Positions 1 through 64,000 of a DNA stretch of 64,000 nt are shown here, piece by piece. Each line of letters starts with the position of its first letter. The stretch's first letter is position 1. Location: the NCBI GenBank assembly GCA_022606135.1, contig JABYQN010000018.1, positions 186,001-250,000 on the forward strand, read 5' to 3'. Below the pieces are notes generated by a model. That model ran no database searches. It was not told the origin of the DNA and saw only the letters and a list, made by a program, of their open reading frames with translations. Source of the stretch: Fomes fomentarius. Its lineage: Eukaryota; Basidiomycota; Agaricomycetes; Polyporales; Polyporaceae. The translations under genes and the position numbers were made by a program.

Positions 1-421
1 AGGATGGGGACCTTTTAAACTCACAGGTTCAAGTCAGGACACCACAGCGACGGGTTATGTGTGGGCACCCCGCCGCCTTCGCACGGGGCATCCTACCCCC
101 CAAGTGGGCTGTGCAAGTCATATGACCTCTGCCAAGGGGCATGTGTGTGGGGGAAGGGGGGAAGTGCTGCCGGCTGAGCGTTGGCAGCCACTTGTGGTGG
201 GAGGTCCTGGGCGCATGGCGCGGGCGTGCACCCGCATGGCTTCAGCGAGCGTGAGGCATGCTGTATTGGGTAGCCACCCGGCATGGAGCATCGGGGAGGA
301 AGGGGGCGGGCATTGGATGTTGTGCCACCATCGTGAGTGTCAGATAATTGTGTCATGCGAGTCTAGAGGGGGAGAGAGTCAGCCAAGTCATGCCTGAAGA
401 ACAACCGGGTGAAAAGGGGGA
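1..421. other. No gene recognised
   Basis: Short open frames exist on both strands, but none has recognisable motifs or splice structure. It lies downstream of the non-LTR retrotransposon remnant that ends at 422, so it may hold that element's 3' trailer. This is inference only. Confidence 0.4.
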
Positions 422-908
422 CTAATCCTCTTCCTCATCGGCAGGGAGATCAGGCAGGGAACCAAAGACTTGTCTAAACCTGCCCGTGGCGTTAATGTAA
501 GCGAAGAGAGGGCACAGAGCGTCATCGGAGTTCAGCAGGACCGAGAGCTTCCATCCAGAGTATCCAAGTGGCCTGAAATGGACTGCCCAGTGCAGCACGT
601 ATGTCGGGCAGTTAAGGAGAAAGTGCCGCACGGTCTCTGGCGCTTCACGGCACATCGGGCAGGTGGTTGTGAGGGCCTTCCCAATATGCTCAAAATACGT
701 CTGCAGTGGTACATGACCTGTGCGAAGCTGAAGGAGTAGGTTAGCATGTCGGCGGGTCAGGCGAGCCATATGCTCAGCATATTTCCGGGAAGGTAGCTCC
801 TTGTCAATTTCCACCATTCTAAGTCCACGTCTTGATGTTCACCATCTGTCCGATGCACGGCAGTTGAGCTCCTGGGCAAAGTTTTGGCGCGCTCTGGAAA
901 TGCTGAGG
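422..908 (-). pseudogene. C-terminal remnant of a non-LTR (LINE) reverse transcriptase
   Basis: The frame opening at 817 reads a run with QLRTGHVPLQTYF, a zinc-binding-like CPMCREAPETVRHFLLNCP and FAYINATGRFRQVFG. This order (helical stretch, CxxC...HxxxxC, INATGRF tail) is the usual C-terminus of fungal non-LTR retrotransposon ORF2 proteins, downstream of RT and RNase H. The same frame continues upstream with family-like residues (W-stop-TSRRGLRM) but carries a TGA at 839-841, and no RT catalytic domain is present. I therefore call it a truncated, inactivated copy; 5' truncation is typical of target-primed reverse transcription. The upstream limit near 908 is approximate. Confidence 0.75.
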
Positions 909-1970
909 GGGAGCAGGCGACGCAGCTCCTTTGGGGCTCAGTTACTTACCACATTGTGTTCTTGTAGGCATAGCATCTCAATCCAACGCAGTCGTGTCTC
1001 TTGTCTTGATTCAATTATCCGGATTGGGCAGGTGTACATATGTATTAGCCTGTGCTAGTCGGCCAGTCAAACACCAAGTGTCATTCGTTCTCTCTCTTGT
1101 CTCTTGTAGTGGTACCCTGCAGCTCACCTCTATCATTATGAGCAATGATGTTGTATCCCTTTGGAAGGTAAGTGACTTGAGTGACCCCTCCGAGTCAGTT
1201 CCTTCTTGAGGCCAGCATGGAATCTGTACTAGTAGGGAAGTGGGTGCATATGGTGAGTGTAGTTAGTCGCAATGCGCACATTCACTGGCTATGTTCTGCT
1301 AACTTTTACTTCAGCCTGGGGAATTCGAGAAGGGTAAACTCAGTAGTAAAAACGTGCAAACTTTGAAAGGACTTTTGGGGCAGCGTTGGAGAGACACATG
1401 GCCTGCAGAAGGTGCTGGGGAACTTGTCGGATGATGTGGCTGTGCAGGACAGCACGCCAATCAGCACAAGCATTTGGATGCTCTCACTGTCTGCCAACAT
1501 GCATTTGTTCTCGAGAGTCAACATAGGCCTTGTTATAGATGTATATGGGTGGGCACATACTGATGGATTGTACTTCTTCTCTCCACAGTCATCCGTTTCC
1601 AGCACGGAGGGACCTGGAACGCCATCGCCGACGACGACCGCCGGCGGACAACGCCTTGACCCTCAAATAAAGGGATGTCGCTAAGCCAGCGGCCAAAGCT
1701 CTGCGAGCCAGTTACCCTCTTGTTTATGCACTCACTGCCTCCAAGGTTGCCACTCTGACACCGTGTCCCCCAGTCACGACCGCTTCACGGACCGCGCCGC
1801 CTTAAGGTCTAAGTAGGTCCTGGTGTATACACATTTCCTTCCCAACCACCATCTCCTCCAGGACAACCTCGCCCAAGCTGCATACTTCCTCGTTCATGTA
1901 TCTATCGGTGCTGTCACACTCATTTACTATGATTATGGACACAACGCAATGGGCACATTCGCGTTCATCC
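909..1970. other. No supported gene; decayed DNA
   Basis: Only scattered short frames. A few GT/AG-like splice signals occur (for example a gtaagtg just after 1166 and a ctccacag near 1588), so exons of a lost gene are possible, but I recognise no protein motif. Confidence 0.35.
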
Positions 1971-2151
1971 TGTTACAACCAGGCTCAGCGCCTGCTGGTG
2001 TCTTTCTTTTCCCCTCTTACCTCTCATGTTCTCTTCGAGCTCAACCTCTGTACATCCATTCTCACGGCGATCCAACATCGCCATCACGCTTACCTCTTCT
2101 CGATGACTTGGTAGGAGTCATACTGCACTAGGCCTAGACCTGTACTTACTA

Positions 2152-2231
2152 TGACTCATGCTGACTCGTGTTGACTAGTGCTGACTCACTATGACTTGTT
2201 CTGACTTGTTCTGACTTGTTATGACTCGTAC
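2152..2231 (+). promoter_or_regulatory. Eight tandem TGACTNNTNN-type decamers in the LTR U3
   Basis: Eight consecutive 10-bp units, each beginning TGACT (for example tgactcatgc, tgactcgtgt, tgacttgttc), end 14 bp before the TATA-like box. The first unit, and one further unit followed by A, contain TGACTCA, the classical Gcn4/AP-1 bZIP site. A 10-bp period puts all sites on one face of the helix. The array is repeated in the 3' LTR at 9002-9081. That bZIP factors bind it is inference. Confidence 0.7.
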
Positions 2232-2245
2232 CTCATGTATGTACT

Positions 2246-2285
2246 TATAGCACAGGCAAACTTGAGGTGTTCCTCAGTTTGACCT
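2246..2285 (+). promoter_or_regulatory. TATA-like box and inferred transcript start / self-primer of element 1
   Basis: TATAG at 2246 lies 30 bp upstream of AGTTTGACCT (2276-2285). That decamer is the exact reverse complement of AGGTCAAACT at 2488-2497, two bases after the LTR. In Tf1 the mRNA 5' end folds back onto the primer-binding site, is cleaved and primes first-strand synthesis; the spacing here fits that arrangement. Confidence 0.65.
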
Positions 2286-2485
2286 CCTTTTCCAATTGAG
2301 GCTTTCTCCCCATTGAAACCCTCGACCCCTGCTTGACTTCTAACACAGTGCTCGACTACACCTCTTCGGTGTACGTTCCCCAAACAACTTGCACACTCAA
2401 TCAATGTTCGAACCTCGACAACATCGTGACTCCTCAACTCGTGCATCTCCGCATCTCCTAGACGCCCACGAGCCTCGGCGTAACA

Positions 2486-2497
2486 TTAGGTCAAACT
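2486..2497 (+). other. Primer-binding site of element 1 (self-primed type)
   Basis: It follows the 5' LTR directly. It does not begin with the TGG expected for tRNA priming; bases 2488-2497 pair perfectly with 2276-2285 in the LTR. Confidence 0.65.
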
Positions 2498-2833
2498 CTA
2501 CAATCCTGCCAACTTCTCTAAGTTCAGGCAGCCACCCTGGATTACCCATCAGAACAAAGCTCTGATAGACCACCTACCCAGGCTCTCCTAGCAGACAGAG
2601 AACTCTTCATTGGAAAGAGGGCTGTTGTCTGGAACAACAAACTAGGTTGGGTCTACACTCTTAATAAGGACGGCTACGTTCAAGACAGAGTATCGCGAGT
2701 ACCACGCAATCAGTGGGCTATCGGAACACCCGAAAATCCTTCTACTGCATCAACTTCAGAAACCCCAATCATCGAACCACCAGAACCCCCACGCTCCCCC
2801 TCACCAGCTCCTGTGCACATTACCAACCCTGTA

Positions 2834-3814
2834 ATGTCATGTCCACCAACACCAACCACACCTCCACCGGCTACTCCGATCACAGCAATGGCAAGCACCG
2901 CAACTAACCCCAGACCCTCGGAGCGGAAGATCTGTGCCCCAAGTGATTTCAATGGAGATCATGCAGAAGCTAGTGGTTTCCTCAACAACTGCCAAACGTA
3001 CCTACGGCTGAACAAAGATTCATACACCAATGATGAGGAAAAGATCATCTTCATTCTCTCCTATATGGTTGGAGGATCAGCCGGGCCATTCAAGGAAGCA
3101 TTCACTACAGCTGCCTTTGCAATCAATCCAACTACCAACCTGGAGAAAGGCTTTGGCACATGGGCACAATTCCTAACCAAGGTCAAGACTGCATTCACTC
3201 CCCTGAACGCTGTTGACAATGCTATCACTCAAATGAAAGTGTTGAAACAAAGTGGAACAGCAGATGACTATGTCGCAGCATTCAGACCCCTTGCCATTCG
3301 ATCCACCATCACAGAAGTTGCAGTCCTGTCAGACTACTTCCTTACTGGGTTAACCACTGGCCTAGTCAAGAGTATCATGTCTGTGGAAACCCTGCCAACC
3401 ACGATGGATGGCTACTACAGTCTCGCCACCAGGCTTGACCTCCAATGGCGCAAGGGACTCGAGCTTACCAGAGGAGCAGCACCAAAGAAGACTTCCCCTA
3501 GCGCACCAGCAACAGCCTCCAAGGCTGCAAGTACAGTCCGGTTAAGGAAACTCACCGATGAAGAGCGCACTAAACTGAGGAAAGAGGGTCGTTGCTTCTG
3601 TTTCAGGGAGGCAGGACACATCTCTGCAGAATGCCCCCAGGGAGAACAGAACACTCAGGCCAGGCGCCAGATCCGAGTAGCCACCTCTACACCGGCAAGC
3701 CCTACCCAAGCTGAACCAGAGTCCGCAATTACACGTATGCATGCACTATATGCGCAGTTCACACCTGAAGAAAGGGAGGTGGTTGTGAACATTGTGGAAG
3801 CAGAGGGTTTTTGA
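2834..3814 (+). CDS. gag: Gag of element 1
   Basis: Capsid-like protein that would form the virus-like particle. From the ATG at 2834 it is about 326 residues. The centre resembles the retrotransposon gag domain (FNGDHAEASGFLNNCQTYL, then YMVGGSAGPFKEAF). Near the C-terminus is a zinc knuckle whose second cysteine is out of register: CFCFREAGHISAEC instead of CxxCxxxGHxxxxC. The frame is open upstream without a stop from 2522, reading protein-like residues (GKRAVVWNNKLGWVYTLNKD) but with no ATG, so the true start may be non-AUG or may have been lost. The stop TGA at 3812-3814 directly follows a slippery heptamer that shifts ribosomes into pol. Confidence 0.85.
   Translation: MSCPPTPTTPPPATPITAMASTATNPRPSERKICAPSDFNGDHAEASGFLNNCQTYLRLNKDSYTNDEEKIIFILSYMVGGSAGPFKEAFTTAAFAINPTTNLEKGFGTWAQFLTKVKTAFTPLNAVDNAITQMKVLKQSGTADDYVAAFRPLAIRSTITEVAVLSDYFLTGLTTGLVKSIMSVETLPTTMDGYYSLATRLDLQWRKGLELTRGAAPKKTSPSAPATASKAASTVRLRKLTDEERTKLRKEGRCFCFREAGHISAECPQGEQNTQARRQIRVATSTPASPTQAEPESAITRMHALYAQFTPEEREVVVNIVEAEGF
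3805..3811 (+). promoter_or_regulatory. -1 ribosomal frameshift site G_GGT_TTT
   Basis: In the gag frame the codons read GAG GGT TTT TGA. G_GGT_TTT fits the X_XXY_YYZ rule, and a one-base backward slip gives GGG TTT TTG AAA in the pol frame. The heptamer abuts the gag stop. The same heptamer occurs at the gag-pol junction of the gypsy element at 41447-47600. Confidence 0.8.
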
Positions 3815-6800
3815 AATGGTCACCTGCCTCGACGTCAGAGTGGCCCAGTCTCACGGTCTCACCTGTAATACTAGCAAATGTCACCAATCGATCAATGCAT
3901 ATTCAAATTACCCTAGACCAAACCGTGGAAACCCCTGCCCTCATTGATTCTGGAGCTGGAGGAATGTTCATTGACGAGCAGTTTGCTCGCATGCACAACA
4001 TTCCCCTCACACCTCTCATCAGTCCCATACCCGTGTACAACGTGGATGGAACACAGAATAAACAAGGAGCCATCACCCATTACACTTGGAGAAACCTATC
4101 AGTCGCTGGCACAACTCATCGCACCTGCCTCTTAGCCACATCACTATGAAAGGAAACCTTGATCCTGAGATTACCCTGGCTCCGACGCACCAATGCTCAG
4201 ATCAACTGGCAATCTGGGAGAATTGCTTTTGAAGATCCTATCCCTGTCTCTACCATTTCACAGCGACCCCCAGCAACAGTTGAAGAGGTGTTCGAAACCC
4301 CAGGAGACCCTACTCCCTGCATTGCAACAACCTCTCAGTTTGTCCTGGAAGAGGTTGCAACGGAACACATAGCAGAATCAGAACTACAGGTACAGGATAC
4401 CGGCAACATGGAAGAAATCAATGACGGCGAAGGAGACACCATAGACTTCAAATCAGATGATCTCCTCATTGCCTACATCTGGGGAAAACCAGTCATTGGG
4501 CTATTTGAGGAGATCCAGGATGGACCCCTCACAGACGAGCATCACACTTCCAGCGACGCCACTCTCCCAACCCATATTGGTCGAATTGCTTGATGGAATG
4601 GCACAACACACTCCTCATACGGACCACCAGTGAGCATATGGGCCAAGATCAACCCGGCAATGAAGTTGGCACAGAAACAACACGCCCAGGAAGGCCCACT
4701 GCTCATGGAGAATACCTTACCAAGCAGCTACAAGGACTACAAAGATGTTTTTGAGAAGAAAGCTTCAGAACACTTCCCAGAATCCCAACTCTATGATCAT
4801 GCAATCGAGCTGAAACCAGACTTCATTCCGAAGAACTGCAAGGTGTACCCCCTGTCCCCAAAAGAGCAGACTCTACTGGACAGCTTCATCGATGATAACC
4901 TCCGAAAGGGGTACATTCGCCCATCAAAGTCCCCAATGGCATCACCGTTTTTCTTTGTTTCCAAGAAGGATGGATCCCTTTGTCCATGTCAAGACTACCG
5001 CTATCTCAATGACGGCACAGTGAAGAACGCATATCCAATCCCTTTGGTCCAGGAGCTTGTGGACAAGTTCAAAGGAGCAACTATCTTCTCCAAACTTGAC
5101 CTACGTTCTGGATATAACAATGTCCGCATCAAGGATGGTGACCAGTGGAAAGCTGCCTTCAAATGTCAACGAGGACTGTTCGAACCCACAGTCATGTTCT
5201 TTGGACTCTGCAACTCTCCAGCCACCTTCCAAGCTATGATGAATGATCTCTTCAGTGACATGATTGATGAGGGATGGCTGGTCATCTACATGGACGACAT
5301 GCTGTTGTTCTCTAAGGACCAAAAGACTCACCAAGAACGTACCCATCGTGTCCTCCAACGACTACGGGAAAATGATCTGTACCTCAAGCCAGAGAAGTGC
5401 CTGTTTGACGTCACTGAAGTGGAATTCCTGGGACTGATCGTCAAACCGGACACACTTGCCATGGACCCAGTTAAACTCCAAGGTATACAAGATTGGCCAG
5501 TACCCACCTCTCTGAAAGGAGTACGCTCATTCCTTGGATTTGCAAACTTCTACCGCCGCTTCATCTCGAACTACTCCAACCTCACCCGACCCTTACATGA
5601 CCTGACAAAGAAGGAGCATCCATGGAGTTGGACGACCAAAGAACAGGATGCATTTGAGACTCTGAAGCAGAAGTTCATATCTTCCCCTGTTCTGGTTATG
5701 CCAGACAAAGCAAAACCATTCTCTATTGAATCAGATGCATCCAAGTTTGCTACTGGAGCAGTCCTTCGTCAAGCAGACACCAATGGAGACCTCTACCCAT
5801 GCGCTTACCTGTCAAAATCCTTCAATGATGCGGAACGGAATTATGAGATCTACGACCGCAAGCTACTAGGCATTGTATGTGCACTAGACGAATGGTGACA
5901 CTACTTGGAAGGCAGCCCACACCCAGTGGAGGTCCTGTCAGACCACAAGAACTTGACATACTTCCGCACTGCACAGAAGCTCAACCGACGACAAGCACGA
6001 TGGAGCCTACTGCTCTCACAATTCAACCTACAGCTGAAACACATTGCAGGCACCAGAATGGTTCAGTCAGACACATTATCTCGCCTCCACCACCTTAACC
6101 TAGAAGACAATGACAACAGCGCCATCATTCTACTGCCCAATGATATGTTCATTTCCACCATTGATACGGTGCTCGAGGATAGAATCAAAGCCATCCATAT
6201 CCAGGACCAAGTTATTCTAGATGCCCTAGCAGCTGCGAAGAATGGAACCCCACTCCCAATGAAGTCAACACTGGCAGACTGGACATTTCAAGATGGCTTG
6301 GTGTATTTCCGCAATAGGTGCTACATCCCACCTGACCAAGATCTGCGCCGAGAAGTAGTAAAACGGTACCATGATCTCTGGCCAATGGGACACCCAGGAC
6401 AGTTTGGGACCCTCGAAATTATGCGTCGAGAATACTGGTGGCCAGGCATGGCTGTCTTTGTACGGAACTACGTTCAAGGTTGCGCAGTATGTCAACAGAC
6501 CAAGATCAATACACACCCTACAGTGCCACCACTGATGCCAATTCTGGCAAAAGCCCATGCATATCCATTCGAGACAACCTCAGTCGACTTCATTACAGAC
6601 CTCCCCTCGTCCAATGGCTACAACTCTCTCATGGTCATGGCAGACCACGATGCTACGAAGGGGGTAATTCTTTGCGCATGCACAAAGACCATCGATGCAA
6701 TGGGAACGACACTGCTCATGCACCAAAACCTGTACAAACACTTTGGACTTCCATCACGCATCATCTCAGACAGAGGTCCTCAATTCTCTGCCAAGGTCTT

Positions 6801-7614
6801 CCAAGAGCTCACCCGTCTCGTCAGTATCAAATCGTCTATGAGCACAGCATACCACCCACAGACCGATGGAGGTACTGAACGCATGAATCAGGAAATCGAA
6901 GCCTATCTGCGTGCATTCTGCACCAACCATCCAGAAACATGGGCCGATTACCTCCCTGACATTGAATTCATGCACAATCAGAGAAGTGCTCAAGGCTGCA
7001 ATGCATCCCCCTTCTACCTTATGATGGGGTACAACCCCAAAGCAATCCCATCTGTACATCCCACGACGACTGTGCCTGCAGTAGAAGAACATCTTGGCAA
7101 TCTGGAGAAGGTACGCCTTGAGGCAATGGCAGCACACGAGCTGGCAAGACAACACATGGTTGAACGTGTCACCCGGGGATTTACACCATTCAAAAAGGGT
7201 CAGAAGGTCTGGCTAGAAGCGAAAAATCTCCGGTTCCTGAAGGATCACAAGAAACTCGCCATGAAGCGGCAGGGCCCATTTGAAATCATGGAAGTACTTG
7301 GACCATTGACGTACAAACTACACCTTCCTGCTCAATGGCGAATCCACCCTGTTTTCCACGCCTCTCTTCTGACACCATACCATGAGAATGACACGCATGG
7401 TCCCAACTACACGCTGCCCCCTCCTGACCTTATCGAGGGGGAAGAGGAATTTGAAGTGGAAGCCATCGTGGGACACAAGAAGAATCGAGGTCGCTGGACC
7501 TACCTTGTCAAGTGGAAAGGATATCCGGTATCAGAGAACTCTTGGGAGCCAGGATCACACCTGACTAATGCGCAGGAGCTGCTGACAGCATATAAGCGCA
7601 TCCATCATCTCTGA
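3811..7614 (+). pseudogene. pol: Pol of element 1, interrupted by three TGA codons
   Basis: One continuous frame encodes protease (TPALIDSGAGGMFID, catalytic DSGA), reverse transcriptase ([16 protein letters not shown]; catalytic YMDDML), RNase H ([15 protein letters not shown]), an integrase zinc finger (H...CAVCQQTK), the integrase core (SVDFITDLP, SDRGPQFSA, HPQTDGGTERMNQE) and a chromodomain (VEAIVGHKKNRGRWTYLVKW, WEPGSHL). In-frame TGA stops lie at 4147-4149, 4591-4593 and 5896-5898. The third stands in DEW-stop-HYLEG, where the family has arginine, so CGA to TGA is likely. There are no other breaks. Translation depends on the -1 shift at 3805. With the stops this copy cannot make full Pol unless TGA is read through. 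Confidence 0.92.
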
Positions 7615-7643
7615 AAACCCATCCACAACCAGCTGACCCTCGC

Positions 7644-7814
7644 ATGCTCCTCATCCTCATCATCCTCTGCCTATACCTCCTTGCTCTCCTGGCCATCACT
7701 CTGGCCATCCTCACATACCTATTCCGAGAGTTTACCCTTCAGCTCCTCGAACACACACTCCACTCTTGTGATCACCCCCACAGACCCACCACCACTGGCT
7801 GGGGAGATATATGA
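7644..7814 (+). CDS. Small membrane-protein ORF A downstream of pol
   Basis: 56 codons from ATG to TGA, starting 29 bases after the pol stop. Residues 2-27 are almost wholly hydrophobic (LLILIILCLYLLALLAIT...), a clear single membrane segment, followed by an amphipathic stretch (FREFTLQLLEHTL) and a polar His/Pro/Thr tail. It overlaps ORF B by ATGA. I recognise no family. The position between pol and the 3' LTR is where retroviruses and errantiviruses carry env, but the protein is far too small to be a classical Env. Translation would need reinitiation, a spliced mRNA or a separate promoter. Function unknown. Confidence 0.55.
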   Translation: MLLILIILCLYLLALLAITLAILTYLFREFTLQLLEHTLHSCDHPHRPTTTGWGDI

Positions 7815-7960
7815 TCTTCACCTGTGCCCTCATAACCCTTGCAGTCGCCTACATCCTCATTCTGGTGTTCATCACTGTTGTTGCCCTTCACTTCATCAAT
7901 ATTCTTCAGTCGCTCCTGGACGCACATGATCCCCTCAGACCCGACAACGACAGCATCTAA
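7811..7960 (+). CDS. Small membrane-protein ORF B, overlapping ORF A by ATGA
   Basis: 49 codons. The N-terminal half is hydrophobic (residues 1-29: TCALITLAVAYILILVFITV and following), and the tail is polar and acidic (DAHDPLRPDNDSI). Its ATG overlaps the TGA of ORF A, the arrangement used for coupled translation or termination-reinitiation. It has a similar size and layout to ORF A (membrane helix then polar tail), so the two may be a diverged duplicate or a two-subunit pair. It ends 14 bases before the next ORF. Confidence 0.55.
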   Translation: MIFTCALITLAVAYILILVFITVVALHFINILQSLLDAHDPLRPDNDSI

Positions 7961-7974
7961 CTCCCATCTCTGCT

Positions 7975-8781
7975 ATGTCGGCTCCCCACAACCAAACCAT
8001 CGAGGACACCCGCAAGATGCTTACCACCCTCCTCACACTCCCTCGTGACCACTATGAGGAGTATCAGAATGCTCTCCCAAGGGACAATCTCCTTACGATC
8101 ATCCTGGACGCAGCTCGGGATGCCAACTATGGGATAATCCATACCCGCGAGGCATTGCGCGCCACCCGGCAGGCCAAGGAGAACCTGAACATCACGGAAC
8201 GCCGTCTCCAGGCGACAGACACCCGCCTCTGTGGGTCCCTCGAGGCGATCTCTGGCTACCTCCAGGCCCATCTGGACCATCTCCACCCCCAGATCTACCA
8301 CATGCTTGCCAACACTGCCCCTGGAGACATACCCACCATTGCCAACTTCTTTGCCCCAGTTCCCCGAGCAGCAACACCATATCCCCATTCGGCAATGCCT
8401 ATCCAGAATGCTACGGCACTGCACCCTGGTCACCGTGTTTCTACCCACGCAAACGCTGGCTCTATGAGCAGTAGGGCATCATCCCGACAGACCTGCCGCA
8501 ACCGCAGTACAGCGAAACTTGCCTATCCAGTCGTCATACCCCACATCATTCACGACGAGAATACTCCTACTCCCTCCCCCACACACACTGCGAGCCCAGG
8601 CTTCCACGGACCGTACAAGACCTTTGAGGCCATGCAAGAAGCTCGCTACGGACGGGACTCCGATGGAGAGATCCGTGTCTTTGACCGATACTCCGGGGAG
8701 GAGGACTATGACGCAGACAGGGAGAACTCTCCCCTCTACCAGGAGGGCATCCTCTACAACGAGCAGGATCCCGAGGTCTGA
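7975..8781 (+). CDS. Accessory ORF C between pol and the 3' LTR, unknown function
   Basis: 268 codons from ATG. The N-terminal ~110 residues look helical and charged (DTRKMLTTLLTLPRDHYEEY, TREALRATRQAKENLNITERR), compatible with a coiled coil. The middle is rich in Pro/Ser/Thr, and the C-terminus is acidic (YSGEEDYDADRENSP). There is no membrane segment, zinc finger or enzymatic motif that I recognise. Codon use looks protein-like, and the frame is intact over 0.8 kb in an element whose pol is broken. It ends 36 bases before the 3' LTR. It could be a structural, targeting or regulatory accessory protein; a captured host gene is also possible. Confidence 0.7.
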   Translation: MSAPHNQTIEDTRKMLTTLLTLPRDHYEEYQNALPRDNLLTIILDAARDANYGIIHTREALRATRQAKENLNITERRLQATDTRLCGSLEAISGYLQAHLDHLHPQIYHMLANTAPGDIPTIANFFAPVPRAATPYPHSAMPIQNATALHPGHRVSTHANAGSMSSRASSRQTCRNRSTAKLAYPVVIPHIIHDENTPTPSPTHTASPGFHGPYKTFEAMQEARYGRDSDGEIRVFDRYSGEEDYDADRENSPLYQEGILYNEQDPEV

Positions 8782-8799
8782 ATGCTACAGGGTAGCGCC

Positions 8800-8817
8800 A
8801 GGGTAGACAGGGGGTAG
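8800..8817 (+). other. Polypurine tract of element 1
   Basis: Purine-rich AGGGTAGACAGGGGGTAG ends exactly at the 3' LTR, as expected for the plus-strand primer of reverse transcription. Confidence 0.7.
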
Positions 8818-9335
8818 TGTTACAACCAGGCTCAGCGCCTGCTTCTGGCGTCTTTCTTTTCCCCTCTTACCTCTCATGTTCTCTTCGAGCTCAACCTCTG
8901 TACATCCATTCTCACGGCGATCCAACATCGCCATCACGCTTACCTCTTCTCGATGACTTGGTAGGAGTCATACTGCACTAGGCCTAGACCTGTACTTACT
9001 ATGACTCATGCTGACTCGTGTTGACTAGTGCTGACTCACTATGACTTGTTCTGACTTGTTCTGACTTGTTATGACTCGTACCTCATGTATGTACTTATAG
9101 CACAGGCAAACTTGAGGTGTTCCTCAGTTTGACCTCCTTTTCCAATTGAGGCTTTCTCCCCATTGAAACCCTCGACCCCTGCTTGACTTCTAACACAGTG
9201 CTCGACTACACCTCTTCGGTGTACGTTCCCCAAACAACTTGCACACTCAATCAATGTTCGAACCTCGACAACATCGTGACTCCTCAACTCGTGCATCTCC
9301 GCATCTCCTAGACGCCCACGAGCCTCGGCGTAACA
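8818..9335 (+). repeat. 3' LTR of element 1
   Basis: 518 bp; same as 1971-2485 apart from a 3-bp insertion and one substitution near base 26. The decamer array is repeated at 9002-9081. Confidence 0.95.
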
Positions 9336-11906
9336 TCTTGCTTGAGCTCGCCTGTCTACGCGGCAGAACCAGACTTCCACCACCACATCTCCTGAGATGC
9401 TTGTTAAATCTCAAAAATAAAAGGAACTTCTCTGTGCACTTGAAAGAACACCGGTTTAGAAAGTGACTATCACTCCACGAGCTGTTTCATAGGCAGGGTG
9501 GGACCAACACTTGCAATCGCGGAAAATTGCATCCAATAATTTGAACACATGACAACAATCTTGCCATTGAGTTGTAGAACACCAAGCAAGATGGGCGCAC
9601 ACACACCTTCTGAAGTGGGCATGCCAGTGACACCATCACCGCGGCAAGCGCAATCAAACTTTATGGTGAGTGTGAGTATGGAAATATGGGTGGATAGTGT
9701 CAAGATTGAGCGCATGGGCAAGTCGTCTGTGGCTGCTTGTAACACCATGTATCTCGACGACCTTGAGTATGAGAGTGTAACTGTAGGTGAATCCACTTGG
9801 ATTGCATGACAAAAATGTTGGTTTTCGAGATTCGGTAGTATGTAGCCAGGACAAGATAGAGCCAGAGCAGAGCAAATCATGGATAGAGAGCAGGTCCTGG
9901 GGAGCCTCCACACAATTGGCAACCTCCACGCCCACCTACTCCTTCTCTGTCGCGTCGCAATGATGATGACGATGCAGCATTCCATTCTCCAGAGTAGTGT
10001 CAGACAGCGGACCTCGCAGCATATGAAGATGTGGAATCACCCTACGTTGCAGCCAGCCTAACCCGTACGCCAGAGGAGCTCAATGCAGAGGCAGATAGAC
10101 TACTGCAAAAAATCTCAGATGGCCTAGATGGATCAGCCATCTCTCCAGCCCTGGTCGAGCACAACACACCATCGCTCCCCAGTGGCAATGGCAACATCAG
10201 GAAAAAATGACTTGGCTACAGAGGACTACATAGTCTATGTAGCACTGATAGGGCAGTAGACAAGTCCCTTCTGGATAGCAAGTCATAGCGCCCTGCGATA
10301 CTCTGTAGAACAACATAAAGTGCCTGTAGAACTTCATAGTGCTTGTAGTTGTGCAGATTACTAGCCAAATTGTTGCATTAGGTTCACACTATCAATGGCA
10401 CACACTACATAGATGTTCGGCAACGCAATATATTGTTGACATAATCATAGTACATGTTTACCAAAGCTACAATGCTGATAGAACCACACAGACGGACGGC
10501 ACCTCACCTGCACAAATGACTATGACACAGACGATACAAAGGGATGTGATGACATACAAGAGAGAGTAATGACCAAGCAAGCTTGAGCCTGTGCTGCCTC
10601 TAAGTACTGCAGAAATGAGTGTTGTACACAACATTGGATGGGGAGTGGTTTCGTGTATAGCCGAAGTCCTCGAGCAGACACAGATACCACTTCTCACCTA
10701 AGCCCTTCTAAACTGAGCTTGTGCTCAAGGTTATCCTGCCTCTACATACTGCAGAAAGGATTGTTGTGTAGAACATTGGACGGGGTGTAGTTTCATGTCT
10801 GTTCAAAGCCCTTGAGCAGACACAGATACCACTCCTCACCCAAGCCCTTCTGCACAACAGCCATGACTGAAGACATGAGGTACCAGCTTGATCTCACTGC
10901 GAGCCTGAGGATGAGTATGAAGCACTTACCTTTGGTAGCCTGTGATATACGAGATAGATCAGGCCCCAGAGAGGTGAGACAAGCCCATACCAGACGAGCA
11001 CCAGTAGTAGACACCACTGAAGCATAAGCAAAGCATAGATTATTGAGGAGCAGAAGAGACGATAGCAACAAGTCAATGAATCATGGTGAAAAGCTGCCTC
11101 ATGCAGAGGACAGACACCAGACAATGATGTAGGAGGTGGAAGGAAGCACGAACACCAGACGAAGACTTGTGTGCTGGCACTTGCACACTTTGGCGCTTAC
11201 CATCAGCCACAACTTGACAGTTCCTCCCGTAGAATTCTCACGCTATCTTCAGTCCTCGAATGCATCCAGATTGCATCTAAACTCCTTTGCACACATACAG
11301 CACAATGCAGGAGTATGTATAATATGGATAGTAGTGAGTTCTTGGTTTGAAACCATGTAAGTTGGATGCAAGACATCTACAGTATCTACAGCTTTTACAG
11401 AGTCCTATGGAGCCCTTGCGGAGTGCTCCATTGCCTCTGTAATCGCTGGCATAGCCACGTAGGAAATGCTTTTTCCTGATGGAAGGGCTGCCTTCCATTG
11501 TTGTCACGACCCCCACCCCCTCGTCCCTTATTTCTTCCCTTTCGCGATCTGCCGAGGCCCAGGAGGCAGCACCTTCTTCATCCAAACCACGATATACCGC
11601 TGTTGCAATTAATCTATACATGGTTTCAGCTACTCTACTATATACTGCTTTTGTGGCATGGCCAGACAGGGGATGGTGAGGGACATTGTTAGTCGTGCAC
11701 AAGCTCTGCGCGCCTATTAAACGCGCGCCGTCAGAGGTGCCAGACATTCAGAAACATCATGTTTTACTGATGAAGTATATGGCTCAGGTACAAGACATAG
11801 CTACCAAATGTTTACGGAAGCATATAGTGCAGGGCACCAGATAACAAGATCAATATGCAGCACCATCTGATATGATACTCTTTGAGCTTTTACCTACCCC
11901 CTTATC
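9336..11906. other. No supported gene
   Basis: Many short frames, none with recognisable motifs. It contains the imperfect tandem duplication listed at 10586-10855 and low-complexity 'tgtagaac' stretches near 10220-10340. Decayed transposon DNA is the likeliest content. Confidence 0.4.
10586..10855 (+). repeat. Imperfect tandem duplication, about 140-bp unit
   Basis: Two copies share the blocks gcctctaagtactgcagaaa / gcctctacatactgcagaaa, gttgt...aacattgga and gagcagacacagataccac, ending in aagcccttct. The copies start near 10586 and 10729. Confidence 0.7.
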
Positions 11907-14212
11907 ATGGACTCGCAGCGCTGCAGCACCTGTCATAACGAGAAGCCTCTGGACCAATTTGGAAAGCGAGTCAAGAACAGTGGGAACAAGAAGAAGGGCG
12001 AACCAACAGTGGTGTGTGTTGATTGCACCAGAAAAGCGAGCCAAAAGCGGCTGAAGCGAGCAGAGAAGCATCAGAAGGAATCAGGAGGGGCAGCTGGGCA
12101 GAAGCGAGCAGAAGACGATGGAGACGAGGAAGACCAGGATGAGGAACTAGGATGTCATGCTGTTAAGTGACTTCATTACTGTTGTGGCTGGCATGGAAGC
12201 ACCAATCAGGATTCTTGCCAAAGTCGACATTGCCTGTGTCACCAAGCACCCAACAACAGACAAGGAGTGTGCTGTGCAAGTGGCAAAGATTCTAGAAATA
12301 TATATGAAGCTGCACTGGACGTATGAAACTGTCAACTCTGTATGCGGTGATAGATTGAAACTCACAAGGTTCTGGCATCACCGTAGCTTCAAGAAGGCTG
12401 TGATCCGGAAGCGGTCGGGATGTCAAGTGTTCTGATATAGCTGTGCACAAGCTGACGGACACGAGCACAAGCTGAAGAAGCCTCGTAATGATGAAAAGGG
12501 TTGAGACAGTTGTTGTATGCCCCGCTTTGCGTGCAATGGGTGGCTTCAAATCACTGTCGCACTGGGGTCAAAAGTCGCAACTGTGTCAGTGAAGCACCAC
12601 GAAAGCCATGCTGCATATGAGGACAAGACTTTACCAGAGAAATGGAAGGTGTATATTGAGGAGCATGCTCGGACGAAGACACCAGGACAGGTGAGTGACA
12701 GATTCAAATCAAGATCTTGGCAGGCATGAGTTAAAGTAGGATGGGCAGAATTGATATCAGCTTTGGCGTGACATCATCCGAGAGGAGTGCGGATTGCACC
12801 CGGTGTCGGATGTCAAGATTCCATTTTCCGAGAAGACGGTGTACTATTATTGGCATCTTGTCAGCCGCAAAGAGTGGCATCTGGCCGACGATCCGCTTGA
12901 GTCCGCTTGTACCTATATCAGCAAGAATGGTAATAAATCTCATGTTGTGGTACTGGACATACAGCTGGAGCCTGGAATGGAGGTGCTCGCATTCCAAGTG
13001 ACAGACTTTATAAAGGCGTGGGTGGTTCATACACAAGAGTTAGTGATTGATTCGACATGTAAGGGATTCAATACAAATTGGACAGTAGCTCACTGGATAT
13101 TTTTGATAGGGAATACCAACGGCGGAAACTGAGTTGTGTTCTGCTGTTGCTGATGTTGAAGGATCTGGTGTTCCTTTGGCATCCCTCCTCATCAAGACAT
13201 TGAAGGAAGCAGCATCTGGAGCTAAACAGGCTGTTCTTGAGCGCTTTCTTGGAGCGCTCAAGAAGTGCGGTGTCAATCCAGAGTTCACATTGTCAGACAA
13301 GGACTGGTCAGAGATCAATGCTATGGGTGTTGTATGGCCGGATGCAAAGCTTCAGCTGTGCTTCTGGCATGCTCTTTGCGCACTCAAACAATGTCTTGCA
13401 AAGAACAAAGACACTCCTGCAGTGTACAATGCTGCAAGCGCACACAAGGAATTCAACTTCATTGATGTGCATTTCGTCCCTATATCCCAACAGGGCAATG
13501 AACCTGACAACACGGTATGCATGAAATGATATTGCTCCATGTTTCCGCCTTACACAGATCATTCATACAGGTTCCTTTGCCACCAGAGAAACCTCTTCCA
13601 CGGATCCATCTGCTGGTCAATGGGCATCCTCTCATTCTGACACCTTCCGATACACCAAAGATTGTCCTCGCTCCAGATTCCATAACTAGGGCTCTCACAC
13701 AGAAGGAGGGAATAGCAGCAAACTCACCTGACATCGAGCCTGAGTGCTTCAATATCCAGTCTGCCAGTGACCTGGGTGTGCGACCACCAATCGGGCCACA
13801 TAGTGCCAACAATCAGGAGCCTACTCAGCCCGATGACGGTCGGAGTGATGAAGGTGACTATTGGGCAGATCGGGCAGAAATGCAGGCATTAGGAGATGAT
13901 GAAGACGACGAATGGAATGGAATAGACGATGACTTACAGAAGCAGATCGAGGATGTTGCAAAGGACCATTCGAACATGGATGCGGACTTACCTTCTCTAC
14001 CGTCAGAGACTGGTCCTCCGCCTGCTCGCCCAGATTACCAGTTCTGCCCTCTGCCCCATCGTCTACCAATCCTTCGCTTGTTTGCCAAACATGCCTCTCA
14101 GCATCCTCTCCTCCCTGAGCGCCATGGGAAGAAGCGCACTTCAGAAGAGATACGATGGGATGCAGTCTGGGAGATGTATCACCATTGCAAGGTGAATAAC
14201 CTATGCGAAGTG

Positions 14213-14832
14213 TGATGAACTCTGAACCTGTAAGGCGAGGAGCGACTGTAAGTCACAACAGAGAGGGATCTTCAGTCAGTGAGCGAACGACTATATTGCA
14301 TAGTGAAGTACCTGTAAGTCACAACAGAGAGGGACTACAAGTACTAAGTTAGTAAGAAGTAGTAGAGCATATGTAGGTAAGAGACTTACTCTTCAGTCAG
14401 TGAGCGAACGACTGAAGAGCAGAGGCGAAGAAGGGACTGCTTATATACATGAGGGATGAGTCCATGAGTCAGTGAATAAAGCAGTCACATGTAGCCATAA
14501 GACGATGAGTCAGAGTCCGTATCGGCGTATGAGTCAGATACAGTCATAGCATGAGTCAGATACAGTCATAGCATGAGTCAGATACAGTCATAGCATGAGT
14601 CAGATACAGTCATAGCATGAGTCAGACATAAGGTCTAGAAGAGTCCGGTGCAGTGTAGAACGCACTGGTACGCACAGGAATGCACAGTAACCATATGGTC
14701 ATGGGAAAGTACAGTAGGAGAACAAAGAAAACCATAAATGGTAAGTAGGAACACAGCCTATCTAATCATATGACCATAAATAAGTGTACACAACTCCGGT
14801 CCGAGCACAGCCGGTAGTCCGGAAGTTCAACA
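14213..14832 (-). repeat. Solo LTR inside the MULE transposase
   Basis: 620 bp with TGATGAACT...AGTTCAACA ends, flanked by perfect 5-bp duplications AAGTG (14208-14212 and 14833-14837). Removing it and one AAGTG restores the reading from GCGAAGTG into TGGGCATACC. Its first ~75 bases match the LTR at 57832-58286, whose sense is the minus strand, so it belongs to the same broad family. Confidence 0.88.
14529..14630. repeat. 22-bp tandem repeat with TGAGTCA sites
   Basis: More than four head-to-tail copies of atgagtcagatacagtcata(gc). Each contains TGAGTCA, the AP-1/Gcn4 consensus, two helical turns apart. Further TGAGTCA sites occur at about 14465-14510. The array lies within the solo LTR. Confidence 0.8.
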
Positions 14833-15999
14833 AAGTGTGGGCATACCTCTGGAACTCATGGTATGCAGACTCACGATGGGTTCTATGGGCACGTTTGGCG
14901 TATGCTACAAGTATTCCGTGCGTGAGGACGACAATGCTTGTGGAGTCATTGTGGCGGAATGTGAAGCCGTGAAGCACCTTGTTCTTCACCTGTACAACTG
15001 CCCGCCGGTGGATCTTGCCGTTCATGCGATTGTCACACAGGCAATCCCATCCTATCGTCTGATGCTGCAAAAGTTCATCAGTTGCAAGACAGTGTATGCT
15101 GCTCGGGCTCCCTCCCTCACCCACTTTCACGAAGCACTCAAGCGTTCCTGGAAGTGTCTGCTCAAAGCTCCGCTCAAGGGCTCATACACCACAAGTCTCA
15201 CGGCCTTCACCTGTGACTGTGGCGCACAAAAATATCACTTGTACCTCTTGTGTAAGCACCTTGTCCAGGCCGCCGGTTTGCAACCCCCCAACTGGTGGCC
15301 TACTGTGCTCTGCTATCACCTACCCCCTTTCTACATCATCTCCTCACTCAAGACCATCTCTGATCCCCCGAGACTCTCCATAATTACGCCTGGGTGTCCC
15401 GGATGTCTCACGATACGACAGCAGTGACAGCAGCCAGCAACACTTCATTCGAGATATGGAACACTCCTCAGGTGGAGGAGCCTGATGTTGATATCCCGGA
15501 TCTTGACAACAGATGTTCCCGTTTCTCATCAGTGCGTGTATGATCACATTGTATGGGGACTAATAATCTAAGGTATGAGTTTTCAGACATAAAGATCTTG
15601 TCATCGCCAGAGAAAGCACTGCCAACAGGCCAGGATGGCTTGATGCGGGCTTGATGCGGACTTGAGCAGGAGGAGGAGCTGGTTTTGAGGCTCGTCATCC
15701 AGTACTTCTCATATGCTCACTCTAATCTAATCTATTGGTTGTAGCTTGATGATGAGGGTAAGGTCGAGACAGAGGAAGCCATCCGGCTCCTCGAAGAAAA
15801 CATCAAGATGCTCCTGGAGCAATCCCAGAATCCTGATCCCCAGTTCGTTCGGTGTGCAAAGCATGCAATGCGTGGCACCTTCAAGTTTGTACAAGACATT
15901 GAGCAGCATGTATCACATCGCTCAATGCCAAAGACTAATGCACCAGGTTGGGAGGGGCAGGCTACAACCCATGTCACCGCGTACATGCATAACCCTTGA

Positions 16000-17744
16000 T
16001 GTATGCCTTTTCCTTATCCAAAACATGGTATATACATAGCGATTATACTATACTATTGAACACAACCAGTTCTATGACGAGGTGTGGGCAGCAGCATGCA
16101 GGCGGAGCATCCGTGCAGGACCGTCCTGCGGCCAAGTCGTAAGCGCCCGGGAGTCCGCTCCCCTGCGACCAAGTATTAAGTGCCTATACAGCATCGCCCG
16201 AGATGTCCGAGGTCACGTTTAGTGCTCAGCCACAGCGGAGTTTGAATGCTGAGCAAACGGGTGGGAGATTAACCTCAAGTGGCAACATCCAAGGTCCGAT
16301 GGGCATCCAGACAGAGGTGATCGGAGCACATTATGCTCATGTGGAAGGCCATGTGGGTGCCATATGGCTGCCATGTGCGCGTGCCGAGCCTGCGAGTGCA
16401 CCTTTTCCTTGAGCAGGGCCTTCCAGAACCTGAACTAGTGTCGTACCCGTGGCTTTGCCACTGGAGGGTTTTCACCTTTGGCTCAACACTGCTCAATTCA
16501 GTGTTCTCACCTATGGCTCAGTGCTGTCATGTCTATGTATTTATATCAGTCACTACCTGTGGCTAATGAATGCCATATAAAACCGAGATGATGATAAATA
16601 ATAACCTAAGAGGTTGATACTGCTGGTGAACATGTTCTTATAGGTCTTTTGCTCACTGTAACAACATGAACATATTACCCATCATTTTGTGGCTCATGCC
16701 AGGATCACTCATCGTGAGTACAACACAGTACCGCCGGCTATATATGTACATGTTCAGTAGATAATAATTATCCATGATCCTTGCTCACAATGTTGTGGAC
16801 ATAAAGAAAATACTTGCCTGGTGTCTGCCGGTCAAACTGTCCTATGGAGTTCAAGTTAGACTCGCCCATGCTGAACATCAACACCGGTCAGTGATAACCT
16901 TGACCCATGCCATGGACACCTTGGTGGCTTCAAGGTGTCATGTAGAGCTCTCTTGGTCTCTGATCGGTTTGGTAGGCAAGTAGCATTTGAGGAGATCCTA
17001 TGGAAGTTCATCGACATCTTTGACAGTCTGGGAACATGGTTGATATTATTGAAGTTCTTGTGAACTTCCTATAATATACATTACTTAGTCTTATATCATA
17101 ATTAACTCTGTTTCCCTGTAGGATGGCCTCGCAGGCTCAGCAAGACAGTCCCCAGGGTGCCTCGCAAGCTCAGTGAAACAGTCCCCACCGGAAGCCTTGC
17201 AAGCTTGGCAAAACAGTCCCCACTGGAAGCCTCACAAGCTCGGCAAGACAGTGCCACATGCGCCTCGCAAGCTCAGCAAGGGACATGGCCTCGCAGGCTC
17301 GGCGCGTGCACATGGCAGCCATATGGCACCCACATGGCCCTCCACGCAAGCAAAACGTGCTCTGCACATGGCATTTAATGCCCTGCCCTCCCATTCTTTA
17401 TAGACACTAGTGACATACCCGTGGCTTTGCCACTGGAGGTTGTTCACCTTCGGCTCAACACTGCTTCAGTCAGTGTTCTTGCTGTTGGCTCAGTAATATA
17501 TTGTGACAATGTACGTATATTAGTCACTACTCGTGGCTCATCATTGGAGTATAAACCCAAGATGACCATGAAAAAATGAATTAAGAATGTGATGTTGAGC
17601 CTTCAGCTCTCTGATTAACATGTTCTTACACTCTTCCTTGTATCAACATAAATCTACTCTAATCTATTACCCGTCAAATTGTGGTCCCGTGGAGTTCAAC
17701 TCATACTTGCTTGCCTGTCAGGATTAGCTCAGGCTTTTTATGAT
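16000..17744. repeat. Repeat-rich, gene-free region
   Basis: An inverted repeat of about 58 bp (16340-16398 against 17282-17340, core gtgccatatggctgccatgt), a direct repeat of about 200 bp (from 16433 and from 17405, both starting acccgtggctttgccactgg) and a tandem array (17126-17305). These look like nested remnants of a DNA transposon family; the same core recurs near 18176-18215. No coding sequence is supported. Confidence 0.6.
17126..17305 (+). repeat. Tandem repeat, about 33-35-bp units
   Basis: About five degenerate units of the form gcctcgcaagctcggcaaga + cagtccccac. Two related units reappear at about 18107-18175. Confidence 0.75.
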
Positions 17745-17749
17745 GATGT

Positions 17750-18023
17750 TATTGAAGCAAGCAGAGCGAGCGCGCGAGAGAGCAGGGAAGCGAGCAACAA
17801 AAGGGATGAATCCGTGTTTGTACCAAGCAAACGCGTAAGGAATACAGGATGATGCGCGAGCCTTATAAGTAACTTAAAGGAATGTAAATGACCAAATCAG
17901 GACATAACTAAGGTACCAATAGCTCCATAAGCGGTAACATACAGGGGCTTATCGTACGACAATAGGGTATCGTCTGGGCCAGATGCGTCATCGGTTGTAC
18001 TCAGAAAAACTCATGTTCCAACA
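17750..18023 (-). repeat. Solo LTR with TG...TA ends (copy 1)
   Basis: 274 bp reading (minus sense) TGTTGGAACATG ... GCTTCAATA, flanked by perfect 5-bp duplications GATGT (17745-17749, 18024-18028). It is homologous over its full length to 49899-50173 and partly to 27217-27395. Confidence 0.85.
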
Positions 18024-18028
18024 GATGT

Positions 18029-20160
18029 AATACTTATATGGAACCTGAGTCCGATTCAGATGGCAGCTGCATTTTTTCTTTGCTGACACTGTTACTTGTC
18101 AGGCTGGCATCGCAGGCTCGGCAAGACAGTCCCACACAGGCGCCTCGCAAGCTCGGCAAGGGAATGCGGCCTTGCAGGCTCGGCGCGCGCATATGGCAGC
18201 CACGCCGCACCACATGGCGCTAGAGTCATGTTCATGTTCAACCGTCCGCAGTCAACGTCAACCCTTGCCCACCATGGTTCTGCTCCAAGGCCATCGACTT
18301 CCTGGCTGTCTGGTGGACAATCATCCTGGTCTATGATGGAGTCAGTCCATGCAAAGGTGCCTGACAGACGTATTTCTCTTCCGCCAGTGTGGTGCCCAAC
18401 ACAGATGGTAATTCACAGGTGCTCTGAAATCGACTGTTCAGCCATCACTGACGAGGATGGGCTTGGCTACGGAATCGACACATACCATTCAGATAGATCT
18501 CGTTACTGCACTGGGATGTACGCAAACATGCCACTCTGGACTATTTCAGAGCTCATTGACCTGGTATTCCACATGACCTATGGAGACGATTGTCTAGCAA
18601 TCAAAGGGGTCAGTTCTGGCAATCAATCCTCTGTTGGATGCAATGGCTAACTCACACGTCATAGAAGTCGACGAACATCGTCGCCAAAGACATCACCTGC
18701 CACCACCTTGATAGTGCATGTACATATCGTGATCAACAAACCTGCAACGTGTCAATACATCAGGGAAATTGCGATCGATGCTACTCACATTCCAACATGA
18801 TGATATACAGAGTTTTCCTCCTCGTCGTCGTCGTGCAAGTGCAGAAGGAGAAGGCCCCAGGTATACATCTGTGACAACATGATCGGATGCTGGCATGATA
18901 TATGCGGCACCAACAACAGTCTCAGTGTTGACAAACCCGAAGGGAGCTGTGTCAGAACCCTTGTTGCGAAGCCATTCCTGAGAATTCAGTGATGAACAAC
19001 TCGTTCTGACCGAATGGAAGGCTCGCAAAAGCAAGAACACAGGTTGTGAGTCGTCGTCACCAAGAACTCGATGACAGAAAACCCACATGCACTGAATGGT
19101 GCACCTGCTGAGAGTGTGCGAGGGCGATGTTGCAACTTTCCCACAGGCATCTGGAGCATCCGCCATTAGGCGCCCATCTTCCACCCCCTCCTGACATCGC
19201 TATGCTGGAAGTTCTGGAGTGTAAATCACATAGCGTAGTCATACAGTACTATAGAATGTTTTTGAGGTGTCACAATGCCTGAAAACACTCACGGTGAGGA
19301 GATAGGAAGTGCATCCGGATGCAAAAGCCACCCGGATGCACCGAGATGGGCACCAGAAATTTCCAACATGAGTGCAAGGGCGAGTCATCATTCCTGAGAA
19401 TTCAGCAATGAACAACTCGTTCCGACCAAATGGAAGGCTCGTGAAAGCAAGAACACAGGTCGTCATTGTCATCATAGTCACAGAAGAAGGCCGGGCCATC
19501 TAGCGCCAGGTGTTTGGAACACCCACGTGGCTGCCATGTGCGCTCGCTGAGCCTATTACAGGACAGCGCGTTACCGTGTTGACGCCACGTGCGCACATGT
19601 ACGCATGTGGGTGTAGTCCAGGTTCATTGACATCCTGATATCGGCAGCTCTTCTACCCATGAGACGGACAATGTGTGCTATGATATCGGTGGAAGTAGCT
19701 TCTAGTGAAGTAAAGGTTGCAGCCAGTGCAGCAGCAGATGATGGAGACGAAGTCCGCCTGACTCAGCCCACCATCCATCCGGTCCAACCTCCTCAACAGT
19801 GTCATAGAGTATGGGGGCGAGGGATCTTGCTGTAGCACAGAGACGCTGAGCAGATCACCAGCTTCCTGCACTGTGTGTATGCATGAGTCTCTCTGGCTAT
19901 GATCTAATGTATAACGTACTTACTTACGTGTGCGCCATTACAACTTTCGTCTCAGATGAACTGTTGCCTGCCCGGATGAGGAATACGAGGATGAGGATGA
20001 GGACGAGAAAGATGTGCTGGAGACAAGGAAGACGAGGACGACAATGGCGACAATGGTGAAGCAGTTGAGGTCGATGAGGTGAGGGCTGGGAACCACCGGT
20101 AGGCTGTAACCAGCCTGGGGGTGATGGCGAGACGAGAAAGTCGACGTAAGTGACCCCATG
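18029..20160. other. No supported gene; a dispersed direct repeat
   Basis: A ~75-bp segment (cattcctgagaattcag ... gcaagaacacagg) occurs at about 18972-19047 and again at 19388-19463 in the same orientation. An open frame at 18096-18650 starts in the tandem-repeat unit and has no motifs I know. The remainder reads as non-coding. Confidence 0.4.
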
Positions 20161-20569
20161 ACTTTCTTTGGGCACTGCCGCCCGCTCCACAGCTTGCATT
20201 AATGATAGCCCTGCTCCAGCAACACCTCAACGCCCTTAACAGTCTGCTACTGCTTCCCGACATTCTTCGCGAGCACAAGCAGGGGCGTCTCTGCAGGCTT
20301 GTATGCCATATCGATGACGAAACCTCCTGTCGGCGCGGCGAGTATCCGAGCTGCGCAGGAAAACCGTCCCATTGGCAGACAGCTCAAGCGAGGTCGCGGA
20401 AGCAGGCACGGTCAAGATGATGACAGTCGGCACAGCCCCTCCGTCAGGCCACATTTCAAGTTCATCGACGAGTCTGATGTTGACGTCTGGGAATGCGGTC
20501 ACGAGGGCCTGCGCGCTGCTCTTCGTGCGGTTGAACAAGTAGATGGTGTCGACTCCCAGCTTCCACAAG

Positions 20570-20784
20570 TGTAACGGCACCATGACTGTGACCTTCCTGT
20601 TTTGGACTCACCTAGTTACGCTCTACGCTATGTCTCGTTTCTCTAGACGAACCAACGCCAGTACACGGCGTTGGCACCCGAGCCCCGTCCCACCTCGTCC
20701 TCCGTACCCCTGTACTACGTCTCAGACCCTCGAATAAAGTCTTCGCACTCAGACCTCGCCGGGCTCGGGCTACAGCCCGTTACA
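20570..20784 (+). repeat. 5' LTR of the non-autonomous element
   Basis: 215 bp. AGACGAACCAA at 20645-20655 is the exact reverse complement of TTGGTTCGTCT at 20787-20797, two bases beyond the LTR, suggesting self-priming. A tRNA primer ending ...GACGAACCA is the alternative. Confidence 0.9.
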
Positions 20785-22719
20785 GTTTGGTTCGTCTCCG
20801 AACCTGCGAGACGTCAAGCCGTTCGGCCCTCGCACCCTCCTTTGGCCGTCGTTCCTCGCGGTCACCATCGACTCCCGATCCCTTCGCTTTGCCTTCGCCT
20901 TTCACTCTGGCTGCACCTGCCTGTCAACGCTCCACAGGCCAGCACATTTTCATGGCTTCGACACCGCCCGCCTAGCCCCTATCCGCCCGCAGAGCAACTC
21001 CCTTCCCCCGTCGCTCATATGATTCATCGCTGGCCGTCGCCCACCACTCCATTACTATGGACGGTCGGAGCTTGCTTCTAGTCGAAGGCTCGCTGGTTAC
21101 GTGCGAACGGTTTGTCGCCGTTGTTTTTTTTTTTCTCCTTCCTCCTCATCCACCCTCCTGATCATCTTCTCGAACCCCTGTCACGGCCCAATTATCCTCC
21201 TGTCCTGCCGTCGTCTTCCCCACTCTCGCCCTTGCAACCACTGTTGTAAGTCAAGCCCGCCCTCCATCCCCTCTCCTCCGGCCCATTTCTTTCGGATCGC
21301 CTCGCCTTTCCTCTCCTCAGGCTCCATCGAGGAAAGCCTCGGCGGAAAAAAGGGGGATAGGTGTAGTGAAGACGGAACCTCCGGACGGATGTGAGGACAA
21401 AGCAGGCGCGACGGACGAGCATCTGTGGAGACCTCCCGGACGACTTGTGGAGGCAGGCCGAAGGGTGCGTAGGACGCCGGAGCACAGTCGGTGCATCCAC
21501 GCAGGTTCGCAGCGGAGGTGGAGAACATCGCAAGGATGCAGGTCTCCATTCGGGCCTCTCTTCCTGGCCGTCGTAGCATGCAGCACGACGCGCTCTCCCT
21601 TTCCTCTCGCTGGATGCCACCTCGGGACGAGTGGTGTCCTCTGAAATTTCAACCTTTTTCAAAAATCTTCAATTCCTCTTGTTATCATCGCCTTCACGCC
21701 CCGCTCCACGTTCATTCCACGTTACCTCAACCAACCTTCAACCCCTCTTGTAACTCTTGACCTTTGTTACCACGGCGTACCCCGATTTCGACCCCATCCG
21801 CTCTCTCATTCACATCATCAACATGCTCCTTTCAACCGCATCCCGACTTATGCTCGGTTCCATTCCCTCAACTTGTCGCTATCCAGTCGCCGTTGGTCTC
21901 CCCTATTGACTTATCTCACCAATGTCCTCGACCCACAACCATCCCGCACTCCCCATTCGCATCATCATCAACCCTCTTCCTCGCCGCACCCTGACTCATG
22001 ATCAGCACCCTCACCTCTGGTTGTCGCTCAGCCGCATCGCATCCACATCACATCCCTCATCCTTGCTCCCCGACTCTTGTTCTCTCCCAGTGCATCCTTC
22101 TGTCCGGTCACACGCACCTTGGCAGTGGTCAAACCGCGTCGACACCCAGGTAGAATCGGCAGTGGCTGTATCTTCCTCCCGTCCCGTCCTCCTTTGCATC
22201 CGCTTGGACTCACGGACCTAGGCTACGGTCTTAACCGTCGAGTGCCTCGTATTCTTGGCTTACAGGGGTCGTGTCCAGGCCTAGGCTACAGTCTTAACTG
22301 GCTCGATGCTCTTCTTGTTCTCGCCCTCGTCTTCGGTCTCCCCATGGTCCTGTCCCTCTGGGTTGACAGCTTCGGTCCTGAGGGAGTCGCTCTCCCCTGG
22401 ACACCGACATAACCATAGGTTTGGTATGTACGGACCCCTCTCGTCTTGTCTATGGCTCTTGTAGCACCCCGTCTCGTATCCTGTCCTGTCCCGTCTCATG
22501 TCTAGTCCCCCACACCATCTTGTCCGCCCCTGCTTCCCGCTCGCCCCCGTTCTGGTATCACGTCCATGCACTATGTCGTTTACCACTTATTGTTATTCAG
22601 TTATTTCATGTTTTTTGATCCTCTCGCATTCTTTACGTAGTCCCCCTTGCTTGCATACTTACTAGTAGCTCCGTCTCTCGTCACCCACTCCTCGAGCCGC
22701 AGCTTAAAGGAGGAGGTAG
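20785..22719 (+). other. Non-coding interior of the LTR element
   Basis: Pyrimidine-rich in places (a T run near 21123) and without coding motifs. The frames at 21101-21760 on both strands are low-complexity Pro/Arg/Ser readings and are not supported as genes. Confidence 0.6.
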
Positions 22720-22934
22720 TGTAACGGCACCGTGACCGTGACCTTCCTGTTTTGGACTCACCTAGTTACGCTCTACGCTATGTCTCGTTTCTCTAGACGA
22801 ACCAACGCCAGTACACGGCGTTGGTACCCGAGCCCCGTCCCACCTCGTCCTCCGTACCCTTGTACTTCGTCTCAGACCCTCGAATAAAGTCTTCGCACTC
22901 AGACCTCGCCGGGCTCGGGCTACAGCCCGTTACA
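22720..22934 (+). repeat. 3' LTR of the non-autonomous element
   Basis: 215 bp, differing from the left copy at about five positions by eye, for example cgtgaccgtg against catgactgtg near the start. Confidence 0.9.
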
Positions 22935-25900
22935 ACAAGGCATAGATCGCCGCCCGAGACGTGCCGCCCGCGCCGATGATCAACGCGGTCTCGGGCTTGA
23001 GGATGGTCGACGGGAGCAGCCTTGATCTCATCGCTCACAGTCTGCGTCTCGAGAAGCTCGTACTTGTGAGGGAGACCGAGAGTTTCGAACGCGGTGTTGT
23101 GCAGAGTGGGAGACCTCGAGTGCGCGATGGGGGTCCCGAAGAGAAAGAACCGCTGGGCAGGCAACTGACCAAGGAGATGAAGCGCAGTCTGAATCTGCGC
23201 GAACGAGAGCTGTCCTAGTGCGGCTTTACTAGTGGGTAGCAGTGCGTGAGTGACGGGACTGAAGGTCGAGTTGAGGATGCGCGACATCTGTCTCTCCACA
23301 CCCATGTTGATGGCGATGATGGGCTTCGCATCCACCGCGGCCTGCATCTTAGACACGAACTGGTGCAGCGCGAAGTTATCCTCGAACCCGTTCGCCTTCC
23401 CGACAATCTTGACGATGTCACCGTACTCATGCGCGAGGCGGTACTTTGCCTCCACAGGCTTGCCTGTCCAGTACATGTCTCCGTTCCAGTCGTGCCAAGA
23501 CGCGATGATTTTCGAATGGCCCTTACGAGCGATAAGACCGAGGATGCTCTTTTCCGACCAGGAGAGCTCCAAGTCGATATACTCAACACCGCGGACCGCC
23601 GTCCAGAGGAGCTCGAATGCTTCCTTTTCCGCATGGTTGGGGAACTGGCCACCCTGCGAGACGGTGCGCACGGTGAAGATGATAGGTAGCGTTGTCTTGT
23701 GCCTGAGCGCAGCGATCTGGTTGGAGACGTAAGCGGACGAAGGGATGTACGGCCCTAGCTTGTCGAAGTCCTTCGGCGAACGAAGAAGGTCAACGCGGAG
23801 TTCGATTGCGTCAACACCAGCTGTCATTTCCTGGATATGCGGCAGGGCGGGAGTGAAATCCGGATAAGTGATGCAGAGGAAGTAGGACCTCCGGCTTTCT
23901 TGAGGTTCGCCGCATGGTTTGGACGCTGGCCAGTGATATGGTGGAAGAACCGGGAGACCTCCTCGCGCACGCTAAGAGTCGAGGGGGTGACCTTCGAGTC
24001 ATCATCGAGAGCGTTCAAGGGACCAGTGTGATTGATGAATTCATAGCTACAGCATTCCGCGAACCACGGTGCGCGACGCTTGAAGACGTCAATGATGGTG
24101 ATGGGCTCTCCATAGGCAGGTCGAGCCGTCTCTTCGCCGAGGTAGGTGATGACCTCGTCGATCTCCCTGACAATGTGCACCACGGGACCCTTCTTCGCGT
24201 ACAACTTCAGCAGGTCTCGAGCAGCGGGAGTCTCGACGATGCCCCCGCCGAGACTGATGACGTGACCCTGAGCATTCTGGGCGAGAAGTTCCTGTAGGAC
24301 CTTCGTCTCCGCGGTACGGAACGCGGGCCATCCGTTTTTCTGGACGAACTCGCGCACGCCGATGGCATGCTTCTGCTCGAATGTGGCGTTCGCGTCGATG
24401 AACTGCCAGGCAAGTGAGCTCGCTGCGAGTTCGCCAACGAACGTCTTTCCTGTGCCACGCATCCCGATGAGGATAACAGACGCATACGAGTCCTCGGCAG
24501 TAGGACGGCTGGCGGAGGCAAGGCCATGCACGGAAGGGATCTCGACACCTTCGACTTCCAGGCCAATCTAGAAGAAGAGAATGTGAGTGGCAGCAACTGT
24601 GTTCGGCAGGAGATAGCGCGCACCTTGTTGTCGAGGTCATCCCACCAATTCAACCAGGTCTTCTCCACGCAACGTTTCTCCTCTATGACGGTGTCCTTCA
24701 CCACACTTCCAAGGACGCTAAACGTCATCGCGACACGACGGTCGTCGTAGCAGTGCACACTCGCACCCTCCTTCAGCTCGGAGAGTGGCTCGCCATACAC
24801 GTCGGACAACTCGAGGGTCTCAACACCGACTCTTAGCTGTCGCACCATGAGAATCGTCACGTCGAATGTAGTAGCAGAGACCTACCAAGCTCATCAATTA
24901 TAGCCTTGATCCTGTTACACTCCTTCACCCGCTGATTCGCGATACCGATGATACAAGTGGTGGTCGGCCTGCTTCCATCGCGAAGTGTCCTCTCCTCCGT
25001 AGGAGGAAGGCTCGCCACAGCAGCCAGAACAGAAGCAGTCAAGAAAGCATCCGTCGTCGGCTCCATATCAACAAGTCCGATGGCCCTCTGGCCGATGGGT
25101 GGTCCAGTCACCGTCGTCTCCGTCTCCGTCTGCACGACCTTACAGCCCATCGGCTCGAGCACCTCCTTTGCGAACCGGGCGTCTGCCTGCAGATAGGCGG
25201 AGCCAATGTTGGTAAATGCACAAGTAGCACCAGTGATTGCGGCGATCGTGAGCGGGTACGTCGCGCTGCTTGCGTCGCTCTCGATGTTGTACTCGGCCAG
25301 GTTCTGGTACACGCCCTTCGGGATGCGGTACACATCCAGTAGCTTGCCAGTGTCCGTGTCCTTCACACGCTCGACGACGATTCCGAAAGTCTTCATCATC
25401 GCGATGGGTCGATGTACAGCTGCGAGATCACCTGTCCGCCTGTCAGCTCGAGTAAGACGGGCTCGGCAGCGTACGGCGCGCAGAGGAGGATGGACGATAC
25501 AAATTGGCTCGACATGCTTGCGGCGAGACCGATGTGTGCACCCTTGAGCCCTGCGGGCGCGATCGAGAGGGGGAGGCAGCCCTGCGAGTCCAAGTAGCAT
25601 TCCCGGTGATGACTGTGCGCTGCTCCGCTCCAGCTGCGATGACCAGGGTACAAACCGTAGTCAGGAAGCACGCCGCTGTACCTGCGTTGCCAAGATAGAT
25701 CTCCTTATTGTCGTGCGGGACGGAGAGAGAACCTGCGCCACCATTCACGACCAACGTCTCCCCACCATCTTAGCCTTCGTGCCCTTCAGCTCCACGAGAG
25801 CATTCATCATGACTTGCGTATCGTCAGAATAAAGGATGATTCTTCAGCCGGCAGGTGCCTGTCCCCAGCGCAGCGAGGAGCAGCGCGCGGTTCGATATAC

Positions 25901-26199
25901 TCTTGCTGCCAGGCGTCGCCATACGGACAGGGCTCTTGCTCGGGAAAGCGGGCACGAGCTTGACCGATTCCGAGAGCGCCTTCGCGATGACCGCATCTGC
26001 AACAGCGGTCGCCTTCTCTCCGTACGTCTTGCCAATGCGCGACAGCATGACGATCTTCTTCTGCGGACCGCTGTTCTTCTTATCGATCCGCATGATGTCC
26101 AACAGCTCGCTGACAGAAAGCGAGCGCGCCGCTGGCAGACTGGTGATACGCGGGTCGGAGAGAGACACAGACAGGGCTTGCCTTGAGCTCTAAACTCAT

Positions 26200-26880
26200 A
26201 TCTGGTCAGTGAGTGCGCTGCATAGGAAAGACGTGTTGGCACGCCTTTCTCTGCGCCCCCCCCGGCAGCGCGCGCTGTCTCCACTTCAACGAGAAGTTTC
26301 TGCTTAGCCTCAGTGTCTTTAGATATCACGAGGTGGACGCAAGATTCACTGAGCTCCGATTCCAGCGCAGAGACAGTCGCCTTGTAGTCCTTGGCTAATA
26401 GCTCAAGTTGTTGCATATGCATGCATGAGAGTGTCATCTTCTGACTTTGGCTGCCCATGGATAGCTTCTTCCGCTTTTGAAGCTCGCCTAAGTCTCATGA
26501 GTATTGAACGGTCTGATGCAGATTGATATACGTACCACTATAGCCTACAAGAAGCTGACTTCGCGCTTCGCAAGGGCGACCTTGTGTTCGCTACGCGTGG
26601 CGCTGTCGTTGAGTGCACGAACCTCACCGCGAAGTTCCGCGAGCATTGCTTGAGTTTCCGCTTCACGTGTTTGTAGTTCCGATAACTCTTGATCGCGATG
26701 GTGTAGGCTCCTCCATTAGACGCGCGTGCGCCAAGCGAAGGCTTGAGATCTGATCTTCGGCCGCCTTCCACGCGTCCCCGTACAAGCACGGATACCGCAG
26801 CGGAAGCGTGCGCACGGGACTGTCGTTTCAGTGGCCTCTCTGCGTGCTCGCTCTTCATTGCGCTCGGCTATCTAGCTATG
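26200..26880 (-). pseudogene. Coiled-coil gene fragment joined to the AROM remnant (Mad1-like, tentative)
   Basis: Minus-strand frames read heptad-like residues: DQELSELQTREAETQAMLAE, then LAKREVSFL followed by a stop, then MHMQQLELLAKDYKATVSAL. The order 'KREVxFL ... QQLExLLxxYKAT' recalls the spindle-checkpoint protein Mad1, but this is from memory and weak. Stops and frame changes interrupt it. It runs in the same direction as, and directly abuts, the truncated DHQ-synthase end of the AROM pseudogene, so two gene fragments were probably joined by rearrangement. Confidence 0.4.
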
Positions 26881-27216
26881 GCGCGTTGGGCTTCGATCGC
26901 TCGCAGCTGCCAGTCAGGGGGCCTAGTTGAAGATGCGAGAGCCGGCAGTCAGAACACTACACCTTTCATTTAAGAAACTACTGGGTACCAGTCATGTAGA
27001 CTTACGATGGCCACCCATGCTCCAGCTGTCAGCCTCTTGTATGCCACTTGCAAGTAGATTCATGCCTCGGCAGTACGGCAGAATGCGGTCGTCTGCCACT
27101 TCTTCACAATTCTGAGGGCAGTGGCGGTTGGTCTCGGGTAAGCTCTCAATTGACCTCTTGCCGTTCGTCAGGTCTGCCGTAGGCGCGACCGGATTGTCTT
27201 GTAGCTCGATGGGCTA
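26881..27216. other. No gene recognised
   Basis: I see no motif, repeat or splice structure I can defend. Confidence 0.4.
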
Positions 27217-27395
27217 GTACAGGATGATGTGCGAGCCTTATATGTAACTTCAAGGAATGTAATTGACCAAATAAGGACATAGCTCAGGTACCAGTAAATC
27301 CGTCAGTGGTAACATGGAGGGCTTCTCGTATGATGATATGGTATCAACCCGGCCGGATACGTCATCGATCGTATGTGTAATCTCATGTTCCAACA
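27217..27395 (-). repeat. Truncated copy of the TG...TA solo LTR family
   Basis: Starts at gtacaggatgatg and runs to ...tcatgttccaaca, matching the TG-proximal ~180 bp of 17750-18023 with many substitutions. The TA end is missing. Confidence 0.75.
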
Positions 27396-28006
27396 CTCGG
27401 AGAGAAAGCCAGGGCGAGAGTGTATCAACAATTGGGTAGTAGATGCTAGCGCTGCTATGGGTACCTAAACGATGTGCAATGTACTGTATTGACGAGAGGC
27501 AAAATCAATGCGAGGAACTATATATGCAGAAGGACTCGAGACTATGGACACAGTCCAAGCGTAATATCCAGCGCGAGACTGTATGGTAGATGACGAAGAT
27601 GCGAGTGAACGAGAGAGGATGGAGGGATTATCTGTCAATGTGATGCGAGAGTAGATAGTATGCAGGCGAGCGATACATGTCACGGATCCTCCTGCGTCTA
27701 AGTCTCCTCCTTACCCGATAGACGCCTAGCGTACAGTAGCCTCATGTCTGATCCCTCGAGCTCCCTTCATCGATAGATTATCGGATCACATAGGGATTCT
27801 TATAGTCGCTGGGGAGACTTCTTCTCCCCAGACTGTCCTTCTCGTCTTACGGTACCCTCTCACGCCGCTGTACTTCCCTCGGACACTCTCACTCTATTAT
27901 TCACTCTTGCTCGCTCTACTTGACGCCTCGCCTGCCTAGCCGACAGACGCCCGCCCAGCCCCCTGACAATACAATGTATGCAAGACGGGACGATGAAACA
28001 GATATC
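27396..28006. other. Intergenic region downstream of the PUF gene
   Basis: No coding feature. It probably contains the 3' UTR and polyadenylation region of the minus-strand gene that stops at 28007. Confidence 0.4.
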
Positions 28007-30979
28007 CTAAGAATCCGGAGCGCCACCTTCGGCAGGGGCGATCTCTTGTGTCTGGGTAGCGCACTTCTTGAGGAGCCGTTCAACTGGAGCAGGCCATCAG
28101 TGTTGGACGCAAGAAGCAGCGAGCACGTACGAGAAACTCACTGGCCGAGAGATGATTGCTGTAGGCACCCGAGTATCGCCGCATGTTAGCCAGGTGCGGG
28201 CGGACCTTGGCGATCAATTGCTCCTTCTGGTCCCCCTCAGCGACAGTGAGGGCCTGCCGAAGGACGTAGTCTGAAAGGCACATCTGTCAGCCACTCCATG
28301 GCGCTCAGGTGGAAGCGCTACTCACTTCCAAACCAGTCCTTCATGAGACCCACGATCGGGCTAAGGCCATCCTGCTTGGGCGTCATGATCTCGTCGATAA
28401 GCTGGCGACGACTGTCCGAGTCCGCCGTCATGAGGGCCTTCTCGCACACATTACACGCGAACTTGTGCTTCGCCATCTGATTCATCTGCCCCATGAGCTT
28501 TGCAGTGATCGTGGCACGGTCTTGCGACTTGCCTTGCTCCAGGACGAACTGGACGACGTAGTTCTAGGGAGCAAGTCAAAACATGGCGTCGGGCATGCAT
28601 AAGGAGTTACATACCCCGAACTGGTCAATCATGAGGTTTGAGACATACTTGTGCAGCTCATCTAACAGAGGACGAGTCTGCTCCTCGGGCAAGTATTCGA
28701 AGCACCGCTGAAGTACAGAACACCCATGCGGATGCGTCGATAGCTCGTAAATGCTGCCGCGGAACGAGTCAACGAATCCAAGCCGCTCGGGCACCACGTG
28801 CTCGATGATCTTCTGAATGACCTATAGAATGTAATGAGCGTCGGCGCGTCCGATTCTGGCGCATGAATACTCACATGGTTGCCATTGACGTCCTTGACGC
28901 ACCGGAGAACACTCGGGCTAAGTTCCTGCACGAACATCGCCTGCTGATCCGGGTTGACGTACTCGATCGCCTGCCACCCCAAACCGTCAGCGCCGCGATA
29001 CATCGAAATATGAGGGGCGCGTACTTTCTGCACCACACGGCAGCCGTACATCTGCAGTGACAGGCCGAGTACCTGACCCTCCATCGTGTTGACAAGACGA
29101 CCCTTCTGCGCGGCCGTGCCATACTCGAACATTGTTTGTACGACCTGAAGAACGAGGACCGTCAATGTCAAAGTGCTATGCAGACTCGTTCAAGGAGCCA
29201 CGAGACGCACGTAGTTACCAAAGATGTCCTGCATGAGCTGGATAGCGTACTGAGGCACGATCTCGTCGAAGATGATCTCCATCTCCTCGCTCGTGGCGGA
29301 CTTCAATTTCTGCTGAATGAACCGGGACCCGTCCTGATCCCCACTGAACTCGACAACATACCCAAAGATGTCCTATACCGTGTCTAGCGTCAGCATTGGG
29401 GTCAACATGAGATAGATTCATGTCAGCAACCCACCCTTAGCTCCCACTTGCGTGACTCGTTCGCTCGGAATTCGTCCAGCTGCGCACTTCGTACCGCCCC
29501 GTCCCCACGTCGACCATGGCGACTGCCGTTACCAAAGGTGCTGCCAGTAGGACTATGCGGGAACACTGCACCACGAGGAACGCCGTGGGGAAGCTGTGGA
29601 CTGTATTCTACAGGTACGCCATACGGTGACGAGTGCGGTGATGGCGACGACCAAATGTTAGAGTGCAACACATTCTGCAGACCGATCCCTTATGAGAATA
29701 TTGCTCTAGTCAGTTGGAATAGAGGTAAACACGCACCTGATCACGACGCTTGTCGCCCCCAGCCAAGGGATGCGCAGCTAGCATGGGGGAGTGTGAGGAG
29801 GGTGCGTGGTAAAGGAGCGCTTGGGTGGGGTAGTAGTATTGCGAGCCTAAGGTACGTGGAGAGCCGGCATAGTCATAAAACTGCTGGGCGTGCAAGTCAG
29901 TCATAGCATGGGGATGCAGTGCCTGGTGTCCCAGTCCATGATATACACTAGGAGCGGCCGATGAGGGGGTGAGGGCTGGAAAAGAGCCGTATAGGGATGG
30001 GTCTGAGGGTGTCCTATACGCGTCGTATGAGTCCGAAGGAGCAGAGTAGTACGCGTATTCGGTCAGAGGGTAGCCTCCGTATGGACCACGAGGGGGCTGC
30101 TGCAGACCGCGAACAGATACGTTTTGCGTTGCCGGAAGGGTCATCCCAGAGGGTTGGGGTCCCTGACGGTAGCCCTGGTATTCCTCCTCCACCACCATGC
30201 CTTGGAGGGCAGCAGAGAGGTCGATATCTACTAAAGGAGCGGACTGCAGCGAGTCATCATTTGCGACGGGGCTCGCGTTTTGTCCTGGAAGGCGTGTAAG
30301 CATGGGTTAGCAAGTTACAGTCCATGGCGCGCAGAAGTGGGACGCACCGAGAACAGTGTTGTACTGCTGTCCTTGCTTGGATACGCCCGTTGCCGTTGCC
30401 GGCAACCCTCCAGACTGGGCGGAGACCGGGCGTTGCCTCACCTATAGAAGAAGCAGTGGAATCAGTCCGGGTCCATACTTGACATAAACTGCACACGGGA
30501 TGAATGGAAGGGCGTCAACGCACCAAGCTTGACAGATCCTTCTGTTGAGCGTCCACCATCTCGTCCCAGGTTCCGCTGGCGGAACGAGAGCCCCAGCCCT
30601 CGCTCAACGTGTGGGATATGGAGGACTCGGGGATGCTCGTAGCGGAAGAGCCAGAGGGGTGTCTTGACGAGTTTCCTCCTCCCCATACCTGGGCAGGGGG
30701 GTGAGCGCGCAAGGCGCTGAGCACAGTCACGGAGCAAGACTCACCAGCCAACCTGAGTCCAACGTCTTGAGACCGCTCGAGGGAGACATAGCGACACCAG
30801 ACATGTTTGTCGAACCTTTCCTGTGGGGCTGGAGCTATATAACGGACTCAGCTGACGGTGAACGCGTGTAGTATGACGGCAATAGGTACCGGATTGGGCG
30901 AAGCTGATAGTGAATGTCCTGGGGATTGCGAAGAAGAGCCAGATGGTTTACGGGATGCTTCGTGATTAGCTGTTGACAT
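28007..30979 (-). CDS. Pumilio/PUF-family RNA-binding protein
   Basis: PUF proteins bind 8-nt motifs (UGUA-type) in mRNA 3' UTRs and repress or localise the transcripts. About eleven exons: 30979-30890, 30822-30745, then further exons with short GT/AG introns, ending at TAG 28007-28009. The N-terminus is low complexity (Ser/Pro/Gly, then [20 protein letters not shown]). The C-terminal third carries eight PUF repeats: [71 protein letters not shown]. The order matches Puf3/Pumilio-type proteins. Repeat 7 has Cys where most have Ser, and repeat 8 has Arg in place of the base-contacting Gln. I see no internal stops. The start at 30979 is the first ATG joined in frame by a plausible intron, so the extreme 5' end is less certain. 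Confidence 0.9.
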
Positions 30980-32494
30980 AGCAAGGCGGAAGCCTGGGGC
31001 GGGGTTTATATAGAGCGTCGGGAAGCGCGGCGGTGACTCACATACGAAGGGCCACAGCACACGAGCTCTACGCGCGGGATCTAAGGCGCGATTGCTTATC
31101 AAGCTGCAGGCAGGAAGTGAGCAAAGCGTGCAGGGAAGATGGAGAAGACGCGACAAAGACGAGGCGAGAAGGCGGGCAAGGGAGAAGAAAGCAAGCAGGC
31201 GCGTCGGAACGCAACCTGGATGCCGTTGGGGACGTGACAAGACAGAGGAGAAGGAGAAAAAAACTGACCAGTAAGTATAGTACGCGTCGAGGGAGGAGAG
31301 GGAAGAAGGACGAAGGGGTTCAAAGACGCGTGAACCAGTCGATCGGGACCCACGTGCACCTCTCAATCGGAGTATCAAAGCCATCTCTCTCTCGCGCGTA
31401 GCGGAGCCTCAACCGAACGGCTGGTATCGAGCCTAGGTGCGTGCTAAAAGACTAACTGCGCCCCCGCACGATCGAGGGCGAGTGATCGATCGCAGTCTGG
31501 AGTTGACGGTGCCTGATATGATATACATATCATTGACCTACACGGCCAGAAACGTCCTAGGTGGTAGCCCAGAGGTGTGTCGCCCCGGAGAATGTCCTCT
31601 GGTGTCGGTGTCGTGTGAACGAGTGTCGTGAGCAGTATGCCGATGAGCCGAAGGCGATATGGGTATATATAGGTTGTCGATAGTCGAGTGATCATCCAGG
31701 GAGCTAAGCCAAAGACCCAGGTAGAGAGACCGTGACGGGACTAGGTGTCCAGGTATAGGTTTAATGAGGTATAGGTGTATGTAGTAGATGTGTGTTGTAA
31801 ATGTCCAAGTTAAATTGTTGGGCAGAGGTACTCGGTTTCCGTCGGACCGTCCAGCGATTCCACATATGCGTGGGCAACGAGTAGAATGCCGTTCGAGTAG
31901 TGTTTCGCGTCGCCCTCTGAATCTGTGAACGCCTACACGACCGTTGTCGGAGCCAGGCTCACCGATCGGAGCGCGAGCCCGACACGGTGAGCTTCTGTCC
32001 ACAAATGTGGATCTGAACTGACCTTCTAAAAGGTAACGGACGTTCTCGAAGCGAGCGGCCTTTTGGATTGCTGTATAAAGATCCGCCACAATGCGCTTAG
32101 CATGGTCTACCCGTCTGAGAAAGCCCGCGGAGACTGGAATAGAGTATCGGTTGAACGCGTTGAGGCGCGGCGGGCTCGAGGACTAGCCCGAGAAGTCCGA
32201 GGTCATTGTAGTAGCGCTCAGCCACAGACATGGTGACCACTGAACCTGGTGGGAGATTATTATGTATACCCCACTGCCGCCATATCAGGGTCTGTGAGCA
32301 ATCGCTATCGCAAGTAGACTCGAGCGTGTCGGGAGGCGAAGGCCGTACCCGGTCCCGCATGCTGCTTGGGCCGAAAGAGTAATCATTGTCTACAACACGT
32401 GTAATGCGCTAGTGTAATACGCTGGTAGGGAGAGGTTGCCTATAACTGTTCTCTGCTTCTCCTCTTCGAATCCTGCCCCGCTAACGCCCAGTCC
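30980..32494. promoter_or_regulatory. Region between divergent PUF and GATA genes
   Basis: The starts of two genes pointing away from each other face this 1.5-kb region, so both promoters should lie here. Purine/pyrimidine-rich stretches lie near 31130-31270. A weak hypothetical coding segment (31900-32231, minus) sits inside. Confidence 0.5.
31900..32231 (-). CDS. Hypothetical short gene or first exons
   Basis: From the ATG at 32231 the frame reads MSVAERYYNDLGLLGLVLEP. After a frame change that an intron could provide, it continues with RVDHAKRIVADLYTAIQKAA. Both parts look like real protein and not random sequence, but I recognise no family and cannot place the splice sites or the end. 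A degenerate copy of the first exon (about 40 bp) lies at 16174-16215. Confidence 0.35.
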
Positions 32495-34654
32495 ATGCCC
32501 TCCATTCAAGTTCTCAATCTCAAGTTCAAAGTCTGTCACACCTCGTTGTATGCGCACCAGCCGCGGACAATGCTTACCTCTCTGCTTCCCATCCAGGGGA
32601 ACAGCTCCTTCGTGCCGTTCAGTAACCTCGACGATGCTGACACTCCGACGAAGGTATGGAAGGTATGTTCCACTCTGCCCCCCTCGTAACCTAGCGAAAA
32701 TGTTTCCAAGGTCTGTACCAAGGTCGCCAGCTTTCTGGAGCAGGGCCAGCGACTCGAGAACTTGAACTGGAGGCTATGGCATCTCCAGAATTTCATGGTC
32801 GACACCGACAATGCCAAGTCCAAGCGCGACTTCAAGGAGCTGTCGAAATGCATGAGCGACAAGCTGGACGAGGAGAAGGGCCGGTGTGTTTTTGTGCTAT
32901 CCCAATCCCGCATTCAAATTTCCCGTGTCCTAATCCGACCGCATTCCGTCGCTGGGAGTATCGAGGAGCTGCAGGCGCCCGGCTTCAGGCGCAACTCCAC
33001 TGAGCTCCTGCAGCAACATGCCCTCGAGAACGAGCGCGAGCGCGAGGCTTCCCAGAATGTCCGCCCCGGCACCATCCACCGCATGCAGTTCACATTCTCC
33101 GTCGACGAGCCCTGGTCCATCACCGCCTCCGCCGTCATCTCAAAGATGTCCAACCTCAAGCCGTCCCTGGAATCTAAGGACACGGTCAGGCGCGGACGCC
33201 CGTCTACTTGGTACACCCTCCACAATGAACGACCCGCTAACCGTCTTGACTCGGAGGAAGACGTCGATATGAAGGTCGCCACCGCCGACGCCCCATTCCC
33301 ACCCCACACCGCACGCGCTGAGTCCGCCTCTGAGGATGACGGCATGCTTAAGTCCTCCGCACTCCGCAACACCTCGAGGCTCAGCATCGTCGAAGACGTT
33401 GTTCCCCGCACGATCACTCCCTCACACACTGTCGGTCCCAATTCTAGCCCCGGCGCCCACACCACCACGACTGGCAAACGGCCGTCTGTGAGCGTACGCA
33501 CACGGTCTGTGAGCACTCGCTCGACTGCCACACCCGTGAACGCCTCGCAGCAAAATAGCACCAGCAATTCCGCCCCCGGGGGCGTCAAGGCCAAGGCCGA
33601 GTGCTCGAACTGCGGTGTCACCCACACCTCCCTGTGGCGTAGCGGTCTCAACAACGATCTGAACTGTAACGCGTGCGGCTTGTACCGCAGAAAGGTGCGT
33701 TGCGCGCCTTGATTCAACGCTGCTTGGAGTGTCCCTGACGTATTACGATCTTAGCACAAGCGCCCCCGCCCCAAGGGCATGCTAAACAACGGCAAACTTC
33801 GCCCGGGCCCCAAAACCGCACCGCACGAGGGTAAGTGTGCTCGGATGCCACTGTCTTACGCACTCTCTCATCCAATGTTCCTAGTGCAATGTTATAATTG
33901 CTACACGACTGCCACTCCTCTCTGGCGCAAGGATAAAGAGGGGAAGACCGTATGTAATGCGTGAGTACGTTTCGCGAAGCGTCTCTACCAGCGCTCACAG
34001 AAGCCTTCTTTCGCGTTCGCAGTTGCGGATTATAGTAAGTGGCCCACCAAGAGAGTTGATAGGATTCCGGATACTAACGGCCAATATAGCTATAAGGTAC
34101 ACGGCTCGGCACGCCCCATGAAGTTGGATGTCTTCCGCAAGCATCCAGTCGGAAATTCGGAGACCCCGCGATCGGCCCGCCGCGCTTCACCCATTATGGA
34201 GTCGACGCCGACGCTCGCGCCTGACTCAACCACGCAGACGTCGTACAACGAGAACGAGAACGGGGACGGCAATATGGACTATTACTGCTCGTTTATGCAG
34301 TGTCCCAGCAGCCATGTTTTCGACTTCAGTGACTCGCCGTACCACTCTGACTTCCTCTCGCAATTGTATACGATCCCCAACGACGCGCTGCCATTTTCTT
34401 CGTCTTCGTCAGATACCTCCGAGTCTCGCTCGAGCAAGCGCCGCCGGCTGAGCAACGACTCTGCGTCCGAACCGCCTTCGTCTGCGGTCTCATACTCGGA
34501 TTCGTTCAACATGCTTCGCGGCGGTACTTGGCACCCTCCCATGCTTCCGTCGGATGGCTCACCGAACCACGCCCACCCTCCAGGGCTGCCGGGCTCGGAA
34601 GACTCGCCGATGTACCCGCCGATGGTTCAGGGCAACGACGAGACTGACGCGTAG
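32495..34654 (+). CDS. GATA-type zinc-finger transcription factor with two fingers
   Basis: Exons: 32495-32662, 32711-32883, 32959-33694, 33755-33830, 33885-33960, 34023-34034, 34090-34654. GATA fingers bind (A/T)GATA(A/G) DNA in the nucleus. Finger 1, CSNC-X17-CNAC, ends in GLYRRK. After a basic linker (KHKRPRPKGML) comes finger 2, CYNC-X17-CNAC, ending GLYYKVHGSARP. The N-terminal part (TKVWK...LENLNWRLWHLQNFM) resembles DUF1752, found in nitrogen-control GATA factors such as AreA and Gaf1. The C-terminal region is Ser/Pro-rich and acidic. No cysteine-rich linker of the iron-regulator (Urbs1/Fep1) type is present. The 12-nt exon 6 completes finger 2. All introns have GT/AG ends. Confidence 0.9.
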
Positions 34655-35580
34655 TTCGCTGCGTACTTGCACCCTCCTGATCCCACCCGAGGACTCCCGC
34701 TGATGAGCTCGATGCTCCTGACGAGTGGAAGATACCGTCCGTTCGGAGAAACGCATCAAGCCCCAGCAGTTTCAGATCAGATATTTACCCACTTCACGTC
34801 CTTCGTGTGCATCGCTGGGAGCTGGAGGAGTGTGGATCCCTTTTTTCTTGTGCCCCTCGTGTCCCCATCTTGTGCATAGTCCATAGCTACTAGCAATACT
34901 TGGTGTGTTTATTGTACTTTTGCGTCTCCGTCTCCCTCGAGCCAATGCAATCTTGTGTCGATAGCCACATTCAAATTCCTCCCAGTAGGTTCTCAGTATA
35001 GCCGATGTATCCCCGGTGATATCAACCTTGACAGGATGTATCCCCGGATACATCCTCTGAGAACCATGGCATAGCGGCGTGCAGCGACGTCGGTGCTGCA
35101 GTATCCGGGAGGTGTATTGGCGGGGAGAGGCGTGTAGGCGAGGCGAGACGGACGGTAGGCGGGATGGGGGCGGGAACAGGGCGTGATGTGCGGGCTGTAG
35201 GAGGCCATCAGGAAAAACTCCCCGCCCTACTTATCTATAAAATAGAGATGTGAGGGTACGAATGGGGCACAAATGGTGATAACGAGTGATGTCCGTCTTC
35301 TATCACATATATTAGCCACTATTCTATGCATAAGGCGGATGAAAGCATACCTGATCCGTGAATGGCAGGTAGGATATCACAGTGGGGAGTAGAGATCGGG
35401 CTTGGAGTGAGAGGGGGATGCAAGCAGCCGCACAGCAGCCCACGACTGTCACTAAGCGCCGTCCGTTTGTGAATATCAGGGTGTCTGACATACCGAGAGT
35501 GGTGGCTTGTGGCGGCAAATTCTCTGAACGGCGACTCTGGACTCAGAATTCAGCCGTCAAGATAGAGGTTCGTAATTGCA
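34655..35580. other. Gene-free interval with a dispersed composite repeat
   Basis: The 3' UTR of the GATA gene is expected near the start. 34987-35064 has inverted ends (ggttctcag ... ctgagaacc) around two copies of gatgtatccccgg, and is related to 50641-50656 plus 51179-51240. 35090-35232 matches 49203-49372 in segments (gcgtgtaggcgaggcgagac; tcaggaaaaactccccgccc in inverse orientation). Confidence 0.5.
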
Positions 35581-38500
35581 TTAGTAGAGAAGCTTGTATG
35601 TATTACGATCCAGAAACGAGTTAACAAAGAAAGCAGGACAGTCGTCAAGTACAGTAGCACTAGTCCAATGTCGAGGAGCTATGGGTCCGAAGTCTGGATA
35701 GAGATGACAGCTACGTTCGAGTTGCTCAACAGGTAGAATGCTAGCGAGGCGTGCATGGTTACGAGTAGACCGAGTGATACGATACAGTCCATGCTCAACA
35801 TGGGGAGTGGTGAAGGGAGTGAACCATTCGACATAGGCGAGATGGTGCGGGCGAGCAGATGGTGAAAGCCGTGGAAAGAGCATCGGCAAGGCTTTGTCTG
35901 GGAGCGTGAACACCAGGCGTACTTGAGCGACGCGGAAGCCTGCACAAGAGAGTCAATGTTCACTCCGTAATGAGAGAGTTTCTCGTGGATTACGTACGAT
36001 GAACTCCAATCGTTGGTGCACCAGGACTATCTTTGGAACCGGGACCGATGCAGACAAGGGCGGTGTCAAAGCGTCCCGGGACATCAATCCCATGCTTGTT
36101 CTTGCGTGTGGGGCGCACATGAATGGCATCTCTAGAGATGGCGTCTGACGAGCTGTAGGCGTGTGGATCATGGACCGAGAACTTGACCCTGTGATAGACC
36201 AGGATGGTGCTGAAGTTGAGATAGATGCTCCCTGATGTGTACTCAACTTCTGCGGGAGTCAGGTGCGGTTGGTCTAGACTGACTGCAAACCGTGCAAGAG
36301 CATCACGAAAGAAGGTTGCACCATAGAGAGCTGAGACATCGGCGAGCTTGACAGCTTTGACCGAGGGGTGCCGTGTGATCTCGATACGTCGTTGAGGCCT
36401 GTCGATTGGATTGCACGGACGGCCCGGACGGGGTCGGACCAGCGGTTCACTGGGAGTGGTGGGACGGCAAGTGGATGACATGTGAGATGATGCCTGATGT
36501 GTCGTGGGCCCAGTTTGACAAGGTGATACCAGTGTCCCAGGCGTGGGTCGTGTAAGCGGTGTTTGTGATACTTCGTGATCTTGACGAAGGCGCCACTCGA
36601 TGTACTTCGCATGTCGCTGTATCTTCTCCTTTCGAATCAACCATTTTGTCATCTGATCAAGCTCGTCCTTGTGATTGGTTGCGCGGTAGGCATCCTTTGC
36701 AAGATCGATGTGGAGCCTCTCTGAATATTGAGTATCGTAGTTATCTGTGGTTCCGAAAAGTTCGATTGAGCGTCGGTAATGATCGAGTGAATGCAGCTTC
36801 GGGAGCTGAAAGTGTTGGCGTATACCAAGGTCAACAAAGATGCCCTTGTTGGCGTGAAACGCCTCGAGGGCGTCATCAAGAAGGTGAAGAGTGTCTGTAG
36901 TGTGCGTGGGGTATTGTGCGAGATAGAGGAAGTCCAATAGAGCGCGGGTGGCGCGAACAAGGCGGACAGGAGATGCACCACCTGGGAGGCGACGTCCAAC
37001 CATCAGACCAAGGAGTATACGGCATATGTCTTGGTGCTCCTTCCCTGTAACGCACGAGAGAGTAGAAATACCTTTACCGAAGTGTCGAAGGTTGTGGTTA
37101 GGTGGTAGACGGCGGCACCGGGCATCTATCTCATTCTCGCCATAGGCTTCCTGTAGCCAGGCGACTAGATGTTTGACGACTCCCTGATACAGCTGATGCA
37201 GAATGTCAGGAGTAATTGCGGTGAAGATATGTGTATACGGGAGGTTTGCCCAGAAGGGTTCGTAGATCGGTTTGATACCAGCTTCACGACAAGCCTGAGC
37301 GAACGCGCGTGGACCGTCGTCAATCGCACTGAGAGCATCCAAGATCGTCCCAAGGTCGCGTAGTGGACGAGAAGTGTTGCACTCTTGTCCGACCTCGTTC
37401 CGGGGAATTGGGCACTTGGGACACTCACCCGTCTTGCATCCGGAGACCAGTACCTGCTCTGGATAGTCGCCAACATATGTTGCCACTATGGGATGGCCTC
37501 GACGCACAACACCATCGCCACTAGCCAGAGGCATGCCATCAACTCCGACAGAGGCGACAGGTGCAAGAACACGAGACATGCAAGCATGGAAGAGGTTGGC
37601 GAGAGTGCGCCGGCATGCTGCCTTGTTGGTGATGTGGAGTAAACGAGAGGTTGGGAGGTAGGCCAGGAGGATCTGACCTCCACGGGACGGCTTGCAGCGA
37701 ACATCCTTAGGAAGATTACCGATGGTCATGTACACAGGATAGGCTGTCTTGTTTCCGAAGACGGTGAGCTGAGTCTTGTCAGAGGAGATGATGATGGGGA
37801 TGACCGTTGCACCAGGACGTCGTTCCTCCAGCTGTTTCTGTTGTACGGCACCAGTAAGCTTACACTATAGCAGCGTGGTCACAGCAAGTTTAGTACGCAC
37901 CTGTGTCGCCCACCACCATTTGCCTGTGTTCATATCAAAATACACGCGCACCGTCCGATCTCCATCTGCGTAGTGGCGTTCCGGGACTAACAGAAGCATC
38001 GGCGCAAACTCAGGATCTCCATAAAGGGCCTCAATACACTCAAGGATATCGCGGAAGTAGACCTCAAAAGCCTCCCCTGCCACTACAATCTCATGGCGTT
38101 GAAATCGAGGACGTGAGGTGGGTAGCTTCTTGTCAATGATGTCGTTGAGCTCGCGCGAAGTCTTGTATGAAAGTGCGAGCCGTTCCGCGACCTGAGAGTC
38201 ATGGATGACTTCAGTCTGGTGTGTTGTGATGAGAACGTGCACGAACAACTCACCTCCTCTATCCTCAAAAGATCTGAGAAAGCGGTGGACCCAATACCTC
38301 TGAGTTTAGCCCACTTCGCCAGCTCCCAATCAAGACGGGATGTGAATGGGGCATAGAGGTTTGTGGCTTGCCCCGGTGCCAGATTTGAGTGGTAGCCTTG
38401 ATACATATGCGAGCCACAGACCAGCGAGGAATGAAGCTCGGCATCGGGGATAGGGGCACCGACGGAGGAGCTAGGATAGCGAACAATGAATGTCTTCCGC

Positions 38501-38994
38501 CGGTTCAACTGCTCCTCAACAGTATTGCAGTGTGAGGACGCAGGGACAGATGGCCCATCAAAGAGTTGACCTTCAGGAGAAGCAGATGATGTCGGTAGAC
38601 TCGCAGGAGCAGGCTCCCAGACTGTAGAATTCCTGCTGAAATCTTCATCGTTGCTTGAATCTGAGTCGGAAGGTGAAGGGTCCGGGTGTGTTGACTTATC
38701 GCAAACGATGGTATCCTCAAAGAAGCTAGATGGGTAGGAGCCAAAGAAGTCGCCTCCAAAGAGGATAGGATTGCTGTCCATGTCGAACTCTGGAGTTACA
38801 CTGGTGTTTAAAGCGGATGTGGGAGGTGCAGGAGCGGAGGTGTTTGGGAGGGTAAATTCTCCAGGAATATTGTGGCCTGAAGCAAGACTTTGCATATGTG
38901 TTGCACGGCATTTTGGATTGCGGGTCTGTCCAAGGTGCTTGCTGAGGCCAGAAGCTGAGAAGTTGTTGTTACAGCCAGGACAATGATGAGACAT
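35581..38994 (-). CDS. Plavaka-type (CACTA-related) DNA transposase
   Basis: Starts at the ATG at 38994 with a zinc-finger-like HHCPGCNNNFSASGLSKHL, then an acidic/Ser-rich stretch, then ELAKWAKLRGIGSTAFSDLL. A second exon (about 37900-38250) reads VAERLALSYKTSRELNDIID ... DGDRTVRVYFDMNTGKWWW. The main exon (35990-about 37855) has PIIISSDKTQLTVFGNKTAY, GVDGMPLASGDG, CPKCPIPRNEVG, DILHQLYQGVVKHLVAWL and PKLHSLDHYRRSIELFGTTD. A last exon ends at 35581. This arrangement is that of Agaricomycete Plavaka transposases, which excise and insert DNA. The frames look intact with about three introns, so the enzyme could be functional. I could not define terminal inverted repeats. Confidence 0.82.
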
Positions 38995-39340
38995 GATGCT
39001 GTGTCTGTAGATAGATTTATAGATATAAAGAGCACACGATACTTCAAGCAAGGAGGTAAATTGAAAGCAGGGGGCCAAGAGGCAAGCGGCACAGCGGCCG
39101 CGGCCTCCGACGCACCCCCTGGGGCAGTGTGTGCGATGCCTCGCACCATGGCCACCTCGCACGTGCTTTCAGGCTTGGAACTGTACAGTTCTGAATTACG
39201 CAGTCAGCCATCCACTTTGTCATAATCAATTCAACAGTGATTTCTTACCCTACATCCTTCCTCTCAAAATTCTTTTCTTTCGGTGACTTGTTTGAGCCTA
39301 CCCACAATCTCTCTTCGTCCTCTTGTTTGCTCCATTTGAC
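38995..39340. other. Short intergenic interval
   Basis: Between the Plavaka start and the plus-strand DUF6532 gene. A palindromic gaactgtacagttc lies at about 39178-39191. No gene. Confidence 0.4.
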
Positions 39341-42300
39341 ATGGCTGCCACCCGAGCACACTCAGCGCGCAAGAAAAACTCACCTAATCACTTGTCCGCT
39401 GCCAACAACGGCTCTGAAGCACATGAACAAGTTCAAGACCCAGCGACAGTACCAGGTGCTGTGTGAATTGGCACTCAGGCCAGTGGGCAATGTAACTGAC
39501 TTACCCTTGCAGCGAAGTCTCACTCAATGCGGAACAAAGACAGAGTGGTCGACATGCAAGCAGGTATGTTGTTGCAAGTGTTGAAGAAATAACTTAGGCC
39601 ACTGACACAAATTAACCAACACGCCGCAGCGTCAAACACTGCTTCGAATGTCAAGTCACTGGTAGCCGGTTCACCCCCAAAAGGTAGCTAAGAACCGCTC
39701 ATCGTCAATTCCTTAGACAAGCTTCTCATTGCTGCAACACTTCCTAGATTCTATTGCGCCTAGCAAGCGCAAGCGGACAACATCAGCTACGGGTGCAAAC
39801 AAGGGTGCCAGCGCCCCTAAACCACCCAAGGGCCAGCTCCCTGCTCAAACATCTGCTCGTAAACGTGGTGAGTTTTACCTCAAACTGGAAAATAGGACGT
39901 TAAGGCTCACACACATGCTGATCCAAAATAGCTAAGAATCCGAAACCTGCAGCCGACACAACATCTGAAGAGGATCAGCCTCTTAGTAGTCAGACTCAAA
40001 GGACAAGTCATAGAGGTGCGTACCTGTCTCATCAACATAGTCCATCACAGCTATAGTTTGACTCTCCGACTCATCACTAGGTGCGCGTCAGGCCAATGCT
40101 TCAGCCCTGACAAAAGATGCCACCCCACGTACCATGATTTCAGACCCGGTTCACGACGGTGTTGCGACAGACGATGCCTTGTCAAGTGACAGGGATACAC
40201 CAAGCTGGGAGTTGAACGAGGAAGACTCTGACTCTGGGAATTCAGGACTCGACTTGAACAACCCTACAGATGTCGCCCGTCAGCTCGAAGCAGAGGTACG
40301 TGACATGAGAGATGCCAACTTACAATAACCTACCAAGCTAACGTATTACCCAGCGTCCAACGTGGACTACCTCCAGGAACATTGCAGGCTCTGGCAAAGG
40401 TAAGGTTGGGTCAGCACAGTTCATCAATGTTCCCATCGTCGACAACCGCGCACCTCGTCTCTGTGAGCACCTGTTTGACTCAGACGCCGAAGATTCGGAC
40501 TTCGAGCCCAGTCAACATAAGAGTTCAGAGGAAGATGATGAAGACGAGGGACTGGGAGACGGTGAGGGTGAGGAAGAGGATGGTTGGGAAGAGGATGACG
40601 ACCCAGGTGCAGAGTATGAGGACGAATGGATGGAGGTCATCAGACGGCGTGCTGAGCGTGCTGCAAAAAATAAAGTTCGTGTTCTGCCTGACTCTTCGAG
40701 ATGTTCAGACTCTAAGGTTATTTATGTTCATCGCCCCCTTGCACAGGCAGTTCCTCCTCTCCTCCCACGTACTCGTCAGGCTGAGGTATCGTCCAACATC
40801 TACTATCCCTTTGTTCGGTTAAGACCTCACCCGTCATCACATATCTCAGGTGCCGCAATGGAGGCATACTGACCCCCAATCAAGCACTACCAGTCTCGAA
40901 GCTGCCCAGCTTGGAGAACACCAGCCGACAGTCTCCTCTCGCTCATCCAATAGGCGTCGTCTTGCCATACAAAGTAAGCTAAATATCCATCTATATCATA
41001 TCTCTCCCCTCATACATCCCTTCAGGTGATGACGAAGAGGACACCCATGATCACAACACGGCTCATGGCGGACCTCCAGCCCCTCCAACAGGAATCGCTG
41101 TCCCACAGATCCTTCCGCCCACCGCATACAACATCGTACAACCGACAACAGCCGGCGGTGTTCTATCACTCAATGCCCAGCATCCGCACATTCGCTCTAC
41201 TCTCCGGAAAGCGTTCGACATGATCGAACTGGATCTTCTCTTGTCTGATGGTTTCCCTGATGCTCTTGGCCGCTCACGCTCCGTCAGCACTGCCATCCTC
41301 GAATCTGCCCAGCTCCTTGGCTTCTCCGGACTCTTCGAGCGTCTGAACACTGACGATGGAACACTTATGCGTGCTCTATCCCCTTTGGTGAGTCCCATAC
41401 TATGCTGTTCACCGCCCGTGTGCATTTTATCGCACTGTGTTCCTCATGATACGGCGACACTCGGCTACGCGTGACTAAGCACGGCTATGAGCGGAAAATG
41501 CACCAAGTCGAAGCTGGAGGCTTCTCCGAGCTCGACTGGTCACTCTTATATTAAGAACTTCTTATTAAATACATGCACAGAGTTCGTGTATCTACAGCAG
41601 GTTCCAGCACGAATCAGAAAGCACAAGCGGAGTGAAACTAGTGTACAGACGACAATGGGCGCGCAAGCGCGGAGTTTGAAAATAGATACCGAATTGGGAA
41701 TGTTCGTAACATCACCCTCCCCTCAGATTCGCGTCCACGCGATACGTCATAACTTCCCCTCCCGCGACTCCTCATTCTGTTTCGGTCGCGCTAATATCAA
41801 AACCTCCCGCATCTCGTCTGAATACGGCGTTAGCCCTGCATCCTTTCTGCGTTGCTGCCACCTCGCGAAGACCGCCTGCCACCTACTCCAACTATCCCGT
41901 TCATTCTCGTAGCGGTATTCGGGCTGAAGGAACCGTGCTCGAGCTCGCGGAACACCTACTTGCTCGGACCGACGCCGGGGCTGGATTCTGATGGTAGGCA
42001 TACGCGGCGCGGTTGGGTTCTTGGCGTGGTAAGTGTCCAGGAGGGCCTTACTTTCCGCTTTCAGTCGACCACGCGCTTCCCAGGTCGCATCGGATCGCGG
42101 CCGGTTCTTCCATTTGACAAGATAGGTAAGTTTCCCCCGCTTAACCTTCGAGTCCAGAATCTCTTCCGGTTCGTCCCCTGTCGCAAGTACATTGGGGACG
42201 GACCGTTCAACTTTCTGATTTGGGAACTCGGGGTCGTTTGCCGGAGTAAGTAAGACCTCGTTGAAGACGGGGTGGATGGCCCTCCATCCCTTCGGAAGCT

Positions 42301-45300
42301 TCAGCTTGTACGCGCTGGCGCCAACCTTCGACGCGATCTGGAAGGGCCCGTACCGCTTGTCGTCGAGCTTCTTGCTCGAGCGCTCGGTAGTGATGTTGAA
42401 CGAATCTAGGTATACCCAGTCCCCTGGCTCGTACTGTCGTGACTCCCTCCTGTGCTTATCGTACTGACGCTTCATTGCCTCTTTAGCTAAGGTAAGCGCA
42501 GCCCCTGCCTCCTCCTGTATCCGTTTCATCTGCGCTGCATACTGCTCCGCTGACTCAGTCTTAACCTCCTTTGCAGTCTCTACTCCGGTGAACGGGTCTC
42601 TCCCATGTGTCATGAAGAATGGCGAACAGCCGGTGCCTGAATGTACCCGTGTTCGGTAAGAGAACGACGCGAGCGGAAGCCACTCCGGCCAGTCCGTTTG
42701 CCGGTGATTAATGAAAATCCGTAAGTAGTTCTCCACCTCCTGATTCAGGCGTTCGGTCTGACCATCTGTTTGCGGGTGATACGCGGTGCTCGGATTCCCT
42801 TGAATCCCGAGCTTCCGATAGAGATCTCGGATCATATTGGACACGAAGATGGAGCCTCGGTCTGAGAAGATGCGGCGCGGGATTCCGTGTAGCGTGATGA
42901 CGTGTTTGACGAGCATATTGGCCCATCCCTCCGAACTCAACTCGTCCGTTGTAGGGATAGCGATGTAATCCTTAGATTTCAAGTCTACTATCATAAGGAT
43001 CGCATTGTTACCCTGTGCATCTGGCAGGTGCGTGATCATGTCGACTGAGATGTATTCCCAGTTATATTCCGGTACTGGGTTGGGATGCAATGGGGCTGCC
43101 CTCGGCTGTCGATCTATTTTCGTGCGCTGACAAATCGAACATCCTTTTACGTAGGTCTGTACATCCCGCCTGATGGATGGCCACCAATAGGAGCGCTGGA
43201 TAAGCTCCTGCGTCTTGGCGCGTCCTGGATGACCCGCCACTATGGAATCGTGATGCGACGCAATGATGCGTCCTCGGAGTGCCCTATCCGGTGGTACGAC
43301 CACTCTCCCCCTCCGGTAGATCAGACCGTCCTCGGTCGAATAGTCTCGGTCTCCCGCTGCTAACTTATTCCGCACAGAATTCTCGACTAATTCCCCAAAC
43401 TCACGGATCCCCACGAGCAACTGTTCCGCTCCCTCCACTAGGGCTCGGAACCATTCCGGCCTCAACATTACTGTTTCTTCCCCCTCTGTACTTCCCGCGC
43501 TATGATCCACACGGCGTGAAAGCGCATCTGCTTTCCCCATCGTCGAGCCGGGGCGGTGTTGTAGCGTAAAGTGATAGTTTTGTAATTCAACTACCCAGCG
43601 GGCCTGTCTCGGATTCAGTTTCTGCGGGCGGCGGAAATACTCGAGATTTTTGTGATCTGAGTGAATCTCAAATGATTGCCGCGCACCCATGAGAAAGTGC
43701 CTCCATTCATCAAGCGCTGTCATCACGGCCAACATCTCGCGATCATAAATCTCGTAATTTCGTTTGGCCGGAGTCAACGCTCGTGAGAGATATGCAATGG
43801 TTCGCCACTTCCCATCTTGGTTCTGTGCGAGTTCTGCCCCGACAGCGTAGTTCGACGCGTCACACTGGACTCGGAAGGGGTCCTGCTCATTTGGGATTGC
43901 TAATACAGGTGCTGTTGTGATTGCCTCCTTGAGCCGTGTGAATGCGTCCAACTGTTCCGGTCCCCAGCGCCACTCTGCCTGCCCCGTGAGCTGATTGAGT
44001 GGTGCCGCAATCTTGGAGAAATCTCGGATGAATCGGCGATAGAAATTCGCGAAGCCGAGGAAGCTCTGAACGTCTCGTTTACATGTTGGGGTTGGCCACT
44101 CCGTCACTCCCGCGACCTTGGCAGGGTCCATTTTCACCACACCGTGAGCAATGATATGACCTAAGTACTCCGTCTCCGTTGTTTCGAACTCGCACTTCTC
44201 CGGTTTACACGTAAGCTTGTTCTCACGCAGAATCTGCAGCACTTGGCGGACAATTTGCCGATGTTCCGCCAGTGTCTCGGTAAAGATCAAGATGTCATCG
44301 AGATAGACGATCACTTTCCCACGCAGAATCAAGTCCCGGAACAGGTCGTTCATCATCATCTGGAACGTTGCTGGGCTGTTCGACAATCCAAAGAACATGA
44401 CAAGGGGTTCGAATAGCCCTCGGTTCGTCAGGAATGCAGCCTTTTCCTCATCTCCCTCCCGCATCCGTACATTATTGTAGCCCCACCTAATATCCATTTT
44501 TGTGTAATACCGCGCCCCTTTTAGCTTGTCGAACAGCTCGGAAATGAGCGGCAGCGGATACTTATTCTTCTTAGTAAGCGCATTCAACTTCCGATAATCC
44601 TGGACAGGACGAAGCTTGCCGTCCTTCTTTTTGACAAAGAAGAATGGCGCCCCCCATGGTGACTTAGATGGACGTATCCGTCCCGTCTGTAGATTGTCCT
44701 CGAGGAAGTCATCCAATGCCTGCTGCTGTTCGACCGTCATGGGGTACACCTTGCCGCACTGTGGCTGTGCTCCGGGCGTCAACTCAATGACGTGATCATA
44801 CGGCCGGTGTTCTGGTAACTCATCGAAGGTGGCTTCTGCGAAGACGTCATCGTAATCACGATAATGTTCAGGCACCATCTCCTCAAATGAGCGCTCGGCC
44901 TTGGCGCGGCTTTGCTCGATCGCGATCTCCATTGCCACAGAGCTCTTGGCTCGGAGCTTAGCGGCCCGTAGCCGCTCGCCTCGCTGATGTAAGTAGGATT
45001 GTGTGTGCAACATGAAGATCTGCTCCCCCTCTCTTAGTACTCGCTCGCAGGTGCTGGGGCAGCGATTGAATTCAATGACCTTGCGACGCCAGTCTATGGA
45101 AGGGTTGTGATGCGATATCCACTCATATCCCAGGAAAATGTCTGATTTCCCCAAATCCGTCACCAAAAACGTCATCATCTCCCGGTGATCCCCGATGCTG
45201 ACTCTTAGGCGTGCGTAATGCGTGATGCTCCCACCCGAGTTGACCGTGCCGTCGGCATTGTAGACCGGAACGGGCGTGTCTAGGGCCACAATCTCGATCC

Positions 45301-48300
45301 CATGTCTCCTTACGAAGTCCCGGTGCACGCAAGAGCCGGTGCTTCCACTGTCCAACAACGCCTCCACATCCACTCTCTTCCCCGTCTCTGGTACTTCTAT
45401 GACTACTGGTATGTCCATCTGTCTGCGGGTTCCTCGTGCTCTAACTACTTTAAATAGTTTTGGTCCTTCTCTAGTAATACTATAAATAGGGACACTATCT
45501 ACTGTGGCAATTTTTTGGCTCGCCGCATTCGAGTCTTTTATGTTTTTTTTGGCTTTTTCTTTTTTGGCTTTTTTATCAGTTTTGTGCGTGTTTTTATCAA
45601 TAATATCGGGTTCCGAATGGGTGGTAAAAGGTACATTATTATATAATTCTCGAGAACGGTCAAAAATAGATAAACTATCAATCTTCGGCTCTTCTACGTC
45701 AAGTAGTGCATATCGATTATTTCTAGGGTCAGAACGTTGTGCGGTTACGCCGACCCGAATCCAAAACCCGCCTGTTTGAACGAATCTGGGTCTTCCGCTG
45801 CCCATTTCCGTACATTCTCACGGAAGCTATCCTCTTCCCACATAGCGCGCGTCCGCTGCGGTACCGGCTGCTGCGGTGTCGGCTGCTGCGTGTTGGCCGC
45901 TGAAGCCCCTGCAGCACGATACGTTATATGCCATGTATTACTGCAGCCTGGCGCTGCGTCGCCTCTCCTCCTCCCGCAACTATAGCATACTCGCGCGGCT
46001 CCCGCGCGGTCTAGATCCATTGGCTGTCCCCTTCCTCCATATACGGTACCTGTTCCATCGTTTCGGGTCTGGGCAACGGCAGGCGCCGGCGCGCGATTCT
46101 CGGCAACCACCGGAACCCTTGGTGGCAGTGGCGGTCTGGACTGTACTTGGGGCCGGGCCTGTGGGGCGTGTGCCTGAAGCGCTAGGCGTTGTGCCCACAC
46201 GTCATCAAGGAGGATGACGCGCGTCTTCCACTCGTCGTAGGTAGCTGGGAGCGGCGTGTTGCAGTAGATGGAATCCAGATACCTGGGGCTAATGCCTCGT
46301 TTGACCCACTCCAGCGCGAAGCGGTCCGCAGTCGTGTACCCCGCCTGCATGAGGAGCATCTCGAACTCCTGGAAGAACTCCGTTGCAGGCCTCCGATCCT
46401 GTCGGAGGTGCTCGAGCTTATCAAGGGCTTGGCGCTCGGCGAGTCGGTCCGTGAACGCCTGATCGAGATCTTGCCACACCTCATCGACGGTGATGTTCCA
46501 CGTTCCGTTGGCTGAATTGAAATGTAGGTCGGTGTATGCGTTGACCCACTGGTTGACGCGCTCCCCATGAATTTTGGACATGAGAAAAGTGATGATTTGA
46601 TGACAGTTTGCGGCTGCTCGAGTGGACATGTACCGCGCGATCTGACTCTTCCATGTCCTATATTTAGACTTATCCCCGTCGAACGTGAGTGGGGACTCTG
46701 GTTTGAGTCTCTGATCGCTCTGTATCGGCTGCCATTGATTGACGATCCTATCGAGGAAGCTCTCAAACTGCTGTTCCGTCATCATGATCGGTTGCGTCAT
46801 ATTGGGTGGCGTGTCGGATCGGACCGAATCCGTAGATAACGATATGGCCCGGGTGTGTCGGTAAGTGTGGAAGGAAATGGTGACGTCACTTCTTCGGGAT
46901 CTCCAATCAAATCCTCACGCAGCCGTAGGCCGTACCCCCGTATCACTGCGATTAGATAAGATCTTTGAAACGTTTGATCCGGACGTCGGTTCCTCGAGGT
47001 CTCAACCCCTCGCAGGAAACGTAAGTAAGAAGTAATAACTATGTACTGAGTAGGACGGGGGACCTCCACGCGTTTGCGCAATTGTGAGCCGCCCTCAGTG
47101 ACCGGGTCAGGGTATGAGGCACGCCGGCAAAAAGCGACCGAACCTGGGTTTCCCACAGGATTTACCGAGACGCCCAAAAGTTCGCAGTGACGGTAGCGGC
47201 CGTGTAGATACAAGCCAGTTGCGGCTGTACTAAGAAACGGTGCGTAGAGATGGTAAGGTAGTTCCGCTAAACCCTGCGGTCCGGGTGTGGGGTAATCCGC
47301 TTGTCCCTGCGGTCCGGGAAGGTAGCTTCGACTTATGATACGGCGACACTCGGCTACGCGTGACTAAGCACGGCTATGAGCGGAAAATGCACCAAGTCGA
47401 AGCTGGAGGCTTCTCCGAGCTCGACTGGTCACTCTTATATTAAGAACTTCTTATTAAATACATGCACAGAGTTCGTGTATCTACAGCAGGTTCCAGCACG
47501 AATCAGAAAGCACAAGCGGAGTGAAACTAGTGTACAGACGACAATGGGCGCGCAAGCGCGGAGTTTGAAAATAGATACCGAATTGGGAATGTTCGTAACA
47601 CCTCAGTCCTGACTACCTTTCATCTACATTCCTGGTTCTCAGCCTAATCAACGCATATCCACCTTCCGGGGTGGTATCAAGAAGGCTACAGATGCACACG
47701 TCGTCCCTTTCTACAACATTGTAGCCGGCAATTGCGAGGGATTTATTCAGGCTGTATTCGAACACATGGGTTATATCTACCCTGGCAAATACGATGTACG
47801 TCCGAGATCATTTCATGTGACTTCTCTTGCTCATTGACGTGCTTCAACTCCTCAGTCCGGCACCCAGAAGTTGAATATTCCGTGGAATAAGCCATTTCAA
47901 CATCTCATCTTCCACTCCCTCCTTCGCAACTGCTTCTTCTCAGGCCCACACTCTCTTGGAGTGCGCTATTCTGACCGCTTTACATCGACGTTCCCACAAC
48001 TCCCTGATGAGAAGGAGATCCCAGTTCCTATGCTGGCCCTAGTCGGTGCTGCAGTAAGCCTCGATGCCGTTTTAGCCTTGTCATCAAGACTTACTGATGT
48101 CGTCTCACATCTAGGTCCATGCCTCGCTGACAGAGTGGAAGTCTGGCACACATAAGCCGAGTCCGTTCTCAGCTGACTCGTACCTTGACGCATACAACGA
48201 GCATATCTTGCTCCTCAATGGGATCAAGCAGGCAAATCTTCGTGCCTTTCACAAGATGATGCACCGTTTGTATGTCTCTGCAAGGTTCATGACCTTACAG

Positions 48301-48425
48301 TAATCTCATCTCGATCTGCCCCCTTTTTCATCACTTCCGACAACAGTAGCACTGCCGCAGCTCCTGCCACCAATGCTGGTGATGCTTTGGGCCATGTCGA
48401 CATCGCAAACATGGACATCGACTAG
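39341..48425 (+). CDS. DUF6532-domain protein, split by a retrotransposon-bearing intron
   Basis: Starts MAATRAHSARKKNSPNHLSA. Many short exons with GT/AG introns encode a charged, low-complexity N-terminus (SKRKRTTSATGANKG, SSEEDDEDEGLGDGEGEEE). The C-terminal domain begins HPHIRSTLRKAFDMIELDLL ... DGFPDALGR (41160-41390) and resumes after the large intron with RISTFRGGIKKATDAHVVPF (from 47645), then PWNKPFQHLIFHSLLRNCFF, ELPVPM-like EIPVPMLALVGAA and YNEHILLLNGIKQANLRAFH. It ends at TAG 48423-48425. This is the DUF6532 family, expanded in Agaricomycetes and of unknown function. The intron between about 41392 and 47642 holds the complete antisense gypsy element. Whether it is still spliced is unknown. 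Confidence 0.75.
41447..41711 (-). repeat. 3' LTR of element 2
   Basis: 265 bp, apparently identical to 47336-47600. Adjoined on its inner side by the polypurine tract at 41712-41724. Confidence 0.95.
41712..41724 (-). other. Polypurine tract of element 2
   Basis: Minus-sense GAGGGGAGGGTGA directly before the 3' LTR, the expected plus-strand primer. Confidence 0.75.
41747..45805 (-). CDS. pol: Pol polyprotein of element 2, intact
   Basis: 1352 codons without a stop. In order: N-terminal Lys-rich linker; protease (VEALLDSGSTGSCVHRDF, catalytic DSG at ~residues 153-155); reverse transcriptase (TKMDIRWGYNNVRMREGD; catalytic YLDDIL); RNase H (FRVQCDASNYAVGAEL; IHSDHKNLEYF); integrase zinc finger (HHDSIVAGH...CSICQRTK) and DDE core (SVDMITHLP, SDRGSIFVS, HPQTDGQTERLNQEVE); chromodomain-like C-terminus (EEILDSKVKRGKLTYLVKWK). 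It makes the enzymes for particle maturation, cDNA synthesis and integration; chromodomains direct integration to marked chromatin. It is reached by a -1 shift from gag (overlap of 61 bases), so its first ATG is probably not used. Confidence 0.96.
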   Translation of the reverse strand: MGSGRPRFVQTGGFWIRVGVTAQRSDPRNNRYALLDVEEPKIDSLSIFDRSRELYNNVPFTTHSEPDIIDKNTHKTDKKAKKEKAKKNIKDSNAASQKIATVDSVPIYSITREGPKLFKVVRARGTRRQMDIPVVIEVPETGKRVDVEALLDSGSTGSCVHRDFVRRHGIEIVALDTPVPVYNADGTVNSGGSITHYARLRVSIGDHREMMTFLVTDLGKSDIFLGYEWISHHNPSIDWRRKVIEFNRCPSTCERVLREGEQIFMLHTQSYLHQRGERLRAAKLRAKSSVAMEIAIEQSRAKAERSFEEMVPEHYRDYDDVFAEATFDELPEHRPYDHVIELTPGAQPQCGKVYPMTVEQQQALDDFLEDNLQTGRIRPSKSPWGAPFFFVKKKDGKLRPVQDYRKLNALTKKNKYPLPLISELFDKLKGARYYTKMDIRWGYNNVRMREGDEEKAAFLTNRGLFEPLVMFFGLSNSPATFQMMMNDLFRDLILRGKVIVYLDDILIFTETLAEHRQIVRQVLQILRENKLTCKPEKCEFETTETEYLGHIIAHGVVKMDPAKVAGVTEWPTPTCKRDVQSFLGFANFYRRFIRDFSKIAAPLNQLTGQAEWRWGPEQLDAFTRLKEAITTAPVLAIPNEQDPFRVQCDASNYAVGAELAQNQDGKWRTIAYLSRALTPAKRNYEIYDREMLAVMTALDEWRHFLMGARQSFEIHSDHKNLEYFRRPQKLNPRQARWVVELQNYHFTLQHRPGSTMGKADALSRRVDHSAGSTEGEETVMLRPEWFRALVEGAEQLLVGIREFGELVENSVRNKLAAGDRDYSTEDGLIYRRGRVVVPPDRALRGRIIASHHDSIVAGHPGRAKTQELIQRSYWWPSIRRDVQTYVKGCSICQRTKIDRQPRAAPLHPNPVPEYNWEYISVDMITHLPDAQGNNAILMIVDLKSKDYIAIPTTDELSSEGWANMLVKHVITLHGIPRRIFSDRGSIFVSNMIRDLYRKLGIQGNPSTAYHPQTDGQTERLNQEVENYLRIFINHRQTDWPEWLPLASFSYRTRVHSGTGCSPFFMTHGRDPFTGVETAKEVKTESAEQYAAQMKRIQEEAGAALTLAKEAMKRQYDKHRRESRQYEPGDWVYLDSFNITTERSSKKLDDKRYGPFQIASKVGASAYKLKLPKGWRAIHPVFNEVLLTPANDPEFPNQKVERSVPNVLATGDEPEEILDSKVKRGKLTYLVKWKNRPRSDATWEARGRLKAESKALLDTYHAKNPTAPRMPTIRIQPRRRSEQVGVPRARARFLQPEYRYENERDSWSRWQAVFARWQQRRKDAGLTPYSDEMREVLILARPKQNEESREGKL
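45745..46800 (-). CDS. gag: Gag of element 2
   Basis: 351 codons starting MTQPIMMTEQQFESFLDRIV. The retrotransposon gag domain is visible (PLTFDGDKSKYRTWKSQIAR, WQDLDQAFTDRLAERQALDK, TEFFQEFEMLLMQAGY). A Pro/Gln/Arg-rich stretch follows, then CYSCGRRRGDAAPGC, which has the Cys of a zinc knuckle but no His and one residue too many. It ends in FKQAGFGFGSA; the codons GCG GGT TTT provide the slippery site. The start is the first ATG of the frame, 535 bases inside the 5' LTR. Confidence 0.92.
   Translation of the reverse strand: MTQPIMMTEQQFESFLDRIVNQWQPIQSDQRLKPESPLTFDGDKSKYRTWKSQIARYMSTRAAANCHQIITFLMSKIHGERVNQWVNAYTDLHFNSANGTWNITVDEVWQDLDQAFTDRLAERQALDKLEHLRQDRRPATEFFQEFEMLLMQAGYTTADRFALEWVKRGISPRYLDSIYCNTPLPATYDEWKTRVILLDDVWAQRLALQAHAPQARPQVQSRPPLPPRVPVVAENRAPAPAVAQTRNDGTGTVYGGRGQPMDLDRAGAARVCYSCGRRRGDAAPGCSNTWHITYRAAGASAANTQQPTPQQPVPQRTRAMWEEDSFRENVRKWAAEDPDSFKQAGFGFGSA
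45763..45769 (-). promoter_or_regulatory. -1 frameshift site G_GGT_TTT of element 2
   Basis: Gag codons GCG GGT TTT GGA contain G_GGT_TTT. A -1 slip reads GGG TTT TGG ATT, which is exactly the pol frame (GGFWIRVGV). The site lies 16 bases before the gag stop (TAA, 45745-45747). Confidence 0.82.
46801..47335 (-). other. Leader of element 2 with self-priming primer-binding site
   Basis: 535-base untranslated leader. Its first bases (plus coordinates 47324-47334) are the exact complement of LTR bases 47394-47404 over 11 nt (minus-sense AAGTCGAAGCT against AGCTTCGACTT), one base after the LTR. A TATAAG box lies 35 bases upstream of the inferred transcript start at 47404. This matches the Tf1-type self-primer. 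Confidence 0.72.
47336..47600 (-). repeat. 5' LTR of element 2
   Basis: 265 bp. Minus-sense TATAAG at 47439-47434, inferred transcript start at 47404, R+U5 about 69 bases. Confidence 0.95.
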
Positions 48426-49898
48426 CAATGTCGATGTCAGGCTACCGGCCATTGCAAGCAATGTCACGTTCAGATTTGTCTCCACATGGTATGATGTCAC
48501 ATCGCTATTGCTCCATGAACATGCTCTGACAACCTCTACGCTCTTTAGTGATCCTACAATGTACACGGTTATTTATAGGTATGTCTGACACCCTTGCCGC
48601 AGATTTCATATCTTCTCAGTCACCCCACTTTTCAGCTCACCCTAGTCGCTCCTTTATGCACGAAGCTTACTCTTAATCGTCGGTGTTGTGATTGCAGGTA
48701 TGCCGTACATGGATGTTACATCCGATGTTCTAATACTTATTACCGTATCTCTTGCTTATCCCAGTCAAAGCTCGCCACATGGATCTATCTATAAGTAGGT
48801 CTCCGATGTCGTACCTCATTCCTTGTCCGAAGGAGCTGACTTCGGTTTCTCTCATACAGCTGACCTCAGTCTGTCCTTACTCGTAGTGTGTCACAGTTCA
48901 GCACCATTGTATGGGTTGTGCTTGGGTTATCTCATCATGTACTTCTCGTCCGTCTATGGGATGTACACAGTAGATACCCAGTATGTCTTGCTGTAGTCGA
49001 GTGCTGCAATAAACTGTCGTGCTCGCAATGGTTGTCGCTTCGTGTGCTCGCAGTGGGATATCACTATACTTTCCTGATAATGCCTGATATACGAGCCCTC
49101 ACAGATGGAATAATGTGTGTATAACGTCGTAATGCTCACTCTTTAGGAGGGGACTACGCGAATTATCCTACCGGCATAATGATGCTCGTTAGCAGTATTT
49201 ATACCTAAGTAGGACGGGGAGGTTTTCCTGATGGCGTGTAGGGGCGGGATGGGGCGTGTGCTGGTAGGGGCGGAATGGGGCATGTGCTGCGGTATCCGGG
49301 AGGTGTAATGGTGGGGAGAGGCGTGTAGGCGAGGCGAGACGGATGGTAGGCGGGATGGGGGCCGGATGAGAGCACGATGTACGGTAGATAGTATACGATA
49401 TAGACTCAATACAAGAAAGAAATTTGTAATCGACGATACAACTGCCAGTTCGCAATCAAACGGTCTACGCCATGGCGCGTTCGCCATCTACACTATCCCC
49501 CTGCAAACTCCTGCGGCCGTCACGCCCCGTGATTTCGGTTCGCAGAGCTTGCACCTCTTCATGTACGGCTTCGACTGCGTGGAGATGCGCGGCATGCCGC
49601 GTTGCGCGCTGCCATTTCCGTGTGTAAGGCCTTGGTTGCTTCGAGATGCGCGGCTTCGCGCACTGCCATTCCGTGCTGCGTTGCTTTGTTCGGGCGGACA
49701 AGGAGTACCATCAAAGACCTCTGAAGCAGCGCACACGTTAGCACTCGAACGAAGTTAAGTACTGGACTCAATGTACAGTGAACGCATTCGAGGCGGCTCC
49801 CATCGCACGCATCAAGTGTTCCAGGTCGCGGCCTACCTGGTGTCTCTTGAGGTACACCACCGACAGGATGCGCACAACCCATGCAAGGTAGGAATGGT
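48426..49898. other. No supported gene; repeat segment at 49203-49372
   Basis: 48426-49140 shows no coding features. 49203-49372 is a second copy of the repeat at 35090-35232. 49540-49760 reads (minus) alanine-rich heptad-like residues (AHLEATKALHTEMAARNAAC) in changing frames, perhaps a decayed coiled-coil gene. Confidence 0.4.
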
Positions 49899-50173
49899 TG
49901 TTGGAACATGAGTTTTTTTTCGAGTACGACCAATGACGCATCCGGCCCGGACGATACCCTATCGTCGTACGATAAGCCCCTGTATGTTACCGCTTACGGA
50001 CTTACTGGTACCTTAGTTATGTCCTGATTTGGTCATTTACATTCCTCTAAGTTACTTATAAGGCTCGCGCATCATCCTGTATTCCTTACGCGTTTGCTTG
50101 GTACAAATGCGAATTCATCCTTTTGTTGCTCGCTTCCCTGCTCTCTCGCGCGCTTGCTCCGCTTGCTTCAATA
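49899..50173 (+). repeat. Solo LTR with TG...TA ends (copy 2)
   Basis: 275 bp, TGTTGGAACATG...GCTTCAATA, with perfect 5-bp duplications ATGGT (49894-49898, 50174-50178). Homologous to 17750-18023 in the opposite orientation. Confidence 0.85.
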
Positions 50174-50540
50174 ATGGTCTATATGCAGAAGATTGAGAAG
50201 GGCTCCGACATCGGCATGCCCTCGCGTGCCGTGTTCACCCTCTCCTTATGTGGGCGGCATGGCTGGAGAGCATATCGCAATGACAGCTTAGACAACAATG
50301 GGAGTATCGCTCCCGGATGTCCATGATTCTTTGTAGATCTATTGTTCCCACTGGCAGACTTCACATGTATTTGCCCTGTACCTCATACTCTTGGTTTCTT
50401 ATGCCATCATGATTCCCATGTGTTTGCCGTTGTACCTCATACTCATACACTCTTGAGTTCATATAGTTAGAGGTATAGACTCGTCCATGACTTCTTCGGT
50501 GCTATGAGGCCATATATCCACCGTAGACTACACAGTGTAT

Positions 50541-50656
50541 ATACAACAATGTGGTGCAGCGGCTACAGTGTCGCGGCTTATTTTGCCGCAAGCGCCAGGT
50601 CTCTGGTTCGAACCCCGAACGTGACATCACTATTTGAGCGGATGTATTCGGGGATA
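50541..50656 (+). repeat. tRNA-like SINE head interrupted by a CACTA element
   Basis: Pol III type promoter: A-box-like TGGTGCAGCGG at 50552-50562 and B-box GGTTCGAACCC at 50605-50615. The sequence continues after the CACTA insertion (51179 onward: acatcctatcaaggttg), and that continuation has a relative at 34987-35064. It is not a tRNA gene: no acceptor stem or cloverleaf closes. The boundaries of the SINE are not determined. Confidence 0.55.
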
Positions 50657-51178
50657 CACTACATGCACAGGCCCGAAGGTTGTGTTGTGATAGGCATGGG
50701 AAATCTCGGGGCGGTCTTACCTTACCCAAAATCATATTCCGATGGGAAAGGTAAACTATCCCAACAGTTTGCCAATGGTTTTCCATGAGCAGGTTTGGCA
50801 ACCTTTCACACCGGACAGGGCACGGGGGAAATGCATGACAAAGTTAGAAAAAACCATGGCAATCTGACGCCCGATGCAAAAGGTACACTTTCCTGACTTG
50901 GGTAAGTTTGTCTCAGAGTCCTTTGGTGCAAAATATAACCTTTCTCAATGCTGCCACCGACCCATATTGGGTCAAGCACAGGAAAGTGATGGGAAAGTGA
51001 TACTTTCTGGCCCTGTAATCGATGATGTTATAGGTTTCCTTTCACTCCCTGTGAAAGGTGCTGCATATAATAGTGAAATTCAACCTTTCCCCAAAGGTCA
51101 ATTGTCTGGGGAAGGTAAGACCGCCCTGAGATTTCCCATGCCTATCCCAACACAACCTTTGGGCTCGTGCACGTAGTG
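50657..51178 (+). mobile_element. Non-autonomous CACTA-type MITE
   Basis: 522 bp. Terminal inverted repeats of roughly 55-60 bp begin CACTAC(A/G)TGCAC and include aaggttgtgttg and ggcatgggaaatctc on the left and their complements on the right. The flanks are ATA on both sides (50654-50656, 51179-51181), the 3-bp duplication typical of CACTA/EnSpm elements. Several subterminal gggaaag/ctttccc motifs in both orientations fit the transposase-binding repeats of that superfamily. There is no coding capacity. A 5-bp duplication GATAC with ACTAC ends fits equally by base matching, but CACTA termini make the 3-bp reading more likely. Confidence 0.82.
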
Positions 51179-51239
51179 ATACATCCTATCAAGGTTGAAA
51201 ACTGGTAAGGATACATCAGCTCTACTGAGTCTGCTCCCT

Positions 51240-51879
51240 CCCAAGCCCGTGCCCTATATATGTATAAGTCTTTGCATATATTCATCAGTAGCATCAGAGT
51301 GACCTGTATTATATGCATTCGCATCCTCCGGGGATCCATCTGGATCTCTCATTATAGTTGCATACTGTGGTATCCACAGATGCAGCTATTCTAGGACCAG
51401 CTGGGCGCCATGCATCGAGCAACAGTATACCTCAGTAACCACGTCAGAAAAGTAGCATGGCAAATACTGGGTCGCCGCGACAGTTCTGTTGCTTGCCCTG
51501 TCTCGTTCCTGGCTCATCATACCCATCGCTCAGCCTGCCAGTGTTTCACCCACAGAGTCAGAAGACCTGCATTTCCACTGTTGAGTCGGGGACCGGTGGC
51601 AAGGCACACCCTGGTCAGTGGGTGGGTGTCCTCACCTTTACTGTGCACTTCATAATCCCATTCATACTCCACCCCATCCAGCCCTCTACCCCTTCTCATG
51701 GTAATGGAACCATCAGATACGCTTGTGGGCGTGGCAGGATTGACGAGCCCCTCGTTTTATTCAAGTTCCTCGCCATCCTCACCATCTGCCTAAATGGGAA
51801 AAAAGCGCCCAAAAGGTAAGGTCACGCAAATTTTGACATTTGTTGATTTTGTAGCTGCGGTCTATGGGGTTGTAATGGT
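51240..51879. other. No supported gene
   Basis: Open frames at 51410-51819 lack motifs. A direct repeat (aaaaggtaaggtcacgcaaa) at about 51797-51890 is echoed at 51970-52055, leading into the C-poor tract. Confidence 0.4.
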
Positions 51880-51969
51880 GGTAGTAAGAAGGGATAGTGA
51901 TGATTAGTTAAGAAGTTATAAGCAATACAAGGTGGCGCTTAAGCGGGGGAAAGGCACTGAAAAAGGGAA

Positions 51970-52440
51970 AAAGGGCCCAAAAGGTAGGGTCAAGGGAATT
52001 TTGAGATTTGTGTATTTTGTAGGCAGGGTGTGTAGGATTGTAATGGTGGTAGTTATAGTGAGTAGAAGAATGGGGAAATGGAGAATTTTGTAAGGAGAGT
52101 GTGTAAGATTGTAAGAGTGATAATCAGATGGTGTAGTGGTGATTAGTTGAGGGTTATAGGGAGTAGATATTTGGAAAAATGCGGAAGGATTTTGAAGGTT
52201 GATTGTGGTAGTTTGATGATTGGTGGTGGTGGTGGTGTTTGATTTGTTGAATATATGGTGTATTGGGGATAGGATTTGAATGGGATGTTTGAGTTGGGAG
52301 ATATAAGGGAGAAGGAAAGAAAGATTTGTGTGTAAGTTGTTTAGGGTCTAGGGATGGTAGAGGTTGTATATGATGAGATATGATGATATTTAGGAGGTAT
52401 GTGAGTAGGGAGAGTGTGGGGAGGGATTTAAAGGGGTCAA
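51970..52440 (+). repeat. Cytosine-depleted, G-rich tract
   Basis: By hand count the plus strand has about 5 C in 52021-52440 (420 bases), with G at more than a third. Internal imperfect repeats (gaattttg...gtgtgtaagattgtaa and ggtggtagt) suggest an expanded degenerate repeat. There is no coding frame. Flanking DNA has normal composition. Confidence 0.85.
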
Positions 52441-52609
52441 AAAGATGTGGGTAAGGGTCAGCCCTAGGTTAGAGCCACCAATTTCAGACTTTTGGGTTCA
52501 ACCATACGAGCACTTATCAGCACAAAGCACATCAAGCATGTACACCACACCCTGCATACAGGGAAACAGGGCAGAGCAAGCTTACACATGGACACTTGTT
52601 GTTTAAATG

Positions 52610-52925
52610 CCTGGGCACGCCGAGGTATGGCGTACCCGGGCTCTCAGTGTCCGCATAGTGAATCATGCAGGATACATTACCAGAAGTATGTCTATCCCCA
52701 TCTAAAAGCCCGGGCACGCCGAGGTATGGCATACCCAGGCTCTTAGTGTCCGCATAGTCAACCATGCAGGATACATATACATCACTGGAGGTATGCCTAT
52801 CCACACCTAAAAGCGCTCTGCTTTTTCTTCATAACACAGTACGGTGTACCTGGGCTCTCAGTGTCCGCATAGTGAATCATGCAGGATACATTACCAGAAG
52901 TATGCCTATCCACATCTAGAAGCCT
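52610..52925 (+). repeat. Tandem repeat, three units of about 100-115 bp
   Basis: Each unit carries gtaccxgggctctcagtgtc, cgcatagtgaatcatgcagg and agtatgcctatccacatcta. Units start near 52611, 52708 and 52811. A short relative (ggcgtacccgggctttc) occurs at about 56011. Confidence 0.85.
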
Positions 52926-53607
52926 GGCGGTGTGCCCAGCCAGATTGAGCTTAGGGACATCGCTACTTCTCCTGTCAATGAACAATGGATAGAATTATAC
53001 TGGACATGCTGAGACTCAGTGTGCATGAGGTCTTAGCATCCGGCACAGTAGATACAATGAGACAGATGTCTGTCTTCAAAAGTAGTATGTCTACACAAGT
53101 GGATGTATGTCAAACAGTACTTAAAGTGTCCATGGACATACATTTCCAAATGTCAACTAACCTGATGTGCACACTGTTTGTGCGCATGTCACATGTTGAG
53201 AGACCCACCTGATGAGGAAAGTAGGTTCCAGTCAAAGGGAACATCTTTTAGCAGGGATCGCCGCCATGTCTTGCAGGCTTCAATATACTGAACACACTTC
53301 CTTTCAGAACTGCATGCAGAATGTACTACTCTCACAGTAACAGTCATGGTGGGTGACTGATACTCCGCATGAGGACCCGGTGTACTGGGCCACACTGCCC
53401 CTGGAAGATCTGGGCATTGTGTTGTCTGGGTGCTTATCTAAACGAGGGCGATATCAATCACCGGCAATCTTTTGGTGAGTCGTTTGTCTCTGTCTCCATC
53501 CTCTCTCTCATCCCCTCCCCATCTACTGCGAAGTAACCTCAATTTTCCAAACATGCAAACTGTACATGCATTTCTAGAACATCCGCTAACCCTGTACACT
53601 GACGATT
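52926..53607. other. Upstream region of the ParB-like gene
   Basis: May hold its promoter and undetected 5' exons: a gtgagt donor follows 53471, and a branch/acceptor pair (gctaaccctg...acgattag) lies near 53586-53608. Confidence 0.35.
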
Positions 53608-56600
53608 AGCTCGCAGAACAAAGCACAACAGTCCAAGGCTGCTGTCCCTGTCAAGGTGAGTTGTGACTCGAGTGCTACTGCTCTCTGGACTCATCTTACT
53701 GCATCTGCAGGTCAAGCCCACTGGCAAAGCACCGCCCAGGGTTGGTGGACCTCAAAAGCATGCTGAATCGGGTAACTCCATCCATGAGGGTGGGGACAGT
53801 GAGCCCGACATATGTACCTTATGTGCTTCTCGCTTTTATTCACTGACTGCCTCTCTGACATATGCAGACCCCCAAGCCGAAGCCCAGGGCCAAGAAGGTG
53901 GTCAAGGGCAAGCAAGATGGCCTGAGCACACCCGATGCTGACACAGGCATTGAGGCACCGGCACAGGCCACGGAGGTGAGCGACTGCAGGTCATGTTCCT
54001 CCTCCTGCTCTGTGTTAACTCTGTGTTGCATTCAGCCTGCAAAGTGCAAGAAGGGTGCTGCCGAGGGGGCCAAAGAGAAACCAGCATGCACTGCTGCAGT
54101 GCTCAAGCCGCAGGTTGCTGCCGGGATCCAGGGCACACAAGACACTGTGTCGATCGCACTCATCGATCGCCGCTCAGGTGCACACGGCGACCATTGGTTA
54201 CGCCCGCTTCAACACTGTCGATCCTCTACGTGCAGACGTTCACTTGCAGTTTGGCCAGTTCAACCCACGCCCGGTCAACAAGAGCGTCATCAAGAAGCTC
54301 GTTGAGGACTTCTATGCGAGCGGCCGTGACCCGCAGCGGGAGGCTCTGGCCGTGCTGGTGGATCCAGCTTGGCTTGAACCTGACTCTGTCGTGCAGAACC
54401 CTGCGCTGCCATGGGAGGAGCTGCCCGACATGCAATTTACAGCAGCAGTCGCTGGGCAGACCATCCAGATTCTGACTGGACAGCATCGGTCTGTGGCTGG
54501 CAAGACGTGGCGAGCAGCGATGACGGCGGAGTGTACCACACAAGAGAAGAAGCTGGCAAAGGCGGCAGAGAAGCAGCAGACAGAGCAGGTCAAGCAAGTG
54601 GAGAAGAATGTTGCCGAGTTAACGGCAGCGATCAAGGGGGCGACGATGTGGTTGGTGAGGTTTCTTAACCCTGGTGAGTTGTTAGACCAACATCAGTGCT
54701 GCCTTTTCAAATGGATCGCTAACCACTCAATGCAGAGCTCATGAGCATCCCGCTTCGCATCCAGGTTGCAAGGAACCCGAAGGCTCCTTGGCTTGAGACC
54801 ACGGAGGCCAAGTGCATGATGATGACGTTGCCGCTCCTCGACGCAAAGGTGGAGGAGTGGATGATCGCCAACCCAGGTGAGCCACGACTGATCCCTGGCA
54901 CGATGATGTGGGTGCACAAGATTGTTGGGGGGGTGATCCCAGAGCCTCAGCGTTGCAGCGACAAGTACCCAATTCTGTTCCACAGTGAGCCGCCGCACCG
55001 GCTGCTGCGTCAGATGGATGGACTGGAGGCTTTCCGTGGCAAGTATGTCATTCCCATGAATGTCCTGCATCAAGCGTTGTCGCTGCCGACACGGAGCAGC
55101 ACCACGACGAGTCTCGTGGGCTCTGTAGGTGTCATCGTGTTAATTCTCAGCCAATGTGTATGTCTGATGTGTTCTCAGTGTTTTGCAGAGATCCTCTCTT
55201 GCAGCTTCGACATGCTTGGGATCTTCTCTCGGATGTCACCACTTGTTAACATCCCTGACTACACCACCATTTGTGTTGAGTACGCCCCTGGTGAGACCTT
55301 GGAGGATGCCTCTGGCAACACTGTACAGGGGCCGCTTTGGAACCAGATTGCGCCAACGTTGCTCCCATTCCTCAACATGATGCGCTCCTGCGAGGGGCTC
55401 GACCTGATCATCAGTGAGCAGGTCTGGAAGGAGAACAGCTTCTCTTCAATGATTGAGGACCAGGCCACATGGAACATGGCCCAGACGGCGCAGGAAGAAT
55501 TGGTTGATGAGCAGTATCTGAACACCCTCAGCACCATATCGCTGCAGGGTGAACATGTGGTGTCGTTCTGCATGCCGGACTTGGTCGATGCATTCGATGC
55601 TGTGTATTGCACCCACGTCCGGCCATACATGAGCATGCACTTCTTGATGATTATGGATGAGACGTGGAAGGAGGCAATGGGCAAGTATTGCGAGTCACTG
55701 AAGAAGGCCCTCCTGCAGCTCTGGAAGGCACAGCTTAACCAGATCAACAGCGAGAAGCATCATGACAACACGGAGGCAGCGGTTGAGCACGACTGCCTAT
55801 GCTTGGCGCTTCGCTATGCCCCAGCGAAGCTCAAGCTCATCACTATGGCCATGCATGCCGGCTTCATGCTGGATGCACCTTTCCCTAGCCCCTCATATCA
55901 CGACGACCTCCTTGCCGCACTCAAAGAGTACGAACACGGCATTCGATGGGTGAGTGATTGTTTTCAGAACACGAGACTGACCTTGCAGAGCCCGTGTACA
56001 CCGGACCACGGCGTACCCGGGCTTTCTACGAGTGTTTGTAAACATGCAGCCGTATTTGAGCACACATAACTAACGTTGCTATGTGTAGATCGCTCGCCTT
56101 CTGGACCCATTTGCTGAGACGTTCATGTGAACAGTTGCTCGTTCGCATGTTGTGTTTGATCCCTGCACCTACATCCTTGCTGTCATGAAAGGCAGTGAAT
56201 TGTTTGCACCCAATGGCGATATCTCACGCAAGGTAAGTACAATGCTTTCGGCGTACAATGCAGGAGACAGATGTTTTGCAGTTCTACAATTGGCTGTTCA
56301 ACAACATGCGCGTGGTCGATGCTGTCCTCCGCCAATGCACTACCAAGGAGATGCTAAGTATGTGGGAGATCACATCGAACAAGTGGCATACCCTCGTTGA
56401 GAAGTTTGGTGCTGCCAAGCATAAGGCTGTTGAGGCACCTGGCTGGCAGCACTTTGAGAAGAAGATCGGCACCTCACTCAAATTGACTGATCACGACCAC
56501 AACCAGATCAATGGGATGCGACACTGGCTAGCGGGTGTGATGAATCCATGGTTGTTTCCCACTGCCAAGGTCCTTGCACAGTGGCAGCTGGCACCCAATA

Positions 56601-57172
56601 ATACAGTGCACCTCACGGACCTGCAGGCCTGGCTCCACCACTGCAATATCTCGTTGCTTGACATGGACCCATTGACAAAGACGTTGCCGGACATCCCTCC
56701 TACCAACTTCCGCTGCTACCCTGCTCTGCGCATGATCTACCGTACCTGGGGTCTTCGCAATGAACACTGGAAGACCAAGCATGTTGGGGGGGACGTGCTG
56801 TCTGCGCTTGCTCAGATCGGGCTAAACAACCAAGTTGCAACCACCGGCCGGGTGCTCCAAACCAAGGATGGTCCTGCTCTGCAGACCTCTTTCATGGACC
56901 TCCTCGCATCGATATCCATGCCCATGGGCGACATGTTCATGAGGTCATCCGTGCGGCAGAAGGCTGCCGCGCCTCGCTGGTGCAATTGGGACGACGGGCT
57001 GCTTGAGAAGCTCGTGTTCGACTCTCAGACAATGTACGGTGTGTTGGACGTTGCAGTCAGCAGCTCGGAGCGGACGAAGGCGGTCGTGCGACAGGCTCAG
57101 TACTTGAAGGAGTTTGCGCAGCTCGGGAAGTGGCTGGAGAAGAGCACTATTGCTCGTTGTGCTCCTACTTAG
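53608..57172 (+). pseudogene. Gene with a ParB-like N-terminal domain, one in-frame TGA
   Basis: Exons joined by GT/AG introns: a basic Lys/Pro N-terminus (KAPPRVGGPQKHAES; TPKPKPRAKKVVKGKQDG), then from 54179 a ParB/Srx-like fold: HLQFGQFNPRPVNKSVIKKL, EDFYASGRDPQREAL, then QILTGQHRSVAGKTW. In ParB proteins the NPR box, the helix with 'xxxG' and the G-(E/x)-(H/R)-R box bind CTP or DNA; here GQHR replaces GERR. About 800 further residues follow in frames open to TAG 57170-57172 with no motif I know (IRWIARLLDPFAETFM, HWLAGVMNPWLFPTAKVLAQ, WCNWDDGLLEKLVFDSQTMY). A TGA at 56128-56130 interrupts an otherwise open exon (FM-stop-TVARSHVVFD), so this copy may be broken or TGA may be skipped by splicing. 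The 5' end is not fixed. A transposon-associated gene is possible. Confidence 0.6.
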
Positions 57173-57831
57173 GCTACTTAGGCTACTTAGGGACAAAATG
57201 ACATTCTCCTGATTGGCATCCATTCTCCTTGTTTGCAACATAGTTTACTTCCTCAGACCAGCAGATCACTGCCAAGCAGGTCAAGAATATATGTCATCAC
57301 TCATGAAACTATGATTGCAGTAGAGTCACTGATTCACACATCAGCAAAATCACACCCCACCCTTTGGGATCCTGTGCAGGTTGATTGACCTGCACAGGCT
57401 TAAAAAAAGGTCAAAGGTTGCATTGACCTGCATGAATTATGTACTGAGCCTATGCAGGTCAGTCCAACTTTCTGAGGAGCCTGCACAGGTTACTATAGGT
57501 TGATCTGTAGGCTATAGGCCACACCCCATTGAAAATTAAAATGCTTTGTTTTAGAGCACATCATGCATCAATTCAGAACTACTATACATGATCAGACATA
57601 GACGAGAGCTATGAGAACTTCACATTGCAATACTACCAAACCCACATGACTGATCTACAATACTATATACATGCCTATAGAGGACAGACAGCCCAACTAC
57701 AGTTGACTTTGAGTCATTGCTGAATGACACAAACATGTACCATATGTACAACTTGAAGTGCAAACAGGGTCAGGGATAACTTTGGGATGCGGCATTGGTG
57801 TTATTAGAGTATAAGAATGACTCACAGTATG
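57173..57831. other. Gene-free interval with a perfect hairpin
   Basis: 57371-57398 is CCTGTGCAGGT-TGATTG-ACCTGCACAGG, an 11-bp stem with a 6-base loop. Related ACCTGCA words recur near 57427, 57455 and 57479. Just after the preceding stop, gctacttag is repeated three times (57174-57199). Confidence 0.6.
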
Positions 57832-58286
57832 TGACAAACTCTGAACCTGTAAGGCAAGTAGCTACTGTAAGTCACAACAGAGAGAGATCTTCTGTCAGTG
57901 AGCTTGTCTGATGCAACCATGGGTCGAGCAAAAGTAGGGAGGAGTCCGAAAGGTGAGCAGGGGTGAGCCGACGAGTCTTGTGCAGCGAAGTGGAGCAAGG
58001 CTCGACACCAAGGGCTGAAGACAAGCTATGCATTGAGGAAACTATGTGAGTGAAAATACATGGGGGGGCTCACCTTGGAGTCACCTGGAGACAAGAGGTC
58101 AGAAATGTGTCTCCAGGTGGCTCGCACTACCCTATATATCTAGGACTGCATCAGGGGGTAGGCTATCTACATCAATCATCAGCGGGTGCAAGTGATGGGT
58201 GCGCTACACCTGAAGTCTTGCCACGCTGTTGGCGCGATGGGCGCTTCACATGCGCATTGTGCATGCATCGAAAACCTGTTTGTGAC
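57832..58286 (-). repeat. 3' LTR of the third gypsy element
   Basis: 455 bp, minus-sense TGTCACAAAC...GTTTGTCA. The polypurine tract ends at 58287 (minus sense). Confidence 0.75.
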
Positions 58287-58313
58287 AGTACCCCCCTCCT
58301 AATGCTTGTGTCC

Positions 58314-59000
58314 TCACAAGCATTGCTTCCATTTGGCGATGTAGGGGGAGTGTGGACCAACCATGTCAGGGTGTTGCTCATGGAATTGATGATTCTTCTC
58401 CTCCCCATGTTTAAGATCACCAGCATCCTCCCATGAGTCATGTTCAGGTCCATACCCTGGCCAACACACCAGATATTGCAGCTTGTGCCAGTGACCATAG
58501 TGTTGCGAGTCCTGGACCTCCCCCACCCCGTATTCATCCTTGCCGTCTACTTGGATGGGGGCTGGTTCCAGTGGGTGATGCCCAGGTAGGTTGCTGGTGC
58601 AATGCATGCATAGAAGCGGGACATGGAAGACAGGGTAAATCTTCATGGTTTGCAGCAGCTTCAGCTCATAGGCGGGTTTGCTGACCTTGCGAACGACTGG
58701 ATATGGTCCTGTGAATTTGTCTGCAAGTTTGTAGGCCTGAATGCCCACAATCCGCAGGTTGTGCATGTCTAGCCAGACCTTCTCGTTGGGCTTGAAGACT
58801 GGTGTCTCCTGAGCGTGACGATGGTGGTACTCTTTCATTCATTCTGCAGCCAGTCGTAGTGCCGCAGTAGCATCATCGCGCGCTCTCGCAAGTTCTGCCA
58901 GGCGCCTGTCAGCCGCAGGGATATACTTGAAGTTGGATTTGGACTGATGGCGCAATTCCCGAGAGCCAGAGATAGCCTTGGCAATGAGAATAGGGCAGGA
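58314..59000 (-). pseudogene. pol: Pol C-terminus (integrase tail and chromodomain) fragment
   Basis: Reads KYIPAADRRLAELARARDDA, LAAE-stop-MKEYHHRHAQETPVFKPN, KVWLDMHNLRI, ADKFTGPYPVVRKVSKPAYE, IYPVFHVPLL and a chromodomain-like HWHKLQYLVCWPGYG ... HDSWEDAGDL. The order (integrase C-terminal GPF/Y-like region, then chromodomain) matches gypsy Pol ends. A TGA at 58839-58841 breaks the frame and nothing is left of the integrase core. Confidence 0.82.
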
Positions 59001-59640
59001 CACAAGTAATGGCTGAGGCGGAGTTTAAATACTATCTAGAACTCATGCGCCATCTGAAGTGATCAGACGATATGTTATTGCCAGGATGGTATGTCTCTGG
59101 TAAGAGAGCAAGCATCCCGGGTGAATGATGACAATTCCGGCCACTGCTTGCAGGTACATACAGATAAGTTGCCAGAATGGCAAATTCCTCACCAGGCAGG
59201 GTCATATCTTATCAGATACACCAGCACTGACCTCGTCCATCTAGGCTTACCTGATGCCGTCACTTTTGCTGATGATGGCAGTGTAAATTGCTTCCAACAT
59301 TGCACTGCCTACCATCACAAGCCTAGGGCCATCAGCATATACAGATTCAGAATTCATCTGCTTTCTGGTAAATTTTATTGACAAGTGGACCAAAATTTCG
59401 AGTATAGCTTTGCTGTTGATGTGCAGCACGAATGGACAGCCAGGATCCATGGTAGGGGTTGTGGAGGATGTTGAGCAAGAGTGCTTCAGGGTTGGGGTAG
59501 GACTCAAGGATTTCACTGTTGATGTGGAGGGGGTAGAAGGACACATGCCAGACACTAGGGAAGGAATTATAAGACTTCTGAGCTACCGCACATCAGGAAA
59601 ATGTCATCTACTCGAAATGAACTTGGTCAAGTTACAAAAG
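59001..59640. other. No supported gene
   Basis: A minus-strand stretch (59347-59555) reads NPEALLLNILHNPYHGSWLS and could be a decayed protein, but I cannot assign it. The last ten bases (59631-59640) are the left copy of the SINE target duplication. Confidence 0.35.
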
Positions 59641-60299
59641 TTTTTTTTTTTTTTTTTTGGAATCCTCGTTTATAGTCCTTGAAGGCAGTGCCTTATGGTA
59701 GACTATGGTTACAGACAGTTCCACTTTATACGGCATACTCTGGCATAGGTTATCAACTAATCGGTAAGGGCTCGCGCTAGGCACAGTAGCAGTAATCGTA
59801 ATGAATCATACACACGGTGTGATCCCGGGGACACGTGACACTCCTTCTAAACCGCTCCCGCAACCGTCGTTCCGGACATCCCGGGCCCGGACTTATTTGC
59901 CCCGGACCCCCCAAAGCCGAGCCCACTGCCATCGGTTACACCTGCTCCTCGGTCCGGTTGTGCGCGGGCCGGACACTGCCACAGTTTCCCATGCCGCAGC
60001 GGGCAGGTCGGCCGGGCTACGCCAATGGTTGTTATGTGATTGTGATTGCTCGGCAGGGCCAAAGCCCGGATAGCGCTGCTGAAAACCCCTAAGTGACCCG
60101 GCATGCCGAATGCACGTTGCTGTACTAGGTTCTGGTAGGTCCTGGATACCCTTCCAGGCCATGATGTAATCGGGGGGTGGAACCTCGGGCGCCAAGCGAC
60201 AACCGAGGGCGGGGGCAAGGGGATTCGAACTCGCGACCTCGCGATTTGTTCGAACCCACCACAGGGGGCTGGGTTACCCACTACACCAGCCTACCCCCC
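59641..60299 (-). mobile_element. Complete tRNA-derived SINE
   Basis: 659 bp in minus orientation. The head (60299 downward) has the A-box TGGTGTAGTGG (60288-60278) and the B-box GAGTTCGAATCC (60232-60221). The tail is 18 T on the plus strand (59641-59658), i.e. poly(A). It is flanked by perfect duplications GTTACAAAAG (59631-59640, 60300-60309), as left by LINE-driven target-primed insertion. The ~430-bp body between head and tail is unrelated to the tRNA part. It is long for a SINE, so it may be composite. Confidence 0.88.
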
Positions 60300-60309
60300 G
60301 TTACAAAAG

Positions 60310-62284
60310 TTACTTTAAGTTGAATAAGTACAATAAGTGTCAAACTTTTTTCAAGCTAAGTGGGGTCTCTTGAATCAAGTGTTTGGGCTTGGCCAAGTTG
60401 ATGCAAGTTGACTATCAAGTATACCTCTTGGAAGGTGTGTGACACTCTTTTAGTGACTCAGACCAACAGAATTGGTGTAATTATGGATACAAACAGCGAG
60501 AACATCGGAAGAGGGAAAGGGAAGCCAGAAAAAAATGAAAACGATTGGCATTCTGTGGAGTTGAACCACCAACCCAATGCATTTTCAAGCACCAACTGCC
60601 AAACCTCAAGACACCTGACATTACATACCACTCAGTGGCACCACATCACTATGCATTGGTACCTTTTACAGTACAATATATCTCACTCCTGACCCATCCT
60701 ATCTAGCATGGGTACATTGTTTCTCGATGTCCAAGACAGATGTCACTGAGTTATAGTTCAGTAAAACATAAGAAAATGCTGTGTGATAGGTAATAGATGC
60801 TACAAGCTTGTGAGATTATTGAGTAAATATGGATAAGTTGCATAAGTACTTCTTCAAGTGCAAGCTTCAAGTGGAGAGAGCACACTGAGGCTTAGGTTGG
60901 CATGAATCTTATCTGATACAACAATCTGGCTTAAGATATACTATGCAACATATGGAGTATTACAGAGAAACCAATCCTATAAGTCAAAGCTGTCTCTCAA
61001 GGTACTTCGAGTTGTTTCACTTGTGCCAAGTGGGCCTACTCATAAAAAGTACATGTACTTTTCGATAAGTAGACCTTCAAGTTGATGTCATTTCCTGATG
61101 CAGCAGCAAAGAGCAGCAGAAGCACTACATACCTGAGTGTGCTGCGGTAGAGTTGGCGGCTCGGTTGATGGCTGATCCTGTAGGTGGTATCCTCAGAGAG
61201 CTTGACTCAATTTCTAACATAGGGCACAGTGGTCAGGGTCAGAGTAGAGTGGCGAGACGTGGTGGAGTGGGAGCAAGAAGAGGAGACATGTATGACACCG
61301 TTTATCGGACATAAATACATGATTTGACCCTCTTTACACCTGTTTCCCTCAATCTCCCGCTTCTTCAACCAGTCTCCCTCATATGCCATCACTCTCCTGC
61401 AACCTCCTGCAACCTCCCGCACTCTCCAGCATGTTCACTGCATTTTCCCACACTTTCCCTCACCCTCAATCACTCTGAGTCTCCCATGCCCCGGAGATCT
61501 AGTGCCCACACTGGCGCAACATATCATTTCCACCATCTCATTTGTGATAGAAGGTAGTGGCATGGCAGGTAAGTGAGATGGAGAAGTGGGCCAGAGCTGC
61601 TTGAAAGGCAGAAGAGCTGGGGATGATTCTCGCCGCCAATCTCAATCTCAGGGTCGAGTCTGTGAGACCGCACTGAGTCAGTGCAAGGACCAGAGTCAAT
61701 GGTTGGGGCATGTTGTTGGACAGTGTGGGATGAGTGGATGAGCGGGAAGGTGGGTATGCATTGTCAAGTGAACGCTGACGGAGAGATGTTCCTAACAGGA
61801 TCGAGGGATCTGGCAAGATTGCACCTGATTGCGCACGGGAGGCAGGGCAGGTGGCAAATTGGTGCAAACAAGGCAGATCCCCAGGCCTCTTGGAACACGG
61901 CCAGATAAGGGATGTCTGAGCCTCCAGAGAGTGGCCAAGAGGGAGGAATTTGGGGTACTGGAAATGGAGGATCCAAGCAAGACTCTGGAAGGAGCTGAGG
62001 AGCGTGTCCTATGTGTGTGCTGCTAATTCGAGGACTTATACAAGGAATTGCCGCTTCCAGTTGCCACCCTGTCTTTCCCCTCCAACGTTTCCTTCATTCT
62101 GCCGGCTCTCTTCTTCCATCACCACCCATCCACCAATCCTCCTCTACCCACCGCTGGAACTCGTCCATTGCCCAGTATGACCTGCTGCCTTCTTCTCCTA
62201 CTCCCAGCCCTCCCTTGGCACTGTCACCACGCCCCCCACCTCCCTTGAGGGCAGATCCACACTCAATAACCTGCCCACCACCTC
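60310..62284. other. No supported gene; possible second SINE head
   Basis: Minus-sense GGTTCAACTCC at about 60556-60566 is a good Pol III B-box, with TGGTGC upstream in the same sense, but no cloverleaf, tail or target duplication was found. 61330-61500 is pyrimidine-rich (repeated aacctcc/actctcc words). Frames at 61538-61980 have no motifs. Confidence 0.35.
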
Positions 62285-62950
62285 CTACATGTGGGCCACA
62301 CACAACCCATCCTCCTGCTCAATGGCACTCTGGGTACCTGTTGTAGGCATATCAACAAGGCCAAGTGAATCGGTGCGTCTAACTCCACTTGGAGCCAGGC
62401 CTGCAGTTGTGTCGTTTCGGGACTCACCTGATGATAAGACTGGAGTGGTCTCACGAAAAGCAGGAAGAGGCGAATACTGAGTGGCATAGGGTGAAGTAAG
62501 GTAGAAAGAAGGTCCAGTTCCAAACTCTGGGTTGGACTGATACACAATCAGACAGAATGCTAGCGAAAGCAAGCACCTAGTACACGAACCTCAGATGCAT
62601 CACCAGAGGGGCTTGATTGGTTTCTGATTTCTTCTATTGCCATCTCTTGAGTTGGTTCCAGGCCAGTAAGTGCAGCATACTGGCTAGCGGGTGTCACTTT
62701 GTCCTCCTCAGAGAAATCAGAGGAGGAGGATTTTGAACTAGACTGGTTGGGCGAACCATGGTCTACATTGCAGTGGTGAAGGTTGTTCAGTATTGGACAT
62801 CATTGCCATTGGTGATCTGGGCCCACCTGAGCTAATCTCAATAGGGCTGAGACCTCTTGGAGAACTACCATGCGACAACATCATGTATAGAACTGAAGGC
62901 AAGCTCGAGTTGTCAAGAGGATGATTATTGCCAAGTATTTCCAATGCAGA
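62285..62950 (-). CDS. Hypothetical Ser/Thr-rich gene, last exons
   Basis: Minus-strand frames ending at TAG 62285-62287 read FGTGPSFYLTSPYATQYSPL and PVLSSGESRNDTTAGLAPSG. A probable exon upstream (62580-62770) reads NQSSSKSSSSDFSEEDKVTP. A 50-60-base interval with gt/ag ends separates them. Low complexity prevents assignment; the exon upstream of 62770 needs a frame change. It could belong to the same gene as the segment at 63470-63887. Confidence 0.35.
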
Positions 62951-63469
62951 TCATGTGATCTGCTTGTGTCCGAGATGCACTGCAGCCCAAAGTCCTGCAT
63001 TGAACTGGTGACAAATATGATACATGAACAAGTGCTGACTAGGTCAGCCTTCAGACATCAAGGTCTAAGGGTGCCAACAAACTAGGGCAAAAGGGAAAGA
63101 ACAAGAAATCGCCGAACCATATTTGTACACAGAGACATGTCACATACTGCGAGCCAATGACACTTGTACACACCTCTACCTAAATATCATTGTAGTACAT
63201 TGGGGCTGTCAATAGCAACTTGTGCACAGCAACATTAAATGAAGTAGGAGCATCACCAGATGGTTCAATGAGCATAAGGTGGTTGAGGTCACTTGTAAGG
63301 TGGATGTCGATCGAGCTTGTACACAAGTGGATCACAAGGAAGTTGTGTGTCATTGTCTTGTCCTTTGGAAATTCAATTTCATACCTGTGTTGTAGTAAGT
63401 GTATGGGTATACAAATGATATCTACTCACTATGATCTGCCAACCAGGATCAACAGGGAGCATGTCAGAG
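62951..63469. other. No supported gene
   Basis: AT-richer sequence between two hypothetical minus-strand exons; it may contain further introns or exons of the same gene. Nothing is recognised. Confidence 0.3.
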
Positions 63470-63887
63470 TCAGTTATCACATGCAACAGTGTCACCACAC
63501 GGGTTGCTGCACACTGGGCGTGGAAATGGTAATAAAGTCAGTTGAGAGACCTTATGAAAAGAGCTGACACTAATTAGAACCTGTGCTGTAAACTCCTCTG
63601 GCAATAACAAACCTGCCTCGTGTAATAAGGGATGGTTGGGATGGCCATGACTGAGCAGGTACCTATTGAACCACTTGGCAAACAGGTGCTCACTGATACG
63701 CTGTTTCTTCTCCGAACCATCGTCAGGCATTCCTGTATCCTGCTCCTTACCCTTGCGAGATTTCTTCTTAGTGAAAAAGTATGAGATGCGGTTGTCGATG
63801 AAGTTTTGTGCATTTGCAATGTGGCAGTCGTACCAGCCAAGGATGAACTTTGGTAAGTCCGATCTGTCTCAGATGAGGTTGTCTGTT
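63470..63887 (-). CDS. Hypothetical protein exon
   Basis: An open minus-strand frame reads SETDRTYQSSSFGWYDC, ISEHLFAKWFNRYLLSHGHP and NHPLLHEAGLLLPEEF, which looks like true coding sequence; an acceptor-like aacag lies just upstream at about 63888. No family is recognised. The gene probably extends beyond the window or into 62285-62950. Confidence 0.4.
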
Positions 63888-64000
63888 ATGCTCTGTGCAC
63901 AGTCAGCAGACATGACTTCAAAAGAGATGGCTGAGCCGCGACATACTGCTACAAGATGTTGGCCTGCAGTGGTGGAAGGAACAGGCACATTGAGGCCTTC

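What the first reader, a model, noticed from the sequence alone, without database searches (positions are those of the whole stretch)
7644..8781. Three compact ORFs in the env position of a fungal Ty3/gypsy element, two of them tiny membrane proteins overlapping by ATGA
Seen: after the pol stop (7614) come a 56-codon ORF with a ~26-residue hydrophobic N-terminal segment, a 49-codon ORF with another, overlapping the first by ATGA, and a 268-codon ORF 14 bases later that ends 36 bases before the 3' LTR. Spacing of 29, -4 and 14 bases is unusually tight for a eukaryote, and all three frames are open while pol has three stops. Known: genes between pol and the 3' LTR are env-like in retroviruses and some gypsy elements; standard fungal Tf1/sushi elements have none, and element 2 here has none. 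Inference: this may be an accessory module (membrane pair plus soluble partner) not described for fungal chromoviruses.
Basis: partly seen in the sequence, partly recalled or inferred. Interest (0 to 1): 0.82.

Follow-up and report, generated by a model that had tools for sequence, protein, structure and literature searches.

The report
Three-gene membrane block in fungal retrotransposon
A jumping element in the genome of the tinder fungus carries three extra genes where retroviruses keep their envelope gene; two of them make tiny membrane proteins, selection has kept all three working, and they may help the element travel between compartments or cells.

Summary
Confirmed. After the pol stop (7614) of a Ty3/gypsy chromovirus lie ORF1 (56 codons), ORF2 (49) and ORF3 (268), spaced as stated. 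They are genuine genes: between two subfamilies of the same genome dN/dS is 0.11, 0.17 and 0.13 (gag 0.09, pol 0.10), and above 0.8 in the six wrong-frame tests. All three are undamaged in 4 of 8 copies, three of these with open pol. ORF1 has 10 relatives in public data. A distant element of the same genome (integrase 59% identical) carries the same membrane pair before a third gene that is replaced or diverged beyond recognition. Integrases of the pair-bearing elements form one clade. A sister clade has another constrained post-pol gene.

Host: Fomes fomentarius. Function is untested. Best guess: ORF1 and ORF2 form a membrane anchor and ORF3 (long helix, disordered tail) couples particles or RNA to it, working like insect sORF2/FAST-like proteins or plant-virus movement blocks, but a member of neither. 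Additional ORFs of unknown function were drawn in fungal chromoviruses in 2010 (PMC2864245); a membrane pair was not found in print by my searches.

The parts
1971..2485 (+). 5' LTR (TGTTAC...GTAACA)
   Evidence: 99.2% identical to the 3' LTR
2813..3814 (+). gag (333 codons as listed; true start not determined), one CCHC knuckle by eye
   Evidence: ORF list; weak Pfam Retrotrans_gag E 7e-5 just under its cut-off; dN/dS 0.09
3805..3811 (+). GGGTTTT directly before the gag stop TGA; candidate -1 frameshift site joining gag to pol
   Evidence: sequence; present in 7 of 8 copies examined incl. the C10 element, absent in C18b; frameshifting itself not tested
3812..7614 (+). pol (RT, RNase H, integrase, chromodomain) with three in-frame stops in this copy
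   Evidence: Pfam RVT_1 2e-30, RT_RNaseH_2 7e-30, Integrase_H2C2 1.5e-20, Chromo 5e-16; other copies have a 1281-codon open frame
7644..7814 (+). ORF1: 56-codon protein, N-terminal hydrophobic helix (residues about 1-27), REF...LLEHTLH...DHPH tail
   Evidence: dN/dS 0.11; full length without stop in 7 of 8 family copies plus the C10 relative; 10 relatives of 49-56 residues
7797..7815 (+). GGCTGGGGAGATATATGAT: ORF1 end / ORF2 start with ATGA overlap
   Evidence: identical in 7 of 7 family copies examined (copy C4b not examined); not kept in the C10 relative (TAA, 4 bases, ATG)
7811..7960 (+). ORF2: 49-codon protein, N-terminal hydrophobic helix, LLDxxDPLxP tail
7975..8781 (+). ORF3: 268-codon soluble protein; predicted helix 39-112, disordered from about 127, acidic end
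   Evidence: dN/dS 0.13; AlphaFold2 model of low overall confidence (pLDDT 55, pTM 0.24; helix core 84-91); no Pfam family
8818..9335 (+). 3' LTR

Best explanation
The three ORFs are a conserved accessory gene block in the env position of one clade of Polyporales chromoviruses. Shown: the genes are under protein-level selection, are compactly arranged and have diverged with gag and the LTRs rather than with pol. Inferred: ORF1 and ORF2 are single-pass membrane proteins anchored by their N-terminal helix with short C-terminal tails, and act together; ORF3, a long helix with a disordered acidic tail, is a cytosolic adaptor that ties Gag particles or element RNA to that membrane site; the complex steers particles or cDNA to or across a host membrane (nuclear envelope, septal-pore cap or plasma membrane). 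The three are probably translated from one 3' RNA region by coupled termination-reinitiation or from a short transcript; which of these is unknown.
For: dN/dS of all three close to that of gag and pol, wrong frames 0.84-3.11. Membrane pair kept at 62% and 41% identity in an element whose integrase is 59% identical, so ORF1 is as conserved as integrase. Ten ORF1 relatives with 14 invariant columns across 13 sequences. One pair-bearing clade, support 97/97, in 31 integrases. Order pol-ORF1-ORF2-ORF3 and gaps of 0-29 bases in both lineages. P0016, a relative (source 'ena') of the C10 third gene, holds two CCHC-type knuckles by pattern, hinting at nucleic-acid binding in that lineage. LTRs of copies C5a and C9a are 100% identical over 498 bases, so elements carrying the block have moved recently.
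Against: No localisation, interaction or expression data. ORF3 of the window has no knuckle and no Pfam, PDB or viral-structure match. Pfam did not confirm the knuckles of P0016. The membrane call is hydropathy only. Both AlphaFold2 models are weak (pLDDT 55 and 43).
Confidence: 0.4

Rival explanations
1. Membrane-remodelling or ion-channel (viroporin-like) pair that builds an assembly site for particles inside the cell, with no role in movement.
For: Two very short, highly hydrophobic proteins; a His-rich conserved tail in ORF1 (HxxH...DHPH).
Against: Would not by itself explain a conserved third soluble gene; no channel-specific motif identified.
Confidence: 0.22
2. Accessory proteins that act on the host (silencing, chromatin or transcription control), with the hydrophobic segments as anchors or degradation signals.
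For: The sister clade has an unrelated constrained post-pol gene without a hydrophobic pair, as expected for fast-changing anti-host genes; ORF3 is the fastest-changing of the three between lineages.
Against: The membrane pair is conserved about as well as integrase, unlike typical anti-host genes.
Confidence: 0.15
3. The three ORFs are pieces of one spliced protein rather than three proteins.
For: An Earliella scabrosa gene model (P0015) joins an ORF1-like start to the third gene; in the C10 element the ORF1 stop lies in GGTAAGC, a possible splice donor.
Against: That donor is absent from the 7 family copies examined (GGGGAGATATATGA); ORF1 and ORF2 each have their own conserved ATG and stop, and 9 of the 10 public ORF1 relatives end within three residues of each other after the conserved Trp or its neighbour; a gene model is a prediction.
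Confidence: 0.1
4. A degenerate or minimal retroviral envelope: ORF1/ORF2 as fusion subunits of an enveloped particle.
For: Position between pol and the 3' LTR; hydrophobic segments.
Against: No N-terminal ectodomain, no glycosylated surface subunit, 49-56 residues each.
Confidence: 0.06
5. Chance or decayed open frames.
For: The window copy of pol is damaged (three stops).
Against: dN/dS, wrong-frame controls, intact copies and distant relatives.
Confidence: 0.01

Closest known systems
sORF2 / FAST-like small transmembrane proteins of insect Metaviridae (PMC11952523; passages, outline and one section seen)
   Same: Short single-pass membrane protein encoded by a Ty3/gypsy element with no envelope; under selection; in 7 of 22 Lepidoptera consensus elements it lies downstream of pol.
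   Different: Theirs are 63-107 residues, with about 30 residues of N-terminal ectodomain, mostly an MGxxxS/T myristoylation motif and a polybasic stretch after the helix. Here the helix starts at residue 1-2, there is no MG motif and no polybasic stretch, there are two proteins, and a third gene follows.
Plant-virus triple and double gene blocks (PMC7595835; abstract seen)
   Same: Tiny membrane proteins encoded next to a soluble partner, close-packed behind the polymerase gene (position recalled); one lineage here has knuckle-like motifs in the partner.
   Different: The triple-block soluble protein is a helicase; ORF3 has no helicase match. Different viruses, hosts and no sequence similarity found.
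Additional ORFs of plant, rotifer and fungal LTR retrotransposons (PMC7264820 and PMC5408684: listing only; PMC2864245: section 5 and passages)
   Same: Extra genes of unknown function outside gag-pol; PMC2864245 labels such an ORF in fungal Gypsy elements.
   Different: No membrane pair is mentioned in the text that I saw; figure and supplement of PMC2864245 were not available to me.

Membership tests
Ty3/gypsy chromovirus (Metaviridae) | RT, RNase H, integrase and a C-terminal chromodomain between LTRs | tested here: met
   Pfam hits in pol incl. Chromo 5.3e-16; LTRs
Retroviral Env | Large surface/transmembrane glycoprotein with signal peptide | tested here: not met
   56, 49 and 268 codons; no Pfam Env match at E<=1; hydrophobic helix at the very N-terminus of ORF1/ORF2 only
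FAST / insect sORF2 | Single transmembrane helix in a very short protein | tested here: met
   hydropathy 3.16 and 2.92
FAST / insect sORF2 | N-myristoylation motif MGxxxS/T | tested here: not met
   ORF1 begins ML/MI in 13 of 13 aligned sequences, ORF2 MI in 5 of 5; some FAST proteins are palmitoylated instead
FAST / insect sORF2 | N-terminal ectodomain of about 30 residues | tested here: not met
   hydrophobic segment begins at residue 1-2 in ORF1
FAST / insect sORF2 | Polybasic stretch after the helix | tested here: not met
   ORF1 tail has one Arg then Glu; ORF2 tail is acidic
FAST / insect sORF2 | Cell-cell fusion or membrane apposition | not testable with these tools
   needs an experiment
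Triple gene block | Helicase TGB1 | tested here: not met
   no Pfam family for ORF3 at E<=1
Triple gene block | Two small hydrophobic membrane proteins | tested here: met
Double gene block | Small RNA-binding protein plus membrane protein | tested here: inconclusive
   knuckle pattern only in P0016, not confirmed by Pfam; none in ORF3 of the window

The most novel reading that the evidence does not exclude
A retrotransposon-borne movement block: two tiny membrane proteins and an adaptor that carry particles or RNA of a fungal chromovirus through septal pores, across the nuclear envelope or between the two nuclei of a dikaryon, an envelope-free spread route in fungi that evolved independently of insect sORF2 and of plant-virus movement proteins.
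Probability: 0.15. Interest if true: 0.88.

Novelty: new variant of a known kind. Interest (0 to 1): 0.62.

Why it matters
Fungal LTR elements are usually treated as gag-pol machines confined to the cell. A conserved membrane pair means selection for some act at a membrane beyond copy-and-paste. With insect sORF2 now linked to cell-to-cell transfer of retrotransposons, a second, unrelated solution in fungi would make 'do envelope-less retroelements spread between cells?' testable in a walled, dikaryotic organism.

Full report
OBSERVATION. The three ORFs, their spacing and the ATGA overlap are as reported. The element runs from 1971 to 9335, with LTRs 99.2% identical, a gag, a pol with chromodomain and three stops in pol in this copy. 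The window is contig C18:186001-250000 of a 40.9-Mb, 24-contig genome. The host is Fomes fomentarius: protein P0013 from contig C10 is an NCBI protein of that species on a contig of 2,321,218 bases, the length of C10.

COPIES. ORF3 has eight copies in the genome (11 rows, some of them pieces of one copy): window (W), C7a, C18b, C4b in one subfamily and C4a, C5a, C9a, C5b in another. ORF1 is full length without a stop in 7 of 8 (C4b is cut, with a 412-type integrase in the gap); ORF2 has no stop in 7 of 8 (C5b has one); ORF3 is full length without a stop in 4 of 8 (W, C4a, C5a, C9a). C4a, C5a and C9a have a 1281-codon open pol frame. C5a and C9a have LTRs 100% identical over 498 bases and 5-bp target duplications, as has C5b.

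SELECTION. W against C5a (Nei-Gojobori counts, Jukes-Cantor): gag 0.09, pol 0.10, ORF1 0.11, ORF2 0.17, ORF3 0.13. W against C4a gives 0.11, 0.18, 0.13, and 0.84-3.11 in the six wrong-frame tests. Within a subfamily the ratios are higher and noisy (for example ORF3 0.35-0.40 for W against C18b and C7a), as expected from decay after insertion.

RELATIVES. Of 93 integrase matches in the genome, 30 were brought in as loci and the stretch behind pol of the 23 outside the W family was read. One (C10, 59% identical) carries an ORF1 (62% identical) and an ORF2 (41%) followed at once by a 330-codon third ORF with no clear similarity to ORF3. Twelve carry (some broken) a 412-codon post-pol ORF without a hydrophobic pair; 11 of these were long enough to compare, and pairs with dS above 0.1 gave 0.14-0.26 against 0.81-2.61 in wrong frames. 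The remaining ten showed no comparable post-pol gene by inspection. The other 63 matches were not examined. Searches of the whole genome with ORF1 and with the distant relative P0009 found the same nine places only: eight W-family copies and C10. In an integrase tree of 31 rows the eight pair-bearing rows form one group (97/97); its link to the 412 group is weak (82/69), and the bootstrap had not settled.

PUBLIC DATA. ORF3: two relatives among 1166 candidates, 81-82% identical. ORF1 profile: ten among 19 candidates, 49-56 residues, 55-84% identical. C10 third gene: five besides itself among 1562 candidates, including an Earliella scabrosa gene model (Polyporaceae) that joins an ORF1-like start to the third gene, and P0016 (387 residues, source 'ena') with C-x2-C-x4-H-x4-C and C-x2-C-x6-H-x4-C patterns near its end, not confirmed by Pfam.

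POL EXCHANGE. Between the subfamilies pol is 93.0-93.9% identical, but leader/gag 84.6-85.5%, LTR 84.5-88.5% and tail 78.5-82.1% (C5b is missing from the pol comparison, and gag matches were partial in some copies). The steps lie near 3750-3800 and 7600, at the two ends of pol; dS is 0.22 in pol against 0.56-0.80 in gag and the three ORFs, though pol windows vary from 0.11 to 0.41. The simplest reading is that pol was exchanged between subfamilies while gag, LTRs and ORF1-3 stayed together. This suggests, without proving, that ORF1-3 work with gag or the RNA rather than with pol.

STRUCTURE. ORF1: hydrophobic residues about 1-27, then an amphipathic, His-rich tail. ORF2: hydrophobic residues about 2-31, acidic tail. 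ORF3: AlphaFold2 gives a helix 39-112 and disorder beyond about 127; overall confidence is low (pLDDT 55.4, pTM 0.24). P0016 gives helices 72-104 and 111-143, then disorder (pLDDT 43). Whether the two third genes are homologous stays open.

EXPRESSION. Gag ends in GGGTTTTTGA with pol in the -1 frame, a candidate frameshift site in 7 of 8 copies examined. The 19 bases across the ORF1/ORF2 overlap are identical in 7 of 7 family copies examined although the subfamilies differ by about 18% here. In C10 the gaps are 14, 4 and 0 bases. Tight gaps fit coupled termination-reinitiation, but no RNA data were available.

LITERATURE. Insect sORF2/FAST-like proteins (PMC11952523, passages, outline and section 8) are the closest working parallel; three of their features were tested and not met. 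Plant movement blocks (PMC7595835, abstract) are a second parallel. PMC2864245 (section 5 and passages; [quoted passage not shown] the figure was not available. PMC3248453 and PMC3411680 (passages) showed nothing on post-pol membrane genes.

VERDICT. A real, selected three-gene block; new protein families in a known position; function open.

Noticed in passing
window 3750-7600 against copies C4a, C5a, C9a: Pol is far more similar between subfamilies than gag, LTRs and tail, with steps at both ends of pol: a likely exchange of the whole pol gene.
   Followed up: partly
loci L029-L036, L046-L049: A sister chromovirus clade carries a different 412-codon post-pol gene under purifying selection (dN/dS 0.14-0.26) with no Pfam match reaching its cut-off.
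   Followed up: partly
window 3805-3814: GGGTTTT directly before the gag stop with pol in the -1 frame: candidate frameshift site, shared with the C10 element.
   Followed up: partly
window 1966-1970 and 9336-9340: The window copy shows no matching 5-bp target duplication although three other copies do; it may derive from recombination between elements.
   Followed up: no
G000:C4:2432684-2441303: Copy C4b is interrupted inside ORF1, with a 412-type integrase in the gap.
   Followed up: no
P0015, Earliella scabrosa: A database gene model fuses ORF1-like and third-gene sequence, so such elements are being annotated as host genes.
   Followed up: no
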